Source: an uncultured Clostridia bacterium (GTDB lineage: Bacteria; Bacillota; Clostridia; Oscillospirales; Acutalibacteraceae). From it: a stretch of DNA of 44,868 bases. Both the position numbers and the translations under genes were made by a program. The stretch covers positions 1 through 44,868 of the forward strand of contig CANRAU010000015.1 of assembly GCA_947628665.1 (NCBI GenBank), written 5' to 3'. The notes beneath the pieces are model-generated. The model did not search any database. It saw only the letters and a program-made list of their open reading frames with translations, and was not told the DNA's origin. Below, one piece after another: positions 1-44,868 of this stretch (positions within the stretch are counted from its first letter, which is position 1; each line of letters opens with the position of its first letter).

Positions 1-121
1 TTGTTACTTATAAAAGGAGGTCTACTTTATAAACGAGCTATGGCCGGTCGATAAGGAGTTGAGCCATACAAATTCCAGTTTGTAGGGGAGATTAAGCAAG
101 GCGGGAGCACAAAGGGCGGCT

Positions 122-283
122 GTGTTTCTGTCGGATTTGGAGAACGACCCCGGCGAAAAGCACAACCTTGCGCAAGAATTGCCGGAGCTTTGCGCGGAGC
201 TGACCGCTGCGGCTCTAAAATGGCGGGAGGACATTGAAGAGACCTGGAAAGAAAAATTTGCGCAGAATTACAGCTTGACCTAA
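122..283 (+). pseudogene. 3' remnant of a sulfatase gene
   Basis: The plus strand reads through a stretch containing FLSDLENDPGEKHNLA, then a helical tail, and stops with TAA at 281-283. The L-x-DLENDPGExxNLA pattern is the typical C-terminal end of arylsulfatase/alkaline-phosphatase-superfamily sulfatases. The same frame meets a stop (TAG) at 83-85 and no start codon with an SD lies between, so only about 54 C-terminal codons remain of a family normally 450-550 aa long. The catalytic Cys/Ser-x-Pro-x-Arg end is missing. Bases 1-85 do not read as sulfatase. They contain an isolated AAAGGAGG and an imperfect palindrome TACAAA-TTTGTA, so a deletion or insertion joined foreign DNA to the gene tail. 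Identification rests on one motif. Confidence 0.55.
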
Positions 284-318
284 ACGGCTGCTCCGGGAAA
301 AAGAATAGATAAAAAATA

Positions 319-350
319 TGGGGAGACTTTTCGCAAAAGCTCCCCCATTT
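319..350. terminator. Bidirectional intrinsic terminator
   Basis: GGGGAG and CTTTT arms pair with AAAAG and CTCCCC around a CGC loop. The hairpin is flanked by an A run on the left and a T run on the right. It serves the sulfatase remnant on plus and azlCD on minus. Confidence 0.8.
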
Positions 351-359
351 TTTATATTT

Positions 360-686
360 TCAGAACACAAACTGCACGAGCAGCATATAGCAGACCGTCC
401 CGCCCGCGATGGACAAGAGCATTTGCCGCTTCCACAGGTGCAGAAGCACGACAACAAGGATCGCGATCAATTCCGGCAAGCCGTGCGTGCCTGTCAAAAC
501 ACTGACGTTCCTCAGGCTATAGATCACCAGCAGGCCGAAAACGGCGGCGGGCAATACTTTTCCGAGATACTGTATGGATTTGGGTGTGGGTTTGCCTGCC
601 GGAAACAGGAGGAACGGCAGAAAACGCGTGAGCATTGTGCCGAGGATGACCATCAGGATCGTGATGATGCGCTGCGGGAATGTCAT
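360..686 (-). CDS. azlD: AzlD-type branched-chain amino acid exporter small subunit
   Basis: This 108-aa very hydrophobic protein has about four membrane helices. The conserved opening [10 protein letters not shown] and the [17 protein letters not shown] segment are typical of AzlD. AzlD pairs with AzlC in the cytoplasmic membrane to export branched-chain amino acids and their analogues. The start codon overlaps the azlC stop (ATGA at 683-686), so translation is coupled. Length is normal for the family. The substrate is inferred from the family only. Confidence 0.88.
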
Positions 687-1384
687 TGCGTCCGCACCTT
701 CCTTTCCAGCGGGCTACGCAATAGCATGAGCACCGCAAGGATCGAAGCCATAGCCGGAATGAGAAAACCGTCCGCTTTAAACAGGAGCAGGCACAAAAGC
801 GACAGCCCCAGTCCCAAAAGAGCGGGTGTATGTGTTTTGTCTTTCAACCATTGTTCCAAAAAGATCACCACAAACATGGCGGTCATAACGAAATCCAAGC
901 CCTCGGTGTCAAATTGGATCAAAGACCCGAACAACCCGCCGAGCGTAGAGCCCGAAAACCAGTAAAAATGGTTGAGCAGTGTGACAAAAAACATGAACCA
1001 TCCCCTGTCCACATCCGGCGGGACATTTGCCGTATAATTGATAGAAAAGCTCTCGTCGCAAAGGCCGAAAATCAAATAGGCTTTTTTGCGTCCCGTATTT
1101 TTATAGGTATCCAGCATGGAAATGCCGTAAAACAGGTGTCTCGCGTTGATCATCAGCGTCATGGCAAGCGCTTGCAGCGGATGGAACGCGCCGAGCAGCA
1201 TATCCACCGTCACAAATTCTACAGAACCCGCAAAAATCGTCAGGCTCATAAGCATGGGATACAAAAAGCGAAAGCCCGATACGTGCATATAAATACCGTA
1301 AGTCAGTCCTAAAAACCAAAATCCCGCGAAAATCGGAATCGTATGCGGAAAGGCCGCTTTAAACGCTTTTTTGCGGGTTTCCAT
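683..1384 (-). CDS. azlC: AzlC-type branched-chain amino acid exporter large subunit
   Basis: A 233-aa membrane protein of the AzlC family. It begins [30 protein letters not shown] and carries the family segments FAGSVEFV and [11 protein letters not shown]. The longer upstream frame is rejected because AAGGGGAGG lies about 9 nt before the ATG at 1384. It is first in a two-gene operon with azlD and has its own sigma-A promoter at 1445-1473, back to back with the symporter promoter. Expected role: permease core of amino acid efflux in the cytoplasmic membrane. No regulator gene adjoins the pair. Confidence 0.9.
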
Positions 1385-1444
1385 GCGCACACGCCTCCCC
1401 TTTCCGTTTGTTGAATCGATTGCATACATTTCGTGTTTCTTACG

Positions 1445-1473
1445 ATTATACACATTTTGGAAATTTCTGTAAA
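1445..1473 (-). promoter_or_regulatory. Sigma-A promoter of azlCD
   Basis: On the minus strand TTTACA, a 17 bp spacer and TATAAT lie about 60 bp before the azlC start. Spacing is ideal and the -10 is perfect. Confidence 0.75.
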
Positions 1474-1545
1474 GCCAAAGCGGGAAAAATGCAGTTGTGT
1501 GCCGACATAAAATTGCCCGCATTCCTTTCATTTCGACAAAGCATC

Positions 1546-1574
1546 TTGCAAATCCTGTTCGCATAGACTATAAT
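1546..1574 (+). promoter_or_regulatory. Sigma-A promoter of the GPH-type symporter gene
   Basis: TTGCAA, 17 bp, TATAAT. It lies about 100 bp upstream of the symporter start and diverges from the azlCD promoter 73 bp away. Confidence 0.75.
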
Positions 1575-1673
1575 CGAATCGGAAGCGCGCCGCCCGTGCA
1601 AGCGTCGGAAGCGCGAAATCAGCTTGAAGAGGTCAATGCAATATACAGCGCGAAGCAGGGAAAGGTGGTTTAT

Positions 1674-3143
1674 ATGGCACAGAAAAGCAGGTTGACCAAG
1701 CGAAAAAAGACGGGTTATGCATTGGGGATTTTTACCGAATCCCTGATCTACAATATGTTTTATACCTATTACCTGACTTTTTTGAATGAGATCGTCGGCA
1801 TTCAGCCGAAGTACAGCTCGATCATTATTTTCATTTCCATTGCATGGGACGCAGTCACCGATCCGATGATCGGCAGTTATACCGACCGCGTCGGCGTAGA
1901 CAAGCGCAAGTTTATGCAAAAATCGCTCTTTCCGCTTGCTCTGACTTTTATTGTGGCATGGACGAGCATCGGCGCGGGATTCCAATCGCAGACGCTCAAG
2001 ATCCTGCTGTATACGCTGATCTCCATGGCGATTTGGGTGTTCTACACCATGTATACCATCCCCTATTATGCCGTGGTTGCAGAGCTTACCGAAGATTACG
2101 ACGAACGGACGCAGATCCGCTCGCTGTCCTCCCTGCTGAACGCGATAGCCGTGGGGCTTGGCAATATTCTGCCTGCGCTCGTGCCTACCGTGGCGATCCT
2201 GCTTGGCGAAAAATACGCAAGCAACGCTTATGCCGTGATTGCCGCCGTCATCAGCATCTTGGCGGTGGTGTTGGGCTTCGTTTGCTGTAAATCCCTGCAG
2301 GGCGTTTATGAACCCAAAAAGGCGTCCGATGCATCCGACGAACAAACGGGCTTGAAAGGCACCATGCGCGCATTCGGGCAGATTTTAAAATTAAAGCCCG
2401 CAAAATACTTTTTCCTGTTCGTATTCTTTTTCCTGGCGACGTCTTCCATGATCCAGTCCAATCTGACCTATATGGTGATCGACTGCATCGGTATGGATTA
2501 CGATACAGGCATTGTTTTCGTCATTCTCTCCATGGTCGTCGCCATGGCGATCACTGTGCCGTTGGTCGAAAAAACTGCCGAAAAGAAAGACAGAAGATTC
2601 GCGGTGATCGTGTTCCTGTCCATTACCCTCGTCGGCGAAATCGCGCTGAAAATCATCGGCCTCGACGCGGAGGTCGGCGGCTTCAAAATCATGTGCATCG
2701 TAAGCCCCGCCCTTTTGGGCTTAGGCGCGGGGACGTTTTGGACGCTGTTCTATTCCATAGGCTACGACCTTGTGGAATTGGATGAGTTGAAAACGGGAAA
2801 GCGGCGTGAATCCATTATCACCGCGTTGCCCCAGCTCGTCCAAAAATTCGGTTCGGCATTCGGGATTTTGGCGGTCGGTCAACTGCTGTCCTTCTACGGA
2901 TACAACTCCGCCGCCGACCCCGCCGGTTCGGAGTCTCTGATCCAAGTGGTCACCGACCCCAAAATCGTAAACGGTATGGAAAATATTTCCACGGTCATCC
3001 CGGCGGCGTTGCTTGCCGTTTCGATCCTCTCCGCCATTCTCTACCCCATGACAAGAGAAAGGGTAAATCTTTTGATGGCAGCGCTGCACAAAAAGCGCAA
3101 CGGCGAAGAATATTCGACAGAGGGCTTGGAAAAGTTGCTGTAA
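1674..3143 (+). CDS. MFS transporter of the glycoside-pentoside-hexuronide (GPH):cation symporter type
   Basis: A 489-aa polytopic membrane protein with about twelve helices. The N-terminal half carries AWDAVTDPMIGSYTDR, which matches the GPH/MFS_2 signature D-P-x-x-G-x-x-x-D-R. These symporters import sugars or glycosides with Na+ or H+; the substrate cannot be read from sequence. ATG at 1674 is chosen because GGAAAGGTGG precedes it; the upstream open frame has no SD. The C-terminus YSTEGLEKLL is echoed almost exactly at 5531-5564, where a second copy of this gene end survives. The HD-domain gene follows after 25 bp, probably in the same transcript. A sugar role would fit the sulfatase remnant upstream, but that is inference. 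Confidence 0.85.
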   Translation: MAQKSRLTKRKKTGYALGIFTESLIYNMFYTYYLTFLNEIVGIQPKYSSIIIFISIAWDAVTDPMIGSYTDRVGVDKRKFMQKSLFPLALTFIVAWTSIGAGFQSQTLKILLYTLISMAIWVFYTMYTIPYYAVVAELTEDYDERTQIRSLSSLLNAIAVGLGNILPALVPTVAILLGEKYASNAYAVIAAVISILAVVLGFVCCKSLQGVYEPKKASDASDEQTGLKGTMRAFGQILKLKPAKYFFLFVFFFLATSSMIQSNLTYMVIDCIGMDYDTGIVFVILSMVVAMAITVPLVEKTAEKKDRRFAVIVFLSITLVGEIALKIIGLDAEVGGFKIMCIVSPALLGLGAGTFWTLFYSIGYDLVELDELKTGKRRESIITALPQLVQKFGSAFGILAVGQLLSFYGYNSAADPAGSESLIQVVTDPKIVNGMENISTVIPAALLAVSILSAILYPMTRERVNLLMAALHKKRNGEEYSTEGLEKLL

Positions 3144-3168
3144 TTTTCTTATTTCGGAGGTCATTTTT

Positions 3169-3756
3169 ATGCTGCAAGCGGTTTCTCGAGAGCGCGCGGA
3201 GGCGCTTCTCAAAAAATACAATCAAGATGCGTTTCATTTACGCCACGCCTATACGGTCGAGGGTGTGATGCGCTGGTTTGCCAACGAATTGGGTTACGGT
3301 GAGGACGCCGATTTCTGGGCGCAGGTCGGGCTTTTGCACGACATCGATTTTGAACGTTATCCCAACGAGCATTGCCGAAAAGCCCCCGAGCTGCTGCAAG
3401 AGATCGACGCGTCGCAGGAACTTGTCCACGCCGTTTGCTCACATGGCTATTCCATTACGGTGGATATTGCCCCCGAGCATGAAATGGAAAAGGTGCTGTT
3501 TGCCGCCGACGAGTTGACAGGGCTTGTTTGGGCGTGCGCGCTGATGCGACCCTCCAAAAGCACCAAGGATATGGAGGTCAAAAGTCTCAAGAAGAAGTTC
3601 AAGGATAAAAAATTCGCCGCAGGCTGCTCACGGGACGTGATTCGACAGGGTGCGGATATGCTCGGCTGGGATTTGGACACGCTGTTTGAAAAGACCATTC
3701 TCGCCATGCGCGCCTGTGAGGACAACGTAAACGAAACGATACGCGCGATCGAGTAA
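3169..3756 (+). CDS. HD-domain (HDIG-like) hydrolase
   Basis: A 195-aa protein with the metal-binding HD pattern: RHAYTVEGVMRWFA near residue 25, then LLHDIDFERYP near 55. Later histidines lie in CSHGYS, and ADELTGLVWACALMRPSK follows. Such small HD proteins are usually phosphohydrolases acting on nucleotides; the substrate is unknown. The SD is GGAGGT, 8 nt before ATG. It is 25 bp behind the symporter and likely co-transcribed, and a terminator follows at 3834. Confidence 0.85.
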   Translation: MLQAVSRERAEALLKKYNQDAFHLRHAYTVEGVMRWFANELGYGEDADFWAQVGLLHDIDFERYPNEHCRKAPELLQEIDASQELVHAVCSHGYSITVDIAPEHEMEKVLFAADELTGLVWACALMRPSKSTKDMEVKSLKKKFKDKKFAAGCSRDVIRQGADMLGWDLDTLFEKTILAMRACEDNVNETIRAIE

Positions 3757-3833
3757 ACTGCGTTTCGTCCCGCCCCCCAAACGGTATAGAAGGTTTTTAA
3801 TATACGCTTATTTTCACGGTATGCGCATGAAGA

Positions 3834-3869
3834 AAGCCGCCCAAGTGTCACGCTCGGGCGGCTTATTTT
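3834..3869. terminator. Bidirectional intrinsic terminator
   Basis: AAGCCGCCC pairs with GGGCGGCTT over a 13-base loop and is followed by TATTTT. It sits between the convergent HD gene and surface-protein gene. Confidence 0.75.
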
Positions 3870-3917
3870 ACATTCGCTTTTTACCGGTTCGGGTTCGGTC
3901 GGTTTCGTTCACGCGGA

Positions 3918-5321
3918 TCAGAAAGCCTTACGCCGACGGGCTTGCATGGCTGTACGCATTGATCCGATACCGACGAGCACGAGCAGAAGCGTTTGCCATA
4001 AAGCACCGACTTCTGCGCCTGTCTTGGGAATATCCGCGACGTAACGGGGGTCGGCCTGACCGCAGTTTACGCACTTGCCTTCCTTGTAAGTATGGCCTAA
4101 AGCCGCGATGTCGGTAATATCCTTGGTTGCGGTATAGGTTTTTCCATCAAAAGTCACGGTCGCCGTATAGGTCGTGACGCCGACTTCGGTGCAAGTGGCA
4201 GGTGTTTTTACGGTGTCGGTCACGGTCGCTTCCACCGTTTGTGTATGAGAATTGTCCGTCGCGCAGGTGAAAGTCGCCGTCGCTCGTTTGCCGTCGTCAG
4301 ACCAGGTAAAGGCCGGCGCACCATAGGTGTGTCCCACAGCCGGAATGTCCGCGACCTCCTTTGTTGCGGTAAATTCTTCGCCATCTAACATCACGGTCGC
4401 TGTATAGGTCGTGACGCCGTCTTCGGTACAAGTGGCAGGTGTTTTTACGGTGTCGGTCACGGTCGCGTCCACTGTTTGTGTATGAGAATTGTCCGTCGCG
4501 CAGGTGAAAGTCGCCGTCGCGCGTTTGCCGTCGTCAGACCAGGTAAAGACAGGCTCGCCGTAGGCGTGCGCGCCGTAGCCCAAGTCCTCGTATTTCGTGG
4601 CGATCTCACAGACCGTGCAACGCGAGCGAATATGGCCGCGAACCAAGCAGGTCGGTTCAACGCGCTCGGTCTCTGCGTAGGTGTGCTCCGCGTTGAGCGT
4701 AACATGAACCGTCAGGGTGTTGCCCGCCTTGTCATAAACCACGATCTCCAACGCGCCGAAGATCGGTTTGTTCATAGACCCACTCGTCATGGTAAAGCCG
4801 TTGCCATTGCTGCCGAGCGCCATTTTTGTTCCGTTGACAAGTATGCGATCCATATTCGCCTCGTCAAATGTGCCCGTGAGCGTCAGGCAGTATACCCCGC
4901 CTTCCTTCAGTTTGCTGCTGCTCTTAATGGCGGGCGCGGTCTTGTCGAGCGTTACCGTAACGGCAGTGCTGTTGCCCGCCGCGTCAGCGGCCGCAAGTGT
5001 GTATGCGCCGTCCGCACCGTCCAAAACAAACCGATTGTTTGCGTCCAACCGCGTGGCCGTACCGTTCACGGTGAACGTATCTGCATACGCTTCATTGACC
5101 GTCACAGTGACCGGATGGTTGTAATAAGCACCGTCCGTAATGCCGGAAAATATCGATTCGGCGTCAATTACACGCGCCCGGGATTCGGACGCGATCTCCT
5201 CGGAAAGTGCGGCGCTTGCCGTCGCATCCGAAGCGCCGACGACCAATACCTGCATACCGAAAAGCAGCCCGGTTGCGAACAGCAATACGGCCAAACGCAG
5301 AAGTATTCTTTGCTTACCCAT
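3918..5321 (-). CDS. Secreted surface protein with tandem repeats and a sortase-type anchor
   Basis: A 467-aa predicted cell-wall protein. The N-terminus MGKQRILLRLAVLLFATGLLF is a signal peptide. Residues about 55-230 contain Ig-like strands (NHPVTVTVNEAYADTF, DKTAPAIKSSSKLKEGGVY) as in bacterial Ig-type surface proteins. Two nearly identical units of about 83 aa follow, each with FTWSDDGKRATATFTCATDN and TDTVKTPATCTE. The C-terminus has IPKTG, a hydrophobic helix (ALWQTLLLVLVGIG) and RRRK, a sortase sorting signal with Ile for the usual Leu. ATG at 5321 is preceded by AGAGGAG. The ligand is unknown. The nearly identical DNA repeats (about 4.13-4.38 and 4.38-4.63 kb) could recombine. Confidence 0.8.
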   Translation of the reverse strand: MGKQRILLRLAVLLFATGLLFGMQVLVVGASDATASAALSEEIASESRARVIDAESIFSGITDGAYYNHPVTVTVNEAYADTFTVNGTATRLDANNRFVLDGADGAYTLAAADAAGNSTAVTVTLDKTAPAIKSSSKLKEGGVYCLTLTGTFDEANMDRILVNGTKMALGSNGNGFTMTSGSMNKPIFGALEIVVYDKAGNTLTVHVTLNAEHTYAETERVEPTCLVRGHIRSRCTVCEIATKYEDLGYGAHAYGEPVFTWSDDGKRATATFTCATDNSHTQTVDATVTDTVKTPATCTEDGVTTYTATVMLDGEEFTATKEVADIPAVGHTYGAPAFTWSDDGKRATATFTCATDNSHTQTVEATVTDTVKTPATCTEVGVTTYTATVTFDGKTYTATKDITDIAALGHTYKEGKCVNCGQADPRYVADIPKTGAEVGALWQTLLLVLVGIGSMRTAMQARRRKAF

Positions 5322-5495
5322 AATGGTTTCTCCTCTCTGTGGACGTGACAAGTCCGCTTTATGCGGAAAACGTATCACGGATATAATGTACCACAAACGG
5401 GCGCAAAAAGAAAGTATTTTTGCATAAAAATGGATTTTCTGCATTCTGCATGAACTTGCACGCATTTCGCATACCGCAAAAGGAGGTGTTGACGC

Positions 5496-5564
5496 TTGCA
5501 AAAGAGAACCGCCCCGCTCTGCCGCCAAGCATATTCGACAGAGGGTTTGGAAAAGCTGCTGTGA
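5496..5564 (+). pseudogene. Relic carrying a copy of the GPH symporter 3' end
   Basis: AAAGGAGGT precedes a TTG at 5496 that opens a 22-codon frame ending AYSTEGLEKLL-stop. The last eleven codons match the end of the symporter gene at 3110-3143 with only a few base changes. This looks like what is left when most of a paralogous transporter gene was deleted, leaving a ribosome-binding site joined to the last codons. A translated micro-ORF cannot be excluded. Confidence 0.5.
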
Positions 5565-5580
5565 GCGATTGCCGGGGTAT

Positions 5581-5662
5581 TCGCCGCACAGCTTGCGGCG
5601 ACACATTTTAGATGAAATAGAAGCACAGTCCCCGTCCTTCTGAACGCGGACTGTGCTTCTAT
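5581..5662. terminator. Two hairpins behind the relic and the GNAT gene
   Basis: TCGCCGCA pairs with TGCGGCGA at 5581-5601. A 15 bp stem, ATAGAAGCACAGTCC with GGACTGTGCTTCTAT, lies at 5617-5662. U runs are weak on both sides, so termination is plausible but not textbook. The second stem sits just downstream of the minus-strand GNAT gene. Confidence 0.5.
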
Positions 5663-5678
5663 CTTATGATATAAATCA

Positions 5679-6119
5679 TTACGGCCGCAATTTTTTCATA
5701 AAGCGAATTTGCTCTTTTTCGGAAGTATAGCCGAGATTCCTATAAAAATCATGGGCGTTTGATCGGTCTTTACCCGAATTCAGCCGCATCATTTTTATGC
5801 CGTTTTGAAGCGCCCACGCTTCCGCCGCGGCGACAAGCGCCCGCCCGACCCCGATATGCCGATACGCCGACCGAACCGCCAATCCAAGAATATTCGCCAT
5901 GGTTTCAAAGTACAAAACATCATATTTTTCCACATGTACATATCCGACCACAGCCCCGCCGGCCACAGCGACATATACGGCTTCGCGGCGCGGGTCGAGG
6001 CTTTCTAACTTGCGCCGCACCAAAGAAACCGTACACGGATAGCCCAAATCCGCACTGCATATCGCGGCAATGGCATCCGCATCGGAAACAGCCGCCTCTC
6101 TTATCCCAAATTCGCGCAC
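5679..6119 (-). CDS. GNAT-family N-acetyltransferase
   Basis: A 146-aa protein with the acetyl-CoA-binding motif A as LAVRSAYRHIGVGRALVAAA (R-x-x-G-x-G) and the downstream NSGKDRSNAHDFYRNLGY typical of GNAT C-termini. It transfers an acetyl group from acetyl-CoA to an unknown amine. GTG at 6119 is chosen because AGGGTGAT precedes it and the conserved domain starts there; upstream codons overlap the promoter and a terminator. It is a single gene with its own promoter at 6152-6180. Confidence 0.85.
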   Translation of the reverse strand: MREFGIREAAVSDADAIAAICSADLGYPCTVSLVRRKLESLDPRREAVYVAVAGGAVVGYVHVEKYDVLYFETMANILGLAVRSAYRHIGVGRALVAAAEAWALQNGIKMMRLNSGKDRSNAHDFYRNLGYTSEKEQIRFMKKLRP

Positions 6120-6151
6120 AATATCACCCTGCAAAATCTGATTTTTCTTAT

Positions 6152-6180
6152 ATAGTACCACCCGAAAAGTCGAAAAGCAA
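6152..6180 (-). promoter_or_regulatory. Promoter of the GNAT gene
   Basis: Minus strand TTGCTT, 17 bp, TACTAT, about 32 bp upstream of the GTG start and abutting the terminator of the upstream gene. Confidence 0.5.
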
Positions 6181-6218
6181 TGCCCGCCGAGCTTTCCTCT
6201 CAGACGCTCGGCGGGCAT
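6180..6218 (-). terminator. Terminator of the acyl-CoA ligase gene
   Basis: A 13 bp GC-rich stem, ATGCCCGCCGAGC with GCTCGGCGGGCAT. On the minus strand it is followed by a T-rich stretch and on plus by GTTTTTC. Confidence 0.7.
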
Positions 6219-6260
6219 GTTTTTCATAAAATACTATATTGCGTTCTGCTTTGATGCCAA

Positions 6261-7895
6261 TTAGCTGCGGTTCTGCGCTTCCACCAGACGAACGCCGCAG
6301 TACATTTCACGCAGCTTGGGCTTTTCGATCTTGCCCGTGGCGTTGCGCGGCACGTCGGCGAAAATAATCTTGCGCGGACGCTTATACCGCGGCAGATCCA
6401 TGCAGAATCGGTTGATTTCTTCTTCCGTACAGGTTTGACCCGCTTTTACCTGAATGATCGCCGCAGCGATCTCGCCGAGTCTCTGATCGGGCAGACCGAT
6501 AACCGCCACGTCATGAACTTTAGGATGGGCGGCAAGGAAATCCTCGATCTGCACAGGATACAGGTTTTCGCCGCCGGAGATGATGACGTCTTTTTTGCGG
6601 TCTACTAAGAAGATAAAGCCGTCTTCATCCTGCATGGCCATATCGCCTGTATGCAGCCAGCCGTTTTCCAGCACTTCGGCGGTAGCGTCCGGGTCTTTAT
6701 AGTAGCACACCATCACGCCCGGCCCTTTGACGCACAGTTCGCCGACGTCCCCTTTCGTAACGGGTTTGTTCTGTTCGTCTACGATTTTGGCTTTCCAGCC
6801 ATAGCCGGGGATGCCGATCGCACCGACCTTATGTACATTCTCCAGCCCCAAATGGACGCAGCCGGGGCCTGTGGACTCGGACAAGCCGTAATTCGTGTCG
6901 TACTGGTGATGCGGGAAATAGCGGAGCCACTGCCGAATCAGCGACGGCGGAACGGGCTGCGCGCCGATATGCATCAACCGCCATTGCGAGAGCGCATAGT
7001 TCTCCAACCGAAGCTCTCCCCTGTCGAGCGCCGCCAAAATATCCTGCGCCCACGGCACCAAAAGCCACACGTTGGTGCAGCCTTCACTCGAAACAGCCTC
7101 CAATATGGAAGTGGGCGAATTGCCTTTCAGAAGCACCGCCTTGCTCCCCGTAAACAGAGAACCGAACCAGTGCATTTTTGCGCCCGTGTGGTAGAGCGGC
7201 GGGATGCACAAAAACACATCGTCATGCGTGGTCTTATGGTGCAGCGCCTCCATTTTGGCGGATTGGGAAAGCGCCTGATGCCGCAGCAAAATGGCTTTCG
7301 GGAATCCGGTCGTACCTGAGGAATAGTAAATCGCCGCCTCGTCGTCCTCCTCAATGAGCACCTTCGGCGCAACGCTGGAGCAGTTTGCCACCGCCAAATA
7401 GTAATCCTCTGCAAAAGACGGACAGTTCTCGCCGACGAAAAGCAGCAGGCGTTCTTTCCCCAGTTCGTCCGCGACGTCCTCTACCCTGCCGATGAATTCG
7501 GGTCCAAAGAAAAGCACGTCCACATCCGCCAGCTTCACGCAGTAAGCGATCTCATCCGCCGTATAGCGGAAGTTCAGCGGTACGGCGATTGCGCCCGATT
7601 TCAAAATACCGAAGTAGATGGGCAGCCATTCCAGACAGTTCATCAGCAAAACGGCCACCTTTTGCCCCTTGCGAATCCCCCGCGCGATCAGCAGATTCGC
7701 CACCCGATTGGCCTTTTCGTCGAAAACAGACCATGTGATGGCACGCCGATAAGGCGCAGTCCCGCTTGGCTGGATGAGTTCATACTCCTTCCAGGTGACT
7801 CGCTGTACCTCCTGCACCTCGGGATTGATCTCCACCAAGGCGGTTTCGTCGCCGAACAGCTTGCTGTTGCGCTCCAACAGATCGGTAATAGGCAT
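6261..7895 (-). CDS. AMP-forming acyl-CoA synthetase
   Basis: A 544-aa ANL-superfamily ligase that activates a carboxylic acid to acyl-AMP and then acyl-CoA in the cytoplasm. Motifs in order: the P-loop-like YYSSGTTGFPKAI, TNYGLSESTGPG, the HTGDMAMQDEDGFIFLVDRKKD hinge region with ISGGENLYP, and the catalytic-lysine region NATGKIEKPKLRE. Length is normal. ATG at 7895 has GGAAAGGAAC upstream. It has its own promoter at 7959-7988 and is separated from the paaK-ior operon by a terminator, yet lies on the same strand. It may activate aryl or indole acids made by the ior system; that is inference. The acid specificity is unknown. Confidence 0.88.
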   Translation of the reverse strand: MPITDLLERNSKLFGDETALVEINPEVQEVQRVTWKEYELIQPSGTAPYRRAITWSVFDEKANRVANLLIARGIRKGQKVAVLLMNCLEWLPIYFGILKSGAIAVPLNFRYTADEIAYCVKLADVDVLFFGPEFIGRVEDVADELGKERLLLFVGENCPSFAEDYYLAVANCSSVAPKVLIEEDDEAAIYYSSGTTGFPKAILLRHQALSQSAKMEALHHKTTHDDVFLCIPPLYHTGAKMHWFGSLFTGSKAVLLKGNSPTSILEAVSSEGCTNVWLLVPWAQDILAALDRGELRLENYALSQWRLMHIGAQPVPPSLIRQWLRYFPHHQYDTNYGLSESTGPGCVHLGLENVHKVGAIGIPGYGWKAKIVDEQNKPVTKGDVGELCVKGPGVMVCYYKDPDATAEVLENGWLHTGDMAMQDEDGFIFLVDRKKDVIISGGENLYPVQIEDFLAAHPKVHDVAVIGLPDQRLGEIAAAIIQVKAGQTCTEEEINRFCMDLPRYKRPRKIIFADVPRNATGKIEKPKLREMYCGVRLVEAQNRS

Positions 7896-7958
7896 AAGCT
7901 CGTTCCTTTCCGATGCGGGCAATAACCCGTGTACTTTATCAATTTTAACTACTAAATT

Positions 7959-7988
7959 ATCATAGCCGAATCCCCGCAGAAAGTCAAG
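7959..7988 (-). promoter_or_regulatory. Sigma-A promoter of the acyl-CoA synthetase gene
   Basis: Minus strand TTGACT, 18 bp, TATGAT, about 65 bp before the start codon. Confidence 0.7.
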
Positions 7989-8014
7989 AGAAAGCACGAA
8001 AAATGACAACGGCA

Positions 8015-8048
8015 AAAAAACGGAGATCGTCTGCGCAACGATCCCCGA
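8015..8048 (-). terminator. Terminator of the ior-paaK operon
   Basis: On the minus strand CGGGGATCGT pairs with ACGATCTCCG over a 7-base loop and is followed by seven T. Confidence 0.85.
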
Positions 8049-8095
8049 TTTTCTGCATTTTAATATGGTATTTTCAACAAGAAACCTACGGCGGG

Positions 8096-9397
8096 TCAGA
8101 TCTTGCGCTTGTCGATCACGCGAACCGCCTTGCCCTCGCTGCGGACAATGGACTTTGGTGCGACCAAAGTGACTTTCGCAGTAAGCCCCAGCATGGAGCG
8201 CAGCGCATCCACCAGCTTTTTCTGACGGCGGGCGATCTCGTCTGCGTCATCGGTGTAAGCTTCGGGCGGCATCTCGACCTGTATATCCAGCGTATCGGTG
8301 TGGTTGACACGATCCACGATAATTTGATAATTGGCGGGATAGCCCTTGTTGAGCAGAACCGTCTCGATTTGAGACGGGAACACATTGACACCGCGAATGA
8401 TCAGCATATCGTCGCTGCGACCCTGAGGCTTCGTCATTTTGACATGGGTGCGCCCGCAGGGGCAGGGTTCACGCGTCAGGGTGCAGATGTCACGCGTGCG
8501 ATAGCGCAACAGCGGGAACGCCTGTTTTGTAATGGAGGTAAAGACCAATTCCCCCTGGCTTCCCTCGGGCAGCACTTCCCCGGTGTCGGGGTCGATGATC
8601 TCGGCGATAAAGTGATCCTCATTGATATGCATACCCGTCTGGGCGGAGCATTCAAACGAAACGCCCGGGCCGGAAAGCTCGGTAAGGCCGTAAATGTCAT
8701 AGGCTTTGATGCCCAGCGTATTCTGAATATCCTGCCGCATTTCCTCGCTCCAGGCCTCCGCGCCGAAGATGCCCGCTTTCAGCGGGATCTGATCGGGCGT
8801 CAAGCCCATTTCCTTCATGGATTCGCCGATGTACGCGGCATAGGAAGGCGTGCAGCAGAGGATGGTAGCGTGCAAGTCCATAATGAACATGATCTGCCGT
8901 TCGGTGTTGCCGGAGGAGGTCGGGATGGTCAGACAGCCCACCTTATGCGAACCGCCGTTGAGACCCGGGCCGCCCGTGAACAGGCCGTAACCGTAGGAGA
9001 CCTGGCACACGTCCTCATTGGTGCCGCCTGCGGCTACAATGGCACGGGCGCAGCATTCATCCCACAGATCGATATCCGCCTGCGTGTAGAACGCCACAAC
9101 ACGCTTGCCGGTCGTGCCGGAGGTGGACTGAATACGCACGCAGTCCTTTAACGGCACAGCCAGCAGGCCGTAAGGATATGCCAAACGCAGATCATCCTTC
9201 GAGAGGAAGGGCAGCTTATGTAAGTCCTCGGTGGAGCGAATATCCGCCGGCGTCAAGCCCTTTTCCTCCATCTTTTTGCGATAGTAGGGCACATTGTTCC
9301 AAACGTGCTGCACCTGCTTGACGAGACGCTCGTCCTGCCAGGCCTTGATTTGCTCTCGGGACGCGGTCTCAATTTCGGGTTGGTAGTATCTTTCCAT
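8096..9397 (-). CDS. paaK: Phenylacetate-CoA ligase family protein
   Basis: A 433-aa PaaK-type adenylate-forming enzyme. Motifs: IQSTSGTTGKRVVAFYT (ATP-binding loop), YGYGLFTGGPGLNGG, AYDIYGLTELSGPGVSFEC, RYRTRDICTLTREPCPCGRTH and GRSDDMLIIRGVNVFPSQIE. Length and order match bacterial PaaK. It makes aryl-acetyl-CoA from phenylacetate-like acids. It directly follows iorB (37 bp), as often seen in anaerobes, where it is thought to work with the arylpyruvate oxidation route. The SD GAAAGGATGG precedes ATG. A strong terminator lies 48 bp downstream. Confidence 0.9.
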   Translation of the reverse strand: MERYYQPEIETASREQIKAWQDERLVKQVQHVWNNVPYYRKKMEEKGLTPADIRSTEDLHKLPFLSKDDLRLAYPYGLLAVPLKDCVRIQSTSGTTGKRVVAFYTQADIDLWDECCARAIVAAGGTNEDVCQVSYGYGLFTGGPGLNGGSHKVGCLTIPTSSGNTERQIMFIMDLHATILCCTPSYAAYIGESMKEMGLTPDQIPLKAGIFGAEAWSEEMRQDIQNTLGIKAYDIYGLTELSGPGVSFECSAQTGMHINEDHFIAEIIDPDTGEVLPEGSQGELVFTSITKQAFPLLRYRTRDICTLTREPCPCGRTHVKMTKPQGRSDDMLIIRGVNVFPSQIETVLLNKGYPANYQIIVDRVNHTDTLDIQVEMPPEAYTDDADEIARRQKKLVDALRSMLGLTAKVTLVAPKSIVRSEGKAVRVIDKRKI

Positions 9398-9434
9398 GGG
9401 AATCCATCCTTTCTTATCTCATATCACAAAAGCG

Positions 9435-10007
9435 TCAGGCATTTCTGCCGAGCGCAAAAGCCTTTTTGTTCAGCTCCAAAAATTTCGGCGGCACGACGGC
9501 TTCGATCGCGGAAAGCCATTGCGCCTCGTCCACGCCGAAGTAGTGCGAAAGTCTCCCCAAAAGAACGATGTTCACGGCCTTGCTGCTGCCCGCCTCTTTG
9601 GCCAAAGCCAGACAGTCGAGCGCGTCCACCCGAACGCCGCTTGCTTTCATCTTCTCGACCAAATTTTCAGGGTACGCCGCCGCGCCGGTGATCACGGGCA
9701 TAGGGTCGATTTGCTGGGTAGAGGTCACGATCTGCCCGTCGGGCTTTAAATAGGGCAGCCAGCGCGCGGCCTCCAACAGTTCAAAGGAGACGATATAGTC
9801 CGCTTCGCCCTTGTCGATCACGGGCGAATACACCCGATCGCCGTAACGCACATAAGTGACCACGCTGCCGCCGCGCTGGGACATACCGTGGACTTCGGAC
9901 ACTTTCACGTCATAGCCCTGCGTCAAAAGCAAATGCCCCAACAGCTTGGAGGCGAGCAAAGAGCCTTGACCGCCCACGCCGACGATCATGATATTTTTCG
10001 TTTGCAT
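9435..10007 (-). CDS. iorB: Indolepyruvate:ferredoxin oxidoreductase beta subunit
   Basis: A 190-aa subunit of the 2-oxoacid:ferredoxin oxidoreductase gamma/beta type. It starts MQTKNIMIVGVGGQGSLLASKLLG and carries EVHGMSQRGGSVVTYVRYG, the usual family landmarks. With IorA it oxidatively decarboxylates aryl pyruvates to aryl-acetyl-CoA and reduces ferredoxin. It starts 3 bp after the iorA stop, so the two are coupled, and paaK follows. Confidence 0.92.
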   Translation of the reverse strand: MQTKNIMIVGVGGQGSLLASKLLGHLLLTQGYDVKVSEVHGMSQRGGSVVTYVRYGDRVYSPVIDKGEADYIVSFELLEAARWLPYLKPDGQIVTSTQQIDPMPVITGAAAYPENLVEKMKASGVRVDALDCLALAKEAGSSKAVNIVLLGRLSHYFGVDEAQWLSAIEAVVPPKFLELNKKAFALGRNA

Positions 10008-10010
10008 CGC

Positions 10011-11768
10011 TTATGCCTCCTTCCCGACGCTTTGAAACGCGTCGAATTTGCACAGCTGTGCGCACACGCCGCAACCCACGCATTGCGTGGCGTCGATACG
10101 CGCCTTGCCGTTTTGTTGGGAAATGGCCGGACAACCGATACGCATACAGGCTTTGCAGCCCTTGCATTTCTCGAAATCAACGGTCAGGGGAGCTTTATGC
10201 TTGACATACTTTAACAGCGCGCAGGGTCTGCGGGAAATAATGACCGACGGCTCTGCCGCCGCCAATTCCTCTTTGACCGCCGTGTCGCAGGCTTGCAGGT
10301 CGTAGGGGTCTACCACGCGCACACGATGAAAGCCCATGGCTCTGCACAGCGCTTCCAAATCGATTTTTCCGGCGGGGTCGCCCTTGATGTTGTAGCCCGT
10401 GGTGGGATTTTGCTGATGTCCGGTCATGCCCGTGATGGAGTTATCCAAAATGATCACGGTGGAATTGGATTGGTTGTAGGCGATATTCGCAAGCCCCGTC
10501 ATGCCCGAATGCATGAACGTGGAATCGCCGATCACCGCCACGGTTTTGCCCTCCGTTTCCGCACCGCGTGCCTTGTTAAATCCATGAACGGCGGACACGG
10601 AAGCACCCATGCACAGCGTCATTTCCATAGCGGAAAGCGGCGCGACCGCGCCCAGCGTATAGCAGCCGATGTCGCCCAATACAATGCACTTGTTTTTGTT
10701 GAGCGTATAGAAAAGTCCCCTATGGGGGCATCCCGCGCACATGACCGGCGGGCGGTTGGGGATCGCTTCGTCCAAAGCGCAACCGGTATGTACCTCCCCG
10801 TCCAAAGCGGCGGCCACCATGTTTTGCGAGAACTCGCCTTCCAGCGGCAGCACGTCCTTGCCGACGACTGCAAGCCCCAAAGCGCGGCAATGGTTCTCGA
10901 TAATGGGGTCAAGCTCCTCCACCACGGCGAGCTTCTCCACCTTGGCGGCAAAATCCAAAATCAACTGCACGGGCAAGGGATTGAGCAGCCCTAACTTCAA
11001 AACGGAAACGCTGTCCCCAAAGACCTCTTTGACATACTGGTAGGACGTGGAGGATGTGATGATCCCCAAATGCGTACCGCCCATTTCCACGCGGTTGATC
11101 GAAGCCGTCTCCGCCCATTCGAGCAGCTTTCGCGTGCGTTCCTCTACCACGGGGTGGCGGCGGATGGCGTTGCCGGGCATCATAACATATTTGGCGATGT
11201 TCTTTTCATAGGGTTTTACAGGCGGCTCTATGCGTTCGCCGACGTCCACAACCGATTGGGAGTGGGACACGCGGGTACACATCTTCAAAAGCACGGGCGT
11301 GTCGAACGTCTCGGACATTTCAAACGCGAGCTTCGCAAACGCCAGAGACTCGGCAGAGTCGGCAGGCTCTAAAATCGGCACTTTGGAAGCGATGGCGTGA
11401 TGGCGGGAATCCTGCTCATTCTGCGAGGAATGCATACCCGCATCGTCCGCCACACCGATCACAAGCCCCGCGTTGACCCCGGTATAGGACATGGTGTAAA
11501 GCGGGTCGGCGGCCACGTTCAGCCCGACGTGCTTCATGCCGCAAAAGGCGCGCTTGCCTGCCAAAGACGCGCCGAAAGCCGTCTCCAGCGCGACCTTTTC
11601 ATTGGGAGCCCACTCGCAGTAGATCTCGTCGTACTTCGCGGCCTCCTCGGTGATCTCGGTGCTGGGCGTGCCGGGATAACTGGAGATCACACAGCATCCG
11701 GCCTCATACAGCCCGCGGGCAACGGCGGCGTTGCCCAGCATCAATTTTTTCATCCTTCTGTCATACAC
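10011..11768 (-). CDS. iorA: Indolepyruvate:ferredoxin oxidoreductase alpha subunit
   Basis: A protein of about 585 aa. The N-terminal pyrimidine-binding part has SSYPGTPSTEITE. The thiamine diphosphate domain has GDSTFMHSGMTGLANIAYN and ILDNSITGMTGHQQNP. The C-terminus has two 4Fe-4S motifs, CKGCKACMRIGCPAI and CVGCGVCAQLCKFDAF. Substrates are aryl pyruvates from Trp, Phe or Tyr; the electron acceptor is ferredoxin. Two starts are possible: ATG 11768 with GGGAAAGG just upstream, or ATG 11753 (MKKLMLGN), which fits the family N-terminus but has an SD that is too close. A TATAAT (11799-11804, minus) with a poor -35 may be the promoter. First gene of iorA-iorB-paaK. Confidence 0.93.
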   Translation of the reverse strand: MYDRRMKKLMLGNAAVARGLYEAGCCVISSYPGTPSTEITEEAAKYDEIYCEWAPNEKVALETAFGASLAGKRAFCGMKHVGLNVAADPLYTMSYTGVNAGLVIGVADDAGMHSSQNEQDSRHHAIASKVPILEPADSAESLAFAKLAFEMSETFDTPVLLKMCTRVSHSQSVVDVGERIEPPVKPYEKNIAKYVMMPGNAIRRHPVVEERTRKLLEWAETASINRVEMGGTHLGIITSSTSYQYVKEVFGDSVSVLKLGLLNPLPVQLILDFAAKVEKLAVVEELDPIIENHCRALGLAVVGKDVLPLEGEFSQNMVAAALDGEVHTGCALDEAIPNRPPVMCAGCPHRGLFYTLNKNKCIVLGDIGCYTLGAVAPLSAMEMTLCMGASVSAVHGFNKARGAETEGKTVAVIGDSTFMHSGMTGLANIAYNQSNSTVIILDNSITGMTGHQQNPTTGYNIKGDPAGKIDLEALCRAMGFHRVRVVDPYDLQACDTAVKEELAAAEPSVIISRRPCALLKYVKHKAPLTVDFEKCKGCKACMRIGCPAISQQNGKARIDATQCVGCGVCAQLCKFDAFQSVGKEA

Positions 11769-11911
11769 CTTTCCCTGTACGGTATCGAAATTGTACGAAT
11801 TATACTAATACTATCATATTCGCGCGTTTTAGTAAACAGAAAAACAAAAAATTTGTCCGATTGCGTGTCGAAAAAAAGTGTACATTCCATGGAATTCCCC
11901 CGAAACAATTC

Positions 11912-11940
11912 TTGTTTTTTGGTAAAAAGGGGTCTATAAT
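11912..11940 (+). promoter_or_regulatory. Sigma-A promoter of the sigma/anti-sigma operon
   Basis: TTGTTT, 17 bp, TATAAT. A perfect palindrome ATTCCATGGAAT lies 17 bp upstream at 11884-11895 and could be an operator. Confidence 0.7.
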
Positions 11941-12022
11941 GTGACGCATAAAAAATTTTTTCCATTTTTTTGCAATAAAATCCATTTCCCATGCATTTCT
12001 ATGATGACAGGAGTAAAAAGCG

Positions 12023-12601
12023 ATGCTGATAGGAGCAGTCATCCAAACCATGGAGCAGGAGATCCCCGACCGACAGGCCTTAGATCGGCTGCTGATTTCC
12101 ACAGCGCACGGAGAGCAAGAAGCGTTGGCCGAATTATACAGCCGCACACGCGGCGCGGTATACGGTATGTCGCTGTCTATCCTGAAAAATGCCCACGACG
12201 CCCAGGACGTCACCCAGGACACATTCGTGCGGATTTGGGAGAGCGCCGAGCAGTATAAATCTTCGGGATCGCCCATGGCATGGATACTGACTGTCGCCCG
12301 GAATTTGGCTTTGATGCGGCTGCGGCAATCCTCCCGAATCGGGGGGCTCACCGAGGAGGAATGGGATGCGATCCCTGCAGATGCCCCCGCCGTGACCGCC
12401 GAAGATCGGGACATTCTCCAAACGGCTCTGGCAACGCTCAAGGATGCGGAACGGCAGGTCGTTCTGCTCCACGCCGCTTCGGGATTGAAATTCCGCGAGA
12501 TCGCCGCGCTTTTGGAGATGCCCGTTTCCACCGTCCTGTCCAAGTACCATCGCGCTATCCAAAAAATGCACGCCCATCTGAAAGGAGTTGAAACCCTGTG
12601 A
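12023..12601 (+). CDS. ECF-type RNA polymerase sigma factor
   Basis: A 192-aa sigma-70-family protein. Region 2 reads LAELYSRTRGAVYGMSLSIL, then DAQDVTQDTFVRIWESAEQY. Region 4 reads LKDAERQVVLLHAASGLKFREIAALLEMPVSTVLSKYHRAI. Regions 1 and 3 are absent, as in extracytoplasmic-function sigma factors. AGGAGT precedes ATG. Its stop overlaps the GTG start of the membrane anti-sigma gene (GTGA at 12598-12601), so the pair is coupled and the sigma factor is likely held at the membrane. Target promoters are unknown. The operon promoter looks sigma-A-like. Confidence 0.92.
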   Translation: MLIGAVIQTMEQEIPDRQALDRLLISTAHGEQEALAELYSRTRGAVYGMSLSILKNAHDAQDVTQDTFVRIWESAEQYKSSGSPMAWILTVARNLALMRLRQSSRIGGLTEEEWDAIPADAPAVTAEDRDILQTALATLKDAERQVVLLHAASGLKFREIAALLEMPVSTVLSKYHRAIQKMHAHLKGVETL

Positions 12602-14475
12602 CAGAGCGAAACCCCGAACAAATGCTGGCGCAGGCTTTGAACCACGCCGCACCCGACGATCTCCATACGGTTCTCTCCCAATGCGGGGCGAAGAAAGGAA
12701 ATGTGATCGACATGACAGAAGCAACCGAAAGAAGCACAAATAAGAAAAAATGGACGCTTGGGCTGATCGCCGCTGTTTTGGCGCTCGTCCTTTTGGGCGG
12801 CGCAGGCGGTATCTTTTACCATCAGTCCTATGCCGTCGCGAGCGTAGTCTCTTTAGACGTCAACCCCAGCATTGAACTGCGGGCAAACCGAAATGAAAAG
12901 GTTCTGTCCTGCGCGGCCATGAACGACGAAGCCGCCGCTCTCCTTGCGGACATGAACGGCGGGGCGGATCTCAAAGGCACAGAGCTGGATGTGGCTGTGA
13001 ACGCCATTGTCGGTTCCCTGCTGCGCAACGGTTATTTGGACGGTCTTTCCTCCGCCATTTTGCTCTCCGTTGAGGACGATGACCAAAATCGGGCTGTCCG
13101 CATTCAGGAAGAACTGGTCGCTATAGTGGACAGCGTTCTGAAAGACTCCTCGAACGAAGCGTCTGTCCTCAGCCAAAGTCTGACGGCCGATTCGGAATTG
13201 AAAGCCCGTGCCAAGGAAAGCAACATCTCCTCCGGCAAAGCGTATTTGATCGATCAGATCATCGCCAAGAACGGCAATTTGGAATTTGACCGTCTTGCCA
13301 CCCTCTCCGTCAAGGAACTGCGCGACCTGCTTAAGGCGGGCGCACCCGGGATGCCCATCGGGATAGAGGCCGCAAAACAGGCGGCTTTGGAATACGCGGG
13401 CGTCAAAGGGAACAACGCCGTGACCGCCGACGTGGACGCGGAGCTGGATGACCCCGCACCGCACTATGACGTTGATCTGTATCTTTCCGGAAATGAATAT
13501 GAGTACCATATAAACGCTTATACAGGTGAAGTCCTCAGCGGGCAGAAAAATATTTTGAGCGTAAAACCGACCCCCGACACGCAGACGCCCTCCGGCGGCA
13601 ATATCGGCACGCAGACACCCTCCGGCGGCAATACCGGCACGCAGACACCCTCTGGCGGCAATACCGGCAACAGCGGCAATACAGGCAATACAGGCAGCGC
13701 CGGCAACAAAACGACCGACATCGGGGCTTCCGCCGCAAAAGCCGCCGCACTGAAGCACGCGGGCTTACGCGAAAATCAAGTCACCAACCTGCGCGTCAAA
13801 AAGGATTACGACGACGGGCATATTGAATATGACGTGGATTTCATCTATAACAACACGGAATATGAATACACCATTCACGGTGTAACGGGCGCGGTGATTG
13901 ATTGTGAGACCGAGCTTATTCACAAAAAGGCTTCCACAGGCAATGGTAATAGCAGTAGCAGCGGAAACAGCGGGAACAGCGGGAACAGCAGCTCCTCGAC
14001 CGACATCGGCGCGGAAGCCGCAAAAGCAGCCGCGTTGAAGCACGCGGGCTTACGCGAAAATCAAGTCACCAACCTGCGCACCAAGAAAGATTATGACGAC
14101 GGGCATATCGAATACGACGTGGATTTCATCTATAACAACACGGAATATGAATACACCATTCACGGTGCAACGGGTATGGTGCTTGACTGTGATACAGAAC
14201 CTGTCCGCGGGCAGTCCTCCTCCGGGAACGGTGGAAATGGTGGAAGCAGCAGCTCCACCACGACCGATGCCGGCGCGGAAGCCGCAAAAGCTGCCGCTCT
14301 GAAGCACGCGGGTTTGACTGCAAGTCAAGTCTCCGGCCTGCGGGTCGAACGCGACTATGAGCGCGGCCGCCTTGTCTATGAGGTTGAGTTCCGTTATGGC
14401 CGTATGGAATATGATTACACCATCGATGCGGCCAACGGGGCAATCCTCGACCACGAGCGGGACTACGACGACTGA
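12598..14475 (+). CDS. RsgI-like membrane anti-sigma protein with four PepSY-like repeats
   Basis: A 625-aa protein translated from GTG, with AAAGGAG upstream. Residues 1-50 are cytoplasmic. A transmembrane helix (52-74, WTLGLIAAVLALVLLGGAGG) follows, then SVVSLDVNPSIEL, a hallmark of RsgI-type anti-sigma factors. Four outside repeats each have an AAK-AALxxAG helix, a YEVDF-like strand and EYEYTIxxxTGxVL, the PepSY/YpeB pattern (about 256-317, 373-440, 463-530, 555-620). They are joined by Gly/Asn/Ser/Thr-rich linkers. Repeats 2 and 3 are nearly identical. The protein probably senses a surface signal and frees the sigma factor. RsgI proteins of cellulolytic clostridia carry carbohydrate-binding domains here; a PepSY array is different. 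Confidence 0.85.
   Translation: MTERNPEQMLAQALNHAAPDDLHTVLSQCGAKKGNVIDMTEATERSTNKKKWTLGLIAAVLALVLLGGAGGIFYHQSYAVASVVSLDVNPSIELRANRNEKVLSCAAMNDEAAALLADMNGGADLKGTELDVAVNAIVGSLLRNGYLDGLSSAILLSVEDDDQNRAVRIQEELVAIVDSVLKDSSNEASVLSQSLTADSELKARAKESNISSGKAYLIDQIIAKNGNLEFDRLATLSVKELRDLLKAGAPGMPIGIEAAKQAALEYAGVKGNNAVTADVDAELDDPAPHYDVDLYLSGNEYEYHINAYTGEVLSGQKNILSVKPTPDTQTPSGGNIGTQTPSGGNTGTQTPSGGNTGNSGNTGNTGSAGNKTTDIGASAAKAAALKHAGLRENQVTNLRVKKDYDDGHIEYDVDFIYNNTEYEYTIHGVTGAVIDCETELIHKKASTGNGNSSSSGNSGNSGNSSSSTDIGAEAAKAAALKHAGLRENQVTNLRTKKDYDDGHIEYDVDFIYNNTEYEYTIHGATGMVLDCDTEPVRGQSSSGNGGNGGSSSSTTTDAGAEAAKAAALKHAGLTASQVSGLRVERDYERGRLVYEVEFRYGRMEYDYTIDAANGAILDHERDYDD
13570..13670 (+). repeat. Tandem 30 bp coding repeat
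   Basis: Three copies of a 30 bp unit encode TQTPSGGN[IT]G in the linker before the second PepSY repeat. It is a low-complexity linker prone to copy-number change, not a CRISPR array. Confidence 0.8.
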
Positions 14476-14553
14476 TGCGCGCAAATGGAATCGTGCCGTT
14501 TGAAAGCAGACTGTAAGCTTCACGATACACCGTAAATATCAGCAATCTCAAAA

Positions 14554-14595
14554 AGGCCGTGCCTCATTCCGAAGCACGGTCTTTTCTATTCTTTT
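14554..14595. terminator. Bidirectional intrinsic terminator
   Basis: AGGCCGTGC pairs with GCACGGTCT. T-rich tails lie on both strands (TTTTCTATTCTTTT on plus, CCTTTTTGAG on minus). It ends the anti-sigma operon and the convergent glycan operon. Confidence 0.85.
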
Positions 14596-14663
14596 CCCCG
14601 CTTGATACGGATATCGTAACCGTCCGCAAAGCCCAAGCGGAGCTTTCGCCGACGTCTGCGTTT

Positions 14664-15455
14664 TCAGCGACAACACAAGGCTAAGCCAAATGTCCCCGCG
14701 CCGATCGCGGCAGGTGCAAGCATGCACAAATAGAAATTTTGGCGGTAATCATCCCACAGCAGTTTGGAAAATATAGGCGGATCTACACAGGTGGAAAAGA
14801 TGAAAAGCAATATAAAAAACACCGCCGCGATCAAGATCCCCTTTCTGCTTGTGGGAAGCGGCATATAGTAACGGTGTGCGAGCCGTCCGAAAATCGGACA
14901 AGCCACCAATGGCGTCAAAAATAAAATCGGATAATATAGCAGAAGGCCAAACAGCAAAAGCGGGTCGAGGATATCGAAATGGCGGTTGAAATACGTATAG
15001 ACGTTACCGGGCATGAGCAAAAGAAGGATGATAATCGCATAGACATAAAATTCTTTCAATTCAAAGAAAAAATACCTTCTCTCGCGTTTGAATACGGCAA
15101 TATAAAAGGCGACTGCACCGACGATTGCCGGAAGCAGGGTCACACAGCCAAGCAAAACCGGGCTGTACTGTGTATAAAGCGGGATCACCGGCGTACAAAA
15201 CAGCACAAAAGCAAGGACACATACAGCGACACAAGCGAAAAACGCGTCCTTTTTGGAAAGCTGTGCCCTGTCGCGCAGACGAAATCCCAGCCACGGGCAA
15301 ATCACAAGCGGATATAAAAAGAGTGCAGGCGTGTACACCGTGACCATCAACAATTCCGCCGTGTTTGTAAAGTTAAGTCCGATAGAAAGCGCAAACACAA
15401 TATAGAAAATTTCGATCACCAAATCACATCGTATGATCTCTTTGATGTTTTTCAT
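14664..15455 (-). CDS. Polytopic membrane protein of unknown function
   Basis: About 263 aa with roughly six to seven hydrophobic helices, for example IFYIVFALSIGLNF, LFLYPLVICPWLGF and LLLFGLLLYYPILFLTPLVACP. The repeated pattern P-L-V-x-C-P-x-x-G-x-R/L in both halves suggests an internal duplication of three helices. I do not recognise a family. The ATG at 15455 has AGGAGA very close; a GTG 12 nt upstream with AAAGGAG is an alternative. It is last in the glycan polycistron and may be unrelated to it. Confidence 0.65.
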   Translation of the reverse strand: MKNIKEIIRCDLVIEIFYIVFALSIGLNFTNTAELLMVTVYTPALFLYPLVICPWLGFRLRDRAQLSKKDAFFACVAVCVLAFVLFCTPVIPLYTQYSPVLLGCVTLLPAIVGAVAFYIAVFKRERRYFFFELKEFYVYAIIILLLLMPGNVYTYFNRHFDILDPLLLFGLLLYYPILFLTPLVACPIFGRLAHRYYMPLPTSRKGILIAAVFFILLFIFSTCVDPPIFSKLLWDDYRQNFYLCMLAPAAIGAGTFGLALCCR

Positions 15456-15536
15456 TCTCCTATGCACAGCTCCTTTCCGCGCGAGCGAACGGCGCATAAG
15501 CGGCCACGCACAACGCAGAAGCGCGCTTGAAAGCGG

Positions 15537-17108
15537 CTATTTCTGCCCTTTCAAACGCGCCTTTTCCAAAATACCTTTTCCGACACGCAAAAGATACTGC
15601 ACTTCCGGCTTCTTTCGATAAACCAAAAGAAATACGGCCGGAACGCTGATCCCGCAAATCAGTACATGTGCAATCACAGAGAACCATCCGGAATTCGGCA
15701 GGATCAACTGCGTACACAAGTACATATCAATCGCGCCCACCAACGCAAGCAACAAGATAAATTTTATGTTCTTTACGTAATATACGCTTGCCGGTTTATA
15801 ATGCTGAAAACTGTATTTGTGTAAAATGTAGGGATCCACCAGAAGATTCGTAAAGAAATCCGCCGTTAACGTGCCGATAATCACGCCATAGATCCCCAGC
15901 TTCTGAACCAGTGCAACTGACACAATTAGATTCAACAGGACGCTGATGGCCGGTCTGTACCACATTTGCCGGAAAGCGCCTGTGGTATTCCGCACATTGC
16001 CGAGATTGGTTTTTAAGCCGCAAAAGAGTATCTCGATCCCCATTAAGATGGAAAACGGCTGCTTGATAATATAATCCGCGCCTATCCAGCATTGAATCAA
16101 CTCATTGGCCACAACGCTCACGCCGACACAGGCGGTTCCGTAGAACACAACGGATATGAAATTCATGATCTCAAAAACCAAATAGTTTTTTTCGACCCCA
16201 TCCGTTACAAACAGATTCCCCATGCTGGCTCTGACAGCCTGATAGATTCTGGACAAAGAAGATTTGATCGCTGTATAAAAAAGCAGATAATTTGAATAAA
16301 GCCCTACAATGGTAAGCCCAAGAAACGAGCTTAACACAATATTATCCGTTGCCTTTAAAATGACTTCATTGGTTCTGAAGCCGAACAGAGAGCCGATGTC
16401 CTTAAACGTATCCTTGAGTTCTTCCCTGCTCATCTTGTTTTTCGTCTTTTTGAATGCGTAGGGATAATAGTGGTTTGCTATACAGGCGTTGATGACATTT
16501 TGTATGATATTAAAAGCCAAAATGGATACGGTGTACAAGAGAAAATTGCCGGAAATCAGCAAAATCGCAACCTGCGCTATGCAGGTAACGAGTTTTACGG
16601 CGTAACTTGCGACATTCAGCATGTACTCCTTTTGATCGGCTCTGACGATTGCGCTTTTGAACGCCCAAAACCAATAGGACGAAACGCTCTGCATCAGATA
16701 AATCAGGAAAATAACGGCCGCGTTTACGCCTAAGCCCTCCAGAGAATCGTAGTCCCGGATCAAATGCGGCAATGCGGGGATCAGCGCCACTCCTAGCAAC
16801 AGAATCGCAAGCCCAACAATCCGATATGCCGTTTTGTAAAACTTCACCAGCACGCGCACGCGCTCTTCATCGTGTTCCGCCAAAGGCTTATACAGCTTGA
16901 AGTTGATTGCCGTAGCCAGGCCGAGTTCGGTCAGAGACAGCATATTCAGGATGTCGGAAAACAGACCGTTGATCCCAAGGTATGCTTTGCCCAGGGTGTG
17001 GATAAAAACCGTTCTTGTAATGAAGTTTACCAGGATAATAAAAAGCTGGCCGCCGATGCCGGTTATTAAATTCATCAAAGTGTTTTTAATTCTTGATGAT
17101 TTATTCAT
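15537..17108 (-). CDS. Polysaccharide flippase (Wzx/MATE-like)
   Basis: A 523-aa membrane protein with 12-14 helices. It starts SSRIKNTLMNLITGIGGQLFIILVNFITRTVFI and continues AYLGINGLFSDILNMLSLTELGLATAI, the standard opening of polysaccharide-biosynthesis flippases. GLFSDIL and LGLATAI are conserved in the family. It would flip an undecaprenyl-linked repeat unit to the outer face of the membrane. It follows the ATP-grasp gene by 49 bp in the same operon. The glycan itself cannot be read from sequence. Confidence 0.88.
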   Translation of the reverse strand: MNKSSRIKNTLMNLITGIGGQLFIILVNFITRTVFIHTLGKAYLGINGLFSDILNMLSLTELGLATAINFKLYKPLAEHDEERVRVLVKFYKTAYRIVGLAILLLGVALIPALPHLIRDYDSLEGLGVNAAVIFLIYLMQSVSSYWFWAFKSAIVRADQKEYMLNVASYAVKLVTCIAQVAILLISGNFLLYTVSILAFNIIQNVINACIANHYYPYAFKKTKNKMSREELKDTFKDIGSLFGFRTNEVILKATDNIVLSSFLGLTIVGLYSNYLLFYTAIKSSLSRIYQAVRASMGNLFVTDGVEKNYLVFEIMNFISVVFYGTACVGVSVVANELIQCWIGADYIIKQPFSILMGIEILFCGLKTNLGNVRNTTGAFRQMWYRPAISVLLNLIVSVALVQKLGIYGVIIGTLTADFFTNLLVDPYILHKYSFQHYKPASVYYVKNIKFILLLALVGAIDMYLCTQLILPNSGWFSVIAHVLICGISVPAVFLLVYRKKPEVQYLLRVGKGILEKARLKGQK

Positions 17109-17157
17109 GGAATCTATCCCTTATTGCGAGATCGCTTTCGCTTGAAAGCGGCAAGGC

Positions 17158-18213
17158 TTACTTCATATGCAAGAGCTTGTTATAATGCGGCAAAAGCCCG
17201 TATAAAAGGCCGCATTCCATGACGTTCGCAGCCGCGTTTTTGTTTCCTTCGATCACGCAGAGCTTATGATCCTTCGTCATGGTAATATCCCATCCGACGT
17301 ACCGCACGGTGGGGAATTTGCCGGCCAGCTCTTTGGCGAATTGCACGTATTGATCCCAGTCCGGAATTTTATAGCCGACGATTTGCTTCCCGCTCTCCGG
17401 ATGGACGGCGTAATATTTGCCCTTCAGATCCAGCGCACTGCTGGTAACGATCCCGGTATCGACGTCAACCGGCGCAGTCATCCCACCGGCCGTGTAATTA
17501 TCCACGCAAGAACCCTTGCGTCCGACCCGGAACATCGCCCCGGCAAGATGCACATTGCCGCCGTCATCGATGATCGTAACAATACGGACGGTATTGACCG
17601 TTGTAAAATCGGAAAACTCCGCCAGTTCATCGCATTGCACGATCGGCTCTTCTATAAGCATGGGCGTCTGCATGCACTGGGCATACAAATTTTTCTTGTC
17701 CTGCTCGGTCTCGGTCGGCACCAGGTGAACATCCTTTCCGGCACAGCTGTCCGGGATCTTTATAAAAATAGATTTTTTACCTTGAAGAAATTCAGAAAAT
17801 TTCTCATAGGGTACAGTTTCGTCAACACTCATCCATTTGCGTTCGAGATATTCCGAAAAATTCTTATAGAATTCGCGTTTATCTTCAAAAACAGGCCAGA
17901 ATTTCTTTTCCTGTATAGCATCCCGCCATGCAAATCTTGCGAACGTGGCAAAGGACTCGTCCCGCACATAATCGCTTTTTCTGTACATTTGCGTTTGGAA
18001 ATAATCGGTGATTACCGACCCGTTATATTTCACATAAAAATGGCAGTAATCGCGGAAGCACCAGTTCAGTTGCCTTTTGGTCGGCGCTTTCCCCTCTCGG
18101 AACTCCAGTTGTTCATAGATGCGCGCCCTCGTCCGTTTCGTTCTTGCGACGCAGAGGATCGCGCGGCCAAATTTGGTACGGCTTAATGTGTGTACGATTT
18201 TAGATGTGTTCAT
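17158..18213 (-). CDS. ATP-grasp protein of the sugar-transfer-associated type
   Basis: A 351-aa protein. The middle and C-terminal parts fit the ATP-grasp fold: FIKIPDSCAGKDVHLV (lysine and glycine loop), PMLIEEPIVQCDELAEF, TVNTVRIVTI, AGAMFRVGRKGSCVDNYTAGGMTAPVDVDTG and VGWDITMTKDHKLCVIEGN (metal-binding E-x-N). Proteins of this subgroup lie in glycan loci and probably ligate an acid to an amine or amino group using ATP. ATG at 18213 is preceded by GAGGAGAAATAA, which also holds the stop of the upstream gene. The substrate is unknown. Confidence 0.78.
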   Translation of the reverse strand: MNTSKIVHTLSRTKFGRAILCVARTKRTRARIYEQLEFREGKAPTKRQLNWCFRDYCHFYVKYNGSVITDYFQTQMYRKSDYVRDESFATFARFAWRDAIQEKKFWPVFEDKREFYKNFSEYLERKWMSVDETVPYEKFSEFLQGKKSIFIKIPDSCAGKDVHLVPTETEQDKKNLYAQCMQTPMLIEEPIVQCDELAEFSDFTTVNTVRIVTIIDDGGNVHLAGAMFRVGRKGSCVDNYTAGGMTAPVDVDTGIVTSSALDLKGKYYAVHPESGKQIVGYKIPDWDQYVQFAKELAGKFPTVRYVGWDITMTKDHKLCVIEGNKNAAANVMECGLLYGLLPHYNKLLHMK

Positions 18214-18215
18214 AT

Positions 18216-19259
18216 TTATTTCTCCTCGATCAGATTCAAAAATTTTTCCAAAATATATACAAGCCACTTTTGATCGCCTGTCATATGATCCGTACAATGC
18301 GGCCAAAATTCCGGGCGTGTGGGTCCTTGCCAGTTTGCCATCCATTCGTTCATAGGACGCGGCATGGGCGTTTTGGCGGGTACTTCCCAATTGGGATAGA
18401 GGCTGGCGAATACCTCTCTGACAATATATTTATTTTCACCATTTCTTACTCGGTTATAATCCAGCGGCTCAGCAAAAAACGTTTCGGAATACGGCGCTTT
18501 TAAACCGATTCCCGCGCATTGACAGGCATTGGTATAGCTTCCGAATCCCTCTTCCAAAAAAGTGGTTCTGCAAAATTCATGCGCATCCACTTTGCCGTCT
18601 TTTTCGACCTTCAAATACGGTTCCAAAATCAGCTCGGCGTCCTTCAAGACTTTATAAGGAAGAATATAGGAATATCGGTCAATGAATTCTCCGAGCAACC
18701 AGTCTTTGGAGAGCAAACCGTTCATCCCACCGTACGTAACGTCGCTGCTTTCTCCGAACAGCAAAGTATCGAATCCGTCTGCTTTGATTTGGAGCGCAGC
18801 CTTGTAGATTTGAACCTCGATAGAATGCATCGGCATTCCTTTGTGCCGCATCAGAATCGGCGCATATTTTTCAAAGTCCTCCCAGTAAATTTCAACGACA
18901 TGATGCTCCAACCCGCATTCTTCCGCATAGCGTTTGGCCGCAGGCGTTTCATCGGTTACCTCGATGTCGGGAACAACACATTTAAACGTATATGCGGCGG
19001 AACCCTTCGGCATAAATTTTGCCAAAATAGCAGAGTCAATGCCGCCGCTCAACGCCAACGCCACTTTCTTTTTGGAACAGATTTCCTCCACTTGATTGCG
19101 CAGGTATTCTTCGAGTTCCCGACTCGTATGTATCGGGAAAAGATTTTTCGGCTGGCGGTATAAATTCGGGGGCGTATCCTTTAAAAAGCACTTGTTTTCA
19201 TCCGCAATTGTCCGAAACATTAAAAACGAATTCATGCAATATTTTTTATCGACTGTCAT
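18216..19259 (-). CDS. Asparagine-synthase-like amidotransferase lacking the glutaminase domain
   Basis: A 347-aa protein with the PP-loop ALALSGGIDSAILAKF near residue 70, followed by TFKCVVPDIEVTDETPAAKRYAEECGLEHHVVEI and LLFGESSDVTYGGMNGLLSKDW, as in the synthetase half of AsnB. The N-terminal Cys-type glutaminase domain of AsnB is absent, so ammonia would have to come from elsewhere, or another amine is used. AGAGGTG precedes ATG at 19259, 1 nt after the cytidylyltransferase stop. Next to an ATP-grasp gene it suggests amide or peptide-bond decoration of a glycan; that is inference. Confidence 0.8.
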   Translation of the reverse strand: MTVDKKYCMNSFLMFRTIADENKCFLKDTPPNLYRQPKNLFPIHTSRELEEYLRNQVEEICSKKKVALALSGGIDSAILAKFMPKGSAAYTFKCVVPDIEVTDETPAAKRYAEECGLEHHVVEIYWEDFEKYAPILMRHKGMPMHSIEVQIYKAALQIKADGFDTLLFGESSDVTYGGMNGLLSKDWLLGEFIDRYSYILPYKVLKDAELILEPYLKVEKDGKVDAHEFCRTTFLEEGFGSYTNACQCAGIGLKAPYSETFFAEPLDYNRVRNGENKYIVREVFASLYPNWEVPAKTPMPRPMNEWMANWQGPTRPEFWPHCTDHMTGDQKWLVYILEKFLNLIEEK

Positions 19260-19260
19260 C

Positions 19261-19677
19261 TTATTCACCTCTAACCGCATTCAATGCTTTCGTGATCTGC
19301 GTAGAAGAAATACCTTTGGTATATGGAAAATAAATAATTTTGATTCCCTCTTCCGCAAATTTCTTTTCGTATTCCTGCCACTTTTCGGTCGCGTACCAAT
19401 CGTCACCGACAAACATTACGGACGCGCCGAGTTTTTTGCAGGCCGTCAGCTTGTCCATATCATACTGCGGCACGGCGGCGTCCACATATTTACAGCTGCG
19501 AACGATTTCGATTCGATCCTCAAACGGGATCATCGCGTGTTTGCCCTTGTAGGTAACAAGCTCGTCCACCGTAACGCCGACAATGAGCTTGTCGCACAGA
19601 CCTTTTGCGTTTTTCAGCAAATTTAAGTGCCCGATATGAAACAAGTCATATACGCCTGTCGTATATCCAATCGTCAT
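19261..19677 (-). CDS. Glycerol-3-phosphate cytidylyltransferase-like protein
   Basis: A 138-aa nucleotidyltransferase of the TagD type. Motifs: TGVYDLFHIGHLNLLKNA (H-x-G-H), the RxxxV segment EDRIEIVRSCKYVD, GDDWYATEKW and GISSTQITK (the ISSTQ signature). It activates a small phosphorylated alcohol as a CDP derivative in the cytoplasm. Its start overlaps the licD stop (ATGA), and LicD proteins transfer phosphocholine or similar groups from CDP donors, so it may make the donor for the LicD next door. Substrate choice among glycerol, choline and others is not visible. Confidence 0.88.
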   Translation of the reverse strand: MTIGYTTGVYDLFHIGHLNLLKNAKGLCDKLIVGVTVDELVTYKGKHAMIPFEDRIEIVRSCKYVDAAVPQYDMDKLTACKKLGASVMFVGDDWYATEKWQEYEKKFAEEGIKIIYFPYTKGISSTQITKALNAVRGE

Positions 19678-20549
19678 ACTTTAAGCTCTCCTTTTTTCGC
19701 CAAGTCTGCATAGTATGCGTAGGGACGCTCAAGATCCAAAAGAACCACATGATGCCCGCTCGCCCGCTGTTCCTCCGGCGGCAGTTCCATATAGTTATGA
19801 AACTGTTTGGTAAGATAGTCATGCCATCCTACAGGGCAGCGAACGGTCGTACCCGCAAACGGCATGTCCACATAATCGGCAAACCACTCCTTCAAAAAAA
19901 GGCGGCTGTCCGCCGTGATATGCAGCGACCATACATACCCGACATATTTTTCGGTATCAAACTTATATTTCGTAACATAGTGATACCATTTGTGATAGAA
20001 AAAATTGCTGCCTGCGATACGGCTGAATCGACGCAAAATGCGGTTCATTGCTTTCTTGATCCCCGTTTCTTTCAAATGGCATCGGGCATAGATATTGAAT
20101 TCATGAAAGAGCCAGTTCATTTTACAATACAGCTTGCGTTTTGCCGGAACACCGCATAGCGGCATAATATCGACAAAAACCCCTTTATATAAGTCCGTAT
20201 GCTCCAATTCATGTTCTTCTATATACGTTGTACGGATATTCTGAACCTTGCTGTAGAGCGCGGCGGATGACGGCGTATTTTCCGGCGTGCGCAATTTCAG
20301 ATGCGCGGGAAGCTCCTGCGGCGCTACGCGCAGAAATTCCGCATAATCTTTTTCCGGCATGGCAATATCCATATCGTTATCCCACGGAATAAAGCCTTCG
20401 TGCCGAACCGCGCCCAGGCATGTGCCGCCGATTGCAAAATACCGAAGATTGTGTCTTTCCATGATCTTCTTGATTTCCGTAAATATATTCAGGATCTCAT
20501 TTTGAACCGCTTGATTGTCTGACATCGCGCTCGTGTTCTCCTTTTCCAT
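19674..20549 (-). CDS. licD: LicD-family phosphotransferase
   Basis: A protein of about 291 aa. The nucleotidyltransferase-like core has YFAIGGTCLGAVRHEGFIPWDNDMDIAMP, the exact LicD signature with its D-x-D pair, and later DIMPLCG and GWHDYLTKQFHNYMELPPEEQR. It adds a phosphorylated headgroup from a CDP donor to a surface glycan. ATG 20549 has GGAGG 10 nt upstream; a second ATG 24 nt later is possible. The frame continues open upstream into the broken sugar-transferase gene (20550-20836). The promoter at 20892-20919 leaves a leader of over 300 nt made of that relic. Confidence 0.88.
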   Translation of the reverse strand: MEKENTSAMSDNQAVQNEILNIFTEIKKIMERHNLRYFAIGGTCLGAVRHEGFIPWDNDMDIAMPEKDYAEFLRVAPQELPAHLKLRTPENTPSSAALYSKVQNIRTTYIEEHELEHTDLYKGVFVDIMPLCGVPAKRKLYCKMNWLFHEFNIYARCHLKETGIKKAMNRILRRFSRIAGSNFFYHKWYHYVTKYKFDTEKYVGYVWSLHITADSRLFLKEWFADYVDMPFAGTTVRCPVGWHDYLTKQFHNYMELPPEEQRASGHHVVLLDLERPYAYYADLAKKGELKV

Positions 20550-20836
20550 GGACGATACGCCTCCGATCCCGTTGTGCCTGCGAAATTTTACGGCCGACAT
20601 ACGGGCGTCGTCCTTGCCGGAGCGTATCCTCGTGCCTATCTGTTCCGCACCGACACGCATAGCAAGAAATTTATAAATTTGGAACTCGTCGCCATTTTCC
20701 CCGAATCCAATTCGATCTGCTTAAAGAAAACAGACGCGGGGCTTGTCATCTTGACCAGCAAAGCGACCGCAAAAAGCAGAGGAAAAGGACAAGCAAACCC
20801 CCCGCTATATCCAAAAAACGCTTCAAAAAAGAATAT
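20550..20836 (-). pseudogene. Broken initiating sugar-phosphate transferase, 5' part
   Basis: The minus strand before licD reads PLLFAVALLVKMTSPASVFFKQ, then, after a one-base shift near 20715, RIGFGENGDEFQIYKF and AMRVGAEQIGTRI. Together these match the N-terminal third of bacterial sugar transferases (membrane helix, K-x-TSPGPVFFKQ, RIG-x-x-G-x-x-F-x-x-YKFRSM, MR-x-x-A). AGAGGAGAGG sits six bases before ATA at 20834-20836, so the start ATG seems mutated to ATA. The DELPQ and later catalytic part is gone; the second frame runs straight into licD. The priming enzyme of this glycan operon has been lost here. Confidence 0.7.
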
Positions 20837-20891
20837 ACTGCGCCTCTCCTCTACACGATCAGGTTTTTCGGAACTGCTCTGCAGACAAAAT

Positions 20892-20919
20892 AAGTATACT
20901 TTTTTTCACGAAAAAGTCA
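20892..20919 (-). promoter_or_regulatory. Sigma-A promoter of the glycan operon
   Basis: Minus strand TTGACT, 16 bp, TATACT, about 56 bp before the dead start of the sugar-transferase relic. Confidence 0.75.
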
Positions 20920-20957
20920 ATATATAATGCCATTTTTGCCGAGAAAGCGTGTGTAGG

Positions 20958-20979
20958 TTTACAATTGATCCATTGTAAA
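20958..20979. repeat. Inverted repeat between the glycan and tRNA promoters
   Basis: TTTACAAT and ATTGTAAA form a perfect 8 bp inverted repeat with a 6-base spacer. It lies between divergent promoters. A regulator site is possible but no regulator is nearby. Confidence 0.35.
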
Positions 20980-21014
20980 AACCCCAACAAGCCGAATAAA
21001 TCGCGGAAAAAGGC

Positions 21015-21043
21015 TTGACTTTTCAAGGGTTAGCCTATATAAT
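21015..21043 (+). promoter_or_regulatory. Sigma-A promoter of the tRNA pair
   Basis: TTGACT, 17 bp, TATAAT, 20 bp upstream of the first tRNA. Confidence 0.85.
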
Positions 21044-21063
21044 AATCGAGTAGCTTTTCAGAT

Positions 21064-21140
21064 GGGCCATTAGCTCAGTTGGTTAGAGCATCCGGCTCAT
21101 AACCGGACGGTCCGGGGTTCGAGTCCCTGATGGCCCACCA
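21064..21140 (+). tRNA. tRNA with CAT anticodon (Met, or Ile2 if modified)
   Basis: A 77-base cloverleaf. The acceptor arm GGGCCAT pairs with ATGGCCC, the D arm has AGCTCAGTTGGTTAGAGC, the anticodon stem is CCGG/CCGG with loop CTCATAA, the T arm carries GGTTCGAGTCC, and CCA is encoded. Anticodon CAT reads Met; a lysidine-modified Ile2 tRNA also has CAT and cannot be excluded by eye. Confidence 0.92.
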
Positions 21141-21177
21141 ATGCTTTAGCAGCACGTACATAATTTGAACAAAACAT

Positions 21178-21253
21178 AGGGGTATAGCTCAGTTGGTAGA
21201 GCAGCGGTCTCCAAAACCGCGTGCCGAGGGTTCAAGTCCTTCTGCCCCTGCCA
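21178..21253 (+). tRNA. tRNA-Trp (CCA)
   Basis: A 76-base cloverleaf. AGGGGTA pairs with TGCCCCT, the anticodon loop CTCCAAA has anticodon CCA, the T arm is GGGTTCAAGTCC, and CCA is encoded. Pieces of its 3' half recur at 30790-30967 and 38170-38277, marking it as an integration target. Confidence 0.95.
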
Positions 21254-21273
21254 AAATCGCGGCTTTGCCGCAA

Positions 21274-21306
21274 AAGAGGCCGTAATCATTATGCGGCTTC
21301 TTTTTT
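21274..21306 (+). terminator. Terminator behind tRNA-Trp
   Basis: AAGAGGCCG pairs with CGGCTTCTT across an 11-base loop and is followed by a T run. Confidence 0.75.
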
Positions 21307-21322
21307 GTTTGAGGTGAGTTTC

Positions 21323-21835
21323 TTGGGATTTATGGATGCATATAAGAATCTTGAAAAATTGTGCGGCGAAATGTACGGACAGCAAAACGGGGTCAGTGCC
21401 TACATTGACGAGATGAAGCAAACACCTCGCGGTTCTCTTTGCGTGAAAAATTGGGATGAAGACCTGGAAAACCTCAAGCATTATCGATGGGTCAGAAATC
21501 AAATTTCTCATGAACCGAATTGCAACGAAGTCAATATGTGCGAACCGTACGACACGGTTTGGCTCGAACATTTTCATGGCCGCATCATGAACCAGTCCGA
21601 TCCTCTTGCACTTTATCAAAAAAGCTCTGTGCCCAAAAAGGCTACCGCGTCGCAGACCGATCACGATCAACCGCCGCAGACGCCGGTTGCGACGAATTCC
21701 CAATCCGCCAAGTATGCGCCTTCGCCATTAAAGCCGAGAAAGCACTCCAAACGAGTCGGTTATCTGGTTTTTCTCATCCTCGCTTTCCTTTTGGCTCTGG
21801 CAGCGTTTATCGTATATAAAGCGCATCTTTTCTGA
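21323..21835 (+). CDS. Small membrane-anchored HEPN-like protein
   Basis: A 170-aa protein starting at TTG 21323, with GAGGTGAG upstream; the in-frame ATG 9 nt later lacks a well-placed SD. Residues 1-100 are helical and contain HYRWVRNQISHEPN, where R-N-x-x-x-H fits the R-x4-H motif of HEPN ribonuclease domains. A Pro/Ser/Lys-rich linker follows, and the C-terminus is one hydrophobic helix (VGYLVFLILAFLLALAAFIV). HEPN proteins often act in toxin or antiphage systems, but a fold from one motif is weak. It sits directly behind the tRNA-Trp terminator, at the left edge of the island, with no clear promoter of its own. Confidence 0.6.
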   Translation: MGFMDAYKNLEKLCGEMYGQQNGVSAYIDEMKQTPRGSLCVKNWDEDLENLKHYRWVRNQISHEPNCNEVNMCEPYDTVWLEHFHGRIMNQSDPLALYQKSSVPKKATASQTDHDQPPQTPVATNSQSAKYAPSPLKPRKHSKRVGYLVFLILAFLLALAAFIVYKAHLF

Positions 21836-21880
21836 ATTTTCCTTTCACCTCGCATTTGCCGGTACCGTTTCCGTCTGCTA

Positions 21881-21901
21881 CATCATCAAAAAAGCATCAA
21901 T
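21881..21901 (+). repeat. Integrase-arm-like direct repeat, copy C
   Basis: CATCATCAAAAAAGCATCAA followed by CGGCGG repeats the pattern found at 30676 and 38057. The spaced CATCAAA words look like arm-type binding sites of a tyrosine recombinase. No tRNA core follows here, but an integrase fragment lies 100 bp to the right. Confidence 0.45.
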
Positions 21902-21959
21902 CGGCGGCAGTGTTTTCGCCCGAGTTTTGCCTTTTCTTTGTTTTCTGCGTCGCAAATTT

Positions 21960-21996
21960 TGACCGTCCGAGTGGCTCGCCCGGACGGTCATTTTTG
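21960..21996. terminator. Bidirectional terminator
   Basis: GACCGTCCG pairs with CGGACGGTC and is followed by ATTTTTG on plus and AAAATTTG on minus. It ends the HEPN-like gene and the facing integrase fragment. Confidence 0.8.
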
Positions 21997-22303
21997 TCAG
22001 ATCTCAAAGGCGCCGGTGATGATTTTGTTGCCGAGGGACGGATAGATTTGGTGCTTTGCCGTACATTCGTAACGGTCGTAGGTCGACCGCTCGACCGATG
22101 GGAATTTGAACACTTCCAGCCAGTGTTGCATACTCTCCCGAAGTGTTTTCTTTCTGCGACCGCAGGTAGCCGAGATAGAACGCTATCGCCTTGCAGACGA
22201 ACTCGCCTTTCGATTTCACGTCGGCATCGCCGAGCGCATTTTCGATCTCCGTTACCATCGACAGATACATCCAATAGGCGTATTTTTTCTTCTTTTCTGT
22301 CAT
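21997..22303 (-). pseudogene. Fusion of a mobile-element RHH-like gene start with an integrase fragment
   Basis: With AGGAGG before ATG 22303, the first 45 or so codons read MTEKKKKYAYWMYLSM, then KSKGEFVCKAIAFYLGYLRSQ, like the small ribbon-helix-helix-type proteins of clostridial conjugative elements. From about 22145 the neighbouring frame reads ESMQHWLEVFKFPSVERSTY, then DRYECTAKHQIYPSLGNKIIT, like the N-terminal arm/core-binding segment of clostridial tyrosine integrases, and stops at 21997-21999. So two genes were joined by a deletion, out of frame. The catalytic R-H-R-Y part of the integrase is absent. No function is expected. Confidence 0.6.
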
Positions 22304-22676
22304 ATTTCCTCCTGAATTTCATAGACCCCTCGGACGGCGCTTGCACAATCCCTTTGGAAACACCCAAACGGTCGGCTCTGCCGTCTGATGCGACTCGTGC
22401 GGCCGACACCGCACTTTAACCTGCTTTCCATTATGGCACCCATCAAATTGCCTTTTTCGGGTGTTTACGATCGCAATTCGCTCGTGCTACGCCCTTCTTT
22501 TCAAAAAATTTTTCCGACACAGTCTTGATGAGAATTTGCGCGCCTTTTTGCGCTATGTAAATATTTTATGCGTTACAAAAGCCGGACCGAGTCACTCTAC
22601 TGACCCGATTCGGCTTTTTCTTTGTTTACCGCGGCGCAGATTTTAATCTATCCACGTAGATGTTATGGCTCCATCT
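22304..22676. other. Intergenic stretch with a terminator
   Basis: No convincing gene. A 31-codon GTG frame on the minus strand (22319-22414) ends two bases into the RHH leader and has no good SD. A long hairpin at 22577-22625 (AAAAGCCG with CGGCTTTTT plus an inner GTC/GAC stem) is a likely bidirectional terminator that closes the hsd operon. Confidence 0.6.
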
Positions 22677-24161
22677 TCAGTTCAACTGCGCTCTCAGTTC
22701 TTCAAAACTTTTCAATGCGCTCTGAAGATTTTCTATGATTCCGTCGGCGAGTTCTTCCGGGGAAGGGAGGTTGTCCAGATCGGCGAGGGATTTATCCTTG
22801 ATCCAGAAAATATCCAGGCTTGTTTTATCCCGTGCTTTGATCTCATCTGCGCTGAATTTGCGCCACCGACCGTCCGGATTGCTGGGCGACCATGTTTCTT
22901 TTCGCTCGCGGCGGTTCTCCGGGTGATAACAGCGGATAAAGTCCTCTAAATCCGTGTCAGTCATGGGGTGTTGCTTCAATGTGAAATGAATATTCGTGCG
23001 AAAATCATAAATCCAGATTTCTTTTGTCTGCTCCTCTGCGGAGGCGGGGCGCTTATCGAAAAAGATCACATTCGCCTTGACACCCGGCTTATAAAAGATC
23101 CCGGTAGGCAGGCGGAGGATCGTGTGCAGATCGGTAGTTTCCAGCAACTTCTTGCGGACAGTCTCGCCTGCGCCGCCCTCAAAAAGAACGTTGTCCGGCA
23201 CCACGACAGCGGCTTTGCCCGTCGCCTTCAGGATGGTATTGATGTGCTGGACGAAGTTGAGTTGCTTGTTGGAACTGGTCGTCCAAAAATCCTGCCGGTT
23301 GTAGACTAAATCCTCGTCCTCCTGTTCGCCTTCCTCGTTGGTGAAGGTGATGGAGGACTTTTTGCCGAACGGCGGGTTTGTCAGCACATAATCCACGCGA
23401 TAGCCGGGGTCGCTCAGCAAAGCGTCGCCCAGCGTGACGGGAACGTTCCCATAGATGTCGCCGATGTTGTGCAGATATAGGTTCATCAACGCCGTTTTGT
23501 AGGTAGCTGGGACGATCTCATTGCCATAGAACGTTTCGTTTTTGAGAAATTCCTTCTGCTCCCGCTCCAGTGTGTAGTTTGCAGGATCGGCAAGGAAAGA
23601 CTGCGCTGCTAGGAAGAAACCGCCGCTTCCGCAGCAAGGATCGGCCACGGTTTTCATGGGTTCGGGACGGATACAAGCTACCATGGCGCGAATCAGCGGG
23701 CGGGGCGTGAAATATTGACCCGCGCCGCTCTTGATGTCCTCGGCGTTCTTTTGCAGCAGCCCCTCGTAAATCTCGCCCTTGACATCTGAGGACATGGATA
23801 CCCATTTCTCCCGGTCGATCATCTGCACGATGCGGTAAAGAATCGCGGCATTGCTGATTTTGTTGACCGCACCCTTGAAGATTTGTCCAAGGATTCCGCC
23901 TTGTTCGCCCAGCGTTTCGAGGATGGTTTTATATTTTTCCTCCAACTCGGCGCCCTTGAGCGCGTTCATGTCCGGCCAGCGGTAGCCCGCAGGAATGCCC
24001 GCGTCCCGCTTGTACGGCGGCCTCGAATACTCGTCCGCCATTTTGAGGAAGATCAGATAGGTAAGCTGTTCCAGATAGTCCCCGTAGGAGACGCCGTTGT
24101 CCCGCAATGGGTTGCACATTCCCCACACGCGGGAAATGATGGAGGAAGTTTGGTCAGGCAT
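22677..24161 (-). CDS. hsdM: Type I restriction-modification methyltransferase subunit
   Basis: A 494-aa N6-adenine methyltransferase. The N-terminal helical domain (LRDNGVSYGDYLEQLTYLIFLKMADE) is followed by YFTPRPLIRAMV, the AdoMet motif DPCCGSGGFFLAA and the catalytic motif NPPF in VLTNPPFGKK. Then come VVPDNVLFEGG and LRLPTGIFYKPGVKANVIFF. It forms an M2S1 enzyme with HsdS and protects the host site. It is the last gene of the operon and overlaps the Mrr-like gene by 8 bases. ATG at 24161 has only a weak GAGAAG SD, in line with coupled translation. Confidence 0.93.
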   Translation of the reverse strand: MPDQTSSIISRVWGMCNPLRDNGVSYGDYLEQLTYLIFLKMADEYSRPPYKRDAGIPAGYRWPDMNALKGAELEEKYKTILETLGEQGGILGQIFKGAVNKISNAAILYRIVQMIDREKWVSMSSDVKGEIYEGLLQKNAEDIKSGAGQYFTPRPLIRAMVACIRPEPMKTVADPCCGSGGFFLAAQSFLADPANYTLEREQKEFLKNETFYGNEIVPATYKTALMNLYLHNIGDIYGNVPVTLGDALLSDPGYRVDYVLTNPPFGKKSSITFTNEEGEQEDEDLVYNRQDFWTTSSNKQLNFVQHINTILKATGKAAVVVPDNVLFEGGAGETVRKKLLETTDLHTILRLPTGIFYKPGVKANVIFFDKRPASAEEQTKEIWIYDFRTNIHFTLKQHPMTDTDLEDFIRCYHPENRRERKETWSPSNPDGRWRKFSADEIKARDKTSLDIFWIKDKSLADLDNLPSPEELADGIIENLQSALKSFEELRAQLN

Positions 24162-24750
24162 GATGTTCTTCTCTCGCTTTCTTTCTGGCAAATATATACA
24201 TCTCTTCTGTTGGATAAATTTCGGAATAGGGGTAGTCAGCAGAGCAATCCCATTCTAAAGCAAAGTATTTGGGAAGATATTTTTCAAATGCAGGTTGAGA
24301 TCTCATCCTATCGAGGTACTCTTTACTCTCTGCCGCAGAATAGTGTTTAATATAGTTATCACATACCTGCCATAAGGCTATTCCATGTTTTTTAGCATAT
24401 AAGGTTGCCCCATTTTGGAAACCAACCGTAGAAATCAGAATTCCCTTCTGCGCCCCAATACTGTGCAATTTTGCATCTAAAGCGGCAACAATTCCCCTTT
24501 CTACGCTGCGGGATTGTTTTTTGCATTCGACAATCACCGTGTTTTTTACGCCGAGTGCAGTATATTCAGCCAATACGTCTATCTGATACGTACCATCATC
24601 TGTGGAAATCTTTTGATTGTGTTTGATTGTAAAGTCGGTTAGATTTTCCCTTTTTGCATATGCTTTTAGAGTTTCCATACAAAAAATCTCAAAATCAATG
24701 GGACCTATCATAGAGTCTAATTCCCGATACGGGTTGACGTCTATTGTCAA
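24154..24750 (-). CDS. Mrr-like PD-(D/E)xK nuclease inside the hsd operon
   Basis: A 198-aa protein. The core reads IGPIDFEIFCMETLKAYAKREN, then DDGTYQIDVLAEY, then NTVIVECKKQSRSVERGIVAALDAKLHSIGAQKGILISTVGF. D-(x)n-E-C-K is the PD-(D/E)xK active site and Q-KGILIST-GF is typical of the restriction endonuclease/Mrr group. It is translationally coupled to hsdS (4-base overlap) and hsdM (8-base overlap), so it belongs to this operon. Mrr-type enzymes usually cut modified DNA; here it may be a companion nuclease. The C-terminal 60 residues show no known domain. Confidence 0.8.
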   Translation of the reverse strand: MTIDVNPYRELDSMIGPIDFEIFCMETLKAYAKRENLTDFTIKHNQKISTDDGTYQIDVLAEYTALGVKNTVIVECKKQSRSVERGIVAALDAKLHSIGAQKGILISTVGFQNGATLYAKKHGIALWQVCDNYIKHYSAAESKEYLDRMRSQPAFEKYLPKYFALEWDCSADYPYSEIYPTEEMYIFARKKAREEHHA

Positions 24751-25880
24751 ATCAATCCCCCCTCAAACGCTTTTTTCAAGATGCTCTGCCGCAGAACTTC
24801 GGCTTGTTGCAAGGTGGTGTCAATGGTTTGTTCGATGCTGTTGTAAATTGATAAACGGTTTTCTATAATAGAAACAACTTTAGTTTGCTCGTTATTTTTA
24901 CAGTATGGAATCACTATTTTTCTGAGAACAGACAATGTCACCGTTTTTTGAGCAGTTCCTGTCGCTTTTTCAGTGGCCTGTTGATAAACATAAGGGCTTT
25001 GCATAACGTAATATAAATATTTCTGAAGTATATGCTCATTGGGACGAAGCAAAGCTATATGGCGTTGAAAGCAAAAGGCTTTGTCAAAATCAACAAGGAT
25101 AGGGATTCCATAAGAACCAGTAACGGTGTATAATACATCTCCTTTTACAGGAGTACGCTTTTCGCCGATACTGTTATAGTAATCTTGGCTGACATAATAT
25201 GTGTTTGACCAAGTTATTTTTTTATTGCTAATGTTTGAAATTATAATGAAAGGAATTCCGTCGGCAGATTTGGGAGGAGGAAAATGGTCCCCGTCGGTGA
25301 CAACTGAGCAGACCTGCTCGACCGTTTTTGTTTCTTTGCACCCTTCAAATACCTCTTTCAGCACCGCCTGCCGGTACACCGCCAGTTGTTGCTTTGCTTT
25401 TTTCAGCGTTTCCACGCCGTTGTCCAGTTGAAAGAATAGCTCCTCAATGCGGGCAGCAATGCGCTCTTGCTCAGGGAGAGGGGGGAGTATGATTTCCGCT
25501 TTTTTTATAATATCGACATTCAGATGGGGCGTACCTGTCCCCTTTTTTTGTGTGTTGAGTAAAGTATATATACTTTGAATGAAATAACGAAGATACTCTG
25601 TAGAAAGACCGTCGGCGAATATTTTTGCGAGGGTAGACCCAACAACTCCTTTTATAGCTTTTCCGGTAAGCCCAGAGCGAGAACCATCACATACAATAAG
25701 TAGGTCGCCGTCTTCGCATAGCAAACTCTTTTCGGCAGTAGCATAGTTGTCTATGATTCCTTTTTCAAATGCTTTAATATCTACATATGGAAGGTAACCA
25801 CTTTGAGGTTCTTTGCTTTGCATTGTGGGCTTTCTGCCTTTGTCTATATGAAGAACGTTTCCAAGCAACACTCGTTCCAT
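24747..25880 (-). CDS. hsdS: Type I restriction-modification specificity subunit
   Basis: A 377-aa protein with two target-recognition domains. The first ends in the conserved PPLPEQERIAARIEELFFQLDNGVETLKKAKQQL coiled-coil spacer. The second ends in the matching helix NEQTKVVSIIENRLSIYNSIEQTIDTTLQQAEVLRQSILKKAFEGGLI. It sets the DNA sequence for both cutting and methylation. It lies 13 bp after hsdR and overlaps the Mrr-like gene. The length is slightly short but both domains are present. Confidence 0.92.
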   Translation of the reverse strand: MERVLLGNVLHIDKGRKPTMQSKEPQSGYLPYVDIKAFEKGIIDNYATAEKSLLCEDGDLLIVCDGSRSGLTGKAIKGVVGSTLAKIFADGLSTEYLRYFIQSIYTLLNTQKKGTGTPHLNVDIIKKAEIILPPLPEQERIAARIEELFFQLDNGVETLKKAKQQLAVYRQAVLKEVFEGCKETKTVEQVCSVVTDGDHFPPPKSADGIPFIIISNISNKKITWSNTYYVSQDYYNSIGEKRTPVKGDVLYTVTGSYGIPILVDFDKAFCFQRHIALLRPNEHILQKYLYYVMQSPYVYQQATEKATGTAQKTVTLSVLRKIVIPYCKNNEQTKVVSIIENRLSIYNSIEQTIDTTLQQAEVLRQSILKKAFEGGLI

Positions 25881-25893
25881 ATTGAACTCCTTT

Positions 25894-28632
25894 TTACGCT
25901 ACCAATTCTCTATTCAACTCCGCCAGCACCGCTTCGTACTGATCCCCGAACACCTCGTAGAACCGCCCCAAACCGCCCTTGCTGTCAAAGGGGCTTAGAT
26001 CCAAGTCGTTCGGCTCAATGCTCAGCGACGCGGCGATGTGGTCTTTTACCAGCCGCAGCCATTCCATCTGCTCGTCCGTAAAGTGAACAGAACCGGCGTT
26101 GCGGCGGAGCGTCCACTGCATGAAGTTGTAGTTTACCCGGTCCGCAAACGGCGCGAGCCGGTCTGCGTATCCCATCTCAAACCGTATGACGGAAACAAGG
26201 TCGGTCAGCTGTGCCGTCGTGCTGCGCTTGACCTTATCCGGCCGTTTGATGGCATAGCAATCCCACAGCCGCTCCACGGTGACGCCCTTCGCCTTCAGTT
26301 TTTCATACAGCGCCTTAAGTTGCCCGATCAACATCGGTCGGTCCTTATACGCTTCGCTGTAAACGATCCGCAAGGCGATGATCTCGTCCTTGTTTTCCTC
26401 GATGAATTCCCGGAAGGTTCGGAGCACGCGGTCGGCATTTTCTTCTTTCTGCGCGTCGAATCCGGCGAACAACAGCGTGTCGAGGTTGACGTTGTCGATA
26501 ATCTGCTCATGGCTGCGCCGTACCGTTTCGATAAACTCCCGTGCCGCCGGATTGCAGAACGGTGTGGCCGCCTCTTTGGTCAGTTCTTTCTGCACCGTGG
26601 CGCGTTGTTCTTCCGTTGGCTCCGATGTGCCGAATACCGCCTGCGCCCTTTCGCTGATTACGTCCTCGTCAAAAGCGTTCAGCAGATTCTCCGCCGCCTT
26701 TCCGGCGCTTACGCCGACGACGGTTTCAAACTGTTTGCGCTCCGAATTTGTCATCTGGCTGTTCAGCCGAATGATGCGGTTTGCAAGGGAAGTGAGCGTG
26801 TCTTCGTCCCGTGCGCCGAGCGTCACGTTCATCATCAACTCCTTCAGACTGACGGTCGGCTTGCGCTCCAGCGGTCGGGTGTCGCTCTTCTTGGATTTCG
26901 TCACGCCCACCGCGTCCACGATGACAAAGTGATCCTTGTTTTCTGTGGCGGAGGGGGTGACCTTTTGCAAATCGTCCTTGTTCAGCGTGCGGGTGCCGCG
27001 GCCTTTCATCTGTTCAAAGTAATTTTTGCTGCGAACGTCCCGCATGAAGATCAGGCACTCGATCGGCTTTACGTCCGTGCCGGTGGCGATCATGTCCACC
27101 GTGACGGCGATTCGGGGATAGTAGTCGTTTCGGAACGAACTGAGGACCGATTCCGGCTTGTCCACCGCGTAGGTGATCTTGCGGCAGAAATAGTTGCCTT
27201 CCCCGAATTCCTCCCGGACAATTTGCACGATGTCATCTGCATGGCTATCGGTTTTTGCGAAAATCAGCGTCTTGGGAACCTCTTTTCGGCGGGGGAACAG
27301 GGTTGTGAAGAGGTTCTCACGAAATGTGCGAATCACCGTGCGGATCTGGCTTGGATTCACAATGTCCCGATCCAACTGCGGAGGCGTGTAGTCGATATCT
27401 TCATCCATCTGCTCCCAGCGCTTTTCACGGGAGAGTCGGTTGCGGTACTCGATGACCTGTTTCAGCAAATGCGCCCCGTTTTTTGTAACGTCGGTTTCAA
27501 TCAAGAAGACGTCCTCCCCCACGTTCACGCCGTCTATAATCGCTTGCTCGCGGGGATACTCGCTGACGATATTCTGATCGAAAAACGCAAGGGTGCGTTT
27601 GTCCGGCGTGGCGGTCAGTCCGATAATGAAGGCGTCGAAGTATGTAAGCACCTGGCTCCACACGTTGTAAATGGAGCGGTGACACTCGTCGACAATGATG
27701 CAGTCGAAGAACTCCGGCGGGTATTTTTCGTTGTAGACGACCTCTTTTGGCACCTTGCTGTCCGCGGTCTGATATTCGGCAAAGGACGTCTGCTCCGCTG
27801 ATTCGTCCAGTTCTTCGCCCCGTAGAATGGAGTACATCCGCTGAATCGTGCTGATGCAGATCTGCACATCTGTGGGTATGTAGGAGGATTTCAACCTCCG
27901 CACGCCGTAAAGCTGGGAGAAGGAACGCGGATCGTCGTTGGGAGTATAGGCGAGAAATTCCCGCTCTGCCTGTTCGCCGAGCGATTTGGTGTCTACGAGG
28001 AAAAGAATGCGATTCATTTTGCCGTATTTTAAAAGACGATAGGCGGCGGTAATCGCGGTGAACGTTTTGCCTGCGCCTGTGGCCATCTGCACCAGCGCCT
28101 TTGGCCGGTTCTGGGCGAACGATGTGTCCAGATTCCGGATCGCGTCGACCTGGCATTTGCGGAATCCCGTTTCATCTTGCGGAGGGAGATGTTTCATATT
28201 GTTGCGCACGGTATCGGGTTGGGTCAGGAGCGCTTGCAACGTTTCCGGTCGATGGAAGGAAAAGATCGGGCGAGAACGGAATTTGATATCCTTATAATCC
28301 GTAAACCGGATCAACTTGTCGGTCGCCTCATAGGCAAAGCGAATGGAATACTGCGCCTTGATCCATTTGAACGTGCTGGCCGCATAACGGGCAGATTGCT
28401 CTTCCACCGTTGTGATATGCTCTCCGGCTTCTCTTTTCTTTGCCTCTACCACACCGACGGGCTTCCCATCTACGAAAAGAGCATAATCCACCGATCCGGT
28501 GCTGGTGGGGTATTCCCGAACCGCAACGCCGAGAGATGCCATTGGATTGATATTTTGTAAATCCTGCAAAATCCAGCCAGATTGCTCCAGCCGGACGTCA
28601 ATAATCTGGCGTGCTTTTTCCTCCGGGGACAT
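25894..28632 (-). CDS. hsdR: Type I restriction endonuclease subunit (EcoEI-like)
   Basis: A 912-aa motor nuclease. The N-terminal nuclease has VDYALFVDGKPVGVVEAKK (D...E-x-K). The helicase has MATGAGKTFTAI (Walker A), IIVDECHRSIYNVW (DECH), GLTATP, VDMIATGTDVKP and MKGRGTRT. The C-terminal helical domain matches the EcoEI class. Translation most likely starts at ATG 28632 (MSPEEKARQIID), with GGAGG 8 nt before it and a match to the usual HsdR N-terminus. The frame is open 26 more codons upstream, but those belong to scar DNA behind an hsdM stump. First intact gene of the hsdR-hsdS-mrr-hsdM operon. Confidence 0.93.
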   Translation of the reverse strand: MSPEEKARQIIDVRLEQSGWILQDLQNINPMASLGVAVREYPTSTGSVDYALFVDGKPVGVVEAKKREAGEHITTVEEQSARYAASTFKWIKAQYSIRFAYEATDKLIRFTDYKDIKFRSRPIFSFHRPETLQALLTQPDTVRNNMKHLPPQDETGFRKCQVDAIRNLDTSFAQNRPKALVQMATGAGKTFTAITAAYRLLKYGKMNRILFLVDTKSLGEQAEREFLAYTPNDDPRSFSQLYGVRRLKSSYIPTDVQICISTIQRMYSILRGEELDESAEQTSFAEYQTADSKVPKEVVYNEKYPPEFFDCIIVDECHRSIYNVWSQVLTYFDAFIIGLTATPDKRTLAFFDQNIVSEYPREQAIIDGVNVGEDVFLIETDVTKNGAHLLKQVIEYRNRLSREKRWEQMDEDIDYTPPQLDRDIVNPSQIRTVIRTFRENLFTTLFPRRKEVPKTLIFAKTDSHADDIVQIVREEFGEGNYFCRKITYAVDKPESVLSSFRNDYYPRIAVTVDMIATGTDVKPIECLIFMRDVRSKNYFEQMKGRGTRTLNKDDLQKVTPSATENKDHFVIVDAVGVTKSKKSDTRPLERKPTVSLKELMMNVTLGARDEDTLTSLANRIIRLNSQMTNSERKQFETVVGVSAGKAAENLLNAFDEDVISERAQAVFGTSEPTEEQRATVQKELTKEAATPFCNPAAREFIETVRRSHEQIIDNVNLDTLLFAGFDAQKEENADRVLRTFREFIEENKDEIIALRIVYSEAYKDRPMLIGQLKALYEKLKAKGVTVERLWDCYAIKRPDKVKRSTTAQLTDLVSVIRFEMGYADRLAPFADRVNYNFMQWTLRRNAGSVHFTDEQMEWLRLVKDHIAASLSIEPNDLDLSPFDSKGGLGRFYEVFGDQYEAVLAELNRELVA

Positions 28633-28753
28633 TCCACAAACCTCCATGACTTTTTCGTATTTTCCGGACTCCTTTTGAAGTGGTTCTTTCTGCCATTTTT
28701 TATCGTCCACATCCGGCTGCCTCGATTTCTGCGCCGGAAAGAATGCAGTCGAA

Positions 28754-28879
28754 TCAGCGGATGACGGTCAGCGGCAGGATGACCTCGCCGTATTCATGTG
28801 GCTTATACACACCGGTCAGTTTGTCGGCAATCGCCCAGATCAGATTGGCTTTTTCGTTGATATTTGAACTCAAACTCAT
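28754..28879 (-). pseudogene. 5' stump of a second, different hsdM
   Basis: GAGGTT precedes ATG 28879. The frame reads SSNINEKANLIWAIADKL, then GVYKPHEYGEVILPLTVIR, followed by TGA and then FDC. This is the N-terminus of another class of type I methyltransferase (I-W-x-I-ADKL-x-G-x-YKP-x-x-Y-x-x-V-I-LP-x-TV-IRRFDC). A CGA-to-TGA change stops it after 41 codons and homology ends soon after. It is unrelated to the intact hsdM at 22677. Two GCGATAAT words (minus strand, about 28903-28925) may be -10 elements. Confidence 0.75.
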
Positions 28880-28963
28880 TATATAAACCTCGAATCTATT
28901 ATCGCAAGTATCATTATCGCATAAGTACTGTCCCATAAAACGGACTTTTCATTACTACCTTTT

Positions 28964-29961
28964 TCAGAGGATATTGATTTCTCTTTCCAATTGAGCAATC
29001 CCTGATAAGATTTCATCAAATTCCGGCTTCTCGCCGAAAATCATATTCTGCATGTGCTCATAGTCATCGCGGAGTTTGGCGATGTTGTATTCCGGCGGCA
29101 TGAGGCGCATAGTGCCTCGCTTGGCAAGATCGTAGTGAGCCCAGGGACAGCGGTAGAACTTGTCCTTAAAAGCGACAACACGGTCGAGCAGATTGTTATT
29201 GGCAAGGGCGCGGTTTTTGACCGGAGATTTTGCCATACAATACAGATCGTAATAGTGCCTTGAATACCGGCTGGGAAGAGTACTGCTTTCCACACGGAAC
29301 GCTTCTCGATGTAGGATTGTGATTTTCTCCCAGAAGGTACGCTCCGGTAAAACCGTCAAAACCTGTGTGGAAGGTTGTTCAAACACTCTTCCGTAATATT
29401 CGGCGGCGTAGGGCGTAATCGTTTGCTTTGCGGCGGGCGTCCACGCGGCGAGCGCGCCAATCTCCAAACGGATTTCCTGAAGGATCGCAGTATCGGAAAA
29501 GCTGTTCGGATACGTAAATTTGACCGTTTGACCGTCGTGCGGATCGATCTCGCATTTGACGGGAAGTGTCAGTTCTTCGGTCAGATCCTTTTGAATTCCG
29601 GCAGAAACGCGTCGCAAAGGAAGGCTTCCGCGCGTTCGTTTGCCTCTTTGTTGAAGGCGTCCTGCTTGGTATTGCTACGCTACTCCCACGGCTCGTCTGT
29701 CCCGTATCCGAGCACCCGCCAATCAAGAATCAGGTCGATGTCTTCCGAAAATCGCTTGATAAGATTGTAAGCCTTTGACAGACTTGTTCCGCCCTTGAAA
29801 GCGAGGCTGTTTTTCCACGCACAACGGTGAAAAAGATAGTCGAGCATGTAGCATACCCAAAAATCCTTTTCAATCACCGCTTCGCTGACGCCCATTTTGG
29901 CGGCGGTATTGCGGAAAAGCGCCTCTCGCTCTTTCGCTTCTATGACAGCGATTTTTCTCAT
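28964..29961 (-). pseudogene. abiEii: AbiEii nucleotidyltransferase toxin, broken
   Basis: The 5' part reads VIEKDFWVCYMLDYLF, LAFKGGTSLSKAYNLIKRFSEDIDLILDW, the G-G-T-S...D-x-D core of AbiEii/DUF1814 nucleotidyltransferases. A TAG at 29680-29682 follows PWE where K is expected. About 30 codons later the frame shifts by one base near the A tract at 29589-29592, and the C-terminal half (RTFWEKITILHREAF, SRHYYDLYCM) continues in the next frame down to 28964. Two independent lesions make it inactive, or one is a sequence error. It lies 4 bp after the intact antitoxin gene. Confidence 0.85.
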
Positions 29962-29965
29962 CTTC

Positions 29966-30571
29966 TCACCTGCAAATCGTTTTGATTACTTCATAGATCC
30001 ACGCCGTAGCGTATTGCGCTTCGGTCAGCATTGCTTTTCGTTCATCGGACGAGATCTCCGTTCTTATTTTTTCAACCGTTTCGCTTCGGATGTTGTTCTT
30101 ACCAAGCGTCTTTAACGCTTGAATCACCAACGCGGTTTTTAAAGAGATTTTAGAAATTTCCTTGTTAGTCGTGTGCTTGTACTGAATTGTCGTATTGTCG
30201 TATGCATACTGTTTATACGGACCGTCGCTAACGTAGGACCAAACGGCGGGAACTTGTGTTGACAAGCCGAGAAGGTTCAACGCCGTGTCGCCGCAGGGAA
30301 TAATGCTCCATCCGTAATTACGCGCAATCGCATTTGCGACGGCGTCGGGATCGGGAGCGATATACTCGTCAAGCAGCGCACTGTATTCGGGCTTGTAATA
30401 CACGCCTCGCATGACGCATTTCACCGTATTGTCGGCAGACAGTCTCGCTAAATATTCACTGATCCGCTTGGTTTCCGTTATGTCAGCAAAGTCTGAAGCA
30501 ACAAAAACAGAGCCGATTTCGACGCCTTCGATTCGGCTTCTTATCTCTTGCATATAGGTAGATTTATTCAT
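29966..30571 (-). CDS. abiEi: AbiEi-type antitoxin/regulator
   Basis: A 201-aa protein. The N-terminal winged-helix part has SVFVASDFADITETKRISEYLARLSADNTVKCVMRGVYYKP. The second domain has VANAIARNYGWSIIPCGDTALNLLGLSTQVPAVW, as in AbiEi/DUF6088 proteins. It represses its own promoter and neutralises AbiEii in type IV toxin-antitoxin systems. The SD GCGAGGTG precedes ATG. The partner toxin downstream is broken, so it is now an orphan or may respond to a related toxin elsewhere. Confidence 0.85.
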   Translation of the reverse strand: MNKSTYMQEIRSRIEGVEIGSVFVASDFADITETKRISEYLARLSADNTVKCVMRGVYYKPEYSALLDEYIAPDPDAVANAIARNYGWSIIPCGDTALNLLGLSTQVPAVWSYVSDGPYKQYAYDNTTIQYKHTTNKEISKISLKTALVIQALKTLGKNNIRSETVEKIRTEISSDERKAMLTEAQYATAWIYEVIKTICR

Positions 30572-30581
30572 ACTGCACCTC

Positions 30582-30619
30582 GCAGAAAAAAGTATATATT
30601 ATTTTCTGCAATTTGTCAA
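30582..30619 (-). promoter_or_regulatory. abiE promoter with an overlapping inverted repeat
   Basis: Minus strand TTGACA (30614-30619), 17 bp, TATACT (30591-30596), close to consensus. GCAGAAAA (30582-30589) and TTTTCTGC (30602-30609) form a perfect 8 bp inverted repeat around the -10, a likely AbiEi operator. Confidence 0.75.
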
Positions 30620-30675
30620 AAAAATCCCTTTAGGGTGATTTTGTAAAAATTCTCATTCCGTTTTTCTGAAATTCT

Positions 30676-30967
30676 CATATCATCAAAATAGCATCAAATT
30701 TGTTTTTGGCGTGCGGTTGACGAATTGAAACGCAGCAACGGCGCGGATTTTCGGGCGATAGATGTTCTCCTATGTTTCACCCACAGTCGCTCCAAAACCG
30801 CGTGCCGGACAACGCCGCCGAGCGCTCCCGGTGGGCGAAACAGCGAGACGGCGTTGGCATAGCGGTCGAAAAAATCGAGGAACAGCGCCGGTAGGCGTCC
30901 GAAGGCTTTTTCGGGCACCGCAAGAGGGGTTGCAAAGCAACTTCAAGTCCTCCTGCCCCTGCCAAAA
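30676..30967 (+). other. att-like scar A derived from tRNA-Trp
   Basis: Order on plus: arm-like repeat TCATCAAAATAGCATCAAA (30680-30698), 91 bp of sequence conserved with scar B, an 18-base copy of the tRNA-Trp anticodon region CTCCAAAACCGCGTGCCG (30790-30807), 134 bp with no match, then 26 bases of the tRNA-Trp T arm and acceptor end (30942-30967, one mismatch). It looks like an integrase attachment site whose halves are separated by the residue of a deleted element. Confidence 0.7.
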
Positions 30968-31002
30968 CCATTCCTGCCACTTCTGCGGCGGGGATGGTTT
31001 TT
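30964..31002 (+). terminator. Hairpin behind scar A
   Basis: AAACCATTCCTGCC pairs with GGCGGGGATGGTTTTT, ending in a T run. Its place after the acceptor end mirrors the terminator of the true tRNA-Trp. Confidence 0.65.
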
Positions 31003-31047
31003 GTTGGTCTTCAGCTTCAACCGGGGGTTTTGTCTTTGCTTAAGGCC

Positions 31048-31085
31048 AAAAAATCAAAGCGTCCGGGTTATCCGAACGCTTTGAT
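31048..31085 (-). terminator. Terminator of the NYN operon
   Basis: Minus strand ATCAAAGCGTTCGG pairs with CCGGACGCTTTGAT and is followed by a T run. Confidence 0.85.
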
Positions 31086-31100
31086 TGGACTGTTTTACCT

Positions 31101-31256
31101 TTACCGACTCCGCGTTTTGCCCGCGTCGCTACGTTTTGCCCGCCATCTGCCGTCAATGTTCCTGGAACGGTTCTGTCCGGCAGTCGGACCAGTTTTGACA
31201 AGCGGGCCGTGATTGTCTTTTGGACTTTTACTTGCCGAGCCTTGATTTTCTGCCAT
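31101..31256 (-). CDS. Small basic protein of unknown function
   Basis: 51 aa, starting MAENQGSASKSPKDN and ending NIDGRWRAKRSDAGKTRSR. AAAGGAGG lies 6 nt before the ATG, the best SD in the operon, which supports translation. It is Arg/Lys/Gly-rich and disordered-looking with no known domain; a nucleic-acid-binding role is possible from charge only. Last gene of the NYN operon. A second frame (31040-31276) overlaps it but has a poorer SD. Confidence 0.55.
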   Translation of the reverse strand: MAENQGSASKSPKDNHGPLVKTGPTAGQNRSRNIDGRWRAKRSDAGKTRSR

Positions 31257-31345
31257 ATCGCGCCTCCTTTCTTCATCAACGGATTTTCGGGTGTCTTGCA
31301 ATACGAAACACTTCGCATCGCGGTTTTGCGAGGATTATCTTACTT

Positions 31346-31405
31346 TCATTTCCCGCTGAGTTCAAAGAATATAAGTTTAACCAGGAAACATATCACCTTA
31401 AACAC
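31346..31405 (-). CDS. Tiny hydrophobic peptide ORF
   Basis: GTG start with AAGGAAGTGAG upstream. The product is MFKVICFLVKLIFFELSGK (19 aa), one short hydrophobic helix with Lys at both ends. It starts 17 nt after the zinc-ribbon stop in the same operon. Size and charge resemble membrane-active peptides or leader peptides, but short frames arise by chance. Confidence 0.35.
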   Translation of the reverse strand: MFKVICFLVKLIFFELSGK

Positions 31406-31422
31406 AATCTCACTTCCTTTCT

Positions 31423-31632
31423 TTATCGACAAAGTTTGTGTTCGCGATTCCGCTCACCGCCCTCATCTTTTTGGTTTTCCGATTTGCGGTTTTTGCCGGG
31501 GAATCCCCTATGCTGCCAGCATCTCGGCATGCGCAGAAGTTCGGCGATTTCGGGAGTAATCCAGTCGGGTACCGTCACATAAAAGGTTCTCCCACACACC
31601 ACACACTTCAGCATTCGTCTTGACATTCGCAT
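31423..31632 (-). CDS. Small zinc-ribbon-like protein
   Basis: 69 aa. MLKCVVCGRTFYVTVPDWIT with a later RCWQHR gives C-x2-C...C-x2-H, a likely zinc site. The C-terminal half is polar (GKNRKSENQKDEGGERNREHK). ATG 31632 is preceded by AAGGAAGG; the upstream frame lacks an SD. It lies 57 bp after the NYN gene in the same operon. Such proteins may bind nucleic acid or a partner protein; function unknown. Confidence 0.65.
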   Translation of the reverse strand: MRMSRRMLKCVVCGRTFYVTVPDWITPEIAELLRMPRCWQHRGFPGKNRKSENQKDEGGERNREHKLCR

Positions 31633-31689
31633 ATTCAACACCTTCCTTTCTTTTTGTTCCATTGCGACCAGAACGCTTCGCAAACCGGA

Positions 31690-32241
31690 TTACTGCGCCA
31701 TTTTCAGGACTTTCGACCCCTGTTGCATCGGGATAACCCTTGACTCGCTTCGTTCCACTTTCTCGCGGATATCGTCTAATTTGATGTGATTCATCCCCAT
31801 TTCCCGAATCAATTCCCTTGCGGTGCTGCATTGTGCGGAGATCACCTTAACCGTCTTATTATTAGACTGCAGGTATCGAATGACGCTGATAAAATCACCG
31901 TCGCCGCTGACTAAAACGGCCTCGTCATACTGACCCATAAACTTTATCATATCCACCGCAATTTCCACATCCATGTTCGCCTTTTGGGAGATTAGTCCTT
32001 TTTCCGGATCGATCATGGTTTTCACCGGCTTGGTAACAAGCGAATATCCCACATGGGCCAACTTGTCCAGAAACTTACATTGGCTGTCGTCTTCCGCGGT
32101 GCCGGTATAATATATGGCTCCGACAACATCGCCGTTTTCCCTGCAATAGTCGAGCAGCTTCTGCATATCGACCGTCCATCCCAATTCCTTCTGTGCGTAA
32201 TAGCAATTGGCTCCATCCACAAATAATGCAATTCTTTTCAT
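31690..32241 (-). CDS. NYN-domain (LabA-like) putative ribonuclease
   Basis: 183 aa. The PIN-like NYN fold is clear: RIALFVDGANCYYAQ (first Asp), GAIYYTGTAEDD, KANMDVEIAVDMIKFMGQYDEAVLVSGDGDFISVIRYLQ (acidic cluster) and KTVKVISAQCSTARELIREMG. Such proteins are metal-dependent RNases or bind RNA; several occur in antiphage or stress loci. AAGGAG precedes ATG 32241, which overlaps the leader ORF stop (ATGA). Two tandem copies of a promoter unit lie upstream and share their box with the kinase gene. Target unknown. Confidence 0.88.
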   Translation of the reverse strand: MKRIALFVDGANCYYAQKELGWTVDMQKLLDYCRENGDVVGAIYYTGTAEDDSQCKFLDKLAHVGYSLVTKPVKTMIDPEKGLISQKANMDVEIAVDMIKFMGQYDEAVLVSGDGDFISVIRYLQSNNKTVKVISAQCSTARELIREMGMNHIKLDDIREKVERSESRVIPMQQGSKVLKMAQ

Positions 32242-32420
32242 TTCGATTTCTCCTTTTTTGATTTTTCCGATTCGGTCGCAAAGGCGTTATGCGGTTCGCT
32301 TTTCTTTGTTTCCCTCTCGTTTGATTCTGTCATCATTCTATCACACGGGGGTTTGCCGTTTGCAGAATCTGTTTGCAAAACCGATTTGATTGCAAAGGCG
32401 TTATGCGGTTCGCTTCTCAC
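32238..32420 (-). CDS. Leader ORF made of duplicated units, coupled to the NYN gene
   Basis: A 60-aa frame from GTG 32420 with AAGGAAACAAA just upstream. It contains SEPHNAFA twice, because it runs across two copies of a 116 bp repeat, and ends EKSKKEKSK with a stop overlapping the NYN start. It is reachable only from the distal promoter (32451-32479). If transcription starts at the proximal promoter, only an unled ATG remains. It may be a coupling leader or a by-product of the duplication. Confidence 0.35.
   Translation of the reverse strand: MRSEPHNAFAIKSVLQTDSANGKPPCDRMMTESNERETKKSEPHNAFATESEKSKKEKSK
32335..32363 (-). promoter_or_regulatory. Proximal NYN promoter with the shared box
   Basis: Minus strand GCAAAC, 17 bp containing CCCCCGTGTGA, TAGAAT. 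TG before the -10 makes it extended. The -35 is far from TTGACA, which suggests an activator or another sigma factor. Confidence 0.6.
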
Positions 32421-32450
32421 TTTGTTTCCTTCTCGTTTGATTCTGTCGCT

Positions 32451-32479
32451 ATTGTAACACACGGGGGAGCACCGTTTGC
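32451..32479 (-). promoter_or_regulatory. Distal NYN promoter with the shared box
   Basis: Minus strand GCAAAC, 17 bp containing CCCCCGTGTGT, TACAAT, also with an extended TG. Same layout as the proximal copy and the kinase promoter. Confidence 0.6.
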
Positions 32480-32523
32480 GGAATCTGTTGCTTGTTTTTA
32501 TCTGTTTCCTGAAAGGCTATATC

Positions 32524-32597
32524 TAAAAACCCAAAACCTCGCTTGAGATTTGGGGTTTTTAGACAGACTGAACCGCCCCTTTCGGAGCGGTTTTCTC
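32524..32597 (-). terminator. Two hairpins ending the kinase gene
   Basis: AACCGC with GCGGTT (32571-32592) comes first on the minus strand. A second stem, AAAACCCC with GGGTTTTT (32524-32561), has a T run. The pair separates the kinase gene from the NYN operon. Confidence 0.75.
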
Positions 32598-32631
32598 GCG
32601 AATCAAATATTATAATTTTTTAACGCCGTGG

Positions 32632-35600
32632 TTATTTGCGCAGTGCTTTCAGCCTTTCGGCGACCTCCGTTGTTTTGGGGTGATCGTCGCCGAACAATTC
32701 CCGCCGGATCTCCCACGCCGTTTGATAATGATCGGTAGCCGTCGCAAGGTCGTTTGTCTGTTCATATGCTCTGCCTAAACGGAAATCCAGCGCCGCCGTC
32801 ACTCTATCGTGCGGAACATACAGAATCCGCGCCATGTCGAGGGCTTTTTCCAAATGTGCCTTTGCATCGTCATACCTGCCCATCTCCAAGTAGGCCGTTC
32901 CAAGTCTATTGTAGCAAAACAAAACCGTACTGTTGACTGCCTGATTGCCGTATGCTTCTTTGGCACACGCCAGCGCCTGCTCTCCGTGGTCGAGCGCCTC
33001 AGGATAGCGTTTCCATGCAGTATATAATTGGCACAGATCGTAATGCGCGTATGAAATAGCTCCTATCTTGTTTCGCCGCACGCGAAAATCGAGATTTTCA
33101 AGCAACAATTTTTCGGCCAAATCGTAGTTTTTAGCATTGATATATAGAAAGCCAAGTTGCCGCATGCAACTATAATATTGGGGGCTGTCGGCGCCTTTTT
33201 CCTTGGCATAAATTTCCGCCGCCTCTTTCAAAACCGATTCCGCCTCGTCAAATCTTCCGGATAACCAATAGGTGCCGCCGAGGGTTTTCAACGTGACCGC
33301 GTATGAAATGCCGCCCTGTTTTCCCATCTTCGCTCGGATTTCCAGCGCTTTTCGTGCGTGCTCTTCCGCTTGTCTGTATTTCCCGATACCGTTATACAAC
33401 GATGCGAGACGGCGATGTAGGACGGCAACGCTCTCCTCTTCTTCTCCAAACAGTTGTTCTCGAATCAAAAGAGCATTCAGATCACATTCCTCCGCAAACG
33501 ACGGATCTACGTGCAGGCTTGCCTTAGCCGAGGAATCATCGTACAGTTCACCTAAGTGACTATATATATCCGCAGTCCTTCGGCTGATTTTGCCGTAAAG
33601 CTTTATCGCCATATCCAGGGCTTTTTCCAGATATTCCTTTGCTTCGGCAACTTTTCCGGCATCCAAATGTGCATGTCCCAAAAAGATATAAGACTGCATG
33701 ATGGATTTATGGATTGCTCCTTTTCCATATGCCTTTTCCGTAAACTCTATGGACAATTCCCCGTGTTCAATCGCCTTTGCATACAAACCCATGGAACGAT
33801 ACAGAATACATAGCTTCCGATGCACACTTGCAATATCGGCAGGATCTTCCTTCCGGATACGAAATTCCAGCGCTTTAAGCAGCAATTCTTCCGACAAATC
33901 GTATTGATCGGTCAGGGTGTATAAATTGCCAAGTCCTTCCAAACAATCATAATAGGATGAGCTTTCATCACCCTCCGCGTTCAAAAAAACGTTCGACGCT
34001 TCCTGATAAGCCAGCTCTGCGTCCTCATATTTATCCGATGACTTGTAAACGTTTCCAAGTCCTTTTAATGCTAACGCATAGGAAGTGCTGTCTTTTCCTT
34101 TAAGCATGGCAAAAATGTCCAACGCTTTGCGTACATGCTCCTCCGCCTGCTTGTATTTTCCGATATCGTTATAGAGCGATGCTAAATAACGGTGAGACAT
34201 AGCAACGTCCGAGTTTTTTTCCCCGAATATCCGCTCCCGAATCGCCAGTGCTTTCAGGTGGCACGTTTCTTTCAATGCGACATTTATGTATGAGCCAATC
34301 CGAGACGAAAATTTGCGCAGAAAATCGGCGGTGGCGGCGGTATCAACCGCATGCTTGCAGATATTGGCCAAAAGGTCGGTATAAATGGCGAGTAGCTCGT
34401 TTCGCTCCTCATTCGGCATTTCTCCGAGCTTGTGTTCCTCGGAATAGGCAAGCACGTTTTCCGCCATTTTTTTATACGGCTCATCCGCATATTCCACAGT
34501 TCCCGCCACTAAATCCGCGATCACCGGATGCAGCGAGATCCGATCTGCCGATTTATCGTGTCGAATCCATCCTCCCTCCGTCAGGGAGTTGACGGTGTCG
34601 TAATCCGATAGCTCGCACCAATCGTGAAACAGTTCGGCGGATATACCCGCGTGGGAAATCAGCGAAAGGTTTGCAAGAATATATTTCTCGTTTTCGTCCA
34701 GTCTCGAAAGGTCAAACAACATTCGGATATGCTCGTATGCGCTTTGCGCGGAGAGAGTACCGTCTTTTCCGGAGCGCACCTTTTCCTTTCCGCTTTCGCC
34801 GATACCGCCTTCTTTCAGCTTTTCGAGCATCTGTTTCGGCCGGATACGACCCGCCGCCATCTGCTTTGCCAACAGTTCAACGGTCATGGTATGCCCGTCA
34901 AACAGGTCGATCATCTGTTCGACGCAGTCGTTTTCCTCCGCAGTCAGCGGTTTGGTATAATATTGATCAAAGATTTTCCGAACGTCTTTTTCGTCCAATA
35001 ACGTCCCCACGGTGAGCGATGCGTATCCGTATTCCGAAAAATCACGCCTTGTGGTGACCAATATTTTGCAGTTCAGATCCAAAAGCGATTTCAGATCCGG
35101 ATCGCCGGAGCGTTCTAAGTCGCGATCCATATTATCCACGATCAGAAGCGTCCTTTCGTCGCAAAGTTCGCGAAGCTTGTACATCTTTCGGGCATAATAA
35201 TCCTCAAGAGCTTCTTCGTTCCCGCGCTGGAACGAAGAAATCGGAATCCCGACGTCGTCCGTAACAAGCGAGCGTGCGTCGCTGATATACGGTGCGAAAA
35301 GGACCGTGTCGTAGTCCTTCAAATGTTTCAGGGCATAACGCTTTGCAAGCTCACTTTTCCCAATACCGCCGATTCCCGTTAAGAACAGAACGCCGGTTTC
35401 GCAGAGTTTTTCGTGAATTTTTTCCAGTTCTCCGTCACGCCCCACAAAGAACTCCCGCGCCGCCGGAAGGTTGCTTTTCAGATACGGCGTTTCGGGATTC
35501 GATACACGAATCAGCTCGTCTAAACTTGCAATCAGCTCATCTGCCGAAGAATATCTTTTCTCTGCCGATGTGCAGATGGTGCGGCGGAACAAATTGTCTA

Positions 35601-36411
35601 AAAGCGGGAAGATCTTGGGCGATACATCTCCCGAAATTTGAATTTCACGCGGATAGTCTGAAAAGCTGCGGCGTTCCCAGCGCTGAGAATGTCTGCCAAA
35701 CAGTTTGAAAAAAATAATTTCACCAACGGCAAACAAATCCGTCGCCGGGCAAACCGGCTTTTGAAGAATTTGCTCGGGAGCCGCCCAGCTTTGGGTATAG
35801 GAAAGACTTTTGGTGTTTTCCGACCCACAAATCGGCGTTACGCTGTCAAAATCGAACAGCATTACGTCCTCCACGGTTTGCGATTCCGGGCGGACAAATA
35901 TATTGTCCGGTTTGATGTCCAGATGCAGAAAACCCGCCTTGTGGTAGTTGCCCAACACCTGTGTCAAGGTTCGCATACGCCGCATCAGGTCATAGACGGA
36001 GCGCTCGGAAACACCGTCGTAGGTTCGTCCGCTGAAACAGGTCATATCGATATATTTCGTGCCGTTTGCCGAATAATAGCCCTGCACGTTACAGGTATAA
36101 TTCTTTAACTGGACTTCGGATAACCGAATCGCCTTTTGCCGTTCGCAGCCCTCACGGAATCGCTGCAATCCGCGGTCAAACAGATCCTTTTTATCCTCCG
36201 GAACGATCAGTCTGCCCGATTCATCCCTTTGAATATCCATATGCTTGGGATAATATTCTTTAAGCAGATGCTCGGTATTGTCGAAACAGACGGCGCGATA
36301 CACGATGCAGGACGCCCCGCGACCAATCTCCTCTTTCACGGTAAAGTAAACGTCACTTCTTTCCGTGAATACAATGGTGTTGCTGATTTGGTTAAGCGGG
36401 ATTCTTTCCAT
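32632..36411 (-). CDS. Protein kinase-STAND ATPase-TPR fusion
   Basis: 1259 aa from ATG 36411 (GGAGG 9 nt upstream). Residues 20-300 are a Ser/Thr kinase with all key residues: Gly loop EIGRGASCIVYRA, Lys51, HLDIKPDN (163-170), DFD (187-189), APEQ. Residues 320-640 are an NB-ARC-like STAND ATPase: FVGRDGELEKI, P-loop GIGGIGKS (346-353), Walker B LLIVDNMD (421-428), ILVTTRRDF, HTMTVELLAKQM, and LHPVIADLV at the winged helix. From about 690 to the end are a dozen TPRs of the kinesin-light-chain type (LGNVYKSSDKYEDAELAYQEA and so on). There is no membrane helix. STAND proteins oligomerise when the repeats sense a ligand; here the effector would be the kinase. An antiphage or signalling role is inferred from the island context. 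Confidence 0.9.
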   Translation of the reverse strand: MERIPLNQISNTIVFTERSDVYFTVKEEIGRGASCIVYRAVCFDNTEHLLKEYYPKHMDIQRDESGRLIVPEDKKDLFDRGLQRFREGCERQKAIRLSEVQLKNYTCNVQGYYSANGTKYIDMTCFSGRTYDGVSERSVYDLMRRMRTLTQVLGNYHKAGFLHLDIKPDNIFVRPESQTVEDVMLFDFDSVTPICGSENTKSLSYTQSWAAPEQILQKPVCPATDLFAVGEIIFFKLFGRHSQRWERRSFSDYPREIQISGDVSPKIFPLLDNLFRRTICTSAEKRYSSADELIASLDELIRVSNPETPYLKSNLPAAREFFVGRDGELEKIHEKLCETGVLFLTGIGGIGKSELAKRYALKHLKDYDTVLFAPYISDARSLVTDDVGIPISSFQRGNEEALEDYYARKMYKLRELCDERTLLIVDNMDRDLERSGDPDLKSLLDLNCKILVTTRRDFSEYGYASLTVGTLLDEKDVRKIFDQYYTKPLTAEENDCVEQMIDLFDGHTMTVELLAKQMAAGRIRPKQMLEKLKEGGIGESGKEKVRSGKDGTLSAQSAYEHIRMLFDLSRLDENEKYILANLSLISHAGISAELFHDWCELSDYDTVNSLTEGGWIRHDKSADRISLHPVIADLVAGTVEYADEPYKKMAENVLAYSEEHKLGEMPNEERNELLAIYTDLLANICKHAVDTAATADFLRKFSSRIGSYINVALKETCHLKALAIRERIFGEKNSDVAMSHRYLASLYNDIGKYKQAEEHVRKALDIFAMLKGKDSTSYALALKGLGNVYKSSDKYEDAELAYQEASNVFLNAEGDESSSYYDCLEGLGNLYTLTDQYDLSEELLLKALEFRIRKEDPADIASVHRKLCILYRSMGLYAKAIEHGELSIEFTEKAYGKGAIHKSIMQSYIFLGHAHLDAGKVAEAKEYLEKALDMAIKLYGKISRRTADIYSHLGELYDDSSAKASLHVDPSFAEECDLNALLIREQLFGEEEESVAVLHRRLASLYNGIGKYRQAEEHARKALEIRAKMGKQGGISYAVTLKTLGGTYWLSGRFDEAESVLKEAAEIYAKEKGADSPQYYSCMRQLGFLYINAKNYDLAEKLLLENLDFRVRRNKIGAISYAHYDLCQLYTAWKRYPEALDHGEQALACAKEAYGNQAVNSTVLFCYNRLGTAYLEMGRYDDAKAHLEKALDMARILYVPHDRVTAALDFRLGRAYEQTNDLATATDHYQTAWEIRRELFGDDHPKTTEVAERLKALRK

Positions 36412-36434
36412 CTTCTCATTCCTCCTGTGAAGCC

Positions 36435-36463
36435 ATTGTATCACACGGGGCGGTCGCTTTTGC
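36435..36463 (-). promoter_or_regulatory. Kinase-gene promoter with the shared box
   Basis: Minus strand GCAAAA, 17 bp containing CCCCGTGTGA, TACAAT, leaving a leader of about 17 nt that holds AGGAGG. Same box and spacing as the two NYN promoters. Confidence 0.6.
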
Positions 36464-36509
36464 GAAAAGAGTTTGTAAAGCCGGAATATGTGGTCTTCTT
36501 TGTGTTTGC

Positions 36510-37703
36510 TTATTCCTCTGGCTCGTCCGCTTCTTCAAAATCCCGCAGATAATATTCTTCGATCAGATCGTGCAGCGTGTCAAGTGGGTCGGTCGACATC
36601 GCGCAATATCCGAACATACAATCGAAGGGATTGAGCCAGTAAAGCCGACCGTATCCGCAGCGAGCCAGCATTTCGTTTATCTCGTCGGTCAAATCGTCAT
36701 AAATGCCGCTGTTTTCTAATTCTTCCTTGTTATTCAACTTCACCGTGGCTGTGTAATCATAAAATTGCAGCACGATAAGCGCGCGACGAACAACGTCAAA
36801 AGAGGCGATCCCCTTTTCGATCTGCGCAAACTGTTCCTCCTGCGGCCAGTTTTTGCGTATGTATTCCGGAAATCTGGATTTGTTAATGGAGCGGGAATAT
36901 ACCGGCTTCCCGTTTTTCGTTGCCCTCGCATTGTATCCGTATATAACTTGAAGCAGGTTGCCGACGCTTTCAACCTGTTGAAAATCATACCGATCCGGTT
37001 CTATTGCCAAATCGCGATCCACTTCTTGCTGTGCAATCTCTTTGCAGTGCTCCAACAGGTTCGCAAATTCCTTTTGCGCGGTTTGATTCTTCTTCGCAAA
37101 ACCTGCGCGGTTTTCACAAATGTAGGCAACAAGCTCGTCTTTGTCTTTGATTTCACAAAGGCGATCGCGGATCTGCGCGGTTAGCTCGTCCGCATCGGGA
37201 TTATCCGAAATTTCATCCGGAATATTTTTAATGATCTCTTCGGCGTCTTTATATTTCAAGCCGTTCCTCATACAGAAAAAATAGACCGCTTCTTCTATAT
37301 TCTTATGGTAAAACGGACGCTCCAAATACGCTTTCAGGAAAAATTCCTTCGTCTGTTTTTCGTTCATATGCAGTGCAAAGCATAAACCGTAAATGTTGTT
37401 TCTACCCTTTTGATCCGATTTTGGCATACCCTTATTCAACCAGTTTGAGAGTGTTTGCCGACTTATTCCGACGCCTTCCTCCTTGCACCGATCTAAAACA
37501 AACTTTACCAGTAGGTCCGTGTCTTCTTTTTTGCCCTCGTAACCGCAACACTCACAAGCCATTTTGTGCACATAGCGGACAAAGTTTTTCAAAGGATCGA
37601 ATTTCTCCATCTTTTCCCTGCCCGGTAGCTCTTCCTTTTCAAAATCATATGCAAAAAATTCATCTTCAACCATTTGCGTCAAGTCGTTATTTGAATACTC
37701 CAA
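36510..37703 (-). CDS. Large HTH protein paired with the kinase-STAND gene
   Basis: 397 aa from TTG 37703, chosen because GGAGG lies 9 nt upstream; the longer frame has no SD. Residues 45-60 have Cys-rich MACECCGYEG. Residues about 78-93, VGISRQTLSNWLNKG, look like a helix-turn-helix, followed by NNIYGLCFALHMNEKQTKEFFLKAYLERPFYHKN, a helical arrangement resembling domains found beside HTH modules. The rest is acidic and helical with a possible coiled coil (200-270); the C-terminus is acidic (YLRDFEEADEPEE). No catalytic motif was seen. It could regulate the shared promoter box or the palindrome in its own promoter. I do not recognise the family. Confidence 0.7.
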   Translation of the reverse strand: MEYSNNDLTQMVEDEFFAYDFEKEELPGREKMEKFDPLKNFVRYVHKMACECCGYEGKKEDTDLLVKFVLDRCKEEGVGISRQTLSNWLNKGMPKSDQKGRNNIYGLCFALHMNEKQTKEFFLKAYLERPFYHKNIEEAVYFFCMRNGLKYKDAEEIIKNIPDEISDNPDADELTAQIRDRLCEIKDKDELVAYICENRAGFAKKNQTAQKEFANLLEHCKEIAQQEVDRDLAIEPDRYDFQQVESVGNLLQVIYGYNARATKNGKPVYSRSINKSRFPEYIRKNWPQEEQFAQIEKGIASFDVVRRALIVLQFYDYTATVKLNNKEELENSGIYDDLTDEINEMLARCGYGRLYWLNPFDCMFGYCAMSTDPLDTLHDLIEEYYLRDFEEADEPEE

Positions 37704-37767
37704 CCCTTTCACCCTCCGTTGATCATTGTATATTTTTCGATAAATATGCGTGTGATCAAAATGAAAA

Positions 37768-37810
37768 CATACCATGGTATGATTGTAACATGAAAATATA
37801 CATTTTTCAA
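37768..37810 (-). promoter_or_regulatory. Promoter and palindromic operator of the HTH gene
   Basis: Minus strand TTGAAA (37805-37810), 17 bp, TACAAT (37782-37787). Immediately downstream, over the expected transcription start, lies the perfect 14 bp palindrome CATACCATGGTATG (37768-37781), well placed for autorepression. Confidence 0.75.
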
Positions 37811-38056
37811 TTTGAAGATTATCCGTTTTCCTCCAAGGTACCGCCACGGTGGGGATTGATGGTGTTTTCCACTTCGGTATAATATTTTTGATTGCTGGCA
37901 GTTCTCGTATAACCACTATTTCATCCGCACAACACGACATTTGTTTGCCTTTATAATGATGAGATCGATACTGAATAAATACCGATCCTAATAAAATACG
38001 ATAAAAAGTTTCATTTTTCTAAAACATTATCGACTTTTCGCCTATTTAAAATTTTT
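37811..38056. other. Non-coding stretch upstream of the HTH gene
   Basis: AT-rich and without a gene I can support. A 33-codon stop-to-stop stretch on the minus strand (containing YYTEVENTINPHRGGTLEENG-like sequence, about 37815-37920) could be a gene fragment but matches nothing I know. Confidence 0.4.
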
Positions 38057-38277
38057 CATATCATCAAAATAGCATCAAACCGGCGGTAGCGTGCGTTAAT
38101 AACCAAAAACTCCGCAACGGTGCGGATTTTGGGGTGATTAGATGTTCCCTAATATTTCTCCTACAGTCGCTCCAAAACCGCGTGCAGTGGGGCGCGGGTT
38201 GCCGGTGGCAACCTCTGCGCAGGCAGAAGCGCCGACCAAGCCGGCAGGTGAAAACAAGTCCTTCTGCCCCTGTCAAA
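38057..38277 (+). other. att-like scar B derived from tRNA-Trp
   Basis: Same order as scar A: arm-like repeat TCATCAAAATAGCATCAAA (38061-38079), 90 bp conserved with scar A, core CTCCAAAACCGCGTGC (38170-38185), 69 bp without a match, then 23 bases of the tRNA-Trp 3' end (38255-38277, one mismatch). It marks the right end of the island. Confidence 0.7.
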
Positions 38278-38312
38278 TCTATCCCTGCCGCTTTTGCGGC
38301 GGGGACAGATTT
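38275..38312 (+). terminator. Hairpin behind scar B
   Basis: AAATCTATCCCTGCCGC pairs with GCGGCGGGGACAGATTT over a TTTT loop. It is equivalent to the hairpins behind tRNA-Trp and scar A. Confidence 0.6.
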
Positions 38313-38441
38313 CGTTATGGGTAAAAGACGAAGCCTAGGCACGCGGTCTATAGGTGCATCCGTCGATTTTTCGGCTTGATCGGAGGTCTCTTTGTCCGCT
38401 GTCTGACCATCGTCTGGCTTTTTCTTCTTTTCTTTGTTCAT
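38282..38441 (-). pseudogene. Start of a small hydrophilic gene running into scar B
   Basis: AAGGAGAC precedes ATG 38441. The first 40 residues are highly charged (NKEKKKKPDDGQTADKETSDQ), after which the frame enters the hairpin and the tRNA-like scar and has no protein-like character. Most likely the 3' part was replaced at the integration junction. A real short protein cannot be excluded. Confidence 0.4.
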
Positions 38442-38471
38442 TTTTTGTCTCCTTGCTTAAAAATGGGTATG

Positions 38472-38502
38472 AAAAAAGCACCTATCTTTCGATAAGTGCT
38501 TC
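38472..38502 (-). terminator. Terminator of the 38.5-39.0 kb minus-strand genes
   Basis: Minus strand AAGCACTTATC pairs with GATAGGTGCTT over GAAA and is followed by a T run. Confidence 0.8.
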
Positions 38503-38537
38503 TATCAACAAATCAAAATCCTTTTACGATTGAAAAT

Positions 38538-38822
38538 TTAGTTTTTATTTTTCCGCATGTGTTCGGGCAAATAACTATCTTCAATACCCGGAATTTGAAC
38601 GTAATGTGGGCAATCGAAATGGTGGCCGTCCAAGTATAACGGTTTTTCTCCGAAGATATCACATACCGGCTCATCCCATGTGCCATATTTCATATCAATA
38701 TGTGTACAGCTTATGCAAAGTGGTGTTATTACTCTCCCCAAAAGCGGCGCTTCAAGATTGCTCTTTGCCTTGTCGCACTCTTTGCGGTACTCTTCCATGA
38801 TTTCTTCACTAAATTCATTCAT
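38538..38822 (-). CDS. Small Cys-containing protein of unknown function
   Basis: 94 aa. Middle segment ITPLCISCTHIDMKYGTWDEPVCDIFGEKP, then GHHFDCPHY. Cys/His spacing (C-x2-C...C...H-x3-C-x2-H) suggests a metal site. GAGGTG lies upstream of ATG, inside the last codons of the preceding frame, so the two are coupled. A terminator follows. I do not recognise the family. Confidence 0.6.
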   Translation of the reverse strand: MNEFSEEIMEEYRKECDKAKSNLEAPLLGRVITPLCISCTHIDMKYGTWDEPVCDIFGEKPLYLDGHHFDCPHYVQIPGIEDSYLPEHMRKNKN

Positions 38823-38824
38823 GG

Positions 38825-39055
38825 TTAAAACACCTCAGCAACAATAATAAATTTACCTTTGAATTTCTGTGCTTCTATTATACGATATTCCGCTCTGTTT
38901 TGCAACACAATTTCGTATTCAGACGTTTTCCCGTTTAAACGGTTATAGGAGATTTCTTCCACATAAAGAGCACCGCCTTGTCCCTTTCTTTTTACAAGGA
39001 CAAGCTGTGTATGCGTTTTTACAGATAAGTGCAGAATCAAATTCACGATTTGCAC
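38825..39055 (-). CDS. Small protein of unknown function, start uncertain
   Basis: Up to 76 aa ending LNGKTSEYEIVLQNRAEYRIIEAQKFKGKFIIVAEVF, a beta-rich C-terminus that looks protein-like. The stop lies 2 nt before the next start. The N-terminus is doubtful: no SD precedes the ATG at 39055, and another frame over 38960-39060 encodes ACPCKKKGTRRCSLCGRN, a C-x-C...C-x2-C cluster. The gene may be 5'-truncated or frameshifted. Confidence 0.4.
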   Translation of the reverse strand: MQIVNLILHLSVKTHTQLVLVKRKGQGGALYVEEISYNRLNGKTSEYEIVLQNRAEYRIIEAQKFKGKFIIVAEVF

Positions 39056-39153
39056 AAAGTGTCACACAAAAAGAAATGCAACCCTAAAAGCCCGTCTTGA
39101 GGATTGGATTTTTCCAACCCGTGAGGCGAGTTTCGTTAATCCGCAAAAATTCA

Positions 39154-39187
39154 AGTCGCGCAACCATGCGGGTTTGCGCGATTTTCC
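39154..39187 (+). terminator. Hairpin before the TetR operon
   Basis: TCGCGCAACC pairs with GGTTTGCGCGA and is followed by TTTTCC. It insulates the operon promoter from upstream transcription. Confidence 0.6.
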
Positions 39188-39249
39188 TTGTACAATTCGA
39201 GCCGATCAAAAGAGCTTTGCAACAAAAAGAAAAATTTTCTTTCAAGGTA

Positions 39250-39300
39250 TTGACACGGTGTCAGAATAGTGCTATGCTAATTGTGCTGACATGGTGTCAG
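39250..39300 (+). promoter_or_regulatory. Promoter of the redox operon with two TetR-type operators
   Basis: TTGACA (39250-39255), 17 bp, TATGCT (39273-39278). TGACACGGTGTCA (39251-39263) is a palindrome covering the -35, and CTGACATGGTGTCAG (39286-39300) covers the start region, 36 bp centre to centre. The TetR gene is second in the operon, so autorepression is likely. Confidence 0.8.
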
Positions 39301-39332
39301 AACCAATTTGCAAGTCAGGAGGGGTCGGATTC

Positions 39333-39887
39333 ATGAAGAAAAATGTCGGATCGTTGCTTGCGCTTTATCCCACGCCGGTGACGATCATCGGCGCTATGAA
39401 CGGCGAAAAGCCCACATGGACTTTGGTCGCGCATGTTGGGATTATCGGCCATGACCGAGTACTGGTCAGTCTTGACGCACCGCACTTCATCAATAGGTGC
39501 ATTCGGGACACGAAAAAGCTCTCGATCAACCTTGTGAATGAGGTTATGCTGCCGGAGGCAGACTATGTAGGCTCGGTCAGCGGCGCGAAAGCAGATAAGT
39601 CCGCTGTGTTTGCATATGATCTTGGGGATGCGGGAGCGCCGATCATCCGCAAATCTCCGCTGACCATGGAGTGCAGCGTCGAGGATGTCTACAACACCCC
39701 AAATTTTGAGAGCTTCATCTGCACCATCGACAACACCTATGTTGCAGAGGAACATTTGAATGAAAAAGGCAAGGTCAATTATGAGACCCTGAAACCGGTG
39801 CTGTTCGAGTTTCCTACCTACCAATATCTGAAAACCGGCGAAGTGATTGGAAAATGCCTGTCTTTCAAAAAGATGACGGAAAAATAA
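39333..39887 (+). CDS. Flavin reductase-like FMN-binding protein
   Basis: 184 aa of the split-barrel flavoprotein family. YPTPVTIIGAMNGEKPTWTLVAHVGIIGHDRVLVSL and the later KLSINLVNE, DKSAVF follow the flavin reductase pattern (T-x-A-x-x-x-x-x-x-x-P-x-x-x-x-x). It binds FMN and reduces or carries it. GGAGGGG precedes ATG 39333. First gene of the TetR-controlled operon. Substrate unknown; the flavodoxins downstream suggest a shared flavin-redox task. Confidence 0.85.
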   Translation: MKKNVGSLLALYPTPVTIIGAMNGEKPTWTLVAHVGIIGHDRVLVSLDAPHFINRCIRDTKKLSINLVNEVMLPEADYVGSVSGAKADKSAVFAYDLGDAGAPIIRKSPLTMECSVEDVYNTPNFESFICTIDNTYVAEEHLNEKGKVNYETLKPVLFEFPTYQYLKTGEVIGKCLSFKKMTEK

Positions 39888-39899
39888 GGAGGACGCAAG

Positions 39900-40523
39900 A
39901 TGCCAAAAGGATCACCGGAGCTGACCGAGGCTCGCAGAGAGGAAATCATCAACGCCTGCGAAAAACTCTATCAGACGATGAGCTTCAAGGAAATCACCAT
40001 CAAGGAAATTGGGAACGCAACCAGCTTTACACGCACCTCCATTTACAACTACTTCCAGACGAAAGAGGAAATCTTTCTCGCCCTGCTGAAGCGAGAATAT
40101 GAACTGTGGATCGCGTCATTGAGAAAGACAATGGAGCAGGTCGATACGATGACCAAAGATGCATTTGCCGCTATGCTGGCGCACTCTTTGGAAGAACGGG
40201 CGCAGCTTCTGAAAATCATGTCCATGAACCACTACGACATGGAAACCGGCAGCCGACCGGAGCATTTGAAAGATTTTAAGGTCGCGTATGGCGAATCCAT
40301 CCGCACGGTCATGGCCGCGCTCCATCAGTATTTCCCCGATATGGCAGTCCGGCAGAAACAGGATTTTATCTACACCTTTTTCCCGTTTATGTTCGGTATC
40401 TACCCTTACACATTCGTCACCGAAAAGCAGCGGACGGCGATGGAGGAAGCGGACGTCAATTATGTGTTTCTGTCGATTTATGAGATCACCTATAACTGCG
40501 TGAGAAAGCTGTTAGGAGGCTGA
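39900..40523 (+). CDS. TetR-family transcriptional regulator
   Basis: 207 aa. The N-terminal DNA-binding domain reads RREEIINACEKLYQTMSFKEITIKEIGNATSFTRTSIYNYFQTKEEIFLALLKREY, a textbook TetR HTH. The C-terminal ligand domain is helical. AAGGAGGAC precedes ATG, 12 bp after the flavin reductase. It probably binds the two TGACA-TGTCA palindromes at 39251-39300 and releases on an unknown ligand, perhaps an electrophile or quinone given the operon content. Confidence 0.92.
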   Translation: MPKGSPELTEARREEIINACEKLYQTMSFKEITIKEIGNATSFTRTSIYNYFQTKEEIFLALLKREYELWIASLRKTMEQVDTMTKDAFAAMLAHSLEERAQLLKIMSMNHYDMETGSRPEHLKDFKVAYGESIRTVMAALHQYFPDMAVRQKQDFIYTFFPFMFGIYPYTFVTEKQRTAMEEADVNYVFLSIYEITYNCVRKLLGG

Positions 40524-40577
40524 AATGAACATCCCCCCTCCCCACCTCCAAGGCGGCAGACTTCATTTTCGGAATTC

Positions 40578-40595
40578 GTGCGGCCATTGCCGCAC
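40578..40595 (+). other. Intercistronic hairpin
   Basis: GTGCGGC pairs with GCCGCAC over CATT, with no T run. It lies between tetR and the small ORF and may be a processing or stabilising element. Confidence 0.4.
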
Positions 40596-40646
40596 CTTGC
40601 CGCGCTACATAAGCGGGTAACCCCCATATGGAAAGGAGAATTGACT

Positions 40647-40745
40647 ATGTTGGAAGGGCTGGCGCAAAGTACGCTTGTTATGACCGGCGGCTATAAAACA
40701 CTTACCCACGACGAGATCGTGGAAATTTTCAGAAACAGTTTATAA
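40647..40745 (+). CDS. 32-aa ORF of unknown function
   Basis: ATG with AAAGGAGAATTGACT upstream. It reads MLEGLAQSTLVMTGGYKTLT, then HDEIVEIFRNSL. The good SD and its place in the operon support translation, but it could be the start of a shortened gene. No family recognised. Confidence 0.45.
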   Translation: MLEGLAQSTLVMTGGYKTLTHDEIVEIFRNSL

Positions 40746-40775
40746 CACATTTACGAATTTAAGGAGTGAAGAAAC

Positions 40776-41255
40776 ATGCGTAAAACATTGGTAGCGTATT
40801 TCAGCGCCGGCGGAACAACGGCGCGTGTCGCAAAGGAACTGGCGCAGGCGGTGGGAGCAGACCTCTATGAAATCAAGCCCGCTGTGCCGTACACGAAAGC
40901 CGACCTCAACTGGATGAATAAGAAATCCCGCAGTTCTATGGAGATGAGCGACAAATCAAGCCGTCCCGCGCTGGCGGATCAGGACGCCAACATTGCAGCG
41001 TTCGACACCATCCTGCTGGGCTTTCCCATCTGGTGGTATGTCGCGCCGACGATCATTAACAGTTTTTTAGAGAGCTATGATTTCTCCGGCAAAAAAATCG
41101 TGTTGTTCGCTACCTCCGGCGGCAGTGGGTTCGGGAAGACCGTGGCCGGATTGAAGCCCTCCGTATCGGTGGATACTGCCATCGTGGAGGGAAAGCTGCT
41201 GAACGGCAGACAGACGGCGGCAGAGCTCAAAAAATGGGTTGCTTCTTTTTCTTGA
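40776..41255 (+). CDS. Flavodoxin-like protein
   Basis: 159 aa. The FMN phosphate loop is AYFSAGGTTARVAKEL. Later LGFPIWWYVAPTIINSFLESYDFSGKKIVLFATSGGSGFGKT is typical of the flavodoxin_4 group found with TetR and cupin genes. An electron carrier or quinone/aldehyde-type reductase in the cytoplasm. AAGGAGTG precedes ATG. Closely related to the lipoprotein at 42118 (shared IIxxFxESYDFSGK), so the two are paralogues. Confidence 0.88.
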   Translation: MRKTLVAYFSAGGTTARVAKELAQAVGADLYEIKPAVPYTKADLNWMNKKSRSSMEMSDKSSRPALADQDANIAAFDTILLGFPIWWYVAPTIINSFLESYDFSGKKIVLFATSGGSGFGKTVAGLKPSVSVDTAIVEGKLLNGRQTAAELKKWVASFS

Positions 41256-41270
41256 AAGAGAAAGAAGCAA
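41239..41270 (+). other. Strong hairpin over the flavodoxin stop
   Basis: TTGCTTCTTTTTCT pairs with AGAGAAAGAAGCAA over TGAA. No T run follows on plus. It may slow transcription or protect the upstream message. Confidence 0.5.
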
Positions 41271-41360
41271 AAAGAACTTTAAACCCGCGTCAATGGGTTG
41301 CTGTCTCTACATTTTTCGCACGGTAACGACAGACCGATAAACTTTAAGGAGGATTTTACC

Positions 41361-42116
41361 ATGGAAAAAATCACACAGACCGCAGGCAGAAATCAGCTGG
41401 GCGACTTCGCGCCGGATTTCGCCCATTTCAACGACGACGTTCTCTTTGGCGAGAACTGGAACAATCCCGACATCGACCTGAAAACGCGGTGCATCATAAC
41501 CGTGGTGGCGCTGATGTCGTCGGGTATCACGGACTCATCGCTCACCTATCACCTTGAAAATGCCAAAGCGCACGGCGTGACGAGAGCGGAGATCGCCGCC
41601 ATCGTCACCCACGTCGGCTTTTACGTCGGCTGGCCGAAGGCGTGGGCGGTGTTCCGCCTTGCAAAAGATGTTTGGAGCGAAGCCGAGCCGGAATTGACGG
41701 AAAAGGACAAATATCAAAACAGCATCCTCTTCCCCATCGGTGCGCCCAACGACGGTTTTGCGCAATATTTCATCGGGCAGAGCTATCTCGCGCCCGTATC
41801 CAAAGAGCAGGTCGGCATTTTCAACGTGACCTTTGAGCCGGGTTGTCGGAATAATTGGCACGTTCATCACGCGGATAAAGGCGGCGGCCAGATTTTGATC
41901 TGCGTCGGCGGGCGCGGGTACTATCAGGAATGGGGCAAACCCGCCGTAGAGATGAAGCCGGGCGACTGCATCAATATCCCCGCAGGCGTCAAGCATTGGC
42001 ACGGCGCTGCGCCGGACAGCTGGTTTTCGCACCTTGCGATTGAAGTCCCCGGCGAAAACGGCTCCAATGAATGGCTCGAGCCTGTCGATGCCGAGCAATA
42101 CGGAGGGTTAAAATAA
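41361..42116 (+). CDS. Carboxymuconolactone decarboxylase-cupin fusion protein
   Basis: 251 aa. N-terminal CMD/AhpD-like domain: IDLKTRCIITVVALMSSGITDSSLTYHLENAKAHGVTRAEIAAIVTHVGFYVGWPKAW, lacking the Cys-x2-Cys of AhpD peroxidases. C-terminal cupin: VTFEPGCRNNWHVHHADKGGGQILICVGGRGYYQEWGKPAVEMKPGDCINIPAGVKHWHGA, with His residues for a metal. Found next to flavodoxins and flavin reductases in many anaerobes; the reaction is not established. AAGGAGG precedes ATG 41361. Confidence 0.88.
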   Translation: MEKITQTAGRNQLGDFAPDFAHFNDDVLFGENWNNPDIDLKTRCIITVVALMSSGITDSSLTYHLENAKAHGVTRAEIAAIVTHVGFYVGWPKAWAVFRLAKDVWSEAEPELTEKDKYQNSILFPIGAPNDGFAQYFIGQSYLAPVSKEQVGIFNVTFEPGCRNNWHVHHADKGGGQILICVGGRGYYQEWGKPAVEMKPGDCINIPAGVKHWHGAAPDSWFSHLAIEVPGENGSNEWLEPVDAEQYGGLK

Positions 42117-42117
42117 A

Positions 42118-42753
42118 ATGAAAAGGCTGACAGCGGTTTTCCTTGCAATCGTTATGGTACTGTCCCTCGCCGCCTGTACCGGAGGAAATGAACCGGCCGA
42201 CAATGGCGGCAACACCGAGCCGTCGCAAAGCCATACGGAAGAAGCAATAGCACCGAACACAACGCCTGCGGGCAGCAAAATCCTTGTGGCCTATTTCTCA
42301 GCCACGAACAACACCGAGGGCGTGGCACAGCAGCTTGCAAATGGACTTGGCGCAGACCTCTACGAGATCACGCCGGAAAAGCCCTATACGGACGAAGATT
42401 TGGCCTACGGCAACTCAAACAGCCGTTCGTCTGTAGAAATGAACGACCCCGCCGCCCGACCCGCGATCTCCGGCTCTGTCGAGAATATGGAGCAGTACGA
42501 CGTGGTGTTCATTGGCTACCCCATCTGGTGGGGCGAAGCGCCGCAGATCATAAGTACGTTTATCGAAAGCTATGATTTTTCCGGCAAAACCATCGTGGCG
42601 TTCTGCACCTCCGCCAGCAGCGGATTTGGCAACAGCGATTCGGCCTTGCGTTCAGCCGCAAAGGGAGCCAAATGGCTTGACGGACACCGTTTTGCCGCAG
42701 GGGCTTCCGCCGACGAGGTCATGGCGTGGGCAAACGGGCTTGGAATCAACTGA
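42118..42753 (+). CDS. Flavodoxin-domain lipoprotein
   Basis: 211 aa. A lipoprotein signal with lipobox LSLAAC (Cys20), an acidic/Asn-rich linker, then a flavodoxin domain with AYFSATNNTEGVAQQLANG and FIGYPIWWGEAPQIISTFIESYDFSGK. It is tethered to the outer face of the membrane, where it could take or pass electrons with FMN. Its ATG follows the cupin stop by 1 nt, with GGAGGG upstream. A surface flavodoxin paired with a cytoplasmic paralogue in one operon is notable. Confidence 0.88.
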   Translation: MKRLTAVFLAIVMVLSLAACTGGNEPADNGGNTEPSQSHTEEAIAPNTTPAGSKILVAYFSATNNTEGVAQQLANGLGADLYEITPEKPYTDEDLAYGNSNSRSSVEMNDPAARPAISGSVENMEQYDVVFIGYPIWWGEAPQIISTFIESYDFSGKTIVAFCTSASSGFGNSDSALRSAAKGAKWLDGHRFAAGASADEVMAWANGLGIN

Positions 42754-42771
42754 ACAAGAAATGATTTGACA

Positions 42772-42803
42772 TGTCCTGTGCCGATGAAAATCGGCGCGGG
42801 ACA
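42772..42803 (+). other. 14 bp hairpin with a GAAA tetraloop
   Basis: TGTCCTGTGCCGAT pairs with ATCGGCGCGGGACA (two G-T pairs) around GAAA. It lies between the flavodoxin lipoprotein and sir2. Only TT follows, so it is probably not a terminator; it may be a processing or attenuation site. Confidence 0.55.
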
Positions 42804-42870
42804 TTCCCCCATCCACCCGCCCGGTGGAGACCCGGAAGTTTCGCAGGGCGGCAGAAAAGGAAAAAGCACA

Positions 42871-43644
42871 ATGAAGCAACAAAACAAATCGATCATGGAC
42901 GAACAGAAAATCAAAACATTTGCTGACCTGATACAAAACAGCAAAAGCACCGTCTTTTTCGGCGGTGCGGGCGTCTCGACCGAAAGCGGGGTAAAGGATT
43001 ACCGAAGCGAGGACGGCCTATACGGGACGGTCAAGCAGTACGGCGTGTCTCCCGAAGAAATATTGAGCCATACTTTTTTTGAGAAGCATCCCGATATTTT
43101 CTATGATTTTTATTACACGTATTTTCTCAAAACACAGGTCAAACCGAATCCGGCGCATCTTGTTTTAGCGGAACTGGAACGTCGGGGACTGCTGGACGCG
43201 GTCATCACGCAAAATATAGATGGATTGCATCAGGCCGCGGGAAGTCGGCATGTTTTGGAACTGCACGGAACGGTCTATCGCTATCACTGTTCGCATTGCG
43301 GCAGGGAATTCCCCATGCAGGCCGTCAAGGAACTGTCCGGCGGGATCCCGATCTGTGAAAAATGCGGCGGCGTGATCCGTCCCGACGTCGTGCTGTATGA
43401 AGAAGGGCTGGACGACGATACGGTCAGCCGTGCCGTTCGGGCAATCGCCGGGGCGGAACTGCTGATTATCGGCGGAACATCGCTGGCCGTTTATCCTGCA
43501 GCCGGATTCCTTCGATATTTTCACGGAGAAAATGTCGTGCTGATCAATCGGGACGAAACGCCCTATGACAGCCACGCCGAGTTGATTTTTCGAGATCGGA
43601 TCGGTTCAGTGATGTCCGCCGTCATGGAGCGTATCCCGAAATGA
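42871..43644 (+). CDS. Sir2-family NAD-dependent protein deacylase
   Basis: 257 aa. Motifs: FFGGAGVSTESGVKDYRSEDGLY (NAD site), TQNIDGLHQAAG, catalytic ELHGTVYRYHCSHC, zinc cysteines C-x2-C and CEKC, then IGGTSLAVYPAAG and LINRDETPYD. Removes acyl groups from lysine using NAD; some relatives hydrolyse NAD or act on ADP-ribose in oxidative-stress operons. ATG 42871 has AAAAGGAA upstream. Last gene of the operon and followed by a strong terminator. Confidence 0.92.
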   Translation: MKQQNKSIMDEQKIKTFADLIQNSKSTVFFGGAGVSTESGVKDYRSEDGLYGTVKQYGVSPEEILSHTFFEKHPDIFYDFYYTYFLKTQVKPNPAHLVLAELERRGLLDAVITQNIDGLHQAAGSRHVLELHGTVYRYHCSHCGREFPMQAVKELSGGIPICEKCGGVIRPDVVLYEEGLDDDTVSRAVRAIAGAELLIIGGTSLAVYPAAGFLRYFHGENVVLINRDETPYDSHAELIFRDRIGSVMSAVMERIPK

Positions 43645-43715
43645 TGTGCGCTGTACTTTTCCTCTCTACCGCCCATAAAGCTCGATCTATATAGCGCTTT
43701 TCTTCCTTACTATTA

Positions 43716-43759
43716 AAAAACGCCGAAACCCTTTGCCTATAAAGGGTTTCGGCGTTTTT
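43716..43759. terminator. Strong bidirectional terminator
   Basis: A near-perfect 19 bp stem (AAAAACGCCGAAACCCTTT and its complement) with a 6-base loop, with A and T flanks. It ends the redox operon and the facing surface-protein gene. Confidence 0.9.
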
Positions 43760-43835
43760 GCTTTTTACAAACAGGAAAATATCCCTAAATGCTCTTTGGC
43801 GTCTTTCCGATTCCATGGACAGGATCATGAACGCT

Positions 43836-44868
43836 CTACTCGGAAAGCGCACGCTTTTTCCAAACGGCAAGTGTCGTCAGCGATCCGCCGAATATAAGCA
43901 TCAAAAGAAGCCAAATGTACAGACGGTTGGCATTGCCCGTTTGCGGGTTTCTGCTGTCGTCCACATCGACATGGGGATCGGTCGGTTGCTGGGATGCGGC
44001 TTTCACTGTCACGGTGAAGTCGGTTTCCATATCGCCGTAGCGAACCTTCACTTCCCGCTGACCGGGGGCGCTGAAGTCATACGCGACCGTCCAGCCTTCG
44101 GTAACCGTTTCCGTCGTGCCGTTGTCATAATAGAGTGTGACTTCCATTCCGGCGTCGTTGAACTCGGCATTTTCCGTGTACGCCGTGTTGCTCGGCATTT
44201 TTGTGACTTCGATTCGGGTCAAGGTCTTGGCGATGACATTCACCGGCAACGCCGCATCGTGTCCCTGATAGGAGACCGTCACGTCGCTTGTGCCGACCTT
44301 GTCAAAGTTGTACGCAAGCTCCCAGCCCTCGGTCAAGGTCTCGGTCTTTCCGTTGTTGTAGTAAACGGTGATCTCCATGCCCTGCGGGTCAAACTTCGTC
44401 CCCTCAACATACTCCGTCCTGTCGGGGTTGCGGGTGATTTCAATACGGTCAATGTCTTTGGCCTGCACCGTTACCTCGAATGTCGCCGTAAGGCCGCCAT
44501 AGGTCACGGTCACCGTCTGTTTGCCGGGCTTCGTGTTGTCAAACCCGCCTGTAACCATCTCTGCCGAAAGATCAATTTCCGCTTGGGTATCGTTGTTGTA
44601 ATAGAGGGTGAGCTTGCCGCCGCGGATATCCAGTTCTTCCGAATCTTCCAAATAGACCTGTTTTTCGGGAGGCGTGGTGACCTTGATCCCGATGAGGGAT
44701 TTTTCCGTCACCGTCACCGTCAGGGTCGTCGATTTCCCGTCATAGGTGATCCGAACGTCCTTTTGACCCGGACTGCTGAAATCGTAGGCATCGATTTTCC
44801 AGCCCGTCGTGACGGTTTCAGTCGTTCCGTTGTCATAATGCAGGGTAAGCGCCATGCCTGTATCGTCG
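43836..44868 (-). CDS. Ig-repeat surface protein, C-terminal part (5' end outside the window)
   Basis: At least 344 codons are inside; the frame runs off the right edge, and the Met near 44855 is internal. It carries about four Ig-like units of roughly 78 aa (YTENAEFNDAGMEVTLYYDNG, TETVTEGWTVAYDFSAPGQREVKVRYG), the bacterial Ig-like group found in adhesins. The C-terminus has NPQTG, a hydrophobic helix (LYIWLLLMLIFGGSLTTLAV) and KKRAL, a sortase-type sorting signal. Expected to be fixed to the cell wall. The DNA repeats are diverged. Confidence 0.85.
   Translation of the reverse strand, partial: DDTGMALTLHYDNGTTETVTTGWKIDAYDFSSPGQKDVRITYDGKSTTLTVTVTEKSLIGIKVTTPPEKQVYLEDSEELDIRGGKLTLYYNNDTQAEIDLSAEMVTGGFDNTKPGKQTVTVTYGGLTATFEVTVQAKDIDRIEITRNPDRTEYVEGTKFDPQGMEITVYYNNGKTETLTEGWELAYNFDKVGTSDVTVSYQGHDAALPVNVIAKTLTRIEVTKMPSNTAYTENAEFNDAGMEVTLYYDNGTTETVTEGWTVAYDFSAPGQREVKVRYGDMETDFTVTVKAASQQPTDPHVDVDDSRNPQTGNANRLYIWLLLMLIFGGSLTTLAVWKKRALSE

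Follow-up and report, generated by a model that had tools for sequence, protein, structure and literature searches.

Systems of the Avs (AVAST) type combine a STAND ATPase with a C-terminal repeat sensor and an N-terminal enzyme, the effectors being nucleases, proteases and others, and they are not known to have a conserved XRE partner gene or promoters shared with cargo genes. The defence kinase PD-T4-6 is a stand-alone protein. The AfsK/AfsR pathway of Streptomyces combines an HTH regulator with a Ser/Thr kinase and with NOD and TPR domains (PMC10936776; PMC1262709). As described there, AfsR carries its HTH (SARP type), NOD and TPR parts on one chain and the kinase is separate. AfsR engages sigma through an element that overlaps the -35 element, and its phosphorylation was described as hardly changing activation in vitro (PMC10936776). 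Ser/Thr/Tyr kinase domains have been described within NTP-dependent conflict systems (Kaur et al., 2020; PMC7159879), in actinobacteria and rarely in chloroflexi; their catalytic residues are mostly disrupted, and a separate subsystem around GAP1-N2 has an active kinase. HipBA has a HipA-type kinase with a small HTH partner encoded beside it, and in the HipA-related DS-6 a kinase is likewise encoded alongside a small partner protein (PMC13092281). Neither is known to have STAND or TPR parts or a cargo element. Finally, the XRE-family regulator CdxB of Caulobacter directly controls a STAND-like (CARD-NLR-like) system, lypABC, in which CdxB is a repressor, the components are of peptidase type and no Ser/Thr kinase is described (PMC13236601).

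The locus presented here lies in a stretch of 44,868 nucleotides (the window) and differs from AfsR in that kinase, NOD and TPR parts share one chain and the HTH is a separate, XRE-like protein; a SARP-type HTH fused to NOD-TPR was not found. The STAND core with intact Walker motifs recalls Avs, but the N-terminus is a Pkinase domain and not one of the known nuclease or protease effectors. The likeness to PD-T4-6 is not full-length, STAND, TPR and HTH partner being present in addition. An HTH partner gene adjoins the kinase gene upstream as in HipBA, but the kinase is not of the HipA type: its 24 Pfam families include PF00069 (Pkinase) and no HipA family. The HTH partner has an N-terminal XRE-type HTH in common with the RRNPP receptors ComR, PrgX and Rgg. 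No description of this HTH-kinase pair was found in the open-access literature, among the matches listed.

The kinase-STAND-TPR protein and its HTH partner

The kinase gene starts at an ATG at 36411, preceded by AGGAGG, within an ORF at 32632-36444 (-), giving the 1259-aa protein of Table 1. Pfam matches to the ORF are Pkinase (1.8e-15), NB-ARC (1.6e-6) and TPR_12 (2.7e-66). The sequence-only reading had described one kinase-STAND-TPR chain with intact catalytic and Walker residues, and this is borne out. The kinase motifs (K51; HLDIKPDN with D165 and N170; DFD with D187), Walker A GIGGIGKS and Walker B LLIVD are all present, and among 65 aligned kinase-STAND proteins, the window's included, all 65 retain D165, N170, D187 and the Walker A Lys, and residue 51 is Lys in 64 with one gap. 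These mainly clostridial proteins thereby differ from the kinases of Kaur et al. H628 of the STAND part sits at an MHD-like place, where all 59 letters in the alignment are His. Identity to the three nearest relatives is 25-30% after residue 650 as against 49-61% in the kinase and STAND parts, a faster C-terminal divergence that fits the expectation for a sensor; in nine other kinase-protein pairs compared the difference was smaller, absent or reversed. A long internal duplication of the TPR part was not confirmed by BLAST. In PADLOC the kinase domain is matched by PD-T4-6 kinase models (best 4.8e-18), the best model covering only residues 118-316 of the 1270-residue ORF, and none of the best 25 of the 33 matched families is named Avs.

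Table 1. Features of the locus in the window
Feature	Position	Strand	Basis
XRE-type HTH partner, 397 aa; HTH at residues 36-129, helical C-terminal part	36510..37703	(-)	ORF, AlphaFold, alignment
Promoter pattern TTTCGCAAA-N18-TACAAT, TG before -10, in the HTH-kinase gap	36435..36467	(-)	pattern match, line-up
Ser/Thr kinase-STAND (NB-ARC)-TPR protein, 1259 aa	32632..36411	(-)	ORF, Pfam, alignment
Protein kinase domain, about residues 1-320; K51, D165, N170, D187	35452..36411	(-)	Pfam, alignment
STAND NTPase part, about residues 321-650; Walker A from 346, Walker B from 422	34462..35451	(-)	Pfam, alignment
C-terminal TPR array, about residues 690-1259	32635..34344	(-)	Pfam
Promoter pattern, second copy upstream of NYN gene	32451..32483	(-)	pattern match, line-up
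Promoter pattern, copy nearer NYN gene	32335..32367	(-)	pattern match, line-up
NYN-domain gene, 183 aa	31690..32241	(-)	Pfam; homologue also after kinase in L090, L092

The HTH gene starts at a TTG at 37703, preceded by GGAGGG. Its product had been said to show no known family, and it indeed falls below every family cut-off in Pfam and NCBIfam and has no PADLOC match at 0.01. Structure prediction, which had been put forward as a check, gave an AlphaFold model of mean pLDDT 84.9 in which an XRE-type HTH is seen (Table 1). A Foldseek search against the PDB and viral models returned zero matches at E<=0.001, and the HTH-family profile found nothing below E 0.37 among PDB chains. Most class-wide HTH matches are short proteins (about 145 aa) that cover the HTH region. 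An origin of the 397-aa protein by tandem duplication was half supported: each half matches this short family by profile (98.1% and 93.7%), the halves do not match one another (1.6%), and a separate model of the C-terminal part showed no clear HTH. Thr9 and Thr175 are near-invariant in the long HTH family (47/48 each) and a Thr is invariant in the short family (32/32). These residues may be phosphorylation sites; a helix cap could be a duller role for them.

The HTH gene and the kinase gene are a genuine unit, seen again and again among differing neighbours. The HTH-protein search gave matches in 8/150 genomes of the family and the HTH profile in 35/391 of the class, this genome included in both; in the seven other family genomes the HTH gene adjoins a kinase gene in five and stands at a contig end in two. 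A search with the kinase-STAND part, its query built from five HTH-linked proteins, gave 78 distinct genome loci (the best 80 of 89 relatives being kept), one viral-contig locus and two plasmid loci. In 64 of these 81 loci a single ORF is matched by the kinase profile and the STAND profile alike, and the counts include close relatives. The 17 dropped loci comprise L117 and L143, in which kinase and STAND fall on different ORFs, L157 (ORF absent) and 14 unmatched by one profile; an HTH gene is nearby in 7 of the 17 and not in 10. The HTH gene is present in 58/64 loci and in 57 of the 59 that have at least 1300 nt upstream, as counted with an HTH model built partly from the same loci, and both loci without it (L139, L151) are cut at contig ends, 158 and 2 nt past the kinase ORF. 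Leaving out L091, L092, L111 and L149, which were apparently first reached via the HTH gene, the count is 53/55, and an older HTH model placed the gene within three ORFs of the kinase in 54/62 loci. It lies upstream on the same strand in 52 of the 58 (gap below 200 nt in 47, 417-2063 nt in five), upstream on the opposite strand in 3 and downstream on the same strand in 3. No other neighbour family recurs in more than 6/64 loci. Recurrence amid different neighbours had been proposed as a check on the pair, and the contrary outcome set beforehand, a kinase found alone with no HTH gene conserved beside it, did not occur.

Plasmid carriage is part of this picture: five plasmid records were matched by the kinase-STAND query, two of them over most of its length, and Ruminococcus albus 7 and Butyrivibrio proteoclasticus B316 each have the pair on a plasmid. 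In viral sequences the pair was found on one IMG/VR contig (L168) among 109 pattern-matching stretches, and the HTH gene was matched in one short 'Bacteriophage sp.' record, copies so few that they give no sign of a phage system in general. When the sample's one genome of the same genus (G098) was compared in search of an empty site, only two short stretches of DNA matched, lying about 136 kb from each other.

HTH-kinase pairs that lack STAND form a wider set, one that the earlier reading had left out. A Ser/Thr kinase lies within two genes of short HTH relatives in 27/31 loci (L054 and L065 left out, some loci sharing a genome); by distance, kinases account for 26/61 ORFs at one gene, 3/60 at two and 0/243 at three or more. 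These kinases gave no match to the STAND profile used, and the one in L059 carries LRRs. Long HTH relatives are also paired with kinase-NACHT proteins, in L052 (9.1e-9) and weakly in L015 (0.009), and in L054 a longer relative adjoins a PP2C gene. A clostridial HTH family of no curated assignment thus gains Ser/Thr kinases as its usual partner. There is no kinase within two genes in the short-HTH loci L069, L071, L074 and L079, nor beside the long HTH of L051, and a short-family HTH of this genome (L176 3782-5976, G000:C7) follows cytosine methyltransferase-like and Vsr-like genes. L051 and this last gene mean that the family is not tied to kinases without exception. One short HTH gene lies amid three kinase ORFs in L060 (6245-10990). 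L132, L141 and L154 form a subgroup with kinase-STAND proteins of ~1470 aa and a longer HTH gene (484-593 aa) downstream, not upstream.

Promoter patterns and cargo genes

The pattern AAAWCC-N20-TANNAT was present in 16 of 37 HTH-kinase gaps (gaps of 25 nt or less or of 200 nt or more left out) against a shuffle mean of 0.01 and maximum of 1, a figure that close relatives among the gaps make look stronger than it is. At 18 other spacings together it was present in 5/37 (shuffle mean 0.37, maximum 3). It is missing in 21/37 gaps, the window's included, and the window's clade has a form of about TTTTRCAAA-N15-TGNTANNAT, in which the -10 carries a TG and an A-rich, partly palindromic element overlies the -35. 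Fourteen stretches from the window, L090, L091, L092 and L093, chosen by pattern or by eye, line up to this form; two from L091 fit the -10 poorly and one from L090 overlaps the first codons of the listed NYN ORF. Those ahead of the kinase come from the window, L091, L092 and L093. The window, L090 and L092 each have two ahead of the NYN gene, and L091 and L093 have others ahead of further ORFs downstream; the clade pattern is absent from the 38-nt HTH-kinase gap of L090. The two pre-NYN copies in the window are a tandem duplication with a spacing of 114-116 nt. The kinase gene seems to have its own promoter, with the element over its -35.

Genome-wide, TTYNRCAAA-N18-TANAAT has three matches, all at this locus, once at the kinase and twice before the NYN gene (reversed control one). 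The TG-bearing form with one mismatch allowed has nine, the three exact ones being these same sites (control two). In the relative G256 all 3/3 matches fall at the same three places (control zero), and in G133 one of two exact matches is at the kinase and the other on another contig (control zero). In the window and L090-L094 a looser form matched 8 times, never in L090 or L094; the other fetched loci, 1.84 Mb in all, had 21 matches, a figure that takes in the three of L093. The kinase gene and the NYN gene have the putative promoter pattern in common, and it was found nowhere else in this genome.

The NYN homologues that follow the kinase in L090 and L092 are 52% and 47% identical to the window's; none follows it in the other 62 of the 64 related loci, where the cargo differs. 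Downstream of the kinase in L091 (14079-14384) are small glycine-rich and hydrophobic ORFs preceded by promoter-like copies, and in L093 (13290-14060) a thymidylate-synthase-like ORF (1.3e-8), 7.6 kb downstream, has the kinase-type pattern ahead of it. In L111 and L116 AAAWCC-N20 precedes a membrane-protein-like and a lipoprotein-like gene. Other loci have DUF6591, NERD, BspA-like, Schlafen/AlbA-like or metabolic genes downstream, and several loci carry lipoprotein-like, membrane-protein-like or BspA-like LRR genes there. The labels lipoprotein, membrane-protein, glycine-rich, PP2C-like (L177) and methyltransferase and Vsr-like (L176) were read from the letters and not from searches. Elsewhere in the loci AAAWCC-N20 occurs 22 times against a control-spacing mean of 11.75, six of the 22 inside HTH genes; the excess is modest, so that only in the window's clade is a cargo regulon well supported. 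BspA-like or DUF285 LRR proteins were also seen beside HTH or HTH-kinase loci in L125 (13723-15579), L150 (13619-15394) and L051 (8336-9235).

A proposed signalling circuit and its alternatives

The dedicated HTH partner and the rare promoter shared with the NYN gene suggest a small signalling circuit, possibly put to antiphage use. We consider it probable, on balance, that the locus encodes a signalling switch complete in itself. In the large protein, a cue sensed by the TPR array and the STAND ATPase would activate the N-terminal Ser/Thr kinase, which would act on the dedicated XRE-type HTH partner, most likely at the invariant Thr. The HTH protein would in turn bind the element over the -35 at promoters whose -10 is preceded by a TG, and would thereby control how the kinase gene and a cargo gene (here the NYN RNase) are transcribed, presumably by activation and not repression. 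The small effect of phosphorylation on AfsR in vitro advises caution over HTH phosphorylation here. The purpose may be defence or another stress response. The output of a STAND protein could then be read as promoter activity; if the proposal is true, a simple reporter could serve to look for the STAND ligand, and STAND signalling in bacteria would gain a transcriptional branch with swappable effectors.

In the window the type I restriction, AbiE and NYN genes are all to one side of the pair, as had been reported, with AbiEii split over two frames: ORFs of 93 and 217 aa at 28964-29961 (-) match the two ends of one AbiEii model, a broken gene or an assembly error. The R. albus plasmid copy adjoins brxL, ThiF/Mov34 and PIN-Phd genes. 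PADLOC was run on 121 of 323 listed neighbour proteins (ORFs of 150-900 aa) from 10 of 28 long loci, without matched control loci, and no family in the best 25 of 143 matches reached more than two proteins at 1e-15; nor did any defence family stand out among the best 25 of 117 families in the other part of this neighbour scan. The description of the pair as lying inside a defence island is accordingly right for the window, with its restriction-modification and AbiE genes, but such an island is not evident as a rule in the scanned part of the 10 relatives' loci. An antiphage function would have an even chance at best: the restriction-modification and AbiE genes of the window, the surroundings of the R. 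albus plasmid copy, the patchy and partly plasmid-borne distribution and an RNase-type cargo speak for it, and the lack of any defence family standing out in the scanned part of the 10 loci and the envelope-like nature of several cargos speak against it. A bolder form of the switch, which we hold to be doubtful, is a modular immune pathway likened to the induced immunity driven by receptor kinases in eukaryotes, in which a STAND receptor kinase would sense infection and phosphorylate the XRE factor, switching on the receptor together with exchangeable cargo (the NYN RNase here, and elsewhere glycine-rich membrane peptides, the thymidylate-synthase-like gene or membrane proteins).

The locus could also be an Avs-like antiphage sensor: a phage protein would be recognised by the STAND-TPR part, the kinase, as direct effector, would stop the cell through phosphorylation of essential host targets, and the HTH protein would only quiet the operon. 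The architecture of STAND, TPR array and N-terminal enzyme, the PD-T4-6 matches, the restriction-modification and AbiE genes next door, the brxL and ThiF/Mov34 genes of the R. albus plasmid and the faster C-terminal divergence in the window's clade all agree with it, but no defence family is prominent in the scanned loci (among the best 25 families, without a control), several loci have the envelope-like downstream genes described above, and short HTH genes adjoin kinases that lack a STAND profile match; we regard it as unlikely. Those downstream genes, with DUF6591 among them, together with the linkage of HTH, NOD, TPR and Ser/Thr kinase and the box overlapping the -35 described for AfsR (PMC10936776), are what would be expected if this were non-conflict signalling of the AfsK/AfsR kind, with nutrient or envelope cues controlling surface proteins and the NYN gene an accidental rider. 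This seems unlikely as well, since the patchy distribution and plasmid carriage suggest a dispensable, mobile function and the doubling of the pattern before NYN in the window, L090 and L092 speaks against an accident. A toxin-antitoxin pair like HipBA, with the kinase as toxin, the HTH protein as antitoxin and autorepressor and the STAND part as trigger, would account for the upstream HTH gene, the element between the two genes and the patchy, partly plasmid-borne distribution, but is very unlikely given a Pkinase-type kinase, an apparently separate kinase promoter and an element also before NYN, which is more than a simple autorepressor needs.

The NYN-kinase-HTH segment is bracketed by imperfect direct repeats at 30629-31005 and 38050-38316, which are 82-93% identical in blocks and separated by about 7.4 kb. 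Further along, a gene with an Mrr-type restriction endonuclease domain (24154-24750, (-)) lies between HsdM and HsdS of the type I system.
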